Both the position numbers and the translations under genes were made by a program. The notes below the pieces were generated by a model that saw nothing but the letters and a program-made list of their open reading frames with translations, ran no database searches and was not told the origin of the DNA. A stretch of DNA of 49,656 nucleotides from Solirubrobacterales bacterium (GTDB lineage: Bacteria > Actinomycetota > Thermoleophilia > Solirubrobacterales > 70-9). This document shows, piece by piece, positions 1-49,656 of this stretch. Location of the stretch: positions 1-49,656 of the forward strand of contig DATMZR010000008.1 in the NCBI GenBank assembly GCA_035573435.1, given 5' to 3'. Numbering within the stretch: the first letter of the stretch is position 1; each line of letters opens with the position of its first letter.

Positions 1-275
<275 letters not shown>

Positions 276-344
276 GGTTTTTTTGCCCTTTGGCCTGCGT
301 GCAGTTTTCAAGCCCCGCCGGGACCGCCGCGGTCCCGAGCGATT

Positions 345-459
345 TCGGTGGCCATAGCGAGGGGGAAACACCTCTTCCCATTCCGAACAGAGCCGTTAAG
401 CCCCTCCGCGCCGATGGTACTTGGTGGGCAACTGCCTGGGAGAGTAGGTCGCCGCCGGC
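345..459 (+). rRNA. rrf: 5S ribosomal RNA
   Basis: A 5S rRNA of about 115 nt lies behind the 23S gene. It has the conserved CCATTCCGAACAG loop region near 378-390, GATGGTACT near 413, and complementary ends (GGTGGC near 347 with GCCGCC near 451) forming the terminal helix. The spacer before it, 276-344, holds a GGACCGC/GCGGTCC stem at about 321-334 that may be an RNA-processing structure. Ends are accurate to a few bases. Confidence 0.95.
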
Positions 460-473
460 CTTGACTGCATCAG

Positions 474-496
474 GGAGCCGCCTCGAGGGCGGCTCC
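474..496 (+). terminator. Hairpin terminator of the rRNA operon
   Basis: A perfect 9-bp stem, GGAGCCGCC with GGCGGCTCC, around a 5-nt loop lies 15 bases after the 5S gene. Only a weak T-containing tail follows, as is common in high-GC actinobacteria. It separates the rRNA operon from the convergent SOS genes. Confidence 0.75.
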
Positions 497-560
497 TCTG
501 CGTTGGACAGTCAGGGGGTGCGCTGGGCTGGAGCCGCGTGCTCGAGACAGCTCGCCGGCC

Positions 561-788
561 TCAGGCGCAGGCGCGCGTGGAGCGCCGTGCCCGGCAGGCG
601 CCGCGGCGGGCCGAAGCGAACGCCTCCCATCCGGCCCCGCGCCGAGAGGAGGGCACGTGGCCCGGCGGTTCACGGGGCCCGTCCGCGGGGATCGGCTCGA
701 GGCCGTACTCGCCAAGGGTCGCGAAGTCGATCGCGAGATCGGCTGCGTTGACCAGGCGCCGGCCGAGCGCTTGTCGCCTGTCGAACAT
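561..788 (-). CDS. Small uncharacterised protein, possibly SOS-linked
   Basis: A 75-residue ORF that I do not recognise. The first about 32 residues look like genuine protein: an amphipathic helical stretch with FDRRQALGRRL followed by AADLAIDFATLGEYGLEP, encoded by codons with the high third-position GC of the neighbouring genes. The remainder is Arg/Pro/Gly-rich and probably disordered. The ATG at 788 has no clear Shine-Dalgarno sequence. A LexA-like palindrome lies 22 bases upstream, and the gene follows dnaE2 on the same strand 75 bases downstream, so it could be an extra member of the SOS unit. The alternative is a chance ORF in a GC-rich spacer; without homologues this cannot be decided. 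Confidence 0.45.
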   Translation of the reverse strand: MFDRRQALGRRLVNAADLAIDFATLGEYGLEPIPADGPREPPGHVPSSRRGAGWEAFASARRGACRARRSTRACA

Positions 789-810
789 GGCCGCGAGCGT
801 AGGGGTGGGG

Positions 811-826
811 GCGGACGTACGTTCGC
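811..826. promoter_or_regulatory. LexA-like operator (one mismatch)
   Basis: Read on the minus strand the site is GCGAAC-GTAC-GTCCGC, which matches the Gram-positive SOS consensus GAAC-N4-GTTC except for one base in the second half. It lies between the dnaE2 stop and the ATG of the small ORF ending at 561, so it could control that ORF. It is weaker than the box before imuB. Confidence 0.45.
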
Positions 827-863
827 ATCTGCAAAGGAACTTGCATTCCCGTGCCTGAGTCCC

Positions 864-3800
864 TCACCGGGCGCGCCTGCCGAAGCTGTGAGCGGCGGGC
901 GCGACCGCGGCGAGCTCTGCAGTGTGGGCATCGTCTGCCGGGGACTGCGCGCGGGACGGGCGCCTGCCCGTCTCTCGCTCCGCCGACGGCTCGATCTGCC
1001 TCACATCCGCCTGCGGCGCGTCGGGAGTTGAGAGCGGACTCACGGCCGTGGCGACCACGTTGACGACCCCGGCTCGACGCTCGAGCTTTCCGCTCACCCG
1101 TGCGAACGACGCCGTCCTCACCGCCAGGCGATGGTGGGCATAGACGGCTGGCGGGACTACCACGTTGATGGTCCCCAGCTCGTCCTCGAGCAGCATGAAG
1201 ACAACCCCCCGCGCGGTCGCGGGACGCTGGCGGGCGACCACCATCCCGGCGATCTCCACTGCCCTGGCGTTCGAGATCCCGTAGAGGTCGGCGCTCGAGG
1301 AGACCCCCTGCTCGAGGGTCGGCCGCATGAGCGCCATCGGGTGCTCGGCGATCGCAATCCCAGTCGACGTGTAATCGGCAACCAGGCGCTCCCACGAGTC
1401 GAGCCGACGCAGCGAGGGCGCCGCTGGAATGGGGAGGGGGAGGGGGAGTTGAACCGGCGCCGATGCGGCCTCCCCGGTGGAGGCTGCGCCGTTTGCGCCC
1501 GTCACCAGCCGCCGCGCACCAGGCGCAACGCCAACCTGCCACAGGTCCTCGCGCCGACGCAGATCGTGGCCCCCGCCAATCGCCTTACAGGCCCCGGCCC
1601 ACGCGAGCAGCTCGTGCGCCTCGCGCCCGACGCCTGACCGCGAGGCCAGGTCGGCGAGGCTCGCGTAGGAGCCACCGGCCTCCCGCTCGGCGACCAGCGC
1701 GCGGGCATCGTCGTCCCGCAGGCCGGTTATGTAACCCATGCCGATGCGGACCGCCAGAAGGTCAGGGCGCTCTCCGGTACGCGGCGTCTCCACCTTGCAC
1801 TCCACCGCGCTCCGATTGACGTCCGGGGGCAGCACCTCGATCCCGCGACGCTGCGCCTCGTGCACCAGTGCGTCGGGCGGGTAGAAGCCCATCGGCTGCT
1901 CGTTCAGGAGCGAGCAGAGGAACTCGGAGGCGTAGTGGACCCGCAACCAGGTCGACTGGTAGGCGAGCAGGCCAAAGGCGACCGCGTGGGCCTTCGGGAA
2001 CCCGAAGCCCGAGAAACCGTGGATCTGCTCGAAGACGCGCTCCGCCACCTCGGCCGTCGCACCACGCTCCCTCGCCCCGGTGACGAACTGATCGCGATAG
2101 GCGAGGATCGCCTCCTCGGAGCGCTTGCGGCTCATCGCCCGGCGCAGCCCCTCGGCCTCGCCCGCGCTGAACCCGGCAAGCGCCATCGCCACCTGGATCA
2201 CCTGCTCCTGGAAGACGATCGTCCCCAGCGTGTCGCGAAGGATCGGCTCCAGCGAGGGATGGTCGTACGGAACCTCATACGACGGGTCCTTCCGGATCCG
2301 CTCCCGCCGCTCCAGATAGGGATGCACTGCGCCTCCCTGGATGGGCCCCGGGCGCACCAACGCCACCTGGACGGTGAGGTCGTCCAGGCACTCAGGCTGC
2401 GTGCGCGGCAGCATCTGCATCTGCGCCCGGCTCTCGATCTGAAAGACGCCGGTGGTATCCGCTGCCCGGATCGCCCGGTAGGTCTCGGGATCGTCCATGG
2501 GGATCCGGGAGAGGTCGATCTGCTCACTGCGCGCTCGGGCGATCTCCTCCACGCATCGCTCGACCGCCGACAGCATCCCCAGGCCCAGCAGGTCGATCTT
2601 CAAGAAGCCGGCATCTGCGCACGAGTCCTTGTCCCACTGGACGAGCTGACGCCCCTCCATCGCCGCCGGCTGGACGGGGCAGATGTCGACAAGTGGCCTG
2701 GTGGAGATCACCATCCCGCCGGGATGCTGAGAGGGGTGGCGCGGGAGCCCCCACGTGTCGCGAGCCAGCCGGGCGAGGGCGCGCCAGCGCACCGACGCCG
2801 CTCGCTCCGCGCCGATCGCTTCGGCCATGTCCGACTCCACCGAATCGGCGCGGTCGAACAGATCCACCGTCCGAGCCACTCGCTCGAGCTCTCCGGCCGG
2901 CAGCCCGAGCGCCTTGCCGAAGTCGCGAGTCGCCCCGCGCGATCGGTAGCAGGCGAACGCCGCGACCAGCGCCGAGCGCTCCTCGCCGTAGCGCTGATGG
3001 ACGCGGGGGATCAGCCTCTCGCGAATGTCGCGCGGGAAGTCGAGATCGATATCGGGCGCCTCGGTGATCTCCTCGTTCAGGAAGCGCCCCAGGAACAGCC
3101 CGTTGCGCACCGGGTCGACGTGCGAGAGCCCGGTCAAGTAGCAGACGATCGAGCTGACGCTGGAGCCGCGCCCGCGCCCGGGCGGCAACAGCGTCCGCGC
3201 GGAGTCCGGCCCCCGGACCTCGGCTGCCACCTCGCGGGCCAGTTCCAGGATGTCGAAGTGGAGCAGGAAGAACCCGGAGAGCTCCAGCCCGCGGATCACA
3301 TCGAGCTCATCCTCCAGCCGCCGCCGCGCCTCCCGCCGCTCCCGTCTGTCCTCGTACCTGTGATCAAGCCGGGCCCGGCAGATCTCCGCCAGCGCGCGAT
3401 CCGTCCCCGGATCCTCGGCGCCGGGATACCGATAGCCCAAGTCTCGCGTCAGATCGAACTCCAGCCGCTCTGCCAGCCGCTCCGTCTCCGCCACCGCCTC
3501 CGGATGCCCCTCGAACCTGGCCGCCATCTCCTCTCGAGAGGCCAGATACGAAGAGCCGTTCCCTCGCCGCCTCGACTCGGTCTCCTCGAGCGTCCCGCGC
3601 AACCCCACCGCGACCAGGGCGTCCTGAAGCGCCGCCCGGGAGGCATCGTGCATGTGGACGTTTCCCGTCGCCACACAGGGAACGCCGAGCCGCTCCGCAA
3701 GCACGGAGAGCCAGCGATTGCGCGCCAGGTCATGGCGCCAGAACGGCCGCTGCAGTTCCACCCGGAAGCGGTCGCACCCGAACGCCTCGCGCAATCTCCG

Positions 3801-4286
3801 TCCCAGCGCCTTGGCACCGCGCGCCTCGCTGGGGGACGGTCTCCCGCCGGTGCGCTCGAACGGCGCGGCGAGCGCCCCGTCGCGGGCGCATCCCGAGAGG
3901 CAGACGAGGCCCTCCGCATGAGCCTCGAGCGAGGTGAGCGGGAGAACGGGGGGGAGCGGCTCCCGGTCCGGCTTGGGGCGGGTATCCCTATGCGCCTCGG
4001 TGATCAGCCGGCAGAGGTTCCTCCAGCCCTCGCGGCTCTCCGCGAGAAGCGTCAAGTGGAACGGGCGGGCGCCCTTCTTCACTGTGAGCTCGGTACCCAC
4101 GATCGGGCGCACCCCGAACGACTTGCACGCTTGCGCGAACTCCATCGCCCCCCAGACCCCGTCGTGATCCGTGAGGGCGAGCGTCGGATAGCCGAGCACC
4201 GCCGCCTGCGCCGCGAGCTCCTCGGGCGACGACGCCCCGTCGAGGAACGAGAAGGCGGAATGGGCATGGAGTTCGACGTACGCCAT
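864..4286 (-). CDS. dnaE2: Error-prone DNA polymerase III alpha subunit DnaE2
   Basis: DnaE2 is the C-family polymerase that performs SOS-induced translesion synthesis with ImuB. The protein is 1140 residues from the ATG at 4286, which is typical. An N-terminal PHP domain begins ELHAHSAFSFLDGAS; the polymerase active-site motif PDIDLDFP is near residue 410; QLPLPLP at 946-952 resembles a beta-clamp-binding motif; an OB-fold follows (EIAGMVVARQR onwards). The tail after about residue 1085 is Arg/Ala-rich and probably disordered. I chose the ATG 2 nt after the preceding stop because it gives the family N terminus; an in-frame GTG at 4310 would add 8 residues. The gene is tightly coupled to the DUF6504-like gene and imuB, and should share the LexA-controlled promoter at 5801-5839. 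Confidence 0.95.
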   Translation of the reverse strand: MAYVELHAHSAFSFLDGASSPEELAAQAAVLGYPTLALTDHDGVWGAMEFAQACKSFGVRPIVGTELTVKKGARPFHLTLLAESREGWRNLCRLITEAHRDTRPKPDREPLPPVLPLTSLEAHAEGLVCLSGCARDGALAAPFERTGGRPSPSEARGAKALGRRLREAFGCDRFRVELQRPFWRHDLARNRWLSVLAERLGVPCVATGNVHMHDASRAALQDALVAVGLRGTLEETESRRRGNGSSYLASREEMAARFEGHPEAVAETERLAERLEFDLTRDLGYRYPGAEDPGTDRALAEICRARLDHRYEDRRERREARRRLEDELDVIRGLELSGFFLLHFDILELAREVAAEVRGPDSARTLLPPGRGRGSSVSSIVCYLTGLSHVDPVRNGLFLGRFLNEEITEAPDIDLDFPRDIRERLIPRVHQRYGEERSALVAAFACYRSRGATRDFGKALGLPAGELERVARTVDLFDRADSVESDMAEAIGAERAASVRWRALARLARDTWGLPRHPSQHPGGMVISTRPLVDICPVQPAAMEGRQLVQWDKDSCADAGFLKIDLLGLGMLSAVERCVEEIARARSEQIDLSRIPMDDPETYRAIRAADTTGVFQIESRAQMQMLPRTQPECLDDLTVQVALVRPGPIQGGAVHPYLERRERIRKDPSYEVPYDHPSLEPILRDTLGTIVFQEQVIQVAMALAGFSAGEAEGLRRAMSRKRSEEAILAYRDQFVTGARERGATAEVAERVFEQIHGFSGFGFPKAHAVAFGLLAYQSTWLRVHYASEFLCSLLNEQPMGFYPPDALVHEAQRRGIEVLPPDVNRSAVECKVETPRTGERPDLLAVRIGMGYITGLRDDDARALVAEREAGGSYASLADLASRSGVGREAHELLAWAGACKAIGGGHDLRRREDLWQVGVAPGARRLVTGANGAASTGEAASAPVQLPLPLPIPAAPSLRRLDSWERLVADYTSTGIAIAEHPMALMRPTLEQGVSSSADLYGISNARAVEIAGMVVARQRPATARGVVFMLLEDELGTINVVVPPAVYAHHRLAVRTASFARVSGKLERRAGVVNVVATAVSPLSTPDAPQADVRQIEPSAERETGRRPSRAQSPADDAHTAELAAVAPAAHSFGRRAR

Positions 4287-4288
4287 GT

Positions 4289-4537
4289 CTACGCGCGCTG
4301 CTCGAACCACCGCCCGCCGTCCGCCGGCTCACGGAAGACCACGATGTTGCGCCCATCGGCCAGGACCAGCTCGAAGTAGCGCCGGCGAAGCGGCTTCGGG
4401 GTCCACCAGCGATCCTCGACCAGCCACTCCTCGCGCATGACCTCCACTGCCACCCCCTCCACCTCGAGCGGTTTCCCATCCTCACCCGCTCGCACCTCGA
4501 CCGGTTGTGGCCAGTAGATGCTCCGCCGCTTAGTCAC
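4289..4537 (-). CDS. DUF6504-like small protein of the mutasome cassette
   Basis: An 82-residue protein between imuB and dnaE2. The GTG start overlaps the imuB stop (GTGA), and the stop is 2 nt before the dnaE2 ATG, so all three are probably co-translated. The sequence has many aromatic residues and a basic stretch: SIYWPQPVEV, then EEWLVEDRWW, then RRRYFELVLADGRNIVVFRE and a C-terminal GGRWFEQ. This matches what I recall of the small actinobacterial family DUF6504, which commonly lies in imuB-dnaE2 loci; the family name is from memory. Its role is unknown. By position it is a candidate accessory factor of the ImuB-DnaE2 polymerase. Signal peptide and membrane segments are absent. Confidence 0.8.
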   Translation of the reverse strand: MTKRRSIYWPQPVEVRAGEDGKPLEVEGVAVEVMREEWLVEDRWWTPKPLRRRYFELVLADGRNIVVFREPADGGRWFEQRA

Positions 4538-5802
4538 GAGGAGTCGTCGGCGGATGATGTGAATGGCGTCAGAAGTGATCGTCGTTCCGGCACGCGCGAC
4601 CCCGAGTCGGCCTCGAGCACCCGCAGCACCGCGTTCTTCCCGGCGATCGCGCGCGCCTGGCGAACCGCCTCGGCGAGCCGCCTCCACCTGTTCGGATCCG
4701 TTGATCCCTCCAGCGTCGTCTGGTCGCTTGCGGGTGGTCCCGTCTCGAGCGCCCGCAGGCTCAGCGAGGCGGCGGGGCCGGGAAGCTCCTCCAGCTTCGG
4801 CAGGAGTATTAGGCGCAGGCGCACCGGATCGACGCTGGCGCGGCGCAGGGCCGCCACCGATCGCCAGCTCCCGCCCCCGGCCAACCGCGCGCCGAGGCGC
4901 AGGCGCCGCAGGCTTCGTCCGCGCCTCTCCAGGCGAGTGAGGAGACGATCGATGAGCAGGGTCAGCGCCCGCTCCAGCTGGGGCCCCGAGACGGCTTCGG
5001 GCAGCTCGAGCCGCTCCACCAGATCCTCGTGCGCTCGACGGGGACGCAGAGGCTCGTCCGCGCCGCCAGCCATCCGCAGCGCCCTCAGCCCCGCCTCGCC
5101 GAAGCGGTCGGCGATCGCCGCCTCCGGAAGCGCCGCGAGCTGCCCGAGCGTATGAACGCCGAGGCGCTCGAGCTTCTCCGGCAAGTCTGCGGAACAAATG
5201 CGCGCCGCCTCCTCGGCTCCGCCTCCGGGGGCGGCGCGGTCGCTGAAGAGCCGATCGCGGAGCAGGCCCACCGGCAGGGGCGCCAGGAAGGCGCGCGTCA
5301 TCGTTCCGGGGACGATCACCGGCGCCTTGCGCGGCCTCGCCTGGAGGGCGGCGGCGTAGGCACAGAGCCGGGTCTGACCCGCCCCGAGCCGGGCGGGAGG
5401 ACCGACCGCCTTCCGTGCCTCCCGCAAGACACCCTCCAGGCTTCCTCCCCAAAGGCCCTGCAACCCTCCGGCCTCGAAGAAGGCCTCACCCGTCCGGCCC
5501 GGCTCGACCGCGGCGCCGATCCCCTCCAAGCGTCGCAGCACCTCCTCCCAGGCCGCCTCCGCACTCTCCGGATCCGGCGGCACCAGCGCCAGCTCCGGGC
5601 AGCGGGCGAGCGCCTCGCCCAGCCGCATCCCGGCGTGGACGCCGAACGCCTCGGCGGGCCCCGAGGTCTCGCCGACCACCTGAGGTCCACCGGGCTCAGG
5701 GGCGAGTGCGAGCGGTGTGGTGAGCAGAGCTCGCCGCTCCTCCAGGGCCGCCAGGAGAGCAAATCGGGGGATGAGCGCGCAAGCGGTGGCGGTTATGTTC
5801 AT
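4534..5802 (-). CDS. imuB: ImuB, Y-family polymerase-like mutasome protein
   Basis: ImuB is a catalytically dead Y-family polymerase that bridges DnaE2 and the sliding clamp during SOS mutagenesis. The protein is 422 residues. The N terminus ACALIPRFALLAAL occupies the place where active Y-family enzymes carry their first metal-binding Asp, and the later acidic motif is replaced by EAFFEAGGLQGLWGG, so the catalytic acids look absent, as in the family. A helix-hairpin-helix region (LERLGVHTLGQLAALPEAAIADRFGEAG) and a little-finger-like region (residues about 255-340) follow. The only usable start is the ATG at 5802, whose first bases overlap the LexA box. No imuA' gene is adjacent, unlike in mycobacteria, where imuA' precedes imuB. 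Confidence 0.9.
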   Translation of the reverse strand: MNITATACALIPRFALLAALEERRALLTTPLALAPEPGGPQVVGETSGPAEAFGVHAGMRLGEALARCPELALVPPDPESAEAAWEEVLRRLEGIGAAVEPGRTGEAFFEAGGLQGLWGGSLEGVLREARKAVGPPARLGAGQTRLCAYAAALQARPRKAPVIVPGTMTRAFLAPLPVGLLRDRLFSDRAAPGGGAEEAARICSADLPEKLERLGVHTLGQLAALPEAAIADRFGEAGLRALRMAGGADEPLRPRRAHEDLVERLELPEAVSGPQLERALTLLIDRLLTRLERRGRSLRRLRLGARLAGGGSWRSVAALRRASVDPVRLRLILLPKLEELPGPAASLSLRALETGPPASDQTTLEGSTDPNRWRRLAEAVRQARAIAGKNAVLRVLEADSGSRVPERRSLLTPFTSSADDSS

Positions 5803-5820
5803 ACGAACATACGTTCGTAT
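5801..5820. promoter_or_regulatory. LexA box (SOS operator) of the imuB operon
   Basis: Two perfect 8-bp arms, ATACGAAC and GTTCGTAT, flank the 4-bp spacer ATAC and contain the Gram-positive SOS consensus GAAC-N4-GTTC. The box touches the imuB start codon (5800-5802). A consensus -35 hexamer TTGACA lies upstream on the minus strand at 5839-5834; the -10 is unclear but must fall inside the box (TACGAA at 5819-5814 is one option), so bound LexA would block RNA polymerase directly. The transcript must have a very short or absent leader. Confidence 0.9.
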
Positions 5821-5870
5821 CAGATCCGTAGGATGTCAAGACCTCCGGGAGAGCCTGTCGCTTCGGGCGG

Positions 5871-5876
5871 CATACT
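5871..5876 (+). promoter_or_regulatory. Putative -10 (CATACT), leaderless start
   Basis: CATACT ends 6 nt before the GTG of the lipoprotein gene, and there is no Shine-Dalgarno sequence. This is one of many such hexamers in the window. Confidence 0.4.
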
Positions 5877-5882
5877 GGATCT

Positions 5883-6368
5883 GTGGCTCGACGCGCGCTG
5901 CTGCTGGCGTTCGGTATCGCAATCGCCCTCGTGGGCTGCGGGGGCGGCGACAACGACAGTGGCAGCCGGCCGAAAGTCGCCGGCAACGCCGACCCTGGCG
6001 ACGTCCGCGTGATCGATGGCTGGGTGACGGCGCTTCGGCACGGCGACGTGGAGGCCGCCGCTCGCTACTTCGCGATCCCCAGCGTGGCCGAGAACGGCCC
6101 GCTCCTGCTCCACATCGAAAGCATCGACGAGGCCCGCCGCTTCAACGAATCGCTCCCCTGCGGTGCGCGTTTGGTGCGCGCCCAGACCCAGGGCCAGTTC
6201 ACGACCGCGACCTTTCGCCTCACCGAGCGCCCCGGGTCCGGCGTTTGCGGGCCGGGCACCGGGGAGTCGGCGAAGACCTCGTTCGTGATCCGCGACGGCA
6301 AGATCGTCGAGTGGCGCCGCGTCGGCGCGGGCAGCGGAAGCGAGCCCACCCCCGGCCAGGCCGCATAG
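5883..6368 (+). CDS. Lipoprotein with NTF2/SnoaL-like domain
   Basis: A 161-residue probable lipoprotein. The N terminus is basic (MARR), followed by a hydrophobic segment and a lipobox ending LVGC at residue 18, then a Gly/Asp/Ser-rich linker. The mature part contains DVRVIDGWVTALRHGDVEAAARYFAIPS, the characteristic helical start of NTF2-like/SnoaL-like cone folds, and ends with strands such as SFVIRDGKIVEWRRV. Such domains bind small ligands or act as scaffolds; no catalytic residues can be assigned. It is transcribed divergently from imuB and convergently with the dehydrogenase gene, so it is probably a single-gene unit. Function unknown. Confidence 0.75.
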   Translation: MARRALLLAFGIAIALVGCGGGDNDSGSRPKVAGNADPGDVRVIDGWVTALRHGDVEAAARYFAIPSVAENGPLLLHIESIDEARRFNESLPCGARLVRAQTQGQFTTATFRLTERPGSGVCGPGTGESAKTSFVIRDGKIVEWRRVGAGSGSEPTPGQAA

Positions 6369-6384
6369 GCAGAAAACCCGCAAA

Positions 6385-6404
6385 AGGGCGAAGAAGTCCG
6401 CCCT
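6385..6404. terminator. Possible bidirectional terminator
   Basis: A 6-bp stem AGGGCG/CGCCCT with an 8-nt loop lies between the convergent lipoprotein and dehydrogenase genes. It is preceded by an A-rich stretch, which gives a U-rich tail for minus-strand transcripts. It overlaps the stop codon of the dehydrogenase gene. Confidence 0.4.
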
Positions 6405-7497
6405 ATGAGACGGTGCCGAGCGATGAGGTGTCGAGCTTGGCGCGCACGCGGGAGATCACCTCGTCGGTGAACTCGGTCGTGCTGGAGTGGCCGCCCAGAT
6501 CGGGGGTTCGAACCCCCGCGGCAGTCGCTTCCAGCACTGAGTCGTAGACCGCTCGGGACGCCTGCTCGGCTGGCTCTGCCCCGGATTCCGCCGCATGGTG
6601 GAGCACGGCGGCGGCGGCCAGGATCATTCCCATCGGGTTGGCAACGTCCTTCCCCTCGAGCGCCGGCGCCGTCCCATGCGGGGCCTCGGCCATGGCCACG
6701 GTGGTGCGCAGATCGCGGTCGAGCGCGAGTAGCACCGACTCGGCGCCGGCGATCGAGCCGAACAGCGGCAGGACCAGGTCGGAGAGCAGGTCGCCGTCGC
6801 GGTTCAGGCAGGGGATCACGAGCGGCTCGGTGGCGGCACCGCTCACCAAACCGGCGAGCGTCGCATCGATCAGGACCGGCTCGTACGTGACATCCGCGTG
6901 GCGTTCGGCCGCGGCATCCATCTCCTCCTTCAGCATGCCCTCATAGATCGGGCTGACGGTCCATTTCGGCCCGCCGTAGACGCGACCGTCGATGCGCTTC
7001 GCGGCGCGAAACGCATACTCGGCGACGGCAGCGCAGTGCGAGCGCCGAATCGTCTCGGTGCGGTGGGCGAGCTCGTCGCCGTCTGTCCCTTCACGCCACT
7101 GCTCGGCCCCGTAGGCGTCGCCGACCGCCATCCGGCACACCGCGATTGGGTGGTGGATCCCGCCGACCGGGGTCACGCCCGGAATCCTGCGGCCGGTTCG
7201 GAGGATCACCTTGCCGTCGATTGCTTCACGAAGAATCCGGTTGGGGCTCCCGACGTCGGCCGCACCCTCCGGGGTGATGGTGGCCGCCTTCAATCCGAGG
7301 CCCGTCTCACGCATCGCTTCCGCAGCCTCGTGGCAGACGCCGTTCTGCGTCACGCGCCGGTTCTCGAGCGAGAGGTCGAAGCGGGCCAGCTGGATCTCGA
7401 GCCGGAGGACGTCAGGCTCGAGCAACCGGAGCGCCTGCTCGAGCAGCTCCTGGCCCGTCTGGTCGCCCTCCAGCGCGACTATCCTCACCGGCGCCAT
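6403..7497 (-). CDS. Isocitrate/isopropylmalate dehydrogenase family protein
   Basis: A 364-residue beta-decarboxylating dehydrogenase-fold protein. The N terminus PVRIVALEGDQTGQELL is the family's first strand and glycine loop; NRDGDLLSDLVLPLFGS matches the metal-binding NxxGDxxSD motif; EAPHGTAPALEGKDVANPMGMILAAAAVL matches the nucleotide-binding end. The substrate loop is unusual: GGIHHPIAVCR replaces the Arg-rich loop of isocitrate and isopropylmalate dehydrogenases, and the catalytic-lysine region reads GPKWTVSPIYEGML. The true substrate is therefore uncertain; I would not call it icd or leuB. I chose the ATG at 7497 because an upstream extension to 7536 would run through the promoter and lacks family similarity. 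It stands alone, divergent from the zinc-site protein. Confidence 0.8.
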   Translation of the reverse strand: MAPVRIVALEGDQTGQELLEQALRLLEPDVLRLEIQLARFDLSLENRRVTQNGVCHEAAEAMRETGLGLKAATITPEGAADVGSPNRILREAIDGKVILRTGRRIPGVTPVGGIHHPIAVCRMAVGDAYGAEQWREGTDGDELAHRTETIRRSHCAAVAEYAFRAAKRIDGRVYGGPKWTVSPIYEGMLKEEMDAAAERHADVTYEPVLIDATLAGLVSGAATEPLVIPCLNRDGDLLSDLVLPLFGSIAGAESVLLALDRDLRTTVAMAEAPHGTAPALEGKDVANPMGMILAAAAVLHHAAESGAEPAEQASRAVYDSVLEATAAGVRTPDLGGHSSTTEFTDEVISRVRAKLDTSSLGTVS

Positions 7498-7504
7498 GGC
7501 ACGG

Positions 7505-7510
7505 ACCATA
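7505..7510 (-). promoter_or_regulatory. Putative -10 (TATGGT), leaderless start
   Basis: On the minus strand TATGGT ends 7 nt before the ATG of the dehydrogenase gene, with no Shine-Dalgarno sequence between them. Confidence 0.45.
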
Positions 7511-7525
7511 TTCCGGTGAGGGACG

Positions 7526-7855
7526 GTGCCTGACACCTGCAGTTGGTGCGGGCAGGAGATCGGCGACGGCGACGGCTTTCGCCTGTACGAGCCGGTCGGC
7601 GAGCGCCGGGCCGGGTTCTGCCGTCTCGAGCACGTGGTTCCCTGGGCGATCCAGGGACCTCACTGGGAGGCCGGCGAGATGACCGAGCCCTCCTCGGTCG
7701 ACGAGGAGGTGGTCACCTGCTCGCAGTGCGGCATGGAGCTCGGCGAGGTCCATGTCCTGCTCGTTCGCCACCGCGGCGAGTACCGCGTGCCGGACGGGTT
7801 CTGCAGCGTCGACCATCTGCTGGAGTGGGCGAAGGCAGGAGGTCGCTGGCAATAA
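7526..7855 (+). CDS. Tandem-duplicated zinc-site protein
   Basis: A 109-residue protein made of two copies of one small module. Module 1 has C5-x2-C8 and FC32-x3-H36; module 2 has C65-x2-C68 and FC93-x3-H97. The spacing is nearly identical (24 and 25 residues between the pairs), and each is followed by a W-A helix (VVPWAIQG and LLEWAKAGG). The pattern suggests two independent Cys3His zinc sites. The linker between modules is acidic (EMTEPSSVDEE). The GTG start is preceded by a GGTGAGGGA ribosome-binding site. There are no membrane segments, so it is presumably cytoplasmic. I do not recognise the family; nucleic-acid or protein binding is a guess. It lies head-to-head with the dehydrogenase gene and tail-to-tail with the hydrolase gene, 8 bp apart. 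Confidence 0.8.
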   Translation: MPDTCSWCGQEIGDGDGFRLYEPVGERRAGFCRLEHVVPWAIQGPHWEAGEMTEPSSVDEEVVTCSQCGMELGEVHVLLVRHRGEYRVPDGFCSVDHLLEWAKAGGRWQ

Positions 7856-7863
7856 CCCGTTCT

Positions 7864-8841
7864 CTAGCCTCGGCCGCCCTTCTCCGCCGCGAACTCGAGG
7901 ACGAGGCGGGAGGTCTGGGCGGGCTTCTCGATGATCGGCGTGTGGCCGGCTCCGGGGATCATCGTGATCTGCGCTCCGGGGACGTCGCCGTACGCGTGGG
8001 CGGCGGCACTCGGATCGTCATGGAGCTGGTCCTCCTCGCCAAAGATGACGAGTAACGGCACGGCGGCGGCGCGGTCCCGCTGATCGAGGGGCATGGCCTC
8101 CTGGTAGTCGTCCACCTCGGCGGGCGAGCGGTCGTACGAGGTATAGGTCATTGCCCTGTAGTCGTCGACGATCTGGTCCGAGAAATCCCCCACGTCGTAT
8201 CCGGGAGCGAAGGCCGAGTCGTAGCCGTCCTCGATCGCGAAGTCCGGGGTGACCCTGCGCAGGGCTTGCCCGATCACCGGCGCCGACGCGAGCTTGGCCA
8301 GGAACGGCAGGTCTCCGAAGCTGGGGTCCGGGCCGGCATCGATGTCCACCAGGCGATCGACCAGCTCACCCGACTCCGCGGCGAGCGCCGTCGCCACGCT
8401 GAACCCCATCGAGTGGCCGACGACGACTGCGCCTCGCACGTGCAGCTTGCCCAGGGCCAGGGCGACGAGGCGCCCCTGGTCCTCCATCGAGTAGCCGCTC
8501 TTCGGTTTCTCGGAGCCGCCGAAGCCCAGCAGGTCGATGCGGATGACCCGATGGCGCCTCGCCAGCAGGGGAACCACCCGGTCCCACCAATGAAGTGAGG
8601 CGCCGAAGCCGTGCAGGAGCACGATCGGGAGTCCGGCGGCGGCCTTGCGGCCGGCCGGCTTACCGGCGGTTGGACCCTGTTCGACCACCTGCACGGCACC
8701 GCCGGGGAGGTCGAGGATGCGACCCCCGCTCACGGTCACCTCGGCTCCCTTCGTTTCCTGATTGAGGACGATCGTGTTCACCGCGAGCAGGATCGCCAGT
8801 GCGACCAAGGCGCCGATCAGGATCTTCCAGCCGCGTCTCAC
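7864..8841 (-). CDS. Membrane-anchored alpha/beta hydrolase
   Basis: A 325-residue alpha/beta-hydrolase-fold protein. An N-terminal transmembrane anchor spans about residues 6-25 after MRRGWK, placing the catalytic domain outside the membrane. HGFG at 77-80 forms the oxyanion loop; the nucleophile is Ser144 in GHSMG; the acid is probably Asp in FGEEDQLHDD; the catalytic His is in GAGHTP near the C terminus. A lid-like insertion (residues about 175-245) is rich in Asp and aromatic residues. The family includes esterases, lipases and haloperoxidase-like enzymes; the substrate cannot be predicted. Its start overlaps the stop of the HD-domain gene (ATGA), so the two are co-translated. Confidence 0.85.
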   Translation of the reverse strand: MRRGWKILIGALVALAILLAVNTIVLNQETKGAEVTVSGGRILDLPGGAVQVVEQGPTAGKPAGRKAAAGLPIVLLHGFGASLHWWDRVVPLLARRHRVIRIDLLGFGGSEKPKSGYSMEDQGRLVALALGKLHVRGAVVVGHSMGFSVATALAAESGELVDRLVDIDAGPDPSFGDLPFLAKLASAPVIGQALRRVTPDFAIEDGYDSAFAPGYDVGDFSDQIVDDYRAMTYTSYDRSPAEVDDYQEAMPLDQRDRAAAVPLLVIFGEEDQLHDDPSAAAHAYGDVPGAQITMIPGAGHTPIIEKPAQTSRLVLEFAAEKGGRG

Positions 8842-9422
8842 GCGGGCGACTGAGGCTGCGGCGCGAGGCCGAGCTCATCGGCCCGCTCGGCCATCGCCTC
8901 GATCACGAAGGCGACGTGCTGGTCGAAGTCGACGCCGAGCTCCTCCGCGCCGCGGCGAACTTGATCGCGATCGACGCCCGCTGCGAACGAGGGCTGCTTG
9001 AGCTTCTTGCGAACCGACTTCGGCGTCATGCCCTCGATCCCGGTCGGCCGCACGAGGGCGCAGGCGGCGATGAAGCCGGACAGCTCGTCGACAGCGAAGA
9101 GCGTCTTTGCGAGTGGCGTCTCGCGGGGCACGCCAAGGAACTCCGCGTGCCCGGCGACGGCATCGATCACCTCCTGGGGATAGCCGCGGGCCTCGAGCTC
9201 CTTGAGCGCGTGTCGAGGATGGCCCGTGTCGAGGTCGGGGTAGCGCTCGTAGTCGAGGTCGTGAACCAAGCCGGTGATTCCCCACAGGTCCTCGTTTTCG
9301 CCGCCCTCGCGAGCGTAGGCGCGCATAGCGGCCTCCACCCCGAGCAGGTGCTTGCGCAACGACTCGGACGAGATCCATTCACCAACCAGGTTCCAGGCGT
9401 CCTCGCGCGTGGGTTCAGGCAT
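8838..9422 (-). CDS. HD-domain phosphohydrolase-like protein
   Basis: A 194-residue protein of the HD superfamily. Metal-binding residues are visible in order: His25 (RKHLLGVE), His54-Asp55 (GLVHDLDYE), His92 (AGHAEFLG) and Asp112 (FAVDELSGF). The segment ending EGMTPKSVRKKLKQPSF matches a group often annotated as HDIG-type hydrolases acting on nucleotides or phosphate esters; the substrate is unknown. It is the first gene of a two-gene unit with the anchored alpha/beta hydrolase and is transcribed divergently from murA across only 31 bp. Confidence 0.85.
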   Translation of the reverse strand: MPEPTREDAWNLVGEWISSESLRKHLLGVEAAMRAYAREGGENEDLWGITGLVHDLDYERYPDLDTGHPRHALKELEARGYPQEVIDAVAGHAEFLGVPRETPLAKTLFAVDELSGFIAACALVRPTGIEGMTPKSVRKKLKQPSFAAGVDRDQVRRGAEELGVDFDQHVAFVIEAMAERADELGLAPQPQSPA

Positions 9423-9432
9423 GGGCCGTTGT

Positions 9433-9439
9433 TACCCTA
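9433..9439. promoter_or_regulatory. Overlapping divergent -10 elements (murA and HD gene)
   Basis: TACCCT (9433-9438) faces murA, 15 nt before its ATG; on the other strand TAGGGT (9439-9434) faces the HD-domain gene, 11 nt before its ATG. The two share the same bases in a 31-bp divergent spacer, so the promoters may compete. Confidence 0.4.
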
Positions 9440-9453
9440 GCCCTCCAGCCCAG

Positions 9454-10755
9454 ATGGACAAGCTCGTGATACAGGGAGGCGGTCCGCTTTCTGGCGAGAT
9501 CGTCGCTGCCGGGAACAAGAACGCGGCCCTCCCGGAGATCGCCGCCTGTCTGCTCACCGAGGAGGAGATCGTGCTCTCCAACGTGCCGCGGATCAGGGAC
9601 ACCGAGGCCCAGCTTGCCCTGCTCGAGCGCCTCGGCGCGAAAGTCCACTGGAGCGGGGAGAACGAGATCCGCCTCCAGGCTGACGGCGTCACGGACACGT
9701 CGCTGGACGAGAGTCTCGCCACCCGAATCCGCGCCTCGTTCCTGCTTGCCGGGCCGCTCCTGGCGCGCTTCGGCCAGGCCAGGATGCCGCCACCCGGTGG
9801 CGACTTCATCGGTCGGCGGCGCCTGGACCCGCACCTGGACGCCTTTCGCGACATGGGCGCCAGGGTGGATGGCGACCGCTGGATCGAGATCGACGCACCG
9901 GCGAGTGGCCTGAAGCCGTGCGCGCTGTTCATGGACGAGCCCTCGGTGATGGGCACCGAGAACGCGCTGATGGCGGCCGCACTGACGCCGGGGCCGACGA
10001 CGATCGGAAACGCCGCCTGCGAGCCGCACGTCCAGGATCTCGCGCGCCTGCTGGTCAAGATGGGCGCGCAGATCGACGGTGTCGGCTCGAACGTGATGAC
10101 GGTGCACGGGCGCGACAAGCTGGGTGGCGCCGAGCATCGAATCTGCGCCGACCACATCGAGGTGGCCAGTTTCATGGCCCTCGCCGCCGCCACCAAGGGG
10201 GAGTTGCGCATCCGCGACGCCGAGCCCGAGGATCTGGTGGCGATCCGCCGCCAGTTTCGCCGCCTGGGCCTGCAGTCGATGGTCGAGGGCCGCGATGTCT
10301 TGGTGCCGCCCGAGCAGGCGCTGGAGGTGAAGGCTGATCTGGGGGACGCGATTCCGAAGATCGAGGATGGCCCCTGGCCAGCCTTCCCCGCGGACCTCAC
10401 CTCGATCGCGGTCGCGCTCGCAACGCAGGCTCGCGGCACTGTGCTTATCTTCGAGAAGATGTTCGAGAACAGGCTGTTCTTCGTCGACAAGCTCGTCGCG
10501 ATGGGCGCTCGGATTACGCTCTGCGATCCCCACCGGGCGATCGTGAGCGGTCCGAGCCGTCTTCACGGCGAGCGAGTCGATAGCCCGGACATCCGGGCCG
10601 GCATGGCGATGCTCATCGCGGCCCTTGCCGCCGATGGGACCTCCGAGATCGGCAACGTCGCCCAGATCGACCGCGGCTACGAGCGGATTGATCTGCGGTT
10701 GCGCGAACTCGGTGCCCGCATCGAACGTGTTTCTGTGGAACCGATTCCGGCCTGA
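9454..10755 (+). CDS. murA: UDP-N-acetylglucosamine 1-carboxyvinyltransferase (MurA)
   Basis: MurA catalyses the first committed step of peptidoglycan synthesis, adding enolpyruvate from PEP to UDP-GlcNAc in the cytoplasm. The protein is 433 residues with two EPSP-synthase-type domains. The substrate-binding GNKNA motif with Lys22 is present, as are NVPRIRDT and the late RGYERIDLRLRELGA. In the catalytic loop the usual Cys of GGCxIG is Asp117 (PPGGDFIGRRRLDPH), the same change as in mycobacterial MurA, which is not inactivated by fosfomycin. The ATG at 9454 gives the standard N terminus; longer in-frame starts run into the divergent gene. A palindromic repeat pair follows the stop. A second MurA-like gene elsewhere cannot be excluded. 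Confidence 0.93.
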   Translation: MDKLVIQGGGPLSGEIVAAGNKNAALPEIAACLLTEEEIVLSNVPRIRDTEAQLALLERLGAKVHWSGENEIRLQADGVTDTSLDESLATRIRASFLLAGPLLARFGQARMPPPGGDFIGRRRLDPHLDAFRDMGARVDGDRWIEIDAPASGLKPCALFMDEPSVMGTENALMAAALTPGPTTIGNAACEPHVQDLARLLVKMGAQIDGVGSNVMTVHGRDKLGGAEHRICADHIEVASFMALAAATKGELRIRDAEPEDLVAIRRQFRRLGLQSMVEGRDVLVPPEQALEVKADLGDAIPKIEDGPWPAFPADLTSIAVALATQARGTVLIFEKMFENRLFFVDKLVAMGARITLCDPHRAIVSGPSRLHGERVDSPDIRAGMAMLIAALAADGTSEIGNVAQIDRGYERIDLRLRELGARIERVSVEPIPA

Positions 10756-10808
10756 CGTCAATCCGCCGCAGTTGCGAAAGGGCCTGCCGGGTCAGGCCGG
10801 AGCCCTCG

Positions 10809-10846
10809 CCCGCCGGAAACGTAGGCGAAGCCGAGGCTTCCGGCGG
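10809..10846 (+). repeat. Palindromic repeat B, copy 1
   Basis: A 38-bp element starting CCCGCCGGAAACG and ending TTCCGGCGG; its ends pair as CCGCCGGAA/TTCCGGCGG. It is identical at 35 of 38 positions to the element at 21363-21400. It lies between murA and hisZ and may serve as the murA terminator. Confidence 0.8.
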
Positions 10847-10855
10847 AGTTATGTT

Positions 10856-10880
10856 GAAACCGCGGCTTCGTCGTTAGCCC
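10856..10880 (-). repeat. Palindromic repeat A, copy 1
   Basis: Read on the minus strand it contains the core GGGCTAACGACGAAGCC followed by GCGGTTTC. It matches copies at 21304-21327 and 45771-45792. It lies 9 bp after repeat B copy 1 and directly before the hisZ promoter. Confidence 0.75.
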
Positions 10881-10881
10881 A

Positions 10882-10887
10882 TACCCT
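10882..10887 (+). promoter_or_regulatory. Putative -10 (TACCCT) of the his operon, leaderless
   Basis: TACCCT ends 9 nt before the hisZ ATG. There is no Shine-Dalgarno sequence, which suggests a leaderless mRNA for the histidine operon. Confidence 0.5.
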
Positions 10888-10896
10888 CTTACCGCG

Positions 10897-11892
10897 ATGA
10901 CCCACAGGATTCCACCGGGTACTCGAGATGTGCTTCCCGACGAGATGCGGGAGCTGCGGCGCCTCGAGGCGGCGCTGGCCGACGCCTTCGAACGGTTCGG
11001 CTACGGCGAGGTGGCGACGCCGACGATCGAGTACCACGAGGTACTCGCGCGCGGCGACGATCGCGGCGCGCCCGCCGCGTACCGCTTCTTCGACGAGAGC
11101 GGCGAGCTGCTGGCGATGCGCTCCGACATGACGATCCCGATCGCCCGCCTGGCGGCGACGCGGTTCGTCGGCGCCGAGCCTCCGTTCAGGCTCTGCTACA
11201 TCGCGCGCGCCTACCGGGCGATCCGTCCCCAGCGAGGCCAGATGCGCGAGTTCGCTCAGGCCGGCGTGGAGCTGATCGGGGCGGAGGCGCCGGACGGGAC
11301 CGCCGAGGTGGTCGAGGTCCTGAGCGCGGCGCTGGATGCTGCTGGATTGACGAGGGCGGTGATCGGCCTGGGTGACGCTGATCTCTACCGCCAGCTCCTG
11401 GATGAGCTGGGCGTCTCGAACAGCCGCCGCGACCGCATCCTGGAGGTGCTGGCCGAGCACGACCTGGTCGGGCTGGAGGCGGAGGTCGATGAGCTCGCGA
11501 TAGGCGACCGCGAGCGGGAAACGCTGCTGCGGCTCCCGAACCTCCGCGGTGGTCCTGAGGCGCTGGATCGCGCCCGCGAGCTGGGTGGCGGGGCGGTGGA
11601 GCGGGCCACCCAGCGCCTTGCCGCCACCTACGAAGCGCTCGCGGCTCGCGGCGTCGCCGAGCGGGTCAACGTCGACCTGGGCCTGCTCCGGGACCTCGGC
11701 TACTACACGGGCGCCATTCTCGAGGTCTACGATCCCGCGCTCGGGCACGTGCTCGGCGGCGGCGGGCGCTACGACGAGCTGATGGGGCGGTTCGGGCGAC
11801 CGCTCCCGGCTGCGGGCTTCGCCCTCTACCTGGAACGGCTGCACGTGGCGCAGGCGGAGGAGCAGCGGGTCGTGCAGGAGGCGGGCTCGTGA
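10897..11892 (+). CDS. hisZ: ATP phosphoribosyltransferase regulatory subunit HisZ
   Basis: HisZ is a catalytically inactive histidyl-tRNA synthetase paralogue that pairs with short-form HisG to make the first enzyme of histidine biosynthesis and to mediate histidine feedback. The protein is 331 residues, matching the class II core without the C-terminal anticodon-binding domain of HisRS (about 420). Recognisable elements are the N-terminal PPGTRDVLPDE, the RSDMTIPIAR motif-2-like strand, GYYTGAILEVYDP, the GGGGRYDEL loop and the GFALYLERL motif-3 remnant. The next gene is the short HisG, which supports HisZ rather than HisS. Its stop overlaps the hisG start (GTGA). Confidence 0.9.
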   Translation: MTHRIPPGTRDVLPDEMRELRRLEAALADAFERFGYGEVATPTIEYHEVLARGDDRGAPAAYRFFDESGELLAMRSDMTIPIARLAATRFVGAEPPFRLCYIARAYRAIRPQRGQMREFAQAGVELIGAEAPDGTAEVVEVLSAALDAAGLTRAVIGLGDADLYRQLLDELGVSNSRRDRILEVLAEHDLVGLEAEVDELAIGDRERETLLRLPNLRGGPEALDRARELGGGAVERATQRLAATYEALAARGVAERVNVDLGLLRDLGYYTGAILEVYDPALGHVLGGGGRYDELMGRFGRPLPAAGFALYLERLHVAQAEEQRVVQEAGS

Positions 11893-12569
11893 GGGGGACG
11901 GAGGTGGAGGCAACGCGACCGCGCGTCGGAGGGCCGCTGAAGCTTGCCGTGCCGCGGGGGGCGCTGTTCGAGGGCACCCTCGAGTTGCTCGACAGGATCG
12001 GCACGGACACCCGCGAGATGCGCACGGAGTCACGTTCGCTGGTGTTTGGCACGGATGGGCTGGTGCTCGTCACGATGCGCCCCTCGGATGTGCCCACCTA
12101 CGTTGAGGCCGGCGCCGCCGATCTCGGCATCACGGGCAAGGACGTGCTGCTCGAGCAGCGCGACCGCGCCGTTTACGAGCTTCTCGACCTTGGTTACGGG
12201 GCCTGCCGGATGGTGCTGGCCGGCAGGGTGGGCGACGAGAGCCTGGGCGAAGTGGAGCGGCGGCTCGGTGCGATGCGGATTGCGACCAAGTACCCACGCA
12301 CGGCCGCGCGCTACTTCCTGGACACGGGTCGCCAGGCGGAGGTGATCGAGGTCAAGGGGTCGGTCGAGCTGGCGCCGATCGTGGGACTGGCCGACGGGAT
12401 CGTGGATCTCGTCAACACAGGGAGGACGCTGACCGAGAACCAGCTCGAGGTCCGTGAGGAGATCGCCCGCTGCACCGCCCGGCTCGTGGCAAACCGCGTG
12501 GTCCACAAGCTGCGCGCGACCGAGGTGGACGCCCTGGCCGAACAGCTGCGGGAGGTGACACCGACGTGA
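11889..12569 (+). CDS. hisG: ATP phosphoribosyltransferase, short form (HisG)
   Basis: HisG condenses ATP and PRPP, the first step of histidine synthesis. At 226 residues it is the short form, lacking the C-terminal ACT-like regulatory domain of about 75 residues, so it needs HisZ, encoded immediately upstream. Typical motifs are LKLAVPRGALFEGTLELL, DVPTYVEAGAADLGITGKDVL, the segment IATKYPRTAARYF, and VKGSVELAPIVGLADGIVDLV with the PRPP-binding region following (NTGRTLTENQL). The GTG start overlaps the hisZ stop; an internal start near residue 18 would also give a plausible N terminus. Its stop overlaps the hisD start. Confidence 0.93.
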   Translation: MRGTEVEATRPRVGGPLKLAVPRGALFEGTLELLDRIGTDTREMRTESRSLVFGTDGLVLVTMRPSDVPTYVEAGAADLGITGKDVLLEQRDRAVYELLDLGYGACRMVLAGRVGDESLGEVERRLGAMRIATKYPRTAARYFLDTGRQAEVIEVKGSVELAPIVGLADGIVDLVNTGRTLTENQLEVREEIARCTARLVANRVVHKLRATEVDALAEQLREVTPT

Positions 12570-13846
12570 GGATCGAGCGGGCGGAGTGGGACGGCAAAGA
12601 AGCGCCCGCGTTCGCCGGCCGGCTGCGCGCGCTTGCGCCGGCGGACGACGCGGTGACCGCCGACGTCGCGCGCATCGTCGAAAGCGTCCGGACGGGCGGT
12701 GACGCCGGGCTGCGAGAGGTCGCCGAACGACTCGATGAAGCGGTGCCGGAGTCGTTTCGGGTCGATCCGGAGGCTGTGGCCGCTGCACCCGGCCTGCTCG
12801 AGCCCGAGGTGCGCGATGCCATGCGCGTGGCTGCGAACAACATCGAAGCCGTAGCCCGCGCCGAGCTGGAGGTGCGGATGCGCCCGGCGACGTCCGATCT
12901 GCCCGAGGGCCAGCGGGTCGAGGTGCGCGACGAGCCCATCGCGACCGCGGGCGTCTACGCACCGGGCGGGAGGGCGGCCTATCCGTCGTCGGTCCTGATG
13001 TGTTGCATCCCCGCGCGCGTCGCGGGAGTCGCGCGCATCTGCGTGGCGAGCCCACCCGGCGCTGCGGGCCGGCCCAACGCTGGGGTGCTCGCGGCCTGCG
13101 TGCTGGCGGGCGTCGACGAGGTCTACGCCATGGGCGGAGCCCAGGCGATTGCGGCCCTGGCCTTCGGCACGGAGACGATCGATCCGGTCGACCTGATCGC
13201 AGGACCCGGCAATCGCTACGTGACGGAGGCGAAGCGGTCGGTGTGGGGAAAGGTCGGAATCGACGGGTTCGCCGGGCCGACGGAGCTGATGGTGGTCGCG
13301 GACGGGATGGCGAATCCCGAGTGGATCGCGCTTGACCTCTGCGCGCAGGGCGAGCACGGCGACGACAGCCCCCTGATCGTGGCCTCGGCGGACCTCGCCC
13401 TCCTCGACCGGATCGCGGAGCTGGTTTCCGAATTGGTCCCGGACCGCCCCAGCGTGGCGGACACGACGCTGGTCCTCGTCTACACGCGGGGGCTCGAGCA
13501 GGCGCTGACGCTCGCCGACGCGGTGGCCCCTGAGCACCTCGAGCTGGCCTTCGAGGGGGCTGACGAGACCGTAGCGCGGGCCCGGGTGGCCGGTTGCGTG
13601 TTCGTCGGGGCAGGAGGTGCGGCCGCGTTCGGCGATTACGCGGCGGGCTCGAACCACGTCCTGCCGACCGGGGGCGCGGCGCGGTTCGGCGGCCCGCTGG
13701 GCCCGGGAACCTTCCGACGCCGGACCTCGGTGGTCACCTTGCCGAGTGCCTCGGCAAGCGCCCTCGCCGGCCACGTGGCCGCCCTCGCGCGCGTCGAGGG
13801 CTTTCCCGTGCACGGCGAGTCCGCACAGGCTCGCGCCCGCGGCTGA
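12566..13846 (+). CDS. hisD: Histidinol dehydrogenase (HisD)
   Basis: HisD oxidises L-histidinol to L-histidine in two NAD-dependent steps, the last reactions of the pathway. The protein is 426 residues. It shows IATAGVYAPGGRAAYPSSVLM, the NAD-site region MGGAQAIAALAFGTETI, GPGNRYVTEAKR, the zinc-ligand segment with Gln and His in QGEH, the catalytic pair in APEHLEL, and DYAAGSNHVLPTGGAARF. The C-terminal zinc His is in VEGFPVH. The usual AEHD is GEHG here, but the ligand positions are kept. It is coupled to hisG by a GTGA overlap. No hisC aminotransferase follows, unlike in many actinobacterial his operons. Confidence 0.95.
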   Translation: MRIERAEWDGKEAPAFAGRLRALAPADDAVTADVARIVESVRTGGDAGLREVAERLDEAVPESFRVDPEAVAAAPGLLEPEVRDAMRVAANNIEAVARAELEVRMRPATSDLPEGQRVEVRDEPIATAGVYAPGGRAAYPSSVLMCCIPARVAGVARICVASPPGAAGRPNAGVLAACVLAGVDEVYAMGGAQAIAALAFGTETIDPVDLIAGPGNRYVTEAKRSVWGKVGIDGFAGPTELMVVADGMANPEWIALDLCAQGEHGDDSPLIVASADLALLDRIAELVSELVPDRPSVADTTLVLVYTRGLEQALTLADAVAPEHLELAFEGADETVARARVAGCVFVGAGGAAAFGDYAAGSNHVLPTGGAARFGGPLGPGTFRRRTSVVTLPSASASALAGHVAALARVEGFPVHGESAQARARG

Positions 13847-13904
13847 TCAGCGAAGATCCCGGTTTTGCAGGTAATTTCACGATTCAGATGAGCAACAGAC
13901 GAAG

Positions 13905-14492
13905 ATGAGCCGCACAGCGGAGATTTCGCGAAAGACCCGCGAGACGACGGTTGAGCTCGCGCTCGACCTCGACGGGGGAGAGGTGTCGGCCGCCACTGGG
14001 GTCGGCTTCCTCGACCACATGCTCGAGTTGCTGGGCCGCCACGGACGATTGGGGTTACGTGTGGAGGCGACCGGCGATCTGGAGACCGGGGCGCATCACA
14101 CGGTCGAGGACGTCGGCATCGTGCTCGGACAGGCGGTGGACCGGGCGCTGGCCGACCGCGCTGGGATTCGCCGCTATGGCTACGCCGCCGTCCCCATGGA
14201 CGAGGCGCTCGGGATTTGCGCAATCGACGTGTCCGGCCGGCCGCTGTGCCTGTTCGAGGCCGAGTTGCCGCCGGTCTCGATCGCCGGCTTCGACGTGGAG
14301 CTCACGGAGGAGTTCTTTCGCGCCGTGGCCGTCAACGCGAAGCTCACCCTCCACGTCGGCACGCGTTACGGCTCCAACGCGCATCACATGATCGAGGCGT
14401 GCTTCAAGGCGTTTGCCAGAGCGCTGCGCCAAGCCGTTGAGGTGGACCCGCTCGAAACCGGAGTCCCGTCCACCAAGGGGACCCTGACCTGA
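13905..14492 (+). CDS. hisB: Imidazoleglycerol-phosphate dehydratase (HisB)
   Basis: HisB removes water from imidazole glycerol phosphate to give imidazole acetol phosphate. The protein is 195 residues, the monofunctional form without the histidinol-phosphatase domain. Both manganese-binding His-rich repeats are present: [23 protein letters not shown] and [19 protein letters not shown] 58-bp spacer separates it from hisD, with noticeably lower GC than its surroundings and a GACGAAG ribosome-binding sequence just before the ATG. Its stop overlaps the next start (TGATG). Confidence 0.95.
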
Positions 14493-15136
14493 TGCCGCCG
14501 GCATCCACGATGACCCGAATCGCGATTCTCGATTACGGGATGGGGAACCTGCGCTCGGTGGAGAAGGCGCTCGAACGGGTCGGCGCCGAGGCCTCGATCA
14601 CCGCGGATCCCATGGTCGTGCGTGCCGCGGACGGGGTCATCCTGCCCGGCGTTGGTGCCTTCCCCGCCGCCATGCGCTGGGTGCGTGAGCTGGAGCTCGA
14701 CGCGCTCGTGGCCGAGCGTCTGCATGCGGGCAGGCCCGTGCTCGGGATCTGCCTCGGGCTTCAGCTCCTGCTCGCGCGCTCGACCGAGCAGGGCGGGGCG
14801 GAGGGCCTGGGCCTGATCGCCGGCGAGGTGACCGAGCTCGACACGCGTGGCCGGAAGCTGCCCCACATCGGCTGGGAGCAGGTTCGCTGGGAACGCAGCT
14901 CGGAGCTCACCGAGGGCCTGGCCACGCAGACGCCGTTTTACTTCGTGCACTCGTTCGGGGTTCGTCCTTCCAACGAGAGCGACGTGCTCGGCACAGCCGA
15001 GTGGGGCGAGCGCTTCGTCTGCGCAGTCGCCGATCCACCGTTGTATGGGGTGCAGTTTCATCCGGAGAAGTCGAGCGCCGCCGGCCTGCGCCTGTTGGCG
15101 AACTTCGCGCGCATCTGCGCCTCCGTGCCGGCTTGA
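14492..15136 (+). CDS. hisH: Imidazole glycerol phosphate synthase, glutaminase subunit (HisH)
   Basis: HisH hydrolyses glutamine and passes ammonia to HisF. It is a class I glutamine amidotransferase: ILDYGMGNLRSVEKAL at the N terminus, the nucleophile Cys in GICLGLQLLL, and the His-Glu pair in YGVQFHPEKSS. The ORF gives 214 residues from the ATG overlapping hisB; an ATG at 14510 gives the more usual start MTRIAILDYG and may be the real one. It lies in the order hisB-hisH-hisA-(small ORF)-hisF. Confidence 0.93.
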   Translation: MPPASTMTRIAILDYGMGNLRSVEKALERVGAEASITADPMVVRAADGVILPGVGAFPAAMRWVRELELDALVAERLHAGRPVLGICLGLQLLLARSTEQGGAEGLGLIAGEVTELDTRGRKLPHIGWEQVRWERSSELTEGLATQTPFYFVHSFGVRPSNESDVLGTAEWGERFVCAVADPPLYGVQFHPEKSSAAGLRLLANFARICASVPA

Positions 15137-15137
15137 C

Positions 15138-15872
15138 GTGGTTCTAGTACCCGCAATCGACATCCGGGGCGGGCATGCGGTGCGGCTGGAGCGCGGCGAC
15201 TACGGTCGCGAGACGGTGTACGACGCCGACCCGGCGGATGCCGCCGGCCGCTGGGTCGAACAGGGTGCGAGGTTCCTGCACGTCGTGGACCTCGACGGGG
15301 CGCGGTCGGGCAGCCCCGAGAACCTCGAGCACGTGAGGCGGATCGCGACCGGGGCGGGGGTCCCGATCCAGGTCGGAGGCGGGTTGCGGGACGCGGAGGC
15401 CGTCGCCGGTGCGCTGGCCACAGGAGCCCAGCGGGTGGTGCTCGGCACGGCGGCGCTTGCCCGACCGGAGCTCGTCGAGGCGCTAGCCGCTGAGCACGGA
15501 GACCGGATCGTCGCGGGCGTGGACGCACGCTCCGGCCGAGTCGCGATCGAGGGCTGGGAGCGTCAAACGGGGGCGACGGCGAACGACCTGATCGCCGAGC
15601 TTGCCGGGCGTGGCGTGCGCCGCTTCGTCTACACGCCCGTGGATGTCGACGGGACGCTGCAGGGCCCCTCCATCGAGGGCCTTCGGTCGGCGGCCGGGGC
15701 GGCCGCCGACGGCGGCGCAGAGCTGATCTACTCGGGCGGCGTCGGCTCGCTCGAACACCTGCGCGAGCTGGCCGGGTTGGGCCTGGACAGTCTCGCCGGG
15801 GTGATCGTTGGACGGGCCCTGTACGAGGGCCGCTTCACCGTCGCCGAGGGGCAAGCTGCGCTGAGGAAGTAG
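15138..15872 (+). CDS. hisA: ProFAR isomerase (HisA)
   Basis: HisA isomerises the ProFAR aminoaldose to the ketose PRFAR in histidine biosynthesis. It is a 244-residue (beta-alpha)8 barrel. The first strand VPAIDIRGGHAVRL carries the catalytic Asp; IQVGGGLRDAEAV and LIYSGGVGSLEHL are the phosphate-binding loops; VYTPVDVDGTLQGPSIEGL carries the second catalytic Asp. I chose the GTG at 15138, one base after the hisH stop, because it starts the first strand; the open frame runs far upstream inside hisH. In some actinobacteria a HisA/TrpF dual enzyme (PriA) exists; that cannot be judged here without testing. Confidence 0.93.
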   Translation: MVLVPAIDIRGGHAVRLERGDYGRETVYDADPADAAGRWVEQGARFLHVVDLDGARSGSPENLEHVRRIATGAGVPIQVGGGLRDAEAVAGALATGAQRVVLGTAALARPELVEALAAEHGDRIVAGVDARSGRVAIEGWERQTGATANDLIAELAGRGVRRFVYTPVDVDGTLQGPSIEGLRSAAGAAADGGAELIYSGGVGSLEHLRELAGLGLDSLAGVIVGRALYEGRFTVAEGQAALRK

Positions 15873-15881
15873 GTTGGGCCG

Positions 15882-16124
15882 ATGGCCGGCGCCATCTCCC
15901 GTCTGGTCGCCCGCGGCCGCACGATCCCGTGGCTGACCCTCTATGCCAGCGCCAGGTGGATCTACCAGCACGGTAGGCGTGCCTGGAACAACCTCGAGGC
16001 GGGCGACCGCGAACGGTTGGGAGGGCTGGTCCGCAAGTCAAAGGGCCGGCGCTCGAGCCTCACCAAGCGAGAGCAGGACGAGCTGTTGTCGCTGGTCAAG
16101 AAGGCCGTCACCGGAAGGGCATAG
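15882..16124 (+). CDS. Small conserved-looking protein between hisA and hisF
   Basis: An 80-residue basic protein. The N-terminal half is moderately hydrophobic ([18 protein letters not shown]); the C-terminal half is charged and helical ([19 protein letters not shown], then [16 protein letters not shown]). I recall similar unnamed small proteins in actinobacteria, but no function. The ATG is preceded by GAGGAAG 12 nt upstream. It is inside the his operon but has no visible relation to histidine synthesis; hisF after it appears to have its own -10 element. Confidence 0.7.
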
Positions 16125-16136
16125 CCGACGCGGCGC

Positions 16137-16142
16137 TACCCT
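16137..16142 (+). promoter_or_regulatory. Putative -10 (TACCCT) of hisF, leaderless
   Basis: TACCCT ends exactly 7 nt before the hisF GTG, with no Shine-Dalgarno sequence. hisF may be transcribed separately from the rest of the operon. Confidence 0.5.
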
Positions 16143-16149
16143 CGCTGAC

Positions 16150-16908
16150 GTGGCTTTGAAGCGCGTCATCCCGTGCCTCGACGTGGACGCCGGCAGGGTG
16201 GTCAAGGGGACCAACTTCGTCGGCCTGCGCGACGCGGGCGATCCGGTGGAGCTTGCCGCCCGTTATGACGCCGAGGGGGCCGACGAGCTGGTGTTCCTGG
16301 ACATCACCGCCTCCCACGAGCGGCGGGAGACCATCGTTGAGCTGGCGCGGCGAACCGCCGACAACGTCTTCATCCCATTCGTGATCGGGGGCGGGATCCG
16401 TTCGGCGGCCGATGCCCAGGCGGTGCTGGACGCCGGCGCGGACAAGGTGTCGGTCAATTCCGCCGCGCTGGCGCGGCCCGAGCTGATCGGCGAGCTGGCC
16501 GAAGTGTTCGGCGCGCAATGCGTCGTGATTGCGATCGATGCCAAGCGTCGTGACGGCGGTTGGGACACCTACATCGACGGTGGGAGGACCCTCGTTGAAG
16601 GTCGCGAGGCCGTCGCCTGGGCGCGCGAAGCGACTGAGCGCGGGGCTGGAGAGGTGCTCCTGACGAGCATGGATCGCGACGGGACGACCGAGGGGTACGA
16701 CCTCGAGCTGACTCGCGCGGTCGCCGATGCAGTCGCGGCGCCCGTCATCGCGTCGGGTGGCGCCGGCGAGCTTCGTCACCTGTCGGAGGGGATCGTCGAG
16801 GGACACGCCGACGCGGTGCTGTGCGCCTCGATCTTCCACTACGGCACCCACTCCGTCCGCGAGGCAAAGCAGCACCTCCACGCGGCCGGCATCCCGGTAC
16901 GTCCGTAG
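16150..16908 (+). CDS. hisF: Imidazole glycerol phosphate synthase, cyclase subunit (HisF)
   Basis: HisF uses ammonia from HisH to convert PRFAR to imidazole glycerol phosphate and AICAR. It is a 252-residue (beta-alpha)8 barrel with [15 protein letters not shown] (catalytic Asp in the first strand), [54 protein letters not shown] with the second catalytic Asp, and [13 protein letters not shown]. The GTG at 16150 begins the family N terminus [11 protein letters not shown]. Its TAG stop directly abuts the TAG stop of the convergent propeller gene, giving a TAGCTA junction. hisI and hisE are not found after it. Confidence 0.95.
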
Positions 16909-18231
16909 CTACTTGCCGCCCTTGTCCTTGTGCGGTGCTTCGTCACCGCCCTTGTCCTTGTGGTGACCCGACGGCTTCGGCTTGAAGGCGCGGATCGTCG
17001 AATATCCGGTCAGATAGAGCTTCTTCCCGTCGGAGATCACCGGGTTGTACTCGCCCTGGTCGGATTCGAACACCTTCTTCCCCTTCTTGACGTTGTAGCC
17101 GAAGGTGCCGATGTTCGGCCCGATCATCGCGACGTAGACCGTCTCTCCAATCACGCTGGAGGAGCCGAGGACCACCCCGCCGACGGGATGCTCCCAGCGC
17201 AGCTCCCCAGTGCGGGCGTCGAGCGCGTAGAAGTGCTTGTCCTGCGAGCCTGCATAGACGGTGGGTGGAGAGTGAGGGGTGTCCGCCACCGCGGGCGACG
17301 GATACACCTCGGCGCCCGTCGAGTGGCTCCAGGCCAGCTCGCCCGTCTTCGCCACGAAGCTGTAGATGCGTCCATCGAGGCTGCCGACGTAGACCCGGCC
17401 CCAGGCCACTGCAGGAGTGGAGTAGACGCTGCCGCCGCGCAGCAGGCCGCCGCCCTGGGTATGGGACGTCCATCTGACGTTTCCGGTCGAGGTGTCGATC
17501 GCGAGCACCTCTCCCGCATAGTTGCCCGCGAACACCGTCCCGTCGCTGTAGGCAAGGGCTCCCTTGACGGGTCCCGCGGTTGACACGGTCCACTTCGTCT
17601 TACCGGTCTTCTCGTCCAGCGCGAAGATGTCCCCGGACTCGCAGCCGAAGATCACCTTGCCACCGTGAACAAGGGGCGATGACTCGCTGCGCCCGGGCAG
17701 CGGGTGGCGCCAGAGCACCTTGCTGCCGTGGTCGTTCGGGCGAAGCGCCACGATTTGCGGCGGCTCCAGGTTGACGGCGAACAGCCGGCCGTCTGCATAC
17801 GCGGGCGCGGAGGCGTTCAGCGACCCGATCCTGCGCTTCCACTGGACCCGGCCCTTGTCCGTGCTGAGCGCGTAGAAGGTCCCGTCCTTGTCCATGAAGT
17901 ACAGCCTGTCCTTGACGACGATCGGCTGGAACTCGAGCAGCTTGCCGGCCTGGAAGCTCCATTGCGAGGAGCGGAAGGGCGGATCCAGCCCCTTCCCGGC
18001 CAGGTAGCGCGTGCGCTCCAGGTCGTGGCCGTAGAGCGGCCAGTCCACAGTCTTCAGCGCCACAGGCTTCTCCTTGTTGAAGGCGGCGTCGGGGTTGGAA
18101 ACATCCCCGGGGCGCTTGGTGATCAGGTAGATGGCGAGCGCCAGGCCGGCCAGGGCGACGGCGGCGCCGCCGGCCACGGCAAGCCTGCGCCGGACGCTCC
18201 AGGAGCGCCAGATGTCGAGCACGCGAGCCAT
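16909..18231 (-). CDS. Membrane-anchored PQQ-type beta-propeller protein
   Basis: A 440-residue protein with a cytoplasmic N terminus (RSWSVRRRL), one transmembrane helix at about residues 18-37, and an extracytoplasmic propeller. The blades show recurrent PQQ/BamB-like units: DGTFYALSTDKGRVQWKRRIG, SGDIFALDEKTGKTKW, AGEVLAIDTSTGNVRW, DGRIYSFVAKTGELAWS and DKHFYALDARTGELRWEHPVGG. No quinoprotein dehydrogenase residues are evident, so a scaffold or surface role is more likely than catalysis. The C terminus is a charged tail carrying HKDKGG twice, encoded by a direct DNA repeat. It converges on hisF with no intergenic base. Confidence 0.8.
   Translation of the reverse strand: MARVLDIWRSWSVRRRLAVAGGAAVALAGLALAIYLITKRPGDVSNPDAAFNKEKPVALKTVDWPLYGHDLERTRYLAGKGLDPPFRSSQWSFQAGKLLEFQPIVVKDRLYFMDKDGTFYALSTDKGRVQWKRRIGSLNASAPAYADGRLFAVNLEPPQIVALRPNDHGSKVLWRHPLPGRSESSPLVHGGKVIFGCESGDIFALDEKTGKTKWTVSTAGPVKGALAYSDGTVFAGNYAGEVLAIDTSTGNVRWTSHTQGGGLLRGGSVYSTPAVAWGRVYVGSLDGRIYSFVAKTGELAWSHSTGAEVYPSPAVADTPHSPPTVYAGSQDKHFYALDARTGELRWEHPVGGVVLGSSSVIGETVYVAMIGPNIGTFGYNVKKGKKVFESDQGEYNPVISDGKKLYLTGYSTIRAFKPKPSGHHKDKGGDEAPHKDKGGK
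16916..16962 (+). repeat. Short direct repeat encoding the HKDKGG tail
   Basis: The 17-mer CCGCCCTTGTCCTTGTG occurs at 16916-16932 and again at 16946-16962, 30 bp apart and in frame. It duplicates HKDKGG at the C terminus of the propeller protein and could vary in copy number by slippage. Confidence 0.75.
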
Positions 18232-18245
18232 CCGCGAAGCCCGTC

Positions 18246-18251
18246 ATGGTA
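18246..18251 (-). promoter_or_regulatory. Putative -10 (TACCAT) of the propeller gene
   Basis: On the minus strand TACCAT lies 14 nt before the ATG at 18231; there is no clear Shine-Dalgarno sequence. Confidence 0.3.
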
Positions 18252-18273
18252 GGGAACGGGTCCCACGGCCCCG

Positions 18274-18279
18274 TAACCA
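18274..18279 (+). promoter_or_regulatory. Putative -10 (TAACCA) of the CCA-transferase gene
   Basis: TAACCA ends 6 nt before the ATG at 18286, within the 54-bp divergent spacer. The fit to TAnnnT is imperfect. Confidence 0.3.
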
Positions 18280-18285
18280 GGCTCC

Positions 18286-19416
18286 ATGCCGCCTTCTGAA
18301 GCCGAGATCGAGCCCCAGCGACTGGGGGAGCGCCTGGCGGCGCTCCCGGGCATCGATCGCCTGCGCGAGGCTGCCTCCCCGGTGGCGGCCTTCCTGGTCG
18401 GTGGAGCGGTGCGCGATCTCCTGCTGGGTCGCGGCCGGGTGGACATCGACGTCGCGGTGGAGGGCGACGTTGCGGAGCTCGCCCGGCGACTGGGTGGGGA
18501 GACGCGCGCCCACGAGCGCTTCGGCACCGCGTCGGTTCGCGTCGACGGCCTCGAGGTCGATCTGGCGGCGGCGCGCAGCGAGACCTACGCGCGCCCCGGC
18601 GCGCTCCCGGAGGTCCACCCCGCACCCCTGGCCGCCGACCTCGCCCGCCGCGATTTCACCGTCAATGCGATGGCGGTCCCGCTGCGGGGCGATCCGGAGC
18701 TCATCGATCCTCACGGAGGCTTGGATGACCTGCGCCGCGGGGAGCTGCGCGTGCTGCATCCCGGTTCGTTCGAGGACGACCCAACCCGGGCCGTGCGGGC
18801 CGCACGGTACGCAGGGCGCTACGGGTTCACGCTGGAGCGCGCGAGCGAGGAGCTGATTCGGCGCGCGGACCTCTCCTCGGTCTCACGCGACCGGACGGAG
18901 ACCGAGCTTCGAAAGCTGGCGGCCGAGGCCGCGCCGCCCAAGGCGTTCGAGTTGCTGCGCGAATGGGGGTTGCTCGACCTACGTCCCGAGCTCGTCGACC
19001 TGGCCGGGGCGGTGGGAGAGCTGACGGCCGAGGAGCCATGGCGGGCGGTTGCTCCCCGCACCGACGCCGTGTTGGCGGCGGCGCTGGGCCGTGGGGTGGA
19101 CCAGGCGCGGGAGCTCGCTGCCGCGGAGCCCAGGCGCCCTTCTGAGGCCGTCGAGGGCGCTCGCGGGCGCACGGGGGTCGAGCTTGCGCTCGCCAGGGCG
19201 CTTGGCGCCGAGTGGCTCGATCGGTACCTCGCCGAGTGGCGGGCAGTGCGGCTGGAGATCACCGGCAGCGACTTGATCGCAGAGGGCGTCGCCGAGGGGC
19301 CGGCGGTGGGGCGGGGGCTTCGCGAGGCTCTGGACGCGAAACTCGATGGGGAGGTCAGTGGCAGAAGCGAGGAGCTTCGAGCGGCGCTTGCCGCGGCGCG
19401 CGAAAATGGCCCCTGA
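18286..19416 (+). CDS. cca: tRNA nucleotidyltransferase / poly(A) polymerase family protein
   Basis: Class II nucleotidyltransferase, most likely adding or repairing the CCA end of tRNAs. The protein is 376 residues. The catalytic head has FLVGGAVRDLLLGRGRVDIDVAVEG with the metal-binding DxD, then LARRDFTVNAMAV and GLDDLRRGELRVLHPGSFEDDPTRAVRAARY, which bind nucleotide and the tRNA backbone. The C-terminal part is helical and Ala/Arg-rich, without an HD phosphohydrolase domain. Whether it adds all of CCA or only part cannot be told from sequence. It is followed after 41 bp by the deacetylase gene. Confidence 0.85.
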   Translation: MPPSEAEIEPQRLGERLAALPGIDRLREAASPVAAFLVGGAVRDLLLGRGRVDIDVAVEGDVAELARRLGGETRAHERFGTASVRVDGLEVDLAAARSETYARPGALPEVHPAPLAADLARRDFTVNAMAVPLRGDPELIDPHGGLDDLRRGELRVLHPGSFEDDPTRAVRAARYAGRYGFTLERASEELIRRADLSSVSRDRTETELRKLAAEAAPPKAFELLREWGLLDLRPELVDLAGAVGELTAEEPWRAVAPRTDAVLAAALGRGVDQARELAAAEPRRPSEAVEGARGRTGVELALARALGAEWLDRYLAEWRAVRLEITGSDLIAEGVAEGPAVGRGLREALDAKLDGEVSGRSEELRAALAAARENGP

Positions 19417-19457
19417 GCGGTGTTGGGCACCACCCGCTGCTCGCAACCCTCCTCGTG

Positions 19458-20570
19458 ATGACCGACCCCCTTTACGACGAGCCTAGGTACCTCACCGAGC
19501 TCCCAGAGGACCTGAAGCTGAAGCGTGCCGAGGCGGCGCGCCGCCGACGCCTGCGTCGCCGCCTCGCTCTCGGAGCCCTGCTCGCGGTGGCGGGGGCGGT
19601 GGTCGCTGTGGGGGTCACCAGTCTCGGGGGCGGCAACGACTCGACAACCGCCAGCACCGAGGCTCAACAGAGCCAGACGGGCGGGAGCTCGCAGCAGGCA
19701 ACGACCACCTACCCCGCGGATTGGAAACCGCACCCAGGTCCGGTGCCGATCCTCGAGTACCACGCGATCCAGCCGCCAGTGTCGGGCGCTGAGTTTCCGC
19801 AGGATTTCGTGCCGCAAGCCGACTTCCAGCGGCAGATGCAATGGCTGAAGGACAAAGGCTACGAGGCGGTGACCCTCACCCAGGTGGAGACCGCTTGGTA
19901 CGAGCATGGCGAGTTGCCGTCGAAGCCGATCGTGATCACCTTCGACGACGGTTACCTCAGCCAGTACGTCGCGGCGTTTCCCGAACTGCAGCATCTGGGT
20001 TGGAAAGGCGTGCTCAACCTGGTCGTTCAGGGATCCGACCTCCCGGAAGCCGACGTGAAGAAGATGCTCGATGCCGGCTGGGAGCTCGGTTCGCACAGCA
20101 CCACCCATCCCGACCTCACCACCCTCGACCCGGCCGAGCTGGAGCGAGAGGTGGCCGGCTCGCGTGAGATTCTCAAGCGGCGCTTCGGCGTTCCGGTGGA
20201 AAACTTCAGCTACCCCTCGGGCCTCTACGACGACACGGTGATCTCCGCGGTGCACAGGGCCGGCTACGTCGGGGCGCAGGCCGAGGTATTCGGGTCCGCC
20301 ACCGCCGCCCATCCGTACATCCTCAATCGGATCGAGATCGAGCTTGATGATGGACTCTCCGGCTTCGCCGAAAAGCTGAGATCGGCCGAGTCCGGGTCGA
20401 CGACCGCGCCCACCACGACCACCACTACGTACGCGCCCACCACGTACCCCACCACCACGTACTCGACGACGTCCCCCACCACGACGACCACGGCTCCCCC
20501 CACGACTACGACCCGGCCCACCACCAAACCCGGGGCCGGTGGCACCAAGCCCGGGGCCGGTGGCCGGTAG
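19458..20570 (+). CDS. Membrane-anchored polysaccharide deacetylase with Thr-rich tail
   Basis: A 370-residue NodB-type deacetylase. It has a basic cytoplasmic segment (AARRRRLRRRLALG), one transmembrane helix at about 34-52, a Ser/Thr/Gln-rich linker, then the catalytic domain: VPILEYHAI, the TFDDGY motif with the metal and catalytic Asp residues, SHSTTHPDL with the metal His pair, and SYPSG. After the domain comes a tail of over 50 residues made almost only of Thr, Pro, Tyr and Ser, ending in two GAGG(T/R) units. By family it should remove acetyl groups from cell-wall or surface polysaccharide. The tail may span the wall or carry O-glycans. The start is ATG 19458 or the GTG just before it. 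Confidence 0.87.
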   Translation: MTDPLYDEPRYLTELPEDLKLKRAEAARRRRLRRRLALGALLAVAGAVVAVGVTSLGGGNDSTTASTEAQQSQTGGSSQQATTTYPADWKPHPGPVPILEYHAIQPPVSGAEFPQDFVPQADFQRQMQWLKDKGYEAVTLTQVETAWYEHGELPSKPIVITFDDGYLSQYVAAFPELQHLGWKGVLNLVVQGSDLPEADVKKMLDAGWELGSHSTTHPDLTTLDPAELEREVAGSREILKRRFGVPVENFSYPSGLYDDTVISAVHRAGYVGAQAEVFGSATAAHPYILNRIEIELDDGLSGFAEKLRSAESGSTTAPTTTTTTYAPTTYPTTTYSTTSPTTTTTAPPTTTTRPTTKPGAGGTKPGAGGR

Positions 20571-20576
20571 GCGGGC

Positions 20577-21413
20577 GTGCTCTGGCGAGAACTCGACGGG
20601 ATCGAGTGGCTCGAGGCCGAGCTGCCGGGTGCCCAGGCGGCGTTCAGCACCCGCCTCGGCGGCGTCAGCGAGGGCCCCTTCATGAGCCTGAACCTGGGAC
20701 GGTTGACCGGAGACCTGCCGGACGCCGTGGGTGAGAACCGCCACCGCCTCGCCGCCGCGGTGGGAATCGATCCCGAGCGCGTCTTGATCGGTAGGCAGGT
20801 GCACGGCGCGGCGGTGGTTCGGCGGGATCAACCGCCCGAGCCCGGCGTCTACACCAATCCGGCTCCGGGCTTGCCGGAGGCCGACGGGCAGGCAACGGCC
20901 CTGACCAACGTGGCGCCGCTCGTGTTCGTCGCCGATTGCCTGCCGGTGGCGCTTGCAGGCCCCGGCGGTGTCGCGATGATCCATTGCGGCTGGCGCGGTC
21001 TCGCGGCGGGGATCGTCGAGCGCGGCGTTCACGAGGTGGAGGCGAGAGCCGCTGCGGTCGGTCCCGGGATCGGCCCATGCTGCTACGAGGTGGGCCAAGA
21101 CGTCCTGGCCGCCTTCGAGCGACTGGGACTGGACGTCGCCCGGGGCCGGATGCTCAACCTGCGGCGAGCGGTCCGGCTCCTGCTCGAGCGGGCCGGAGTC
21201 GAATCAGTGCAGGTCGCCGAGGAGTGCACAAGCTGTCAGCCTGCGCTCTTCTTCTCGCACCGCCGCGACGGGGGGCGCACCGGGCGCCAAGCCGGCCTCG
21301 TCTGGGCTAGCGACGAAGTCGCGGTTCGGGCGAGTGAACCTGCCGCCCCGTTGGCGCCCGAACCCGCCGGAAACGGAGGCCAAGCCGAGGCCTCCGGCGG
21401 CTTTATTCCGTGA
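20577..21413 (+). CDS. pgeF: Purine nucleoside / peptidoglycan editing factor family protein (PgeF, YfiH)
   Basis: A laccase-domain (DUF152) protein; relatives act on purine nucleosides or edit peptidoglycan precursors. The conserved parts are AAFSTRLGGVSEGPFMSLNLG, the His in IGRQVHGAAV, the Cys in VFVADCLPVAL, the His in MIHCGWRGL, GPGIGPCCYEVG and FFSHRRDGGRTGRQAGLVW. The family normally ends there. This protein continues for 35 residues (from about 244) that are encoded largely by the two palindromic repeats A and B, so the extension is probably non-functional. The GTG start is 6 bp after the deacetylase stop. It leads the yggS-sepF segment and overlaps yggS by 4 bp. Confidence 0.9.
   Translation: MLWRELDGIEWLEAELPGAQAAFSTRLGGVSEGPFMSLNLGRLTGDLPDAVGENRHRLAAAVGIDPERVLIGRQVHGAAVVRRDQPPEPGVYTNPAPGLPEADGQATALTNVAPLVFVADCLPVALAGPGGVAMIHCGWRGLAAGIVERGVHEVEARAAAVGPGIGPCCYEVGQDVLAAFERLGLDVARGRMLNLRRAVRLLLERAGVESVQVAEECTSCQPALFFSHRRDGGRTGRQAGLVWASDEVAVRASEPAAPLAPEPAGNGGQAEASGGFIP
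21304..21327 (+). repeat. Palindromic repeat A, copy 2 (inside pgeF)
   Basis: GGGCTAGCGACGAAGTC followed by GCGGTTC; the core GCGAC-GAA-GTCGC can form a hairpin. It is translated in frame within the pgeF C-terminal extension. Confidence 0.75.
21363..21400 (+). repeat. Palindromic repeat B, copy 2 (inside pgeF)
   Basis: This copy is identical at 35 of 38 positions to the element at 10809-10846. It forms CGGAGGCC/GGCCTCCG with a 7-nt loop, a stronger hairpin than copy 1. It encodes most of the last residues of pgeF and ends 9 bp before the yggS start. Confidence 0.8.
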
Positions 21414-22030
21414 TGCCCCTGGACGCACACACAGTACGTGCCAACCTGGAGCGGGTCCGCGAGCGCGCCGGCCCGGGGGTCGAGATCCTCGCGGCTACGA
21501 AGTACGTGCCGGCAGAGGAGATGGGGGCGCTGGCGGAGGCGGGAGTAACACTCGTCGGTGAGAACCGGCTTCAGGACCTGGAGGCCAAGCGCGAGCGCTG
21601 GGGCGACGCGTTCACGTGGGACTTCATCGGGAACGTTCAGAGCCGCAAGGTCAAGCGGATCCTTCCTCTCGTCAGGTTGATCCACTCCGTGGCCAGCGAC
21701 TCCGTCCTTGCCCAGCTCGAGCGTCACGCCCAGCCGGGGATCGAGGTTCTCGTGGAGGTGAACATGGCCGGCGAAGCGAGCAAGGGGGGCGTCAGGCCGG
21801 CGGAGCTTGGCGACTTCATCGACCGCTGTCCCGTCCCGGTCGTCGGTTTGATGACCATGCCGCCGGAGAGCACGGAGCCGGAGGCCTCGCGACCGGCCTT
21901 CGCACGCCTTGCCGAGCTCGCCGGGCAGCACGGCCTGGAGAGGCTCTCGATGGGCACCAGCCAGGACTGGGAGGTGGCCGTCGAGGAAGGGGCGACGATC
22001 CTGCGGCTGGGCACGGTCCTCTACCGGTAG
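21410..22030 (+). CDS. yggS: YggS family pyridoxal phosphate homeostasis protein
   Basis: A 206-residue, PLP-binding, alanine-racemase N-terminal-fold protein that buffers pyridoxal phosphate; no enzymatic activity is known in the family. The PLP lysine is in ILAATKYVPAEEM; GENRLQDLEAKRE, WDFIGNVQSRKVKRIL, VLVEVNMAGEASKGG, GLMTMPP and LSMGTSQDWEVAVEEGATILRLGTVLY are all present. The start is GTG 21410 or the adjoining ATG 21413 (GTGATG), overlapping the pgeF stop. Its position before sepF is standard in actinobacteria. Confidence 0.93.
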   Translation: MMPLDAHTVRANLERVRERAGPGVEILAATKYVPAEEMGALAEAGVTLVGENRLQDLEAKRERWGDAFTWDFIGNVQSRKVKRILPLVRLIHSVASDSVLAQLERHAQPGIEVLVEVNMAGEASKGGVRPAELGDFIDRCPVPVVGLMTMPPESTEPEASRPAFARLAELAGQHGLERLSMGTSQDWEVAVEEGATILRLGTVLYR

Positions 22031-22107
22031 GTAGGGCCCCAAGGCGGCGTTTCGCCTCCGGAGTCGTCACAATCCCGTAGAGGAAAAGTCCGCCCCGACG
22101 GCGAACG

Positions 22108-22113
22108 TACGCT
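22108..22113 (+). promoter_or_regulatory. Putative -10 (TACGCT) of sepF, leaderless
   Basis: TACGCT ends 5 nt before the sepF ATG. The 88-bp yggS-sepF spacer also holds a small GGCG/CGCC hairpin near 22042-22055. Confidence 0.45.
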
Positions 22114-22118
22114 GAGCG

Positions 22119-22661
22119 ATGGCCTTCCGCGACACATGGCACCGTGCACTGGTTTATTTCGGGCTCGCCGAGGATCCCGAGTACCAGGAGCCCGACCTGT
22201 ACGAGCCCGACACGGGAACCCACGGCGAGTACTACGAGGGGCCCGCGACGCGTTCCGGAACGGTCAGCCCGCTCCGCGACCGGCGCCGCGGGCGGGACGA
22301 GATCGACGACATCTTCGCCGACGACGAGCCGGTGGGTGCTGGACGCACGCGTACGCTCCGGCCCGTTGCCGGCAACGGGGCCGACGTCCGCGTCCATCTG
22401 GTGACGCCGTACAGCTTCAACGACGCCCAGGAGGTCGCCGACAAGTTCAAGCAGGCCGTTCCGGTGATCCTCAACCTGCAGACCACCGACAACGAGCTCG
22501 CGAAGCGGCTGATCGACTTCACCTCGGGCCTCACCTATGCGCTCGGGGGCGGCATGCAGAAGATCGCCGAGAAGACCTTTCTGTTGACGCCCCGCAACGT
22601 GGAGGTCTCCGCCGAGGAGAAGGCTCGGTTGATCGAGAAGGGGTTCTTCAACCAGTCCTGA
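22119..22661 (+). CDS. sepF: Cell division protein SepF
   Basis: SepF anchors FtsZ filaments to the membrane during septation. The protein is 180 residues: an N-terminal amphipathic segment (RDTWHRALVYFGLAED) that should bind membrane, an acidic/Arg-rich disordered linker (about 20-85), and the dimerising beta-rich domain (VHLVTPYSFNDAQEVADKF, then VPVILNLQ, LAKRLIDFTSGLTYALGG and FLLTPRNVEVSAEEK). The order yggS-sepF-yggT is the usual actinobacterial arrangement, although proC is inserted here and ftsZ is not upstream. Confidence 0.93.
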   Translation: MAFRDTWHRALVYFGLAEDPEYQEPDLYEPDTGTHGEYYEGPATRSGTVSPLRDRRRGRDEIDDIFADDEPVGAGRTRTLRPVAGNGADVRVHLVTPYSFNDAQEVADKFKQAVPVILNLQTTDNELAKRLIDFTSGLTYALGGGMQKIAEKTFLLTPRNVEVSAEEKARLIEKGFFNQS

Positions 22662-22674
22662 GCCCCGGGGCGGC

Positions 22675-22680
22675 TACGCT
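22675..22680 (+). promoter_or_regulatory. Putative -10 (TACGCT) of proC, leaderless
   Basis: TACGCT ends 8 nt before the proC ATG, with no Shine-Dalgarno sequence. Confidence 0.45.
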
Positions 22681-22688
22681 TGCCGGCC

Positions 22689-23453
22689 ATGAAGGTTGGG
22701 TTCGCGGGTGCCGGAAACATGGCCGCGGCGATGGCGCGCGGCTGGGCCGCCGGCGACGGCGGACCGGAGGAAATGCTGTTCTGCGACCTGGACGCGGAGC
22801 GCGCCGCCGCAGTGGCCGCTGAGGTGGGAGGCGGAACGCTCGCAGGGCTCTCGGAGCTTGCGGACGAATCGGACGTGCTCGTGCTCGCCGTCAAGCCTGC
22901 CGCGCTGGATGACGTTGCCGCCGAGCTCGACGGCACCGCGCCGGCTCTGATCTCGGTGCTCGCCGCGACCCCGACCGAGCGGATTGCCGGGGCGTTCCCT
23001 GGGGTTCCGGTGCTGCGCGTGATGCCCAACCAGCCCGTCGAGGTCCGCCACGGCGTGCTCTGCTACGCGAAGCCCCAGGCGATGCCGGCCGAGCTCGAGG
23101 AGAGCCTGCTTGATCTCCTGGGGCTGCTGGGGACGCTCGTCCGGCTCGAGGAGACACAGATCGACGCGGCGATGGCCATCATGTCCAGCTCCCCCGCATA
23201 CATCGCGCTCGTCGCCGAGGCGCTGGCGCGAAGCGGGGAGGGGGAGGGCCTTGACGCGGGACTTGCGCGCGAGCTCGTCGCCGGCGCGTTGGCGGGCACC
23301 GCGGCGCTGCTCACAAAGCGGGACCCGGCCGCCATTCGCAAGGCGGTCGCATCTCCGGGCGGGGCAACCGAGGCGGGTCTGGCCAAGCTCGAGGGCGTGG
23401 TCGACGATGCCCTCGCGAGCGCCGTCAACGCCTCGCTGGAGCGGGTCCGGTGA
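22689..23453 (+). CDS. proC: Pyrroline-5-carboxylate reductase (ProC)
   Basis: ProC reduces 1-pyrroline-5-carboxylate to proline with NAD(P)H. The protein is 254 residues. The N-terminal Rossmann motif is GFAGAGNMAAAMARGW; VLVLAVKPAALDDVAAEL and VLRVMPNQPVEVRHGV follow; the dimerisation domain contains SSSPAYIALVAEALA and VASPGGATEAGLAKLE. I chose ATG 22689 rather than the TTG 9 bases earlier because it matches the family start and suits the upstream -10. Its stop overlaps the yggT start (GTGA). Confidence 0.93.
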   Translation: MKVGFAGAGNMAAAMARGWAAGDGGPEEMLFCDLDAERAAAVAAEVGGGTLAGLSELADESDVLVLAVKPAALDDVAAELDGTAPALISVLAATPTERIAGAFPGVPVLRVMPNQPVEVRHGVLCYAKPQAMPAELEESLLDLLGLLGTLVRLEETQIDAAMAIMSSSPAYIALVAEALARSGEGEGLDAGLARELVAGALAGTAALLTKRDPAAIRKAVASPGGATEAGLAKLEGVVDDALASAVNASLERVR

Positions 23454-23755
23454 CCGTGCTGCTGGCGATCACCCGCGACGACATCGCGGATTACGTCGGG
23501 GCGCTCTTCCTGGTCTACCTGATCCTGATCTTCATCCGGGTGCTCCTGAGCTGGATCCCGCGCATCCCCTACAACCGCTATCTGCGGGCCGCGGTCGGCT
23601 TCGTCGAGGAAGTCACGGATCCCTACCTGAATGTCTTTCGGCGGTTCCTGCCACCGATCGGCGGCGGTGGCTTCGCCCTCGATCTGAGCCCGATCCTGGC
23701 GATCATCCTGCTGTTGATCGCCCAGGGTGTGGTGGTAGGGCTGATTCGCGGTTGA
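23450..23755 (+). CDS. YggT/YlmG family membrane protein
   Basis: A 101-residue integral membrane protein with two hydrophobic segments, about 17-38 (GALFLVYLILIFIRVLLSWI) and 79-98 (SPILAIILLLIAQGVVVGLI). Between them is the family segment VTDPYLNVFRRFLPPIGGGG. Homologues next to sepF are linked to division or envelope organisation, but the precise function is unknown. The GTG start overlaps proC, and its TGA overlaps a TTG start for lspA. Confidence 0.9.
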   Translation: MTVLLAITRDDIADYVGALFLVYLILIFIRVLLSWIPRIPYNRYLRAAVGFVEEVTDPYLNVFRRFLPPIGGGGFALDLSPILAIILLLIAQGVVVGLIRG

Positions 23756-24243
23756 GCTCGCCGCAGGTGAGCGAGACGTTGGGCGCCTGGCGCTGGATGC
23801 TCGCCTGTTGTGGCGCCGTGGTCCTGATCGACCAGGTGTCGAAGGCGATCATCGTCTCCTCCCTGGACCCTGGCCAACGCGAGAGCGTCGCGCTCGGGGT
23901 CGATCTGACCAATACGGCCAATCGGGGGCTGGCGTTCGGCATCGGAGACGGGCAGGGACTCGTTCTCGCGGTGACGGTCGTCGCCCTGGCGCTGATTCTC
24001 GTCTGGTTCGCGACGGACCCGCGGCGCCCCGGCCTGTGGCTGTCAGTCGGGCTCCTGGCCGGCGGCGCGCTCGGCAACCTCGCCGACCGAGTTCGTGCGG
24101 ATGCCGTGACGGATTTCATCGACCTCCCTCTGTGGCCGGCCTTCAACCTGGCCGATGTGGCCATCACCCTGGGAGCCGTGGGGCTCGTGGCCTCATCGCT
24201 GGGAGCGGCGGGACGGAGCGAGGGATCGGCCGGTTCCGGGTAA
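23752..24243 (+). CDS. lspA: Lipoprotein signal peptidase (LspA)
   Basis: LspA is an aspartic protease that cleaves signal peptides of diacylglyceryl-modified prolipoproteins in the inner membrane. The protein is 163 residues with four predicted membrane helices. The catalytic motifs are present: LIDQVSKA, NTANRGLAFGIG, GGALGNLADRVRADAVTDFID with the first catalytic Asp, and FNLADVAITLG with the second. The TTG at 23752 overlaps the yggT stop (TTGA); a GTG at 23767 is an equally possible start and gives 158 residues. It would process the lipoprotein at 5883, among others. Confidence 0.9.
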   Translation: MSSPQVSETLGAWRWMLACCGAVVLIDQVSKAIIVSSLDPGQRESVALGVDLTNTANRGLAFGIGDGQGLVLAVTVVALALILVWFATDPRRPGLWLSVGLLAGGALGNLADRVRADAVTDFIDLPLWPAFNLADVAITLGAVGLVASSLGAAGRSEGSAGSG

Positions 24244-24253
24244 GGCGCCAGGC

Positions 24254-24931
24254 GTGAGCCTCCAGCCCCGGATCGTCCACGCCGACGAGTGGCTGGCGGT
24301 GATCGAGAAGCCACCGGGCCTGGTGGTCCACACGGCACCTGGGCACAAGGGCCCGACGCTCGTCGATCTACTGGGAGAGCTCCTCGCCGGGGGCGAGGAT
24401 CCGCAGCGGCCGGGAATCGTCCACCGCTTGGACAAGGACACGTCCGGGCTGATGCTCGTTGCACGCGGGGACGAGGCCCACCGCAGGCTGGCCCCGCAGA
24501 TCAAGCAGAGAGAAGTGCGGCGCACCTATCGGGCGCTGGTCGAAGGCCATCCCCGCTCCCGTACCGGAACGATCGACGCCCCCCTTGGACGGGACTACAG
24601 GGCCCCGGAGCGCCGGGCGGTTGGCGGCCGGGCGCCCCGCCAGGCACGGACCCATTTCCGGGTTCTCGAGCTGCTGTCGGCCGACGCCCTGGTCGAGGTG
24701 CGCCTGGAGACCGGCCGCACCCACCAGGTCCGGGCCCACTTCGCCTCGATCGGTCACCCGGTCGCGGGCGACCCACGCTACGGGCATGCCGGCCGCCACG
24801 GCCTCGCGCGGCAGTTCCTGCACAGCGCCGGGCTCGGCTTCCGGCACCCGTTTACGGAGGAAGAGCTCGAGTTCTCCTCGCCGCTGCCGGACGACCTTCG
24901 CCAGGCGCTGGCGCGCGCCAGGGCCGCCTAA
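24254..24931 (+). CDS. RluA/RluD family pseudouridine synthase, no S4 domain
   Basis: A pseudouridine synthase for rRNA or tRNA, 225 residues. The catalytic motif GIVHRLDKDTSGLMLVAR has the nucleophilic Asp60; RLETGRTHQVRAHFASIGHPVAGDPRYG is the conserved second motif. The usual N-terminal S4 RNA-binding domain of RluD (about 80 residues) is absent: the GTG start lies right at the catalytic domain, and the upstream frame is inside lspA. The position after lspA is typical for rluD, but the missing S4 domain makes the rRNA target uncertain. A hairpin follows the stop. Confidence 0.87.
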   Translation: MSLQPRIVHADEWLAVIEKPPGLVVHTAPGHKGPTLVDLLGELLAGGEDPQRPGIVHRLDKDTSGLMLVARGDEAHRRLAPQIKQREVRRTYRALVEGHPRSRTGTIDAPLGRDYRAPERRAVGGRAPRQARTHFRVLELLSADALVEVRLETGRTHQVRAHFASIGHPVAGDPRYGHAGRHGLARQFLHSAGLGFRHPFTEEELEFSSPLPDDLRQALARARAA

Positions 24932-24947
24932 CCGCCGGACCCGGCGG
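24932..24947 (+). terminator. Probable terminator after the pseudouridine synthase gene
   Basis: A 6-bp stem CCGCCG/CGGCGG with loop GACC begins immediately after the TAA stop. It has no T tract. It separates the lspA segment from the rpsB operon. Confidence 0.4.
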
Positions 24948-25002
24948 GCATCGCCGGATAGCGACAGGAACCCGCCCAGAGCCGACGCCGGCGGCTGGGC
25001 TC

Positions 25003-25008
25003 TAGACT
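25003..25008 (+). promoter_or_regulatory. Putative -10 (TAGACT) of the rpsB operon
   Basis: TAGACT lies about 118 nt before the rpsB start, so this promoter would give a long leader, unlike the leaderless genes here. I see no convincing -35. Confidence 0.35.
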
Positions 25009-25053
25009 CACCCCGACCCGTAACCGACCCCTGGAGGAAGGCTCGGGGCCCTG

Positions 25054-25076
25054 CCCGGCACACGAGATGCGCCGGG
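25054..25076 (+). other. Hairpin in the rpsB leader
   Basis: CCCGGC and GCCGGG form a perfect 6-bp stem around an 11-nt loop in the untranslated leader. rpsB leaders in other bacteria carry structures for S2 autoregulation; equivalence is only suggested by position. Confidence 0.35.
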
Positions 25077-25126
25077 TTCCCGCGGCACCGCCAGGAGAAG
25101 TAACCGAACCGAGACAAGGGAGCCTC

Positions 25127-25996
25127 ATGTCCGAGCCTGGAATAAAGGAACTGCTGGAGGCCGGTCTGCATTTCGGCCACCAGACGCGGCGGTGGGACCC
25201 GCGCATGCGCCCGTACATCTTCGGGGAGCGCGACGGGATCCACATCATCGACCTGCTGCAGACGGAGCATCTGCTGGCCGAGGCGCGCCGGTTCGCGGCC
25301 GACGTGGCCAGCAAGGGCGGAACGATCCTCTTCGTGGGTACGAAGAAGCAGGCCCGAGATGCGATCGAAGAATGGGCCAAGCGGTGTGAGATGCCATACG
25401 TAAACCAGCGATGGCTCGGCGGGCTGTTGACCAACTTCCAAACGATCTCCGCCCGGATCGAGCGCCTGCACGAGCTGACCGGCTTGAAGGATGAGGGCCA
25501 GCTGGACCTGCTGCCGACCAAGGAGCGCATGGCCCGCGAGGCCGAGCTCGAGAAGCTCGAGTACAACCTCGGTGGCGTTCGCGGGATGAAGCGCCTGCCA
25601 CAGGCGGTGGTGATCATCGATCTGAAGACCGAGGTGATCGCGGTGCGTGAGGCCGAGCGACTGCGAATTCCGATCATCGCCCTCGTGGACTCGAATGTCG
25701 ACCCTGTGCCAGTCGACTACCCCGTCCCCGGGAACGACGACTCGATCCGTTCCTGTGAGCTCGTGATCCGGACGGTCGGCGAGGCCGTCTACGAGGCGGC
25801 GCAGTCCTGGCGCCAGGCGGAGGCCAAGCGGCAGGCCGAGGAGGAGCACCGGCGCCGCCTGCAGGAGGAGGAGCGCCAGCGGGCCGAAGCCGAGGAGCGA
25901 GCCCGTCAGGAGGCCGAGCAAGCTCAGGCCGCGGCCGCGGCGGAGGTGGACGCCACGGCGTCCGCGACGGCAGCCGGAGAGGAAACGCAGCGGTGA
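25127..25996 (+). CDS. rpsB: 30S ribosomal protein S2 with charged C-terminal extension
   Basis: S2 is a late-assembling 30S protein. Residues 1 to about 225 are typical: IKELLEAGLHFGHQTRRWDPRM, YIFGERDGIHIIDLLQTE, FVGTKKQARDAI, VNQRWLGGLLTNFQTI, PQAVVIIDLKTEVIAVREAERL and VPVDYPVPGNDDSIRS. The last about 60 residues are an Ala/Glu/Arg/Gln-rich predicted coiled-coil tail (many AEE and RQ units), making 289 residues in all. The ATG at 25127 follows a good AAGGGAG ribosome-binding site. The stop overlaps the tsf GTG by 4 bp. Confidence 0.96.
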   Translation: MSEPGIKELLEAGLHFGHQTRRWDPRMRPYIFGERDGIHIIDLLQTEHLLAEARRFAADVASKGGTILFVGTKKQARDAIEEWAKRCEMPYVNQRWLGGLLTNFQTISARIERLHELTGLKDEGQLDLLPTKERMAREAELEKLEYNLGGVRGMKRLPQAVVIIDLKTEVIAVREAERLRIPIIALVDSNVDPVPVDYPVPGNDDSIRSCELVIRTVGEAVYEAAQSWRQAEAKRQAEEEHRRRLQEEERQRAEAEERARQEAEQAQAAAAAEVDATASATAAGEETQR

Positions 25997-26616
25997 ACGA
26001 CGCGACCGCGATCTCCGCTGCCGATGTGAAGGAGCTCCGCGAGCGAACCGGGGCCCCGATCATGGACTGCAAGGCCGCCCTCGGCGAGGCGAGTGGTGAC
26101 ATGGACAAGGCGATCGAGGTCCTTCGCGTCAGGGGACAGGCGTCGGCTGCCAAGCGCCGCGGTCGGTCAACCAGCGAGGGGATCGTCACCTCCTACATTC
26201 ACGCAACCGGGAAGGTGGGCGTGCTGGTCGAGGTCCAGTGCGAGACGGACTTCGTTGCCCGCAGCGACGACTTTCAGGAGTTCGCCAGGGAGGTCGCGAT
26301 CCACATCGCCGGCGCCCCTTCGCCACCGGTCTACGTGTCCGCCGAGGAGATCCCCAGCGAGGCGCGGGACGCAGAACGCTCGGTGTTCGAGGCAAAGGCG
26401 CGCGAGGAGGGAAAGCCCGAGGAGGTGGTGGACAAGATCGTCGACGGGCAGCTGTCCAAATGGGCGAAGGAGGTTGCCCTGCTCGACCAGGAGCACGTTC
26501 GATCCGACCGCTACGACGGCAGGACCATCGAGGATCTGCGTGCCGAACTGGCGGCGAAGACCGGAGAGAACGTGCGCGTGGCGCGCTTCGCGAGGTTCGC
26601 GGTGGGCCAGGAATGA
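25993..26616 (+). CDS. tsf: Elongation factor Ts
   Basis: EF-Ts releases GDP from EF-Tu. At 207 residues it is the short form. The N-terminal UBA-like domain has VKELRERTGAPIMDCKAAL; the core motif is VEVQCETDFVARSDDF; LDQEHVRSDRYDGRTIEDLRAELAAKTGENVRVARFARFAVG closes the protein. The GTG start overlaps rpsB, the conserved gene pair in bacteria. Confidence 0.96.
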   Translation: MNDATAISAADVKELRERTGAPIMDCKAALGEASGDMDKAIEVLRVRGQASAAKRRGRSTSEGIVTSYIHATGKVGVLVEVQCETDFVARSDDFQEFAREVAIHIAGAPSPPVYVSAEEIPSEARDAERSVFEAKAREEGKPEEVVDKIVDGQLSKWAKEVALLDQEHVRSDRYDGRTIEDLRAELAAKTGENVRVARFARFAVGQE

Positions 26617-26653
26617 GTGATGAGCTCTCCGCTGCAGCACCACGGGTAGTGCG

Positions 26654-26659
26654 TACGAT
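26654..26659 (+). promoter_or_regulatory. Putative -10 (TACGAT) of pyrH
   Basis: TACGAT ends 12 nt before the pyrH GTG, within the 55-bp tsf-pyrH spacer. No Shine-Dalgarno sequence is present. Confidence 0.4.
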
Positions 26660-26671
26660 CTGCAGGCGCCA

Positions 26672-27442
26672 GTGTCCGAGCCAAGGTTCAAGCGCGTCCT
26701 CCTGAAGATCTCGGGCGAGGCCCTGATGGGCTCGCTCGACTACGGCACCGATGCCAACCGCGTCGAGCAGATCGCGATGCAGATTCAGGAGGTCTCCGGC
26801 CGGGGAGTCGAGATGGCGATCGTCGTGGGCGCCGGGAACATCTACCGGGGGCTACAGGGGGCCGCCCGCGGCATGGACCGGGCGACCGCGGACTACATGG
26901 GGATGCTGGCCACGGTCCTGAACGGGCTCACCCTTCAGGACGCGCTCGAGAAGCGTGGTGCACACACGCGGGTGCTCTCGGCTATTCAGGTGACGGAGGT
27001 GGCGGAGCCCTACATCCGCCGCCGGGCCATCCGCCACCTCGAGAAGGGGCGGATCGTGATCTTCGCCGCGGGCACCGGGAACCCGTTCTTCACCACCGAC
27101 ACCGCTGCCGCGCTACGAGCTCTGGAGATCCACGCGGAGGCCATCCTGATGGCCAAGCACGGCGTCGAGGGCGTCTACGACGCCGATCCGTCGGAGGTCC
27201 CGGACGCGAACTTCCTGCCCGAGATCAGCCATCGCCAGGCGATCGAGCGGGGGCTGCGGGTGATGGACTCGACCGCGCTGACGCTGTGCATGGAAAACGC
27301 CCTGCCGATCTACGTCTTCAACATGGCGGACGAGCGCAACATAGATAGGATCGTCCGCGGGGAGCGTGTGGGCACCCTGGTGTCGTCGGACGGCGCCGTG
27401 GGATGGGTCACAGGCGAGGAGAAGGCCCGAGAGAAGCAATGA
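26672..27442 (+). CDS. pyrH: UMP kinase (PyrH)
   Basis: PyrH phosphorylates UMP to UDP in pyrimidine nucleotide synthesis. The protein is 256 residues of the amino-acid-kinase fold. KRVLLKISGEALMG holds the ATP-phosphate lysine; VVGAGNIYRG is the glycine loop; DYMGMLATVLNGLTLQDAL and IFAAGTGNPFFTTDTAAALRALE are diagnostic; AKHGVEGVYDADP follows. It overlaps frr by ATGA at its end. The tsf-pyrH-frr order is standard. Confidence 0.96.
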   Translation: MSEPRFKRVLLKISGEALMGSLDYGTDANRVEQIAMQIQEVSGRGVEMAIVVGAGNIYRGLQGAARGMDRATADYMGMLATVLNGLTLQDALEKRGAHTRVLSAIQVTEVAEPYIRRRAIRHLEKGRIVIFAAGTGNPFFTTDTAAALRALEIHAEAILMAKHGVEGVYDADPSEVPDANFLPEISHRQAIERGLRVMDSTALTLCMENALPIYVFNMADERNIDRIVRGERVGTLVSSDGAVGWVTGEEKAREKQ

Positions 27443-28005
27443 GCGACTTCACCGACGAGCTGCTCGCCGACGCCAAGGAGCGGATGGCCAAGTCGGTGGA
27501 GGCGTGCCGCCACGAGCTCGCCACGGTGCGCACCGGCCGCGCCTCCCCGCACCTCCTCGATCGCGTGGTCGTCGACTATTACGGCACGGAGACGCCCCTG
27601 CGCCAGCTCTCCCAGATCGCGGCCACCGACGCCCGGCTGCTCACCCTGACGCCCTACGACAAGAACGCGATCAAGTCCGTCGAGAAGGCAATTCTCGAGT
27701 CCGACCTCGGGCTGACGCCTTCAAACGACGGCAATGTGATCCGGCTGCAGATCCCCGAGCTGAACGAGGAGCGCCGCCGCGACCTGGTCAAGGTGGTGCA
27801 CAACGTGGCCGAGGAGAGCCGGGTCGCGGTGCGAAACATCCGGCGCGACGTGATGCACGACCTGCGCGAGCTGAAGAAGGAGGGCGAGGTCGGTGAGGAC
27901 GACGAGCGGCGCGCCGAGGCGGAGCTCCAGAAGCGCACCGACGGCGCGACCAGCGAAATCGAAGCCCTGCTGAAGGCCAAAGAAGAGGAAATCCTCGAGG
28001 TGTGA
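27439..28005 (+). CDS. frr: Ribosome recycling factor
   Basis: RRF splits the post-termination ribosome together with EF-G. The protein is 188 residues. Motifs: VRTGRASPHLLDRVVVDYYGTETPLRQLS, ITLTPYD-like LTLTPYDKNAIKSVEKAI, and the three-helix end ERRRDLVKVVHNVAEESRVAVRNIRRD. The start is the ATG overlapping the pyrH stop; its own stop overlaps the uppS start. Confidence 0.96.
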   Translation: MSDFTDELLADAKERMAKSVEACRHELATVRTGRASPHLLDRVVVDYYGTETPLRQLSQIAATDARLLTLTPYDKNAIKSVEKAILESDLGLTPSNDGNVIRLQIPELNEERRRDLVKVVHNVAEESRVAVRNIRRDVMHDLRELKKEGEVGEDDERRAEAELQKRTDGATSEIEALLKAKEEEILEV

Positions 28006-28688
28006 GCGTGCCGGCACCCGGCGACGCGGGGGCAAGGTTCGTAGCCATCATCACGGACGGCAACGGTCGCTGGGCCAGGCAGCGCGGGCTGCAGCCGATC
28101 GAGGGCCACGAGGTGGGGGCCGACGTCGTCAAGGCACGGCTGCGTGACGCCGTCGAGTTCGGCATCGAGGAGCTGACGGTGTTCTCGTTCTCGACGGAGA
28201 ACTGGTCCCGTCCGCGGGGCGAGGTGGAAGGCCTCATGCGAATGTTCCTGGAGAGGATCGAGCGCGAGACGCCGGAGCTCCACGAGGAAGGGGTGCGGAT
28301 GCGCTTCATCGGTCGCCGGGAGGGGATCGACCCGGGGCTGGTCGAGCGCATGGAGTGGGCAGAGTCCCTGACATCAGGCAACGACCGGATCGGGTTCTTC
28401 GTCGCCTTCAATTACGGCGGCAGGGCGGAGATCTTGGACGCCGCCGCCGCGTTCGACGGCTCAACGGAGGAGGAGTTTCGGGCGGGCCTTTACGCGCCCG
28501 AGATGCATGATCCGGACCTTCTGATTCGGACCAGCGGCGAGCTCCGGATCTCGAACTACCTGCTCTGGCAGTGCGCCTATTCCGAGCTGGTATTCCGCGA
28601 CGAGCTCTGGCCCGACTTCAGCCGGGAGGCATTCGAGCAGTCCCTGAAGGAGTTCGAGGCGCGCAAGCGTCGGTTCGGAGCGCGTTAG
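28002..28688 (+). CDS. uppS: cis-prenyl transferase, undecaprenyl diphosphate synthase family (UppS)
   Basis: UppS builds the polyprenyl carrier lipid for wall synthesis from isopentenyl diphosphate. The protein is 228 residues. The first motif reads ITDGNGRWARQRG with the catalytic Asp19; FSFSTENWSRPRGEVEGLM, FVAFNYGGRAEI, DPDLLIRTSGELRISNYLLWQ and YSELVFRDELWPDF follow. It is in the frr-uppS-cdsA order, and dxr and ispG in the same run supply its substrate. Chain length of the product cannot be predicted. Confidence 0.94.
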   Translation: MSVPAPGDAGARFVAIITDGNGRWARQRGLQPIEGHEVGADVVKARLRDAVEFGIEELTVFSFSTENWSRPRGEVEGLMRMFLERIERETPELHEEGVRMRFIGRREGIDPGLVERMEWAESLTSGNDRIGFFVAFNYGGRAEILDAAAAFDGSTEEEFRAGLYAPEMHDPDLLIRTSGELRISNYLLWQCAYSELVFRDELWPDFSREAFEQSLKEFEARKRRFGAR

Positions 28689-28709
28689 GGCGGCCAGCCA
28701 AGCCCTGCC

Positions 28710-28715
28710 TATAAG
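28710..28715 (+). promoter_or_regulatory. Putative -10 (TATAAG) of cdsA
   Basis: TATAAG ends 13 nt before the cdsA ATG at 28729, in a 40-bp spacer after uppS. Confidence 0.4.
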
Positions 28716-28728
28716 GTCGCGCCCCACG

Positions 28729-29661
28729 ATGGACTTTCCGCCCCGGCCGCCGCGGCAAGCGACCGAGCCACACGCTCCGCGGGAGCGGCCGCCGGGCCGC
28801 CGCTTGCGCCGTCGGGCGCAGCCGCCGACCACGGACGCGCCGAACCAGGCGACGCGAAGCGGCCCGCGGAGGGAGACCATGGCCCGGATCTGGGTCGCCG
28901 TGCCGTGGATCGTGGTCGCGATCGTGGTGATTGCGCTGGGCGGCCTGCCGTTCGCGCTCGCGATGATCGGCTTCGCCGTCGTCGGCCTCGGCGAGCTGTT
29001 CCGGATGACTCGCCGCTATCGACCGATGATCCCGGTCGCCTTCGCCGCCGTCGCCGCGATGGTGCTGGCCGCTCTGTACGGCACCCATTTCCAGATCGTG
29101 CTGGTGGGGGCCGCGACGTTCCCGGTCATGTTCGCGTTCGCGGTGGTCCGCGGGCCACGAGAGGGGGTGACCCATTCGATGGCGATCACCGTGTTCGGGA
29201 TCGCGTGGATCGGGCTCCCCTTCACGCACGCGGTGCTCCTGCGCGAGCTGCCCGTTCACGGCGGCGCGCTGGTGATCGACGTGCTGGTCGGCACCTTTCT
29301 CACGGACACCACCGCTTACGCAGGGGGGCGCCTCTTCGGGCGGCACAAGCTGGCGCCCAGCCTGTCTCCGAACAAGACCGTGGAAGGGCTGGTGTTCGGC
29401 TTCGTCGGCGGCACGATGGGCTTCTGGTTCGCGGGGCTCTACCAGGACTGGCTTTCGGGGATCGACGCCCTGATCATGGGCATGTGCATCGCCGCTCTGG
29501 CGCCGGTGGGGGACCTGTTCGAGTCCATGGTCAAGCGCGACCTCGAGATCAAGGACACGGGTCGCGCCTTCGGGCCTCACGGCGGTCTGCTGGACCGGCT
29601 GGACGCCGTCCTGTTCACGATCGTGGCGGGCTACTACCTGGCGATGGCGCTCGTTTACTGA
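28729..29661 (+). CDS. cdsA: Phosphatidate cytidylyltransferase (CdsA)
   Basis: CdsA makes CDP-diacylglycerol, the branch-point precursor of phospholipids, in the membrane. The protein is 310 residues. It starts with an unusual 50-residue Pro/Arg-rich cytoplasmic extension; an ATG at residue 51 (MARIWVAVPW) would give a conventional start and may be used. About eight hydrophobic segments follow. The signature is complete: LSPNKTVEGLVFGFVGG, then GDLFESMVKRDLEIKDTGRAFGPHGGLLDRLDA. The product feeds PgsA encoded at 37411. Confidence 0.93.
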   Translation: MDFPPRPPRQATEPHAPRERPPGRRLRRRAQPPTTDAPNQATRSGPRRETMARIWVAVPWIVVAIVVIALGGLPFALAMIGFAVVGLGELFRMTRRYRPMIPVAFAAVAAMVLAALYGTHFQIVLVGAATFPVMFAFAVVRGPREGVTHSMAITVFGIAWIGLPFTHAVLLRELPVHGGALVIDVLVGTFLTDTTAYAGGRLFGRHKLAPSLSPNKTVEGLVFGFVGGTMGFWFAGLYQDWLSGIDALIMGMCIAALAPVGDLFESMVKRDLEIKDTGRAFGPHGGLLDRLDAVLFTIVAGYYLAMALVY

Positions 29662-29752
29662 GCGCCTCGCGCCCGAGCTCCAGGCTGGGGCGCCCGACCG
29701 AGTGCTGGCGACGGTCGTGAAACGGGCCTTAAGTGGCCCAAACCATCCTCCC

Positions 29753-29758
29753 TACACT
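29753..29758 (+). promoter_or_regulatory. Putative -10 (TACACT) of dxr, leaderless
   Basis: TACACT ends 8 nt before the dxr ATG. A GGGCC/GGCCC hairpin at 29724-29739 just upstream could end the cdsA transcript. Confidence 0.5.
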
Positions 29759-29766
29759 GCCTCGGG

Positions 29767-30912
29767 ATGAAGAAGGTCGTGATCCTCGGAGCCACCGGCT
29801 CGATCGGGGAGCAGGCGCTGGAGGTCGTCTCCAGGTCGGATGAGCTCGCCGTCGCCGGGCTGGCGGCCGCCTCCAACTGGCAGCGGCTCGTCGAGCAGGC
29901 TGGGGATCATGGCGTGCCCGCTGTCGCTCTCGCCGAGCCGGACGCAGCCCTGCAGGCCGAGGGGGCGTGGAAGGGCCGCGTCCTCGTGGGCGAGGCGGGG
30001 GTCCGCGAGCTGATCGTGACCGCCGAGGCCGACTTGGTCTTGAACGGGATGGTCGGTTCGGCCGGCCTCGGCCCGACCATCGTCGCGCTCAGCGAGGGGG
30101 TCGACGTCGCCCTCGCCAACAAGGAGAGCCTGGTGGTGGGGGGTGAGCTGGTGACGGCGCTGGCCGAGGCCACCGACGCGCGGATCATCCCGGTCGACTC
30201 CGAGCACTCGGCGCTGTTCCAGCTGGTGAACGCTGAGCCACCCGGCCACGTCGAGCGCCTGGTCCTGACCGCTTCGGGGGGTCCGCTGCGCGGGCGCAGC
30301 AACCTGTCCGACGTGACGCCGGAGGAGGCGCTCGCCCACCCCACCTGGCAGATGGGGGGGAGGATCACGATCGACTCGGCCACGCTGATCAACAAGGGAT
30401 TCGAGCTGATCGAGGCGCACCATCTGTTCGGGCTCGGCTACGAGCGGATGGAGGTCGCGGTCCACCCACAGTCGATCGTCCACGCCCTGGTCCACCTCAA
30501 CGACGGCGCATCGTTCGCGCATCTCGGCCTTCCGGACATGCGGGTGCCGATCTCCTACGCGCTGCACTATCCGGAGCGCCCAGACGTCGACGTTCCCACC
30601 CTCGACCTTGCCGCGGTGGGCGAGCTGACCTTCGAGAAGCCCGACCTGGAGACGTTCCCCTGCCTGCGCCTGGCGCGCGAGGCCGGCGAAGCGGGGGGGA
30701 CCGCTCCCTGCATCCTCAACGCCGCCGACGAGGTGGCCGTGGAGGCATTCCTCGAGGGCAGGGTCCCCTTCACGATGATCGCCGAGGTGGTGGAGCGCAC
30801 GCTCGAGGCCCTGCCGGCGACCACGCCCGGACACTTCGAGGATCTCTACGGGGCCGATGCCGCCGCTCGCGACCATGCCCAGGCCCTGATCGACGGCGCA
30901 GGAGTGTTGTGA
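29767..30912 (+). CDS. dxr: 1-deoxy-D-xylulose 5-phosphate reductoisomerase (Dxr)
   Basis: Dxr is the second enzyme of the MEP isoprenoid pathway, converting DXP to MEP with NADPH; it is the target of fosmidomycin. The protein is 381 residues. VVILGATGSIGEQAL is the NADPH loop; LANKESLVVGGELV, PVDSEHSALFQ (metal ligands), TASGGPLRGRSN, WQMGGRITIDSATLINKGFELIEAHHLFG and HPQSIVHALVHLNDG are all intact. It lies in the typical order cdsA-dxr-rseP-ispG. Confidence 0.96.
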   Translation: MKKVVILGATGSIGEQALEVVSRSDELAVAGLAAASNWQRLVEQAGDHGVPAVALAEPDAALQAEGAWKGRVLVGEAGVRELIVTAEADLVLNGMVGSAGLGPTIVALSEGVDVALANKESLVVGGELVTALAEATDARIIPVDSEHSALFQLVNAEPPGHVERLVLTASGGPLRGRSNLSDVTPEEALAHPTWQMGGRITIDSATLINKGFELIEAHHLFGLGYERMEVAVHPQSIVHALVHLNDGASFAHLGLPDMRVPISYALHYPERPDVDVPTLDLAAVGELTFEKPDLETFPCLRLAREAGEAGGTAPCILNAADEVAVEAFLEGRVPFTMIAEVVERTLEALPATTPGHFEDLYGADAAARDHAQALIDGAGVL

Positions 30913-30950
30913 GCGCGAGGCAGTACAAGGGGAGGGTCAGGCGGGGAGAA

Positions 30951-30979
30951 TTGACGTTGGGCCGAGCGCGAACGAAATT
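30951..30979 (+). promoter_or_regulatory. Possible promoter of rseP
   Basis: TTGACG at 30951-30956 resembles a -35; 17 bp later GAAATT at 30974-30979 is a poor -10 that ends 6 nt before the rseP ATG. The short inverted repeat GAAC-N6-GTTC at 30970-30983 covers the -10 and could be an operator. Confidence 0.35.
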
Positions 30980-30985
30980 GTTCCT

Positions 30986-32074
30986 ATGAGCTACGTGCTG
31001 GCCGCCGCCGGCTTTGCGGCGCTGATCATCCTGCACGAGCTTGGACACTTCACGGCCGCCAAGGCCGTGGGGATGCGGGTGGAGCGCTTCTACCTGTTCT
31101 TTCCGCCCGCGATCGCGAAGGTCCGGCGCGGAGAGACCGAATACGGGATCGGCGCCATCCCGCTCGGCGGCTTCGTGAAGATCAGCGGCATGAACCCGGA
31201 TGAGGAACTGCCGCCGGAGGTCGCCCACCGTGCCTACTACCGCCAGCCGGTCTGGAAGCGGATCGTCACGATCGCCGCCGGTCCCGCGGTGAACCTGCTG
31301 ATTGCCTTCGTGTTGCTGTTCGGGCTGGCCTTCGGCGCTCAGCAGGTGAACGACACGGTCGGGGGTGTGGAAGCCGGGCTGCCGGCGGCGGCGCACCTTC
31401 AACCAGGCGACCGCATCCTGGCGGTGGACGGCAAGAGCTTTCCCGACGCCTCCGCGAACCAACGTGTCGATCGGTACGCCCGGCTGATCTCTGATCACAA
31501 GTGCCCAGGCGAGCCCAGCAACGGCTGCCGGGCCAAGACCCCGGTGAAGCTGACGATCGAGCGAGACGGCCGGACCCGCACCCTGGCCATCAAGCCGGAG
31601 TACGACTCCGCGAACAAGCGAACGCGGATCGGTTTCTCGTTTGGCTCGCGGCCGGTCGACCCCGATGTGCTGGAGGCGGCCGGCGACTCAGCGCGCTTCA
31701 TGTGGGAGGTGACCAGCCAGACGGTCGGGGTGATCGCTCGCCTCTTCGACCCGCAGGAGCGAAAGCAACTCTCGGGCGTGGTGGGGGGCTACGAGGTCAC
31801 GCGCCAGGCGATCGGGTTCGGAGCGCGTGAGGCGCTGACGCTGATCGCCGTGGTCAGCCTCTCGCTTGGCATCATCAACCTGTTCCCGTTTCTGCCTCTG
31901 GACGGCGGCCATATCTTCTGGAGCCTGGTGGAGAAGGTCCGTGGGCGTCCCGTCTCGTTCAGCGTCATGGAGCGCGCGGGGGCAATCGGATTTCTGCTCG
32001 TGATGCTCCTGTTCGCGGTCGGCCTCTCGAATGACATCGGCAGGCTGACCGGCGAGGGGTTCAACGTCCGCTGA
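30986..32074 (+). CDS. rseP: Site-2 intramembrane metalloprotease (RseP family)
   Basis: A 362-residue zinc protease of the RseP/Rip1 type, which cleaves membrane-embedded anti-sigma factors and leftover signal peptides. The active site HELGH is at residues 17-21 in the first membrane helix; IGAIPLGGFVKISGM is the membrane-reentrant region; one PDZ domain lies at about 110-200 (VEAGLPAAAHLQPGDRILAVDG); the third zinc ligand Asp is in FLPLDGGHIFW. Three to four membrane segments are visible. A possible substrate type, a single-pass protein with an RskA-like outer domain, is encoded at 41710. Confidence 0.93.
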   Translation: MSYVLAAAGFAALIILHELGHFTAAKAVGMRVERFYLFFPPAIAKVRRGETEYGIGAIPLGGFVKISGMNPDEELPPEVAHRAYYRQPVWKRIVTIAAGPAVNLLIAFVLLFGLAFGAQQVNDTVGGVEAGLPAAAHLQPGDRILAVDGKSFPDASANQRVDRYARLISDHKCPGEPSNGCRAKTPVKLTIERDGRTRTLAIKPEYDSANKRTRIGFSFGSRPVDPDVLEAAGDSARFMWEVTSQTVGVIARLFDPQERKQLSGVVGGYEVTRQAIGFGAREALTLIAVVSLSLGIINLFPFLPLDGGHIFWSLVEKVRGRPVSFSVMERAGAIGFLLVMLLFAVGLSNDIGRLTGEGFNVR

Positions 32075-32097
32075 GGGGCGAGCGCTGGGTTTCGGGA

Positions 32098-32103
32098 TAC
32101 GCT
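32098..32103 (+). promoter_or_regulatory. Putative -10 (TACGCT) of the acyl-CoA ligase gene
   Basis: TACGCT ends 10 nt before the ATG at 32114; there is no strong Shine-Dalgarno sequence. Confidence 0.45.
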
Positions 32104-32113
32104 TTAGGCAGGC

Positions 32114-33922
32114 ATGGGAGTGGAGACAGTCGTGAGGAGCACCGAGCGGCCCGCCGGGTTGGACTCCCGGACGGCATGTGAGGCGTTCCAGGCAACCGCG
32201 GCGGCGCATCCCGACAGGCCTGCGATCCGCACCAGGGGCGACGAGTTCACGTGCACCTGGGGGGAGTACGCCGCCCGGGTAGAGGCGATCGCCACCGGGC
32301 TTGCCGCACGCGGCGTGCGCCGGGGCGACTCGGTCGCCCTGATGCTCGTCAACCGGCCCGAGTTCCATTTCGCCGACGCCGCGGTGATGCATCTCGGGGC
32401 GACCCCGTTCTCGATCTACAACACGTACACGGAGGAGCAGATCGCCCACCTGGTTCGCGACTCCGCAAGCCGCGTCGTGATCACCGAGCAGGCGCACGCA
32501 GGGAAGATCCTGGCCGCACGCGATGCGATCGACGGCCTCGAGGAAGTGGTCCTGGTGGACGGCGAGCCCCCGGACGGGGCGATTTCGCTGGACCAGCTTG
32601 CCCGGGAGGAGGTGGGCGGCTTCGACTTCGAGGCCACCTGGCGGGCGGTGCAGCCGACCGACGTGCTCACGCTGATCTACACATCCGGGACCACCGGCCC
32701 GCCCAAGGGAGTCCAGATAACCCACGCCAACATCTGCGAGACCGTTCGCTCCTACGACGAGTTGATCCAGTTCCCGGACGGAGGAAGGATCGTCTCGTAC
32801 CTGCCTATGGCGCATGTCGCCGAACGCAACGTCAGCCACTACCTGCCGATGCTGTGCGGGTTCACCATCACCTGCTGTCCCGACCCCCGCGCGGTGATGG
32901 AGTACATGCCCGAGGTGCGACCCACCTGGTTCTTTGCGGTGCCGCGGATCTGGGAGAAGCTGAAGGCCGGGCTCGAGCAGATGCTCGCGGCGGCTCCGGA
33001 GAAGGAGCGTTTGGTCACCCAGGAGGCCCTTGGGGCGGCGCTCGAGAAGGTGCGGTTGGAGCAGCGGGGGGAGGAGGTCCCGGACGACCTCGCGAGCCGA
33101 GTGTCCAAGGCCGACGAGTTGATCTTCTCGAAGCTTCGCACCCACTTGGGCCTCGACCAGGTGGAGGCCTGCAACGTCGGTGCCGCGCCCACCCCGCCGG
33201 AAGTGATCGAGTTCTTCCACGCTCTCGGCATCCCACTCTCGGAGCTCTGGGGGATGTCCGAGACCACCGGCGCCGGGACCTGCAATCCCCCAGAGCGGAT
33301 CAAGATCGGCACCATCGGGCCGCCCGCGCCCGGCGTGGAGGTGAAGCTCGCCGAGGACGGCGAGATCATGATCAAGGGACCGGTGGTGATGAAGGGCTAC
33401 CGGAATCTGCCCGAGAAGACCGCCGAGGCCTTCACGGATGACGGCTTCCTGCTCACCGGCGACATCGGCGAGTTCGACCAGGAGGGCTACCTGCGGATCG
33501 TCGATCGCAAGAAGGAGCTGATCATCACCGCCGCCGGCAAGAACCTCTCGCCGGCGAACATCGAGGCACGCCTGAAACAGGTGCCGCTGGTCAGCCAGGC
33601 GGTTGCGATCGGCGACGGCCGTAAGTACATCAGCGCCCTGCTGACCCTCGATGCCGAGGCTGCGGGTGCATGGGCGCGGGAGCACGGGGTCGACCCCGAA
33701 CCCGCCGCGCTGGCCTCGAGCGACGAGCTGGTGGCGGAGGTGCAGCGCGGCGTGGACGTCGCCAATGGGGAGCTGGCGCGGGTCGAGCAGGTGAAGCGGT
33801 TCGTGATCCTTCCCGCCGACTGGGAGCCGGGCGGCGATGAGCTGACGCCCACCATGAAGCTGAAGCGCAAGCCGATCACCGAGAAGTACACGAGCCAGAT
33901 CGAGTCGCTCTACGACGCCTGA
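32114..33922 (+). CDS. Long-chain acyl-CoA ligase, AMP-forming (FadD15-like)
   Basis: A 602-residue ANL-superfamily enzyme that should activate long-chain fatty acids with ATP and CoA. The P-loop is LIYTSGTTGPPKGVQITHAN; SYLPMAHVAERNVSHYLPM and WGMSETTGAGTCNPP bind adenylate and acyl chain; FLLTGDIGEFDQEGYLRIVDRKKELIITAAGKNLSPANIE is the hinge and C-terminal domain entry; the catalytic lysine region is ELTPTMKLKRKPI. The length and the long insertion (EKERLVTQEALGAALEKVRLEQ region) match the mycobacterial FadD15-type group. Its place between rseP and ispG is not part of the usual order, so it is an insertion into the operon. Confidence 0.9.
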   Translation: MGVETVVRSTERPAGLDSRTACEAFQATAAAHPDRPAIRTRGDEFTCTWGEYAARVEAIATGLAARGVRRGDSVALMLVNRPEFHFADAAVMHLGATPFSIYNTYTEEQIAHLVRDSASRVVITEQAHAGKILAARDAIDGLEEVVLVDGEPPDGAISLDQLAREEVGGFDFEATWRAVQPTDVLTLIYTSGTTGPPKGVQITHANICETVRSYDELIQFPDGGRIVSYLPMAHVAERNVSHYLPMLCGFTITCCPDPRAVMEYMPEVRPTWFFAVPRIWEKLKAGLEQMLAAAPEKERLVTQEALGAALEKVRLEQRGEEVPDDLASRVSKADELIFSKLRTHLGLDQVEACNVGAAPTPPEVIEFFHALGIPLSELWGMSETTGAGTCNPPERIKIGTIGPPAPGVEVKLAEDGEIMIKGPVVMKGYRNLPEKTAEAFTDDGFLLTGDIGEFDQEGYLRIVDRKKELIITAAGKNLSPANIEARLKQVPLVSQAVAIGDGRKYISALLTLDAEAAGAWAREHGVDPEPAALASSDELVAEVQRGVDVANGELARVEQVKRFVILPADWEPGGDELTPTMKLKRKPITEKYTSQIESLYDA

Positions 33923-33941
33923 GTGGCGCCGCAATCGGCGT

Positions 33942-34343
33942 CTATGGGATCGGGCTTGGGAAGGTCACGGAGTCTGCCCGGCAGACCTTGCGGTGGCCCT
34001 TACGGCCGAACGTGTACTTGGCGACCCTGGCCGTTGCGTGGTCGGTGTCCGTGAGATCCGCCTTCGTGGCCCAAGCCCCCCTGAAGCTTGTGAAGTCGAT
34101 ATCGAGCAGCTCCGTCCTGCCGCTCGGGTAGTGGCCGACCAACTTCACGAGTCGCAGAACGCGACACTGGACCCGGGACGAGCTCAAGTGGCCGCTGCTG
34201 ACGAAGATGCCCCCGGTGCCCACGGGCGCGGATCCGTCGTAGTTGATCGTGGTCTCAAAGGACCTTCGCGCCATGGCGCTGCTGGCGAACAGCAGCACGA
34301 CGGCGCCGGTCACGGCGAGCACTGCCAAGTGCCTGAATCTCAC
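33942..34343 (-). CDS. Small secreted protein of unknown function
   Basis: A 133-residue protein with a clear signal peptide: basic start (MRFRH), hydrophobic core AVLAVTGAVVLLFAS, and cleavage probably after SSAMA (about residue 25). The mature part of about 108 residues is beta-rich and has two Cys (VQCRVLRLVKL and KVCRADSV) that could form a disulfide. A glycine-rich start and the segment GTGGIFVSSGHLSSSRVQCRV may be a small exported beta-sandwich; I do not recognise the family. The GTG start has a strong AGGGGGG ribosome-binding site. It is convergent with the acyl-CoA ligase gene and divergent from ispG, so it is an inserted single-gene unit. Confidence 0.75.
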   Translation of the reverse strand: MRFRHLAVLAVTGAVVLLFASSAMARRSFETTINYDGSAPVGTGGIFVSSGHLSSSRVQCRVLRLVKLVGHYPSGRTELLDIDFTSFRGAWATKADLTDTDHATARVAKYTFGRKGHRKVCRADSVTFPSPIP

Positions 34344-34410
34344 CTCTACCCCCCTTGGGTCGTCTGCTGCCTGAATTCAACCGCGACTGTATCCGGTCGA
34401 GCCGGGTCAC

Positions 34411-34416
34411 TACCCT
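34411..34416 (+). promoter_or_regulatory. Putative -10 (TACCCT) of ispG, leaderless
   Basis: TACCCT ends exactly 7 nt before the ispG ATG, with no Shine-Dalgarno sequence. Confidence 0.5.
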
Positions 34417-34423
34417 GTGCGCC

Positions 34424-35713
34424 ATGGCCTCCAAGCGCCAGATCTGGGTGAAGGACGTGCCGATCGGGGGTGGAGCCCCGATCGCCGTGCAGACGATGAC
34501 CAAGACCGAGACGGCGAACCTCGAGGCGACCATGTCGCAGATCCGCGAGGTCGCCGAGGCCGGCGCCGATCTCGTCCGCGTCGCGGTGCCTCGCGAAGCG
34601 GACGTGGAGGCGCTGAAGACGATCGTTGGCGCCTCACCGATCCCGGTGATCGCCGACATCCACTTCAACTACACGCTGGCGCTGAAGGCGATCGACGCCG
34701 GCGCTCACTGCATCCGGCTCAACCCGGGCAACATCGGCGGCCCCGACAAGGTGGCCCAGGTGGCCCACAAGGCGACCGCCGCCGGAGTGCCGATGCGGAT
34801 CGGTGTCAATTCCGGCTCGCTGCCGAAGCACCTGCATGAGCTCGAGCGCTCCAACCCCGTGGAGGCGCTGGCGCAGGCTGCGGTGGAGTTCGTGGAGCTG
34901 ATGGAGAGCCTCGATTTCGAGAACTTCAAGGTCTCGATCAAGTCGACAAGCGTCCCCAACACGATCGCTGCCAACCGGCTCCTCGCCTCGAAGATCGGCT
35001 ACCCGATTCACCTCGGGATCACTGAGGCCGGAACGAAATGGTCGGGTTCGCTCAAGTCGGCCGTCGGCCTGGGCACGCTGCTCGCCGAAGGCATCGGCGA
35101 CACGGTCAGGGTCAGCCTCTCCACCTTTCACGCTGCTGAAGAGGTCAAGGTGGCGTGGGAGATCCTCAAGGCCCTGGGCCTGCGGGAGCGCGGCCCCGTG
35201 CTGATCGCGTGCCCAACCTGTGGGCGGCTCCAGTTCGACATGGACACCGTGGTGACCGAGATCGAGCGGCGCCTGGAGCAGTACGCCGAGCCCATCGAGG
35301 TAGCGGTGCTCGGCTGCGCCGTGAACGGGATCGGCGAGGCCTCACATGCCGATTTCGGCATCACCGGCGCCAAGAACGAGGGGCTGATCTTCGCTCACGG
35401 GAAGCCGTTGCGAAAGGTCCCCCAGGCGGAGCTCGTCGATGCCCTGTTCGAAGAGATCGACAAGTCGCTCGATCGCGGCACGGTGGACGTGGACGATTCC
35501 AAGGCCGCCGAGGGCGCTGCGTGGCTGCGGAGGATCGAGGACGAGAACGCCGACGAGCTGACGCCCGAGCGGATTGCCGCCATGGAGGCGGCCGCCGCCC
35601 AGGAGGAGGGCAAGGACATCACCGGCGAGCCCTTCCTGAAGCCCGTCCGCAAGGGCGCCCAACTGGACGAGGAGACCTCGCCGGTCTCCGGCCGCCGCTT
35701 CACCCGCGCCTAG
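34424..35713 (+). CDS. ispG: 4-hydroxy-3-methylbut-2-enyl diphosphate synthase (IspG)
   Basis: IspG is the penultimate MEP-pathway enzyme, a [4Fe-4S] reductase converting MEcPP to HMBPP. The protein is 429 residues. The TIM barrel starts VKDVPIGGGAPIAVQTMTKTET and has ADIHFNYTLALKAIDAGAHCIRLNPGNIG; cluster ligands are in ACPTCGR and LGCAVNG, with the Glu ligand in NGIGEASHADFGITG. An extra charged C-terminal tail of about 45 residues (EDENADELTPER onwards) is present. ATG 34424 fits the family and the leaderless promoter; an upstream in-frame start is unlikely. Confidence 0.95.
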   Translation: MASKRQIWVKDVPIGGGAPIAVQTMTKTETANLEATMSQIREVAEAGADLVRVAVPREADVEALKTIVGASPIPVIADIHFNYTLALKAIDAGAHCIRLNPGNIGGPDKVAQVAHKATAAGVPMRIGVNSGSLPKHLHELERSNPVEALAQAAVEFVELMESLDFENFKVSIKSTSVPNTIAANRLLASKIGYPIHLGITEAGTKWSGSLKSAVGLGTLLAEGIGDTVRVSLSTFHAAEEVKVAWEILKALGLRERGPVLIACPTCGRLQFDMDTVVTEIERRLEQYAEPIEVAVLGCAVNGIGEASHADFGITGAKNEGLIFAHGKPLRKVPQAELVDALFEEIDKSLDRGTVDVDDSKAAEGAAWLRRIEDENADELTPERIAAMEAAAAQEEGKDITGEPFLKPVRKGAQLDEETSPVSGRRFTRA

Positions 35714-35727
35714 CGGCAGCGATCATC

Positions 35728-35733
35728 TAGGCT
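35728..35733 (+). promoter_or_regulatory. Putative -10 (TAGGCT) of proS, leaderless
   Basis: TAGGCT ends 8 nt before the proS GTG, in the 28-bp ispG-proS spacer. Confidence 0.45.
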
Positions 35734-35741
35734 CGCCGCCC

Positions 35742-37424
35742 GTGAGTCGTCTCTCCAGCTACTTCCTGCCCACGCTCCGGGAGGACCCGGCCGACGCCGA
35801 GGCGCTCTCGCACAGGCTGATGGTCCGGGCCGGTCTGATCCGCCAGCTCGGATCCGGCCTTTGGACATTCCTGCCGGCCGGCTATCGGGTGGTGAAGCGG
35901 GTCGAGCAGATCATCCGTGAGGAGATGGATGCGATCGGCGGCCAGGAGATGCTGATGCCCGTCCTCCAGCCTGCGGAGCTCTGGCGGCAGACGGGACGCT
36001 ACGAGATCGACGAGCTGTTCAAGCTCAAGGATCGCAAGCAGGCCGAGCTGGCGCTCGCGATGACCCACGAGGAGAACCTGACCTTCCACGTCGCCCGCGA
36101 CGTCCGCTCCTACCGCGAGCTGCCGCTGATCCTGTACCACGTGCAGACCAAGGAGCGCGACGAGCCGCGGCCGCGTGCGGGCGTGCTGCGCACACGCGAG
36201 TTCACGATGAAGGACTCGTACAGCTTCGATCGCGACGCCGAGGGGCTGGGCCGCAGTTATGAGCTCCACACCCTGGCTTACGACCGCATCTTCGACCGCT
36301 GCGGCCTGCGCTGGTACAGGGTCGAGGCCGACGTCGGCATGATGGGCGGGTGGGGGGCTCATGAGTATCTGGCGCCCTGCGAGGCGGGGGAGAATGAGGT
36401 GGCGCTCGCGCCCGGCTACTCGGCAAACGTCGAAGTGGCCACCGCGGAACCGCAGGCGGTCGAGCTCCCCCCGGCCCTGGACGAGCCCCGTGAGGTCCCC
36501 ACGCCCGGCCTGACCACGGTCGAGGAGGTCTCGAACGCGCTCGGCGTTCCCGCCGGCGCCGCGTTGAAGGCGCTTCCCGTGGTGACCCAGGACCGCGGCT
36601 TCCTGCTCACCCTGATCCGCGGCGATCACCGGCTCAACGAGATCAAGCTGCGGAACGCGCTCGGTTCCGACTTTCGCCCCGCTCACGCTGAGGAGATCGA
36701 GTCGACGCTGGGGCCCCCTGGGTTCATCGGGCCCGTGGGCGCCACGGTCCCGGTCCTCAAGGACGCGGCGATCCAGGGCGAGGGATATTTCGCCGGCGCC
36801 AACAAGCTGGACGCTCACCTGATCGGCGTCGTCCCCGGGCGGGACTTCCCCTTCGAGGAGCTAGACATCCGCTCCGTGGAGGCGGGGGACGCCGCACCAG
36901 GCGGGCACCCGATCGAGATCGAGTCCGCGATCGAGGTGGGCCAGATCTTCAAGCTCGGGACCCGCTACTCGGAGCCGTTGGGCGCCAACTACCTCGACGA
37001 GGAGGGGCGCGAGCATCCGATCGTCATGGGCAGCTACGGGATCGGCCCGGCGCGCACGATTGCGGCCGCGATCGAACAGGGCGCCGACGAGCGCGGCATC
37101 GTCTGGCCGCGCGCCATCGCGCCGTGGGACATCCATCTCGTGGGACTCGGCAAAGATGGGGACGAACCCACGGAGGTGGCCGATCGACTTCACGCACAGC
37201 TGCGGCAGACCGTCCGGGTGGTCTACGACGACCGCGACGCGGGGCCGGGGGAGAAGCTGACCGACGCCGAACTGCTGGGGTGCCCGCTGCGGATCACGGT
37301 CGGTCGCAAGGGGCTGGCCGCAGGGGTGGTAGAGGCGCAGGCGCGTCGCAGCGGCGCCGAGAGCCAGCTGCCGCTCGCCGAGGCGGCCGCGGGCGCGCTC
37401 GAGCTGCTTGATGGCCTCGACTGA
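35742..37424 (+). CDS. proS: Prolyl-tRNA synthetase, bacterial type
   Basis: ProRS charges tRNA-Pro. The protein is 560 residues of the bacterial type with the editing (INS) insertion between motifs 2 and 3. The N terminus SHRLMVRAGLIRQLGSGLWTFLPAG, the motif TREFTMKDSYSFD, the editing domain at about 225-395 (LTTVEEVSNALGVP, LIRGDHRLNEIKLRNAL), motif 3 GSYGIGPARTIAA, and the anticodon-binding domain (PWDIHLVGLGKDG onwards) are all present. It ends inside the start of pgsA with a 14-bp overlap. Confidence 0.95.
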   Translation: MSRLSSYFLPTLREDPADAEALSHRLMVRAGLIRQLGSGLWTFLPAGYRVVKRVEQIIREEMDAIGGQEMLMPVLQPAELWRQTGRYEIDELFKLKDRKQAELALAMTHEENLTFHVARDVRSYRELPLILYHVQTKERDEPRPRAGVLRTREFTMKDSYSFDRDAEGLGRSYELHTLAYDRIFDRCGLRWYRVEADVGMMGGWGAHEYLAPCEAGENEVALAPGYSANVEVATAEPQAVELPPALDEPREVPTPGLTTVEEVSNALGVPAGAALKALPVVTQDRGFLLTLIRGDHRLNEIKLRNALGSDFRPAHAEEIESTLGPPGFIGPVGATVPVLKDAAIQGEGYFAGANKLDAHLIGVVPGRDFPFEELDIRSVEAGDAAPGGHPIEIESAIEVGQIFKLGTRYSEPLGANYLDEEGREHPIVMGSYGIGPARTIAAAIEQGADERGIVWPRAIAPWDIHLVGLGKDGDEPTEVADRLHAQLRQTVRVVYDDRDAGPGEKLTDAELLGCPLRITVGRKGLAAGVVEAQARRSGAESQLPLAEAAAGALELLDGLD

Positions 37425-38034
37425 GGACGGCCGGTCCGGCAGGCGGCTCGTCGGCCTCGATCGCTCGGGGCCGAAGCCGAGGGCCACGCGCCGCGGCCAG
37501 CCGCTGCGGCCGCTGACGATTCCAAACCTGGTCGGCTATCTGAGGTTGGCTGGGATTCCGGTGTTCCTGTACCTGGCGCTCAGCTCCGACGACGGGCAGA
37601 CGGCGGCGACGGCGATTCTCTTCCTGGCCATCTCGGCGGCCGACTACCTGGACGGGTTCATCGCCCGGGCTACGGGCCAGTACAGCCGCATGGGGGCCCT
37701 GCTCGACCCGCTGGTCGACCGCCTGACGGTGCTGGCCGGGGTCGTGGTCACCTGGAAGTTCGAGCTGTTGCCTCGCTGGGCGCTCGCAGTGCTCGCGCTT
37801 CGCGAGATATTCACGCTCATCCTCGCCCAGCTTGCACTGCGCCGCGGCGTCGACCTGGAGATCAACTGGGTCGGACGGTGGTCGGTCTGGCTGACCATGG
37901 GCGGCATCTTCCTGGCGCTGGCAACCGACGCTTGGGTCGGCCCCGCGATGTTCCTCGTCGGCCTGGCCGGCTCACTGCTCGCTACGGCCCTGTACCTCAA
38001 GACGGGGCTGGCCAAGGCCCGTCCGCCCGGTTGA
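37411..38034 (+). CDS. pgsA: CDP-alcohol phosphatidyltransferase (PgsA family)
   Basis: An integral membrane enzyme transferring a phosphatidyl group from CDP-diacylglycerol to an alcohol acceptor, most likely glycerol 3-phosphate. The protein is 207 residues. The full signature is DYLDGFIARATGQYSRMGALLDPLVDR (positions of four Asp and the Gly/Ala/Arg conserved). About five hydrophobic segments follow a 35-residue basic N-terminal tail. The ATG overlaps proS by 14 bp. In mycobacteria a pgsA-type gene precedes the garA-merR region as well, so the neighbourhood is conserved. Confidence 0.9.
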   Translation: MASTEDGRSGRRLVGLDRSGPKPRATRRGQPLRPLTIPNLVGYLRLAGIPVFLYLALSSDDGQTAATAILFLAISAADYLDGFIARATGQYSRMGALLDPLVDRLTVLAGVVVTWKFELLPRWALAVLALREIFTLILAQLALRRGVDLEINWVGRWSVWLTMGGIFLALATDAWVGPAMFLVGLAGSLLATALYLKTGLAKARPPG

Positions 38035-38059
38035 TGCTTTGCAGCCCCTCAACCTCAAC

Positions 38060-38086
38060 TTGACCTTTCGCTGACGCGCCTATAAT
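38060..38086 (+). promoter_or_regulatory. Strong promoter before the RsiG-like gene (TTGACC ... TATAAT)
   Basis: A perfect TATAAT at 38081-38086 follows TTGACC at 38060-38065 with a short 15-bp spacer. Transcription would start near 38093 and give a leader of about 26 nt containing an AGAAGAGGGAG ribosome-binding site. It is the best sigma-70-type match in the window and differs from the leaderless promoters. Confidence 0.65.
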
Positions 38087-38118
38087 CGCCGTCGGTCCAC
38101 GAGAAGAGGGAGCGATCA

Positions 38119-38382
38119 TTGGAGGACACCTTTCCGGACGTCAGCTCGATGAGCGAAAGCGAGCTGAAGGACCTGATCAGCCAGCTCACGGACGAGGAGC
38201 GCGAGCTGTCCTACCGGCGCCGGCTTCTGCACGGCAAGATCGACATTCTGCGCGCCGAGCTCGTCAACCGCCTCAGGGCCCGGCGGGAGGCCGGCGAGGC
38301 GCTGATCACCGGCCGGGACGTGGACAAGCTCACGGACATCCTGATGGGCAAGGTTCCGGCTCCTCCCGAGGAGGAGACCTGA
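38119..38382 (+). CDS. RsiG-like small protein with single c-di-GMP-binding motif
   Basis: An 87-residue, mostly helical protein. Residues E27, S31, R34, H38 and D42 match the spacing of E(X)3S(X)2R(X)3Q(X)3D, the c-di-GMP signature of the anti-sigma factor RsiG, with His in place of Gln. Streptomyces RsiG carries the motif twice, in two antiparallel helices, and holds the sigma factor WhiG when c-di-GMP is bound; single-motif homologues that act as dimers are known from deep-branching actinobacteria. Helix 1 (about 13-57) is followed by a second helix (about 66-77, RDVDKLTDILMG) and an acidic Pro tail. The TTG start is fixed by a good ribosome-binding site 7 nt upstream; an ATG at residue 11 is possible. 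It heads an operon with FHA and MerR genes. No whiG-like gene is in the window. Confidence 0.7.
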   Translation: MEDTFPDVSSMSESELKDLISQLTDEERELSYRRRLLHGKIDILRAELVNRLRARREAGEALITGRDVDKLTDILMGKVPAPPEEET

Positions 38383-38385
38383 GCC

Positions 38386-38853
38386 GTGGCTCTGCACTGC
38401 TCGGAGTGCGGATTCGTCAACCCTGAGGGCGCCAACTACTGCCAGAAGTGCGGCGCGTACCTGGGTCGCCCGGAGGGCGAGGACGCCTCCACGATGGCCT
38501 ACAAGGTGGGGGAGACGGGCGAGTACGAGCCGGTCGATGTCACCGACGAGGTCGACAGGGCCGGCGCGGCTCTGGTCGTCCGGTCCGGCGGCGGCCGTGC
38601 CGGCGAAAGCTTCACAGTGGACCGCGACCGGATGAGCATCGGGCGCACTCCGGACGCCGCGGTATTCCTGGATGACGTGACCGTGTCGCGCAACCACGCG
38701 CTGATCGTCCGTCGCGACGACGGCCTGTACATCGACGACCTCGGCTCGCTGAACGGCACCTACGTGAATCGCCGGCGGATCGAATCCCACAAGCTCGACG
38801 ACGGCGACGAGATCCAGGTCGGGAAATACAAGCTCAGCTACCTGGAGCGCTGA
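38386..38853 (+). CDS. Zinc-ribbon/FHA-domain protein (GarA-like)
   Basis: A 155-residue protein with an N-terminal Cys4 zinc ribbon (C5, C8, C19, C22 in HCSECGFVNPEGANYCQKCG), a Thr-containing linker (about 30-60, with STMAYKVGETGEYEP), and a C-terminal FHA domain that binds phosphothreonine: SIGRTPDAAVFLDDVTVSRNHALI and DLGSLNGTYVN. Mycobacterial GarA, encoded next to a MerR gene as here, is phosphorylated in its N-terminal Thr motif by PknB or PknG and then regulates central nitrogen metabolism. Whether the Thr residues in this linker are phosphorylated is unknown. The GTG start is 3 nt after the RsiG-like stop and the stop is 2 nt before merR. Confidence 0.88.
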   Translation: MALHCSECGFVNPEGANYCQKCGAYLGRPEGEDASTMAYKVGETGEYEPVDVTDEVDRAGAALVVRSGGGRAGESFTVDRDRMSIGRTPDAAVFLDDVTVSRNHALIVRRDDGLYIDDLGSLNGTYVNRRRIESHKLDDGDEIQVGKYKLSYLER

Positions 38854-38855
38854 GG

Positions 38856-39626
38856 GTGGCCGTCACAACCAGAAGCGACGAGGGCAAGGCGGCACCGGGC
38901 CGGGCAAGAGCGTCCGGCTCGGACAGCGGGTCGGCATCCCGGCCGCGGAAGGCGCTGACCATCGGCGCCGTGTCCAAGATCTTGAGCCAGGAGTTCGACG
39001 ACATCTCGATCTCCAAGATTCGCTACCTCGAGGACCAGAAGCTCCTCTCGCCCCGTCGGACGCAGGGTGGCTACCGGCTCTACAGCCAGACCGACGTCGA
39101 GCGCCTGCGGGCGATCCTGCGCATGCAGCGCGACGAGTTCCTGCCCCTGCGGGTGATCCGCCAGGAGCTGGCCACCGGCGACTTCACCGGCTCGCGCCGC
39201 GGCAGCGAGGCCGCGGCGACCCGCAGGGCGGGGTCCGTGGAGGCCCCGGTCTCGGTGCTCACGCTGGACGAGTTGCTCGATCAAGCCGGTGTGTCGGAGG
39301 GGCTCCTGCGCGAGCTTCAGGAGTTCGGCATCGTGCAGCCCGCGCGCCAGGACGGCAGGACGGTGTACGACGAAACAGACCTGGAGATCGTCCGGGCTGC
39401 CGCGGAGCTCTCGCGATTCGGCGTCGCCGGCCGCAACCTGCGCGTCTTCGTCAGCTCGGCGGACCGCGAGGCGGCGCTGCTCCAACAGCTCGTCGGTGCG
39501 GCGCTGCGGTCACGCAGCCAGGCTCGACGCAAGGAGGCGATCGAGAACCTGGAGAGCCTGGCGGCGGTTTGCGGGCATCTGAAGCACCTGCTCCTCGTCC
39601 GCGACCTCCGCCGCCTCAAGGGGTAG
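38856..39626 (+). CDS. MerR family transcriptional regulator
   Basis: A 256-residue regulator. After a low-complexity N-terminal tail of about 33 residues, the winged-HTH MerR domain reads LTIGAVSKILSQEFDDISISKIRYLEDQKLLSPRRTQGGYRLYSQTDVERL. A second, MerR-like HTH region occurs at about 140-200 (LTLDELLDQAGVSEGLLRELQEFGIV and YDETDLEIVRAAAELSRFGV). There is no effector-binding Cys cluster. The arrangement matches the MerR gene that follows garA in mycobacteria (Rv1828 type). It may regulate its own operon. The GTG start is 2 nt after the FHA stop. Confidence 0.88.
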   Translation: MAVTTRSDEGKAAPGRARASGSDSGSASRPRKALTIGAVSKILSQEFDDISISKIRYLEDQKLLSPRRTQGGYRLYSQTDVERLRAILRMQRDEFLPLRVIRQELATGDFTGSRRGSEAAATRRAGSVEAPVSVLTLDELLDQAGVSEGLLRELQEFGIVQPARQDGRTVYDETDLEIVRAAAELSRFGVAGRNLRVFVSSADREAALLQQLVGAALRSRSQARRKEAIENLESLAAVCGHLKHLLLVRDLRRLKG

Positions 39627-39628
39627 CG

Positions 39629-40081
39629 CTGCCCAAAGTCAGCCGCTCGAGGGTGATCGCCGCGCCGCCGGACCGGGTCTGGGCACTGGTCTCCGACCCT
39701 CATCATCTGCCACGTTGGTGGCCGCGGACGGTGCGGGTCGAGGACGTGCGCCAGGTGCAGGGCGGGCAGCGCAGCCGCTGGACCACCGTGCTCGGCACCG
39801 AGCGAGGCAAGGGCGTGCGGGTCGACTATCGGTGCACCGGCGCCACGCACGGTGAGCGCTACGTGTGGGAGCAGGACATCGAGGGAACGCCCTTTGAGAA
39901 GATCCTGCGCTCTGCGGCGCTTGAGATCAATCTCCAAGGCCGGGATGGGAGCACGGTGGTCGCGCTGGTCGGCAGCGAGAGGCTGCGCGGCCTCTCGCGG
40001 CTCGGCTCGCCGATGATGCGCCGGGCGATCGGCAAACGGCTCAACGAGGCATTGGACGGCATCGAACGGGCCCTCACATGA
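39629..40081 (+). CDS. SRPBCC (START-like) family protein
   Basis: A 150-residue helix-grip-fold protein likely to bind a hydrophobic ligand. The first strand and helix are VSRSRVIAAPPDRVWALVSDPHHLPRWWP, followed by the strands WTTVLGTERGKGVRVDY and RYVWEQDIEGTPFEK, then a long C-terminal helix MMRRAIGKRLNEALDGIERAL. The start is uncertain. A CTG at 39629, 2 nt after merR, begins the complete first strand and is used here; a GTG at 39653 would cut that strand; a TTG at 39569 would overlap merR by 58 bp. The stop overlaps the next ATG, so it is coupled to the flavoprotein gene. Confidence 0.75.
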   Translation: MPKVSRSRVIAAPPDRVWALVSDPHHLPRWWPRTVRVEDVRQVQGGQRSRWTTVLGTERGKGVRVDYRCTGATHGERYVWEQDIEGTPFEKILRSAALEINLQGRDGSTVVALVGSERLRGLSRLGSPMMRRAIGKRLNEALDGIERALT

Positions 40082-41709
40082 CTCCGGCGGAGCATGCCGC
40101 CGGCCATATGAAGTGGTGGGGGTGGGGGGATCCGGCGAAGCGGGCCGAGCTCGGTCCCGAAGCCATGGCCATGCTGCGCTCCGAGCTCGGCGAGCCCGAG
40201 CCGGCGGAGCGGGCCGAGCTGGACGAGGTCGTGATGCCCGAGGCGCGATCCCTTCCCGCCGAGATCGCCGAGACAGTCGGGGCCGGGGCCCTGCTGGATG
40301 GTCGCGAGCACCGGATACGGCGCGCCGCCGGCCGTGGCTACCCCGACCTGGTCCGCCTTCGCGCAGGGAGGCTCGACGACGCTCCAGACGCGGTCGTGCT
40401 GCCGGGAAGCGCCGCCGAGGTCAAACGAGTGCTCGAGATCTGCGCACACGAGGGCATCGCCGTGGTCCCCTTCGGCGGTGGCACGAGCGTGGTCGGCGGG
40501 GTCGAACCGCTGCGAGCCGGCTTCGAGCGACTGGTGTCCCTGGATCTTCGCCGGCTGCGGGACGTCGTCGTCGACCGGCGCTCGCTGATAGCGGCGCTGG
40601 GCCCTGGGCTCCGCGGCCCGGAGGCCGAGGAGACTCTCAACGCGCAGGGGGTCACGCTTGGGCACTTCCCGCAGTCGTTCGAGTACGCGACGATCGGCGG
40701 CTTCGCCGCCACCCGCTCTGCCGGCCAGGCGTCGAGCGGCTATGGGCGCTTCGACGAGCTGGTCACCTCGATCGGCCTCACCGCGCCGGAGGGCGATCTG
40801 CGCACGCTCGAGACCCCGCACAGCGCGGCCGGTCCGGCGCTGCGCGAGCTGGTCGTGGGCTCGGAGGGTGCGCTGGGGGTGATCACGCAGGTGGCCGCCC
40901 GGGTCCGCCCAGTTCCGGAGCGGCGCCACTACGAGGCATGGATGGCGGCCGACTTCGCCTCGGGAGCCGAGGTGATGCGCCTGCTCGCCCAGGACGATGC
41001 GCTTCCGGACGTCGTGCGACTCTCCGACGAGACAGAGACGCGACTCTCGTTGGCGCTCTCGGGGACAACCGGGCCGAAGCGGGCACTGCTCACCAGCTAC
41101 CTACGGTTCCGCCGCCGCGCGGAAGGCTGCCTGATCGTTTGCGGCTGGGAGGGCGAGTCGGAGGCCGTGGAGCGGCGCCGCGCACTGTCGGCAAGGGTGC
41201 TGCGCTCGGGCAGCGCCGCGAGCTTGGGCGGGGCGCCGGGGCGCGCCTGGGAGCGGGGGCGCTACGAGGGCCCCTATCTGCGGGACGAGCTTCTCGACCT
41301 CGGCTGCATGGCCGAGACCCTCGAGACGGCGCACACCTGGAGCCGCCTCGGCCAGCTGTACGAGGGGGTTCGCGCGGCGATCGGCGCCGCGCTGGCCGGG
41401 CAGGGGACCCCGGGGATCGTCTTCTGCCATCTCTCGCACGCCTACCGGGACGGCGCCTCGCTGTATTTCACCTTCCTGGCCCGCCGCCGGCCGGGCGCCG
41501 AGATCGAGCAGTGGCAGGCCGCCAAGGCCGCGGCCTGTGAGGCGATCGTGGAGGCGGGGGGGACGATCACCCATCACCATGCGGTGGGCCGCGATCACCT
41601 CCACTACATGCCGGCCGAGGTGGGGGAGCTGGGAATCGAGGTCCTGCGTGCGGCCAAGGAGCGCCTCGACCCCACCGGGATCATGAACCCCGGCAAGCTG
41701 GTTCCCTAG
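40078..41709 (+). CDS. FAD-binding oxidase, alkyl-DHAP synthase-like
   Basis: A 543-residue FAD-linked oxidase of the VAO/PCMH fold. The N-terminal MKWWGWGDPAK is typical of alkyldihydroxyacetonephosphate synthase (AGPS)-like proteins; PFGGGTSVVGGVEP and GHFPQSFEYATIGGFAATRSAGQASSGYGRFDELV form the FAD site; VVGSEGALGVITQV follows; the C-terminal catalytic-type motif THHHAVGRDHLHYM has the three consecutive His seen in AGPS. In eukaryotes and some bacteria AGPS makes ether lipids; similar bacterial proteins may instead oxidise hydroxy acids. Substrate therefore uncertain. It ends the operon starting with the RsiG-like gene. Confidence 0.82.
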   Translation: MTPAEHAAGHMKWWGWGDPAKRAELGPEAMAMLRSELGEPEPAERAELDEVVMPEARSLPAEIAETVGAGALLDGREHRIRRAAGRGYPDLVRLRAGRLDDAPDAVVLPGSAAEVKRVLEICAHEGIAVVPFGGGTSVVGGVEPLRAGFERLVSLDLRRLRDVVVDRRSLIAALGPGLRGPEAEETLNAQGVTLGHFPQSFEYATIGGFAATRSAGQASSGYGRFDELVTSIGLTAPEGDLRTLETPHSAAGPALRELVVGSEGALGVITQVAARVRPVPERRHYEAWMAADFASGAEVMRLLAQDDALPDVVRLSDETETRLSLALSGTTGPKRALLTSYLRFRRRAEGCLIVCGWEGESEAVERRRALSARVLRSGSAASLGGAPGRAWERGRYEGPYLRDELLDLGCMAETLETAHTWSRLGQLYEGVRAAIGAALAGQGTPGIVFCHLSHAYRDGASLYFTFLARRRPGAEIEQWQAAKAAACEAIVEAGGTITHHHAVGRDHLHYMPAEVGELGIEVLRAAKERLDPTGIMNPGKLVP

Positions 41710-42759
41710 CTATGCGCTCGCCAACACGAACCAGACGATGTAAGCCGAGTCCTGGGGCGGCTGCTCGACGTCGGTGAGCTTCAGCTGCAGGAAGGGTTGG
41801 TTGGACTTGGCTATCCCGAGGGCGGCGGCGCCCGAGCCGCGCACGCCGGCGCTTGCGTCGAGCGGGACCGGGATCACGCCGTTGCTCGCATTTGCGGCGT
41901 TGACGATGCCCGTAAACGCCGGGTCGCCCTTCACCGAAAAGATCGGCTGGCCGCTCTTGACGGCCGTTTGGATGGCGCTTGCGACCACGTTCTTCTTTGC
42001 CAGGGTCACATATAGAGCCTGCGTTCGCGGCAGGAGCCCTTGAAGCCCCTTCCGGATGGCGAAAGTGCGATCGACGTTGCCGGAGCTGTCGACCTGCACC
42101 TCGGTGAGCGGGAAGCCCTGGGGCCCCGTGTTCGCTGCGGAGGTGGTGGTGCCGTCGGTCGTCGAGGGTGTGCCGGACCCGTCGCTGTCGCTGCTGAATA
42201 CCCCCGCGAGTGCGAGCACGATCGCCACCAGCAACACAGCAGCGCTGCCGATGCCCACTGCCAGCTGGGTCTGGCGCTTCGACAGCGTGGTGCCGAGGCG
42301 TCGCTGAGCTCCGGTCTCGGCTCCGGCACCACTCTCGGATGGCGTTTCGGGTGCCCTCCGGCGCAGGCGCTCGGGAACCGGCAGGCGGTTCAGCGTGGGG
42401 CCGCGCGCGCGGCGCGGACGTGGGCGGCGCTCCTCTCCCGGAAGCCTGGGGAGCTCCGCATCGGGGGCAATGAGGCGGATCTTCTGTGTGATCTCTTTGG
42501 CCAGGTCGAGGTCCGCCGAGTCGTCCTTCAGGTGTCGTACGGCGTCGGCCCTGCCGATCGGGTCGGCTTGGCCGAGGAGGTAGTCGGTCAGGCCGACGTG
42601 GCGATCCGGATCGGCACCGGCCAGTTCGGTGAGGGCCGTGCGCGCCCGGGCTCGCACTTCGGCCTCGCCGACGCCGAGGAGCGACGCGAGATCCGCGTAG
42701 CTCTGCCCGCGCTCGAGCAGGAGCTGAAGCATCGCCTGCTGGTCAGTGGAAAGCGCCAC
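41710..42759 (-). CDS. Membrane regulator: HTH domain, one TM helix, RskA-like outer domain
   Basis: A 349-residue single-pass membrane protein. Residues 3-48 form an HTH resembling sigma-70 region 4 (STDQQAMLQLLLERGQSYADLASLLGVGEAEVRARARTAL); a helical region and a long Arg/Pro-rich linker (about 105-160) follow; the membrane helix is about 166-187 (QLAVGIGSAAVLLVAIVLAL). The outer part has a Ser/Thr-rich stalk and a domain ending PQDSAYIVWFVLASA, reminiscent of the extracytoplasmic domain of anti-sigma factor RskA. No anti-sigma zinc motif (HxxxCxxC) is seen inside. It may be a one-component transmembrane transcription regulator. GTG 42759 was chosen because a -10-like TACGCT lies 6 nt upstream. 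Confidence 0.72.
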   Translation of the reverse strand: MALSTDQQAMLQLLLERGQSYADLASLLGVGEAEVRARARTALTELAGADPDRHVGLTDYLLGQADPIGRADAVRHLKDDSADLDLAKEITQKIRLIAPDAELPRLPGEERRPRPRRARGPTLNRLPVPERLRRRAPETPSESGAGAETGAQRRLGTTLSKRQTQLAVGIGSAAVLLVAIVLALAGVFSSDSDGSGTPSTTDGTTTSAANTGPQGFPLTEVQVDSSGNVDRTFAIRKGLQGLLPRTQALYVTLAKKNVVASAIQTAVKSGQPIFSVKGDPAFTGIVNAANASNGVIPVPLDASAGVRGSGAAALGIAKSNQPFLQLKLTDVEQPPQDSAYIVWFVLASA

Positions 42760-42765
42760 ATGGAA

Positions 42766-42771
42766 AGCGTA
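42766..42771 (-). promoter_or_regulatory. Putative -10 (TACGCT) of the membrane regulator
   Basis: On the minus strand TACGCT ends 6 nt before the GTG at 42759, consistent with a leaderless mRNA. Confidence 0.45.
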
Positions 42772-42795
42772 CGGAGTCGAGGCGGTGGACCGCAC

Positions 42796-42801
42796 TAGTC
42801 T
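42796..42801 (+). promoter_or_regulatory. Putative -10 (TAGTCT) of the thioesterase gene, leaderless
   Basis: TAGTCT ends 7 nt before the GTG at 42809 in the 49-bp divergent spacer; no Shine-Dalgarno sequence. Confidence 0.45.
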
Positions 42802-42808
42802 CTCGTGC

Positions 42809-43222
42809 GTGGCGGAGGAGATTCAGTCCCCGGGACGGGATGGGCCAGGGGAACTGATCGGCATCGAGTACCAGGAAAGCGCGGACGACGAGGTTCGGGC
42901 TCGTGTCGAGGTGAGTGACACCGTCCGGCAGCCCTTCGGGCTCGTGCACGGGGGCGTGTACGCGGTGATCGCAGAGAGCATCTGCTCCCGCGCCACCTGG
43001 CGGGCGGTCCGCCACGAGGGCATGCTCGCGATGGGGCAGTCGAACAACGCCACCTTCCTTCGCCCGATCGCCGAGGGCCACATGAACGCGGTGGCCCGCC
43101 CGCGCCACCGTGGCCGAACCACCTGGGTGTGGGATGTCGAGATCAGCGACGATCAAGGCCGCCCCTGCACCCTGATCCGGATGACGGTGGCGGTGCGCCC
43201 TAACCGCGAAACCGGTTCGTAA
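42809..43222 (+). CDS. PaaI-type hotdog-fold thioesterase
   Basis: A 137-residue hotdog-fold protein, probably an acyl-CoA thioesterase. The signature QPFGLVHGGVYAVIAESICS carries the catalytic-type His-Gly-Gly and the acidic residue on the central helix; TFLRPIAEGHMNAVARPRHRGRTTWVWDVEISDDQGRPCTLIRMTVAV gives the outer strands. Enzymes of this group release CoA from aromatic or menaquinone-pathway acyl-CoAs; the substrate here is unknown. GTG 42809 is supported by the -10 element and by family length. Its last 23 bp overlap the 3' end of nadE on the other strand. Confidence 0.85.
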   Translation: MAEEIQSPGRDGPGELIGIEYQESADDEVRARVEVSDTVRQPFGLVHGGVYAVIAESICSRATWRAVRHEGMLAMGQSNNATFLRPIAEGHMNAVARPRHRGRTTWVWDVEISDDQGRPCTLIRMTVAVRPNRETGS

Positions 43223-44990
43223 TCGGCAGGCGACGGTCGCGCCCGAACGCCTTCGGAGTGATCCGGATACCTGGCGGCGCCTGGCGGCGCTTGTACTCGG
43301 AGCGGTCGACCATCGCGATCACCTCGTCGACGACCTCGGCGGCGAGCCCGTCGGAGACGATCTCGTCGCGGCCGCGGTCCTCCTCGACGTACGCGGTGAG
43401 GATGCGGTCGAGCACCTCGTAGGGCGGCAGCGAGTCCTGGTCGAGCTGTCCAGGCCGAAGCTCGGCCGATGGCGCACGCTGCAGCACGGACTCCGGCACC
43501 AGGGCGCTCTCGGAGACGCTGTTTCGGTACCGCACCAGCTCATAGACGAGCGTCTTGGGCACGTCCTTGATCACCGCGAAGCCCCCCGCCATATCGCCGT
43601 AGAGGGTCGCGTACCCAACCGACATCTCGCTCTTGTTGCCGGTGGTCAGGACCAGCCACCCGAACTGGTTCGATAGGGCCATCATCAGGTTGCCCCGGAT
43701 TCGCGCCTGGATGTTCTCCGCCGCCAGCTCCGTCCCCGCGCCACCCGTCTCCAGCTCGCGGGCGGACTCGGCGCCCGGGCCCGGGCGGCCGGAAATCGGA
43801 GCGCCGCCGTCACTCTTCGCCGCAAGCAGCTGCTCGTAGGCGCCCATCGCGGTCGCAATTGGGATCTCGATCAGCTCGGCTCCGACTGCGCTGACGAGCG
43901 CCCGAGCATCGGCCTGCGTCTCGTCGCTGGAGTGGGGGGAGGGCATGACCACGCAACTCACCCGCTCGGGGCCGAGGGCGTCCGCGGCGATCACGGTGAC
44001 GAGCGCCGAGTCGATCCCGCCCGAGACAGCCACCAGCACGCGATCGAAGCCGTTCTTGCGCACGTAGTCGCGCAGGCCGAGCTTCAGCGCCTCGTAGACC
44101 TCCGCCACCGGATCGAGCGGCTCGTAGAGCTGCGGCTCCACGTGGCCGGTCGGCGCGGGTGCCTCGAGCCGAGCGAGCACGGGGGCGGTGGTCCCAGCGG
44201 GCTGCACTCGCGCCTCCTCCGCTCGCCGAGGGGTAGCGGGGCTCCGGTCGAGCTCCAGGTCGCACAGCACGAGCTGCTCGACGAACTGGGCCGCGCGAGC
44301 CTGGGTTTGGCCCTGCGCAGAGACGACCACGCTGTGGCCATCGAAGACCAGCTCGTCCTGCCCACCAACCAGGTTGCAGACCGCGAACGCCGCCCCCGTC
44401 TCGCGCGCTCGCTCCTGCACAATCCGCTCCCGATATACGCCCCGGCCGCGGTGGTAGGGCGAAGCTGACGGATTCACGATCAGGCTGGCGCCGGCGAGCG
44501 CCTCGACCGAGGCCGGCGGCCCCGGGTACCAGATGTCCTCGCAGATCGTCAGCCCGATCTGCGCTCCCGCGACCTCGATCAGGCCGGGACTGTCGCCTGG
44601 CTCGAAATAGCGGCGCTCATCGAACACGCCGTAGTTCGGGAGCAGGATCTTGCGGTAGATGGCGCGGACTTGTCCGTCGCCGAGCACGGCGACGGAGTTG
44701 AAGGTGGCCGCGTCGTGCTCCGGAAAGCCAACCAACGCGACGATCCCCTCCACGGCGGAGGCCAGCTCGTCCACGGCCGTGGACGCCGCATCGAGGAAGT
44801 GGGGCTTCAACCACAGGTCCTCGGCCGGGTAGCCCGTGACCGCCTGCTCGGGAAACACCACCAGCTGCGCGCCCGCCTCACGAGCCCTGGCGATCCAGGC
44901 CGATATCACGCCCGCATTGCCCTCGATGTCTCCCACCGTCGGGTTCACCTGGGCCAGCGCGATGCGTAGCTTGACTGCGTCGTCTGCCAT
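43200..44990 (-). CDS. nadE: Glutamine-dependent NAD+ synthetase (NadE)
   Basis: NadE makes NAD+ from nicotinic acid adenine dinucleotide using ammonia that its own glutaminase domain releases from glutamine. The protein is 596 residues. The N-terminal nitrilase domain has the triad in VFPEQAVTGYP (Glu), YRKILLPNYGVFDE (Lys) and LTICEDIWYPG (Cys). The synthetase domain has the P-loop VAVSGGIDSALV, then VMPSPHSSDETQADA, ENIQARIRGNLMMALSNQFGWLVLTTGNKSEMSVGYATLYGDMAGGFAVIKD. An insertion of about 25 residues rich in Gly, Pro and Glu (SDGGAPISGRPGPGAE onwards) before ENIQARIR is unusual. The start is ATG 44990 or the preceding GTG. Confidence 0.94.
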   Translation of the reverse strand: MADDAVKLRIALAQVNPTVGDIEGNAGVISAWIARAREAGAQLVVFPEQAVTGYPAEDLWLKPHFLDAASTAVDELASAVEGIVALVGFPEHDAATFNSVAVLGDGQVRAIYRKILLPNYGVFDERRYFEPGDSPGLIEVAGAQIGLTICEDIWYPGPPASVEALAGASLIVNPSASPYHRGRGVYRERIVQERARETGAAFAVCNLVGGQDELVFDGHSVVVSAQGQTQARAAQFVEQLVLCDLELDRSPATPRRAEEARVQPAGTTAPVLARLEAPAPTGHVEPQLYEPLDPVAEVYEALKLGLRDYVRKNGFDRVLVAVSGGIDSALVTVIAADALGPERVSCVVMPSPHSSDETQADARALVSAVGAELIEIPIATAMGAYEQLLAAKSDGGAPISGRPGPGAESARELETGGAGTELAAENIQARIRGNLMMALSNQFGWLVLTTGNKSEMSVGYATLYGDMAGGFAVIKDVPKTLVYELVRYRNSVSESALVPESVLQRAPSAELRPGQLDQDSLPPYEVLDRILTAYVEEDRGRDEIVSDGLAAEVVDEVIAMVDRSEYKRRQAPPGIRITPKAFGRDRRLPITNRFRG

Positions 44991-44995
44991 CACGG

Positions 44996-45001
44996 AGAGT
45001 A
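44996..45001 (-). promoter_or_regulatory. Putative -10 (TACTCT) of nadE, leaderless
   Basis: On the minus strand TACTCT ends 5 nt before the nadE ATG (2 nt before the alternative GTG). It lies in the 25-bp gap after the channel gene. Confidence 0.4.
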
Positions 45002-45015
45002 TGCCCGCGCGTCGA

Positions 45016-45681
45016 TCAGGCCCGGCGCCGGCTGAGGTTGCCGACGATCACCGCCACGACCGTGACCAGGTAGATCTGTCCGATGAGTGCCTCTGCGATC
45101 GCCATGGAGCGTCCCACGTCGGTGGCCGCCGTGAGGTCGCCGTACCCGACGGTGGTCAGCGTGGCGAAGCTGAAATACAGGTAGTCGGAGATGTCCGCGT
45201 TGATGCGCGAGGCAAAGAACGGCTCTGACAGCGCGTCGCCCACCAGGCCGTCGGCAAACGCGAACAGCATCCCGATCAGCAGGTAGATGCAGAGCACCCC
45301 GAACATCGTGTGCAGCGTCACGGTGCCCTCCGTGCGCACATCGCGGAGCACTCCCGTGGCGATCGCCACCGGAGCGAGGGCGATCAGGAGCGCGGAGACC
45401 AACCGCCCTGCCGTGGTGCCGAACTGGCCGAACCCGATCAGCGCTGCGGCTGAGCCCAGCACCGCGAGCATCACGATGATCGTCGCCGGCCTGGCGATCA
45501 CGCGGGGAGCTTGTGACGCGGACAGGGCGGCGATCAGGGTGGCTCCCTGAAGAGCTATCGCCACCAGCCGAGCCCAGTCCTCATCTGAAGAGGCGAGCAT
45601 GAAGACAAGCGAGGAGAGGATCAGTAGCAGGACCACCCCATACCGGTGCTCCCAGCGGCTGAAGGCGGCGCCCGTCCGCAT
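45016..45681 (-). CDS. Potassium channel family protein
   Basis: A 221-residue membrane protein with about six hydrophobic segments. The last two flank a pore loop containing the potassium selectivity filter TLTTVGYGDL (near residue 185). The four N-terminal helices lack the spaced Arg residues of a voltage sensor, and there is no RCK/TrkA nucleotide-binding domain: the protein stops soon after the final helix (IYLVTVVAVIVGNLSRRRA). It is therefore a small two-pore-helix ion-channel-type protein with an unclear gate. The ATG at 45681 was chosen; the open frame continues upstream as a shadow of glnA. It lies 119 bp downstream of glnA. Confidence 0.85.
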   Translation of the reverse strand: MRTGAAFSRWEHRYGVVLLLILSSLVFMLASSDEDWARLVAIALQGATLIAALSASQAPRVIARPATIIVMLAVLGSAAALIGFGQFGTTAGRLVSALLIALAPVAIATGVLRDVRTEGTVTLHTMFGVLCIYLLIGMLFAFADGLVGDALSEPFFASRINADISDYLYFSFATLTTVGYGDLTAATDVGRSMAIAEALIGQIYLVTVVAVIVGNLSRRRA

Positions 45682-45770
45682 CGGGTGAGAGCATCGCCTT
45701 CCGATCGGACGGGAGTGGGGGCCGCCGCGCGGCGCTAGGTGGAAACCAGCAGCCGCTCTCCAGGAGACTG

Positions 45771-45792
45771 GGGCTAGCGACGAAGTCCCGCG
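45771..45792 (+). repeat. Palindromic repeat A, copy 3
   Basis: GGGCTAGCGACGAAGTC followed by CCGCG, matching the copies at 10856-10880 and 21304-21327 over the core. It lies 8 bp beyond the glnA stop. A GCCGC/GCGGC hairpin at about 45721-45733 in the same spacer may terminate glnA. Confidence 0.7.
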
Positions 45793-45800
45793 TAGATGCC

Positions 45801-47303
45801 TCAGACGTCGTAGTACAGCGCGAACTCCCAGGGGTGCGGACGGATGCGGACCGGGTCGCACTCCTGCGCGCGCTTGTAGTCGATCCAGGTCTCGATCAGG
45901 TCCTCGGTGAAGACGCCGCCCTTGAGCAGGAACTCGAGGTCGGCCTCGAGCGCGTCGATCGCCTCGTCCAGAGAGCCCGGGACCTTGCCGATCTTGGCGA
46001 GCTCCTCCTCGGGGAGCTCGAACAGGTCCCTGTCGACCGGCAGGCCCGGGTCGATCCGCTTCTGGATCCCGTCCAGTCCGGCCATCAGCAGCGCCGAGCA
46101 GGCCAGGTACGGGTTGGCTGTCGGATCGGGCGGGCGGAACTCGACCCGCTTCGCCTTCGGCGCCGCCGAGTAGACCGGGATCCGGCAGGCCGCAGAGCGG
46201 TTTCGCTGGCTGTAGGCGAGGTTCACGGGCGCCTCGTATCCCGGCACCAGCCGGCGGTACGAGTTGGTGGTCGGGGCGCAGAACGCCATCAGGGCCCGCC
46301 CGTGCTCGAGCAGGCCGCCGATGTAGTTGAGGGCCTCGCGGGACAGCAGGCCGTAGCCGTTGAAGTCGTACATCACGTTCTCGCCGCCCGCGAACAGCGA
46401 CTGGTGGATGTGCATCCCGGACGCGTTCTCCTCGAACAGCGGCTTGGGCATGAAGGTGGCGGACTTGCCCGCCTGGTGCGCGACGTTCTTGACCACGTAC
46501 TTGTAGGTCTGCATCTTGTCGCCCATGCGTAGCATCCGGTCGTACCTGAGATCGATCTCCGCCTGGCCGCCGGCCGAGACCTCGTGGTGGTGGAACTCGC
46601 ACGGAATGCCCATGTCCTCCATCACGACCACCATGCGGGCGCGGAGGTCGGAGTGGGTGTCGCCCGGCGGGGCCGGGAAGTAGCCCTCCTGGGGGCGCAG
46701 CGTGTACCCGAGGTTGCCTCCTGCGCCGTTAGTGGCCCCCTTGCCGAAGCCCGCGCCGCGGTTCCAGAACCCCTGCTCGGAATCGACTTCGTAGAAGGCC
46801 TTGTTGACGGTCTGATCGAAAGCCACGTGGTCGAAGATGAAGAACTCGGCTTCGGGCCCCATGAAGCAGGTGTCTGCGATCCCCGTCTCGAGCAGGTAGC
46901 CCTCGGCCTTCTGGGCGATGTAGCGCGGGTCGCGCGAGTATGGCTCCCTGGTGATCGGGTCGAAGACGTTGCAGATGATCGACATGGTCGGCTGCTCGTG
47001 GAAGGGGTCGATCACCGCGGTGGAGGGATCCGGGATCAGGATCATGTCCGACTCCGAGATCTCCTGGAAGCCCCGGATCGAGGAGCCGTCGAAGCCGAGG
47101 CCCTCCTCGAACGCCTCCGGCTCGAGCCCGTGGATCGACAGCGAGACGTGCTGCCAGGTGCCTGGGAGGTCGGTGAACTTGAAGTCCACCATCCGCACCC
47201 CGTGCTTGCCCGCCATCTCGAACACGTGTCGTGCCTCGGGCTCGGCCGTGTCGGCGAAGCGCTGGACGGTCAGCGGGGTGTGGGGGATCGCTGTGGTGCT
47301 CAC
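45801..47303 (-). CDS. glnA: Glutamine synthetase type I (GlnA)
   Basis: GlnA forms glutamine from glutamate, ammonia and ATP as a dodecamer. The protein is 500 residues. Motifs: FTDLPGTWQHVSLS, GFDGSSIRGFQEISESDMILIPD, GPEAEFFIFD (metal ligands), HHHEVSAGGQAEIDLRYD, NASGMHIHQSLF, RRLVPGYEAPVNLAYSQRNRSAACRIP and the ATP-site EFRPPDPTANPYLA. The length and insertions are of the GSI-beta class, which is normally switched off by adenylylation of a Tyr in NLYDLPPEE; here the site reads DLFELPEEE with Phe428, so that control cannot operate. The GTG start has a GAGAGGAG ribosome-binding site. It lies 40 bp behind the flotillin gene and may be co-transcribed. Confidence 0.95.
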   Translation of the reverse strand: MSTTAIPHTPLTVQRFADTAEPEARHVFEMAGKHGVRMVDFKFTDLPGTWQHVSLSIHGLEPEAFEEGLGFDGSSIRGFQEISESDMILIPDPSTAVIDPFHEQPTMSIICNVFDPITREPYSRDPRYIAQKAEGYLLETGIADTCFMGPEAEFFIFDHVAFDQTVNKAFYEVDSEQGFWNRGAGFGKGATNGAGGNLGYTLRPQEGYFPAPPGDTHSDLRARMVVVMEDMGIPCEFHHHEVSAGGQAEIDLRYDRMLRMGDKMQTYKYVVKNVAHQAGKSATFMPKPLFEENASGMHIHQSLFAGGENVMYDFNGYGLLSREALNYIGGLLEHGRALMAFCAPTTNSYRRLVPGYEAPVNLAYSQRNRSAACRIPVYSAAPKAKRVEFRPPDPTANPYLACSALLMAGLDGIQKRIDPGLPVDRDLFELPEEELAKIGKVPGSLDEAIDALEADLEFLLKGGVFTEDLIETWIDYKRAQECDPVRIRPHPWEFALYYDV

Positions 47304-47343
47304 GGGTTGGCTCCTCTCGTCGCGGTGGGCGGGCAGGCGCGCA

Positions 47344-48681
47344 CTAGGAGTCCTCGCCTGCGCCGCCGGCCTTGGGCAGCGCCTTGACCAGCTCGTCGAG
47401 CCGCTTGCCGGTCAGCGACTCGAGCACCTCCGGGAGCTCGGCGACGATCCTCATCACGTCCTTGGTCACCCGGTGCGCGCCGATCCCGTCCCCGTCCCCG
47501 TTGCCGCCGATCATCACGATCTTCTCCGTCTTGGAGAGCGGCTCCGAGACCGCGGCGGCGAGCTCGGGCAGGATGGACAGCAGGCGGTCGGCGATCGCCG
47601 CGTCCGAGTACTTGCCCCAGGCGTCCGCCTTGGCCAGCATCGCCTCGGCCTCGGCCATTCCGCGCAGGCGCACGGCATCGGCCTCACCGGCACCCTGGGC
47701 GGCGAGCTCCTCCTTGCGCGCCTCGGCCAGCGCCTCGATCTTGCGCGCCTCGGACTTCGCCGGTTCGATCACCTCGGCCTCGAGCTCGTTGACCCGCCGA
47801 GCGACCTCGGCCTCCATCAGCTCGATCGCTTTTTGGCGCTCGATGATCTCGACCTGGAGCTCCTGGGCCCGGACCTGCTGCTGCGTGATCGCCCGCTGCA
47901 GGTCGTAGGCGAGGTCGGCCTCGGCGCTGGCCGCCTGGCCCTCGCGCTTGTAGGAGGCCTTCTGGAGCTCGTAGTCGCGGCGCGACTCTTCGATCGAGGT
48001 GTCGGCCGAGAAGCGGGCGGCCTTCGCCTCGCGCTCCGCCTCCGCCTCGCCGCGCACGGCGTCGCGCTTCACCTCCGCGGTGCGCGGACGGCCGAGAGCT
48101 TCCAGGTAGCCCTGCTTGTCGGCGATCTGGCGGATCGTCAGCGAGACGATGTCGAGTCCCATCTTCTCGAGGTCCGGGTTTGCCAGCTCCTTGGTCTTAG
48201 CCACCGCTGCGGCGCGGTCCCGGTAGACGTCCTCGATCGACAGCGCGCCGACCGCCGCCCGCAGATGGCCCTCGACGGCCTGCTGAGCGGTTCGCGCGAT
48301 GTCGTCGCGGCCACGAGACAGGAACTCCTCCGCGGCGAGCTGGATGCCCTCGTCGGAGGGATCCACCTTGACCATGCACACGCCGTCGACCTGGAGCGGG
48401 ACGCCGTGCATCGAGTAGGTCTCTCCGGTGCGCACATCGAACTGCATGAGCTCCAGCGAGAGCCTCTGCACCTTCTCGCGAAACGGCCTGACGTAGGTAC
48501 CCCCACCTCGTACGATGCGGTAGCCGACGGACCTGCCGTCCCGCCCCTTTCGCGCACGGCGGCCGGAGATGATCAGCACCTCATTGGGGCCGGCCTTCGT
48601 GTACTGGTTGGCCCACACTATGAAGGCGATCAGCAGCAGGCCTGCGATCACCGATCCGGCAACGATCAAGGCGACGGTCAT
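47344..48681 (-). CDS. Flotillin-like SPFH-domain protein
   Basis: A 445-residue membrane-scaffold protein. An N-terminal membrane helix (about 3-23, ALIVAGSVIAGLLLIAFIVWA) is followed by the SPFH/band-7 domain (about 28-190, from AGPNEVLIISGRRARKG to DIVSLTIRQIADKQGYLEALG) and a long coiled coil (about 195-360) dominated by Ala/Glu/Lys-rich repeats (EAEREAKAARFSADTSIEESR and similar). The C-terminal part (VTKDVMRIVAELPEVLESLTGKRLDELVKAL) resembles the oligomerisation end of flotillins. Family members organise membrane microdomains. Its ATG overlaps the stop of the upstream unknown gene (ATGA), which suggests that the two products work together. Confidence 0.9.
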   Translation of the reverse strand: MTVALIVAGSVIAGLLLIAFIVWANQYTKAGPNEVLIISGRRARKGRDGRSVGYRIVRGGGTYVRPFREKVQRLSLELMQFDVRTGETYSMHGVPLQVDGVCMVKVDPSDEGIQLAAEEFLSRGRDDIARTAQQAVEGHLRAAVGALSIEDVYRDRAAAVAKTKELANPDLEKMGLDIVSLTIRQIADKQGYLEALGRPRTAEVKRDAVRGEAEAEREAKAARFSADTSIEESRRDYELQKASYKREGQAASAEADLAYDLQRAITQQQVRAQELQVEIIERQKAIELMEAEVARRVNELEAEVIEPAKSEARKIEALAEARKEELAAQGAGEADAVRLRGMAEAEAMLAKADAWGKYSDAAIADRLLSILPELAAAVSEPLSKTEKIVMIGGNGDGDGIGAHRVTKDVMRIVAELPEVLESLTGKRLDELVKALPKAGGAGEDS

Positions 48682-49649
48682 GTCGTTTCGACCTCCAGGT
48701 CTTCGTGTGTTGATTCCTCGACTGAAAGCTCCATGCTCTGCCCGGCTTCAAGGTCGCGCGCCGCCCCGGTCCAGATCGCATCGGGGTCGAGCCGCTCGGG
48801 CGGTGTCTCCCTGATCAGCTCCGGGCGGAGGTCGCCCGGGTCGCGCAGGAAGCCGCCGGCGACGAGGTAGCGCCCGATCACGTTCGCCAGGGCGTCGTGG
48901 TCGCCGGCGAGGAAGACCGAGATCCGCTCGTCGCGAAGGGCACCGACCGACTCGCCGGCTGCGGTGTGGCGAACGGGGACCCCCAGGGGCGGCCCGCCCT
49001 CCAGATGTGCGGTCAGGGTGTGGCTGGTGGCGCTGGTCAGCTCCTCGGTGCGGGCCCAGATCTCCGGGCCGACCTCGGTGGCATAGAGCGTCCACGGGTC
49101 CACGATGCGCCCTCGGACAGTCATCTCGTGTCCGATGGAGCGCAGAAGCGCCGTCACGTCCGCCCCTGATGGCGGCGGCGTGTCCGCGGCCACGCCGGGG
49201 ACGCGGCGCGTCTCGGTGCGAAGCTCCGCCGGCTGGGAGAGCAACCCCACCACCGGGCCCGCGGGCGAGGTGCCCTCAACGGTCGGGATCCACAGCTCCG
49301 CGTCGTCGAGGCAGCGGATCACCGCGGCCGGCGGTACCAGGCGCAGGTCTGAGGGGCGCAGCACGAGCACATCGGGCTCCTCGTCCGGCATCAGGTAGCC
49401 GGCCGTCTGCAGGTGGCGGAAGACGGGCCCGCGAAGCTCCGCGAGGCTCTCGGCCTTCAGCCTGGGCCCGGTCAGGACCGGACAGACGAGATGGGAGCCC
49501 TCTTCGTGAACGGGCAGCGAATAGTCGAACCGGGGGGCGCGGAAGTAACAGAGCGGCAGCGAGCGGGCGGGGGCGATCACCTCGAGCTGGCGCTGCGCCT
49601 TCTCGCGCAGTGCGTAGATGTTCGCCGCCTCGAGGATCTTGCCGGCCAC
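48678..49649 (-). CDS. Unrecognised protein translationally coupled to flotillin (start near window edge)
   Basis: A protein of at least 323 residues that I do not recognise. The GTG at 49649 is 7 bases from the window end and has no visible ribosome-binding site, and the frame stays open to the edge, so the true start may be outside. No signal peptide or membrane helix is visible. The N terminus is helical (ILEAANIYALREKAQRQLEVIA); then come mixed alpha/beta segments (LCYFRAPRFDYSLPVHEEGSHLVCPVL, PDVLVLRPSDLRLVPPAAVIRCLDDAELWIP). The C-terminal 20 residues are very acidic. The stop overlaps the flotillin start, so it is probably a partner or regulator of the flotillin. Confidence 0.7.
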   Translation of the reverse strand: MAGKILEAANIYALREKAQRQLEVIAPARSLPLCYFRAPRFDYSLPVHEEGSHLVCPVLTGPRLKAESLAELRGPVFRHLQTAGYLMPDEEPDVLVLRPSDLRLVPPAAVIRCLDDAELWIPTVEGTSPAGPVVGLLSQPAELRTETRRVPGVAADTPPPSGADVTALLRSIGHEMTVRGRIVDPWTLYATEVGPEIWARTEELTSATSHTLTAHLEGGPPLGVPVRHTAAGESVGALRDERISVFLAGDHDALANVIGRYLVAGGFLRDPGDLRPELIRETPPERLDPDAIWTGAARDLEAGQSMELSVEESTHEDLEVETT

Positions 49650-49656
49650 CTCGCAC

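What the first reader, a model, noticed from the sequence alone, without database searches (positions are those of the whole stretch)
21303..21413. Repeat elements read through as a C-terminal extension of PgeF
The laccase-domain family normally ends around GRTGRQAGLVW. Here 35 more residues follow, and the DNA for them contains repeat A copy 2 and repeat B copy 2 in frame. It looks as if the palindromes inserted at the natural stop and extended the protein, ending 9 bp before the yggS start.
Basis: partly seen in the sequence, partly recalled or inferred. Interest (0 to 1): 0.5.

Follow-up and report, generated by a model that had tools for sequence, protein, structure and literature searches.

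The report
Mobile palindrome read as protein tail
In an uncultured, probably soil-living bacterium, a small repeated DNA hairpin element sits where the gene for a cell-wall editing enzyme should stop, adding a floppy 35-residue tail to the predicted protein; other copies sit in frame inside further core genes of this genus, as is known from Rickettsia but was not found for such bacteria in the papers we could search.

Summary
PgeF (20577-21413) completes its Pfam domain at residue 243; the last 35 residues are encoded by one ~105-nt copy (21304-21408) of a composite palindromic repeat with about 50 copies in this 2.58-Mb genome and 59 matches in a congener. No Rfam family matched. In 29 family genomes with a readable pgeF end, the tail is 35 aa here and at most 17 aa elsewhere, and only here does the repeat model find a full element at that end. 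The closest relative, AC_56 (16-aa tail), has a shortened, different version there, so the insertion is probably older than that split. The new stop overlaps yggS by one base (TGATG); there is no 9-bp gap.
The larger finding is that this repeat family is read in frame inside core proteins: S3, S17, L10, an E2 acyltransferase and a UvrD-like helicase-nuclease here; HisF, Der, FO synthase, Lhr, NuoG, NuoJ, ScpA and RuvX in the congener. HisF in this very window has the empty site. Full-length in-frame copies have a length divisible by three in 11 of 13 cases against 11 of 53 intergenic ones. It works like Rickettsia palindromic elements and intragenic REP/ERIC repeats: a known kind, in a new lineage. 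The mobiliser is unknown.

The parts
20577..21413 (+). pgeF (peptidoglycan editing factor / laccase domain), GTG start, stop TGA 21411-21413
   Evidence: ORF; Pfam Cu-oxidase_4 8e-64, residues 24-243 of 278; NCBIfam PgeF TIGR00726 4.3e-38, below its cut-off
21304..21408 (+). 105-nt composite palindromic repeat read in frame as most of the C-terminal 35 residues
   Evidence: 43 own-genome BLAST matches; model R1 93.7 bits, E 1.1e-20; not at this junction in nzgw112 or bin.54
21310..21322 (+). module A hairpin GCGAC-GAA-GTCGC (helix 2 of the family)
   Evidence: helix 2 paired in all 23 aligned copies
21365..21400 (+). module B hairpin, arms CCGCCGG / CCGGCGG with inner GGAGGCC / GGCCTCC
   Evidence: sequence; helices 4 and 5 of the family carry 6 of the 8 pairs with changes on both sides
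21413..22030 (+). yggS; ATG overlaps the pgeF stop by one base (TGATG), a termination-reinitiation geometry
   Evidence: NCBIfam YggS family TIGR00044 6.2e-26, 91.4 bits, below its cut-off of 106; the start codon is a prediction
10749..10854 (+). second copy of the element in the window, intergenic; module A degraded
   Evidence: model 85.2 bits; codon scoring puts it in non-coding 10723-10926
   Evidence: model 25.2 bits
16150..16902 (+). hisF of the window genome: the empty site ([13 protein letters not shown]) for the insertion in the congener's hisF
   Evidence: matches to the congener HisF stop at query 134 and resume at 171; sequence; NCBIfam hisF above cut-off for both proteins

Best explanation
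The PgeF tail is a translated copy of a non-autonomous, dispersed palindromic repeat element. Most likely an ancestor of the window species and AC_56 received a copy where pgeF ends; the gene's own last few codons and stop were lost, and the frame ran through the element, whose 105-nt form is free of stops in that frame, to a new stop overlapping the yggS start codon. Shown: the repeat family, the absence of the long extension where the element is absent, the open frame, the stop/start overlap, and the same family in frame in other core proteins. Inferred: that it moved as DNA by copying (mobiliser unknown); that the tail is a tolerated disordered appendage without a job of its own; and that reading through was favoured because it keeps translation of yggS coupled to pgeF rather than leaving about 100 nt of untranslated hairpin between them.
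For: Own genome: 43 BLAST matches, 55 model matches at E<=0.01. Element absent at the junction in nzgw112 and bin.54, shortened in AC_56. Tail 35 aa against at most 17 in 28 other readable genomes. Pfam domain complete before the tail. AlphaFold model (17-row alignment): mean pLDDT 87.2; most domain blocks above 90, blocks 251-278 at 51-57. Same family in frame elsewhere, hosts named from Pfam/NCBIfam profiles: own E2 (two copies), UvrD/PDDEXK, L10, S3, S17; congener FO synthase, HisF, Lhr (two copies), NuoG, UvrD/PDDEXK, Der, ScpA, NuoJ, RuvX, MMPL. HisF: of 30 loci read, the 35-aa insert is in the congener alone. Der: of 29 of 30 loci read, the full insert is in the congener alone, and the window genome has an 8-residue remnant RASDEVAV. 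Length divisible by 3: coding 11/13, intergenic 11/53, Fisher p 3.4e-5. Family pairing with compensatory changes.
Against: No expression or peptide data: translation through the element is inferred from the open frame and from host genes that resume after it. These are draft assemblies. In the window genome alone the length test is weak (2/3 vs 3/27, p 0.064), and six in-frame copies of other lengths were outside it. The tree does not make coding copies one group (10 congener coding rows need 8 changes; shuffles as low 38 of 500). AC_56 has a different B module at the site and scores only 12.3 bits with the model, so two independent insertions are not excluded. No transposase is seen to travel with the repeat: no Y1 match in the congener with 59 matches (that assembly is 84% complete). 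E2 and L10 linkers/tails vary anyway, so those insertions are weak evidence taken singly. The AlphaFold model gives a short helix at 246-252, inside the tail.
Confidence: 0.9

Rival explanations
1. The tail is an ordinary, functional C-terminal extension of PgeF in this lineage, and the resemblance to repeats is incidental or the repeats derive from it.
For: The tail is Ala/Pro/Gly/Glu-rich, like many linkers; AC_56 also has a tail (16 aa).
Against: The DNA, not just the peptide, is repeated about 50 times, mostly between genes; AC_56's tail is itself element-like DNA of another variant; nzgw112 and bin.54, without element DNA there, have 2 and 5 residues.
Confidence: 0.04
2. The element is a conserved regulatory RNA (terminator or processing hairpin) of the pgeF-yggS mRNA that happens to be translated.
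For: Family-level covariation; most copies lie between genes, close to gene ends; 5 of 19 upstream ORFs entering the element in the sense direction stop at its GGGCTAG.
Against: Absent from the same junction in nzgw112 and bin.54; no Rfam match; a minority of copies is inside ORFs; a terminator between pgeF and a coupled yggS would be counterproductive. A secondary mRNA effect is not excluded.
Confidence: 0.15
3. Two independent insertions: AC_56 and the window species each received a different element at the same permissive site.
For: The B modules differ: AC_56 matches the rpsC/E2-type variant, the window copy the GGAAACG type; re-use of the same loops is seen for HisF and Der (congener and G048).
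Against: One shared insertion followed by module exchange is simpler; both tails begin right after the conserved W.
Confidence: 0.3
4. A dedicated coding-adapted subfamily spreads specifically into genes.
For: Coding copies are enriched in lengths divisible by three.
Against: Coding and intergenic copies are mixed on the tree, and 6 of 7 intergenic 105-nt congener copies are also open in the same frame: survival of frame-keeping insertions explains the enrichment.
Confidence: 0.1

Closest known systems
Rickettsia palindromic elements (RPE) and Wolbachia counterparts (passages of PMC2229807 and PMC10969869; primary papers not held, one look-up failed)
   Same: 105-146 bp palindromic elements, between genes and in frame within conserved protein genes (19 reading frames in the count quoted there); the elements have open frames.
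   Different: Here high-GC, presumably free-living actinobacteria known from MAGs, with a composite A+B architecture. Sequence relation to RPEs was not tested.
ERIC/RU-1 in Erwinia carotovora amidase ECA3499 (passages of PMC2759123)
   Same: Element at the 3' end of a conserved gene appears to have removed the normal stop and added about 35 residues (461 to 496) beyond the conserved domain: the same event as in PgeF.
   Different: Enterobacterial 127-bp element; here the new stop overlaps the next gene's start, and internal insertions are also seen.
GTAG/CGTC REPs inside genes (PMC3733652: section 15 and passages read)
   Same: REPs inside ORFs, many in repair genes, with Xanthomonas recB hit at about the same site; GTAG REP ends supplying TAG stops. 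Here a UvrD-PDDEXK gene is hit at the same site in two species (by eye), and GGGCTAG supplies stops.
   Different: Those are 20-40 bp units; the present element is about 105 nt and was not shown to be GTAG/CGTC-tagged.
Mycobacterial MIRUs (one passage of PMC12548453; primary paper not seen)
   Same: Actinobacterial interspersed repeat with an open frame that keeps translational coupling to the next gene.
   Different: MIRUs are described there as inserting at start codons with -4 nt spacing; here a 1-nt overlap and also insertions deep inside proteins.
Neisserial Correia/NEMIS 107-bp form (passage of PMC2229807)
   Same: A length form with open frames is found in genes while another form is almost only intergenic.
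   Different: There 107 versus 155 bp; here 105 versus about 107 nt, and the 105-nt form is intergenic as well.

Membership tests
Protein-coding palindromic repeats (RPE-like kind) | Dispersed multi-copy short element | tested here: met
   43 BLAST and 55 model matches in the own genome; 59 in the congener at E<=0.001
Protein-coding palindromic repeats (RPE-like kind) | Palindromic arms with compensatory changes | tested here: met
   8 of 23 pairs with changes on both sides, 0/500 shuffles reach it
Protein-coding palindromic repeats (RPE-like kind) | In-frame insertion into conserved genes with empty sites in relatives | tested here: met
   HisF, Der, PgeF; hosts confirmed by profiles
Protein-coding palindromic repeats (RPE-like kind) | Insert present in the expressed protein | not testable with these tools
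   Needs proteomics or Western blot
Rickettsia RPE families proper | Sequence homology to an RPE family | not tested
   No RPE sequence was fetched
RAYT-mobilised REP | REP copies flanking a RAYT (Y1) gene | tested here: not met
   Y1_Tnp in 3 of 50 family genomes, none in the congener with 59 matches; the own genome's one Y1 match is on contig C9, which holds no model match at E<=0.01
MITE | Terminal inverted repeats and target-site duplication | tested here: inconclusive
   A weak outer stem GGGC/GCCC bounds module A only (84.8% paired); target duplication was not looked for systematically
Known Rfam RNA family | Match to a covariance model | tested here: not met
   No match at the element in the window (gathering), nor on six loci with the element (E<=1)

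The most novel reading that the evidence does not exclude
Soil Solirubrobacterales-like actinobacteria carry an element family whose 105-nt, 35-codon form is stop-free in several frames, so that the elements colonise core proteins, ribosomal proteins included, as interchangeable disordered peptides. The same permissive loops (HisF, Der, UvrD-PDDEXK, the PgeF end) are hit repeatedly across species and genera, giving a running natural insertion-tolerance experiment, and at operon junctions the element's frame replaces the lost stop and preserves stop-start coupling.
Probability: 0.45. Interest if true: 0.7.

Novelty: new member of a known kind. Interest (0 to 1): 0.55.

Why it matters
Protein-coding palindromes have been discussed mainly for Rickettsia and Wolbachia, with enterobacterial and other REP/ERIC cases. 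Finding them in ribosomal proteins and central enzymes of presumably free-living actinobacteria would mean that the process is not tied to reduced intracellular genomes. Repeated use of the same loops gives natural replicates for asking which protein sites tolerate a 35-residue insert, and the pgeF-yggS junction makes a coupling-based account of read-through directly testable.

Tried and rejected
Coding-adapted subfamily: expected from the coding/intergenic sequence difference in the window genome, rejected as an explanation because coding and intergenic copies mix on the tree and intergenic 105-nt copies are mostly open too. The tree has 107 columns for 69 rows and is poorly resolved.

RAYT mobilisation: the only Y1 match in the genome is on contig C9, which has no model match at E<=0.01; no Y1 match in the congener. 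The mobiliser stays unknown.

Known RNA: no Rfam match to the element. RNA fold of the single copy: not exceptional.

E2 and L10 as empty-site tests: their linkers/tails vary too much. The L10 tail script printed no row, and the E2 script read linker 1 in 3 and linker 2 in 2 of the 10 loci given.

Rows dropped and labels: 97 copies were tabulated (49 own, 48 congener), only those inside the stretches fetched, and leaving out the four weakest of the 101 model matches. Coding labels were set by hand (19 coding). The length test used copies of 100-112 nt; three ambiguous ones (N-terminal NuoE and peptidase M16 cases of the congener, GST-like C terminus of the own genome) and six coding copies of other lengths were outside it. 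The host of the copy at L139 got no profile match; its identity as CcmD-like is recalled.

Controls: of 98 other pieces of the AC_56 locus the best reached 68.9 bits, next to 70.7 for the tail. The only pieces above 35 bits were two neighbours that hit mostly the flank of a congener copy, which I read as orthologous gene DNA. For the G048 inserts the controls were uninformative (maxima 56.3 and 110 bits against 60.8 and 65.3 for the inserts; presumably orthologous flanks or overlap with the loop, not traced), so those two rest on E-values (7e-13, 6e-14) and on the position of the match inside the element. The G047 HisF loop matched only weakly (E 1e-4).

Full report
What is there. The window belongs to a 2.58-Mb, 43-contig genome (97% complete). 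Its nearest named relatives by PgeF are the MAGs Actinobacteria AC_56 and AC_57, bacterium nzgw112 and a Solirubrobacterales bin.54; a soil habitat is inferred from their record titles. PgeF runs 20577-21413. Its Pfam domain ends at residue 243 of 278. The remaining 35 residues are encoded by a repeat.

The repeat. Searching the own genome with 21303-21413 gives 43 matches at E<=1, many near full length, most at 70-90% identity. Twenty-three copies aligned share a two-module architecture. Module A has a GCGAC-GAA-GTCGC hairpin, a CCTG..CAGG hairpin and a GGGC/GCCC outer stem; module B is a long hairpin. On that structure, which I wrote from the sequences, 91.5% of cells pair, and 8 of 23 pairs show changes on both sides, which no shuffle of 500 reached; sliding the partners destroys it. 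A covariance model built from them finds 55 matches in the own genome at E<=0.01. In the family, 14 of 50 genomes have at least one match at E<=0.001: 49 in the window genome, 59 in congener G003, 21 in G027, 13 in G049, 12 in G048, 10 in G024, 7 in G026, one or two in the seven others, and none in the 18 genomes of genus g2 (stricter filters). Several copies have a further hairpin nested between the modules (143-nt forms). Rfam has no match to it.

The site. nzgw112 PgeF ends ...GLAWRD* and bin.54 ends ...GLAWIDSVA*. PgeF was found in 46 of 50 genomes; of the 30 loci fetched, 29 C termini could be read: 35 residues here, at most 17 elsewhere. The model over those 30 loci places a full element at the pgeF end only here; nzgw112 and bin.54 have a copy elsewhere in the locus (79.4 and 60.3 bits). 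AC_56 ends ...GLVWLAQPQPAASESGMDAK*; 56 nt of that tail match the repeat copy in this genome's rpsC at 87.5% (E 1.2e-15) and 58 nt match the first E2 copy at 79%, while the nzgw112 and bin.54 tails match nothing convincingly. The model scores the AC_56 place only 12.3 bits (E 0.41). So AC_56 has a shortened element with another B module at the same place: either one old insertion with later module exchange, or two insertions. In nzgw112 a yggS start could lie inside the pgeF end (read by eye); in the window the new stop and a yggS ATG overlap as TGATG (YggS by NCBIfam). A stop/start overlap is thus plausible both with and without the element.

The wider pattern. Codon-usage scoring and open-frame scans put most copies between genes but a minority inside genes. 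Profile searches name the hosts. Window genome: E2 acyltransferase-E1 fusion (two copies), UvrD/PD-(D/E)XK helicase-nuclease, ribosomal proteins L10 (C-terminal), S3 (C-terminal), S17 (N-terminal), and a Der GTPase with a short remnant. Congener: CofGH FO synthase, HisF, Lhr helicase (two copies), NuoG, the same UvrD/PD-(D/E)XK protein at the same site, Der, RuvX (C-terminal), a small protein without profile match and, read on the other strand, NuoJ, ScpA (both C-terminal) and an MMPL protein. Of 19 in-frame copies, 16 are read in the element's sense direction and 3 antisense. HisF is the cleanest test: in the 30 loci read, the 35-residue insert is in the congener alone, and HisF of the present window has the empty site [13 protein letters not shown]; some other genera have unrelated or differently built inserts in that loop. 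In Der, read in 29 of 30 loci, the full insert is in the congener alone and the window genome has RASDEVAV at that point. Genome G048 has module-B-like DNA in both its HisF loop (43 nt, 90.7%, E 7e-13) and its Der linker (76 nt, 82.9%, E 6e-14, whose controls were uninformative), so the same loops were probably entered separately in another genus.

Frame. Among full-length copies (100-112 nt), lengths divisible by three make up 11 of 13 coding and 11 of 53 intergenic copies (Fisher p 3.4e-5; congener alone 9/10 vs 8/26, p 0.0023; window genome alone 2/3 vs 3/27, p 0.064; three ambiguous copies left out; labels by hand). This is what survival of frame-keeping insertions gives. It does not require a coding-specific subfamily, and the tree shows none. 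On that tree 19 of 27 intergenic copies of the window genome form an own-genome cluster (with one ambiguous own copy and one congener copy), while its three coding copies lie in the mixed half; I read this, tentatively because the tree is poorly resolved, as older copies preserved in genes.

How it probably works. Shown: repeat, empty sites, open frames, host domains, stop/start overlap. Inferred: copying by an unknown mobiliser (no Y1 match in the congener); tolerance because the peptide is Ala/Pro/Gly/Glu-rich and disordered, as the PgeF model suggests (blocks 251-278 at pLDDT 51-57 against 90 or more in most domain blocks); and retention of read-through at pgeF because it keeps yggS coupled.

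Literature. Passages of PMC2229807 and PMC10969869 describe RPEs in frame in Rickettsia genes; passages of PMC2759123 describe an ERIC/RU-1 element that appears to have removed the stop of an amidase gene and lengthened it, the same event as here; section 15 of PMC3733652 describes REPs inside genes, including recB at about the same site in two species, and REP ends that supply TAG stops; one passage of PMC12548453 describes MIRUs coupling to the next gene. Nine searches of the PMC library listed no paper that, by title or abstract start, reports such insertions in Solirubrobacterales or Thermoleophilia; most subscription papers are not held there, so this is a limited negative.

Verdict. Observation confirmed with small corrections; interpretation supported; the kind is known, the family and lineage appear new.

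Noticed in passing
window 16150-16902: HisF of the window genome lacks the 35-aa insert that the congener's HisF carries; the same loop holds other inserts in other genera (module-B-like in G048, palindromic-looking DNA in G047, a recurring SSPTCAAPPGWFG-like peptide mainly in genus g9).
   Followed up: partly
window 10749-10880: Second element copy with degraded module A and an overlapping weak inverted match, between two genes.
   Followed up: partly
L011 (C12:83500-89000) and L018 (C12:104500-109000): Ribosomal proteins S3, S17 and L10 of the window genome carry long Ala/Pro/Glu-rich tails with element sequence; the S3 tail also has short tandem repeats (GTADAGSAEAGTADAGSA).
   Followed up: partly
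L010 6541-6681 and L137 2367-2471: UvrD/PD-(D/E)XK helicase-nuclease carries element DNA at the same site in both species (by eye); in the congener a second degraded repeat-like peptide (GASDEAAGRAADPA) precedes it.
   Followed up: partly
L026, L029, L030, L130, L131, L019, L010, L011: A nested hairpin (GGATGACCGGTCGCCT core) sits inside several element copies, as if a second palindrome had entered the first.
   Followed up: no
L093 (C9:4844-5089): The only Y1-transposase match of the genome; by eye its neighbourhood looks compositionally unlike the window, possibly a misbinned contig.
   Followed up: partly
L155 1940-2324: In the congener several element copies stand in a tandem array at about 93-nt spacing.
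   Followed up: no
L039 3501-3607 and L166 3487-3593: nzgw112 and bin.54 have element copies elsewhere in the pgeF locus, downstream of pgeF, instead of at the pgeF end.
   Followed up: no
window 1-460: The window begins with the 3' end of a 23S rRNA gene followed by 5S rRNA.
   Followed up: no

What the first reader, a model, noticed from the sequence alone, without database searches (positions are those of the whole stretch)
38119..38382. RsiG-like protein with one exactly spaced c-di-GMP motif and a Gln-to-His change
Seen: residues E27, S31, R34, H38, D42 of an 87-residue helical protein keep the spacing E(X)3S(X)2R(X)3Q(X)3D. Known: in Streptomyces RsiG two copies of this motif bind c-di-GMP and hold the sigma factor WhiG inactive; single-motif versions that dimerise occur in early-branching actinobacteria. 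Inference: this is a one-motif c-di-GMP-responsive anti-sigma factor, but His at the Gln position could change dinucleotide selectivity or abolish binding. Its cognate sigma factor is not in the window.
Basis: partly seen in the sequence, partly recalled or inferred. Interest (0 to 1): 0.8.

Follow-up and report, generated by a model that had tools for sequence, protein, structure and literature searches.

The report
Ordinary single-motif RsiG anti-sigma factor
This small gene encodes a typical one-motif RsiG, a protein that (as shown in close relatives) uses the signal molecule c-di-GMP to lock away the sigma factor WhiG; its histidine is the normal residue in this bacterial order and its partner sigma factor is present elsewhere in the same genome.

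Summary
The 87-residue product of 38119-38382 (+) is an RsiG: Pfam RsiG 69.9 bits against a cut-off of 27, best solved relative Rubrobacter RsiG. E27, S31, R34, H38 and D42 sit exactly on the c-di-GMP motif. His in place of Gln is not unusual: it is fixed in 79 of the 80 nearest relatives by script, and in the 80th by eye. Published work on Conexibacter woesei RsiG, also one motif with His, shows binding of c-di-GMP, ~15-fold tighter with WhiG, and no c-di-AMP binding (PMC8325347). The "missing" sigma factor exists: one WhiG on contig C43 (269 bits), with the three sigma2 residues that touch c-di-GMP, unique among eight sigma-70 paralogues. RsiG and WhiG co-occur (187 both, 43 neither, 19 only one, of 249 genomes). 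The genome has 11 GGDEF and 2 EAL domains and type IV pili. A WhiG-type -10 sequence lies just before pilB and recurs before its closest orthologues. Verdict: a new, ordinary member of a known kind. More novel are variants in relatives: apparently independent twin-motif RsiGs and RsiG domains fused to Clp_N.

The parts
38119..38382 (+). rsiG: 87-aa single-motif RsiG anti-sigma factor (TTG start)
   Evidence: Pfam RsiG 69.9 bits, cut-off 27; PDB 7lq2 E 4.5e-10; alignment A1
38197..38244 (+). codons of the c-di-GMP motif, E27-S31-R34-H38-D42
   Evidence: read from the translation; E27, S31, R34, D42 invariant and H38 over 90% in 32 aligned sequences
38137..38139 (+). codon of D7, equivalent of Rubrobacter RsiG D39 that contacts WhiG R43 and N47
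   Evidence: alignment to 7lq4_D, offset 32; contacts from PMC8325347; invariant in 32 aligned sequences
38060..38086 (+). possible sigma-A promoter of rsiG, TTGACC-N15-TATAAT (short spacer)
   Evidence: read by eye in the sequence; not called by the scanner, which needs a 16-18 spacer
38386..38853 (+). FHA protein with N-terminal zinc ribbon, next gene, 3 bases after rsiG
   Evidence: Pfam FHA 1.1e-20, Zn_Ribbon_1; OdhI/GarA model 114 bits, below its cut-off of 200; next to rsiG in 80 of 80 relatives
38856..39626 (+). ftsR-like MerR regulator, following gene
   Evidence: NCBIfam FtsR 218 bits, cut-off 150; in 80 of 80 relatives
37408..38034 (+). CDP-alcohol phosphatidyltransferase (pgsA-like), upstream gene
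   Evidence: Pfam 3.2e-28; conserved upstream neighbour

Best explanation
It is the RsiG of this Solirubrobacterales bacterium. Inferred from the solved Rubrobacter complex: two copies pair as an antiparallel coiled coil, and each copy's E-S-R-H-D face holds half of an intercalated c-di-GMP dimer. At high c-di-GMP this armed dimer clamps the sigma2 and sigma4 domains of the single WhiG (contig C43); at low c-di-GMP WhiG is released and transcribes flagellar-type promoters, most likely including the type IV pilus gene pilB. His38 stacks on a guanine as Gln does. Shown here: the homology, the motif, the presence and contact residues of WhiG, the co-occurrence, the domains for c-di-GMP turnover, the pili and the promoter-like site before pilB. 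Not shown: dimerisation, nucleotide binding, WhiG binding and regulation in this organism.
For: RsiG profile and PDB matches. Invariant motif and D7 in 32 aligned sequences. One WhiG at 269 bits, best PDB hit S. venezuelae WhiG at 1.1e-86; its K40, G44 and R45 (Sv K57, G61, R62) occur together in no other of the eight sigma-70 paralogues. Co-occurrence in 249 genomes: 187 both, 43 neither, 12 RsiG only, 7 WhiG only, odds ratio 96. 11 GGDEF and 2 EAL domains. Type IV pilus cluster on C7 and pilB on C6. TTGA-N16-GCCGATAA ends 7 bases before a GTG start of pilB; TTNA-N15/16-GCCGATA lies upstream of 6 of the 10 closest pilB orthologues and on the reverse strand of none. All 9 order genomes without both RsiG and WhiG also lack this pilB. 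C. woesei RsiG with His binds c-di-GMP.
Against: No biochemistry on this protein. The strict Rubrobacter promoter consensus is not enriched in the genome (22 hits against 18 for the reversed control). The -35 form TTNA was read off the same orthologues in which it was then counted. The site of the WhiG residue N47 is Ala here, and RsiG K60 is Glu28. The fold search of the single-chain model found nothing, as expected for a lone helix. The published function in Rubrobacter rests on promoter mapping, not on mutants.
Confidence: 0.87

Rival explanations
1. An RsiG that has lost or changed nucleotide binding because of the Gln-to-His change (selective for another dinucleotide, or constitutive).
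For: The position contacts a guanine base; C. woesei RsiG with His binds about twofold more weakly than Rubrobacter RsiG with Gln (25 against 12 uM).
Against: His is fixed in this order and frequent in motif 1 of twin-motif RsiGs; C. woesei RsiG with His binds c-di-GMP and not c-di-AMP; specificity for guanine comes from Arg and Asp, both kept.
Confidence: 0.05
2. RsiG here has a second or different partner, such as the FHA protein or FtsR-like regulator encoded directly downstream.
For: Gene order pgsA-rsiG-FHA-ftsR is kept in the 80 nearest relatives, with rsiG and FHA usually within tens of bases.
Against: The same order may only reflect an old operon; RsiG/WhiG co-occurrence and the WhiG contact residues already explain the conservation. 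No direct evidence for another partner.
Confidence: 0.06
3. A chance motif in an unrelated coiled coil.
For: Helical, charged proteins can carry spaced motifs by chance; the weak V-ATPase and UvrB matches are of that kind.
Against: Pfam E 1.5e-19, PDB RsiG matches, 32 aligned sequences with invariant motif.
Confidence: 0.01

Closest known systems
Conexibacter woesei RsiG (Schumacher et al. 2021, PMC8325347)
   Same: One motif, His at the Gln position, WhiG partner; other Conexibacter loci (L089, L094, L123, L129) are among the nearest relatives found here
   Different: C. woesei RsiG has measured c-di-GMP and WhiG binding; this one has not been tested
Rubrobacter radiotolerans RsiG, PDB 7lq2-7lq4
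   Same: One motif, same length class, D39/D7 and R77/R45 WhiG contacts kept
   Different: Gln instead of His; K60 is Glu28 here; [quoted passage not shown]
Streptomyces venezuelae RsiG, PDB 6pfj
   Same: Same motif and profile family; partner WhiG
   Different: Two motifs in one chain, monomer, controls sporulation

Membership tests
RsiG (Pfam PF22802) | Profile match above the curated cut-off | tested here: met
   69.9 bits against 27
RsiG (Pfam PF22802) | E(X)3S(X)2R(X)3[Q/H](X)3D motif | tested here: met
   E27 S31 R34 H38 D42
Single-motif RsiG | Only one motif, short protein, second helix alpha5 absent | tested here: met
   87 aa, one motif, one long helix and one short
Single-motif RsiG | Glycines linking the coiled-coil helix to N- and C-terminal arms | tested here: inconclusive
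   G59 and G65 on the C side; the N-side Gly seen in most relatives is Ser9 here
RsiG-WhiG switch | A WhiG sigma factor with the c-di-GMP contacts K, G, R in sigma2 | tested here: met
   L002 WhiG K40, G44, R45, unique among eight paralogues
RsiG-WhiG switch | c-di-GMP synthesis in the cell | tested here: met
   11 GGDEF and 2 EAL domains by profile; catalytic residues not checked
RsiG-WhiG switch | Binds c-di-GMP specifically | not testable with these tools
   needs a binding assay
Single-motif RsiG | Antiparallel homodimer | not testable with these tools
   no multimer prediction on hand
RsiG-WhiG switch | WhiG-dependent promoters before type IV pilus genes, as in Rubrobacter | tested here: inconclusive
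   perfect -10 before pilB and GCCGATA upstream in 7 of the 10 closest orthologues, variant -35; strict consensus not enriched genome-wide

The most novel reading that the evidence does not exclude
Probability: 0.12. Interest if true: 0.5.

Novelty: new member of a known kind. Interest (0 to 1): 0.2.

Why it matters
It adds an order-wide and class-wide test of a published model: RsiG and WhiG are gained or lost together, His is a settled variant, and pilB carries a conserved WhiG-like -10 in a group where the regulon has not been mapped, to judge by the papers searched. For the window itself the result is that the gene is ordinary and its partner is known.

Tried and rejected
NCBIfam has no model that matches this RsiG. 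The strict promoter TAAA-N15-GCCGATAA with up to 2 mismatches gave 22 hits against 18 control hits, and with up to 3 mismatches 6 in the window against 5.8 expected: no signal. A one-mismatch hit on C7 near a Flp-type pilin points the wrong way and was dropped. Of the four TTSA-N15/16-GCCGATA hits one is inside the second pilB, one is before an FtsH-like gene and one is in a region without a clear gene. Foldseek of the monomer model gave nothing below E 1. The idea that His marks a new selectivity was rejected on published binding data and on its fixation in the order. The relatives search used a pattern that contains the His (RLLHGKID), so the His count is biased to some degree; five other patterns had no such bias.

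Full report
What is there. The ORF at 38119-38382 (+) encodes 87 residues, LEDTFPDVSSMSESELKDLISQLTDEERELSYRRRLLHGKIDILRAELVNRLRARREAGEALITGRDVDKLTDILMGKVPAPPEEET (the first codon TTG is read as Met). E27, S31, R34, H38 and D42 have the exact spacing of the RsiG c-di-GMP motif. The match is not chance: Pfam RsiG scores 69.9 bits against a cut-off of 27, and the only solved proteins with convincing similarity are the RsiGs of Rubrobacter (7lq2, 7lq3, 7lq4; E about 5e-10) and Streptomyces venezuelae (6pfj; 1e-8). With 31 relatives the motif residues E27, S31, R34 and D42 are invariant and H38 is over 90%. The predicted fold is a 45-residue helix followed by a short helix.

What is already known. 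Schumacher et al. 2021 (PMC8325347) found single-motif RsiGs in Rubrobacter and in three Thermoleophilia (Thermoleophilum, Patulibacter, Conexibacter), solved the Rubrobacter (RsiG)2-(c-di-GMP)2-WhiG complex, and noted that His is frequent at the Gln position of motif 1 and can make the same stacking contact. They measured C. woesei RsiG, which has His: Kd 25 uM for c-di-GMP, 1.7 uM with WhiG, and no binding of c-di-AMP. In the 80 nearest relatives found here, from Solirubrobacter, Conexibacter, Patulibacter, Svornostia and many MAGs, His stands in 79 by script; the 80th (L116) was misread by the pattern and also has His (ETDISYRRRILHGKID). One of the six search patterns held the His, so this count leans towards His.

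The sigma factor. The window is the whole of contig C8 of a 2.58-Mb genome in 43 contigs. The genome holds one RsiG and one FliA/WhiG sigma over the curated cut-off, 269 bits, on contig C43. Its best solved relative is S. venezuelae WhiG (1.1e-86). The three sigma2 residues that touch c-di-GMP in both solved complexes (K57, G61, R62 in S. venezuelae; K53, G57, R58 in Rubrobacter) are K40, G44 and R45 here; no other of the eight sigma-70 proteins compared has this set. In sigma4, T228 and R230 match Rubrobacter T237 and R239 while K243 is Glu234; this sigma4 numbering is my own reading of the spacing given in the paper. On the RsiG side D7 and R45 match the contact residues D39 and R77; K60 is Glu28.

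Co-occurrence. In the same 249 genomes of the class, 187 have both RsiG and WhiG, 43 neither, 12 RsiG only and 7 WhiG only. Relatedness inflates the Fisher probability, but the two genes clearly come and go together. Incomplete genomes may account for some of the 19 exceptions.

Input and output. The genome has 11 GGDEF and 2 EAL domains, a type IV pilus cluster on C7 (prepilin peptidase, pilins, pilC, pilT, pilB, named from their translations and from the PF00437 matches) and a second pilB on C6 with an MshEN domain. Directly before a likely GTG start of the C6 pilB stands TTGATTCCCGGCGACGCTACGCCGATAA, a perfect flagellar/WhiG -10 with a weak -35. Among the ten closest orthologues in the order (this one included), GCCGATA lies upstream in 7 and TTNA-N15/16-GCCGATA in 6; the reverse strand of the same regions has none. 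In the whole genome TTSA-N15/16-GCCGATA occurs 4 times, the reversed control never. The -35 form was derived from these sequences, so only the -10 is an independent test. All nine order genomes that lack both RsiG and WhiG also lack this pilB; 35 of the 40 others have it. This agrees with the Rubrobacter regulon but the strict Rubrobacter consensus is not enriched genome-wide.

Neighbourhood. pgsA, rsiG, a zinc-ribbon FHA protein and an FtsR-like MerR regulator follow each other closely, with 3 and 2 bases between the last three. The FHA and FtsR neighbours are found in all 80 relatives, and the pgsA neighbour in all but one whose contig ends first. A functional tie is possible but untested.

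Beyond the finding. Among relatives are variants that the 2021 survey did not report. In family f4 (G124, G127, G172) two whole RsiGs are fused head to tail in one frame, His in both motifs; in G124 the halves are 56% identical to each other and about 64% identical to the single-motif protein of the window, which suggests an independent and more recent duplication than that of Streptomyces. In G003, G135 and G153 another twin form occurs. In G071 and G175 the RsiG domain is fused behind a double Clp_N domain (Pfam Clp_N 8e-33 and RsiG 1e-14 in one 236-aa frame); among the best matches in a search of 249 genomes only these two genomes stood out with it. These are more novel than the gene in the window.

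Verdict. Observation confirmed; interpretation right in kind; the novelty claim fails. New member of a known kind, interest low.

Noticed in passing
L171:967-1674 (G071:C7), L175 (G071:C43), L181:970-1671 (G175:C63), L176 (G175:C124): RsiG-motif domain fused to the C-terminus of a double Clp_N (ClpC N-domain) protein, several paralogues per genome; could put a Clp-type partner under c-di-GMP control.
   Followed up: partly
L162 (G124:C16), L159 (G172:C7), L163 (G127:C23): Twin-motif RsiG in one ORF within the same order, halves 56% identical to each other in G124, His in both motifs: looks like an independent fusion of single-motif RsiG in Thermoleophilia, where only single-motif forms were reported.
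   Followed up: partly
L164 (G003:C2), L165 (G153:C238), L166 (G135:C53): A second, more divergent twin-motif RsiG type of 174-193 aa in another family of the class.
   Followed up: no
L178 (G003:C7), L177 (G153:C130), L179 (G135:C39): Mini twin-motif coiled coil (two E..S..R..H..D motifs 37-38 residues apart); in G003 in frame behind what looks like an acyl-CoA synthetase.
   Followed up: no
G000:C6:266761-268530 (L132:1486-3258, - strand): pilB with an MshEN domain (a domain known to bind c-di-GMP in MshE) and a WhiG-like -10 directly before its start, present before several close orthologues.
   Followed up: yes
window 37408-39626: Conserved gene order pgsA, rsiG, zinc-ribbon FHA protein, ftsR-like regulator in the 80 nearest relatives.
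   Followed up: partly
window 864-5802, - strand: DnaE-type polymerase (1148 aa) next to a Y-family-like protein (422 aa): looks like a dnaE2/imuB mutagenesis cassette, from the translations only.
   Followed up: no
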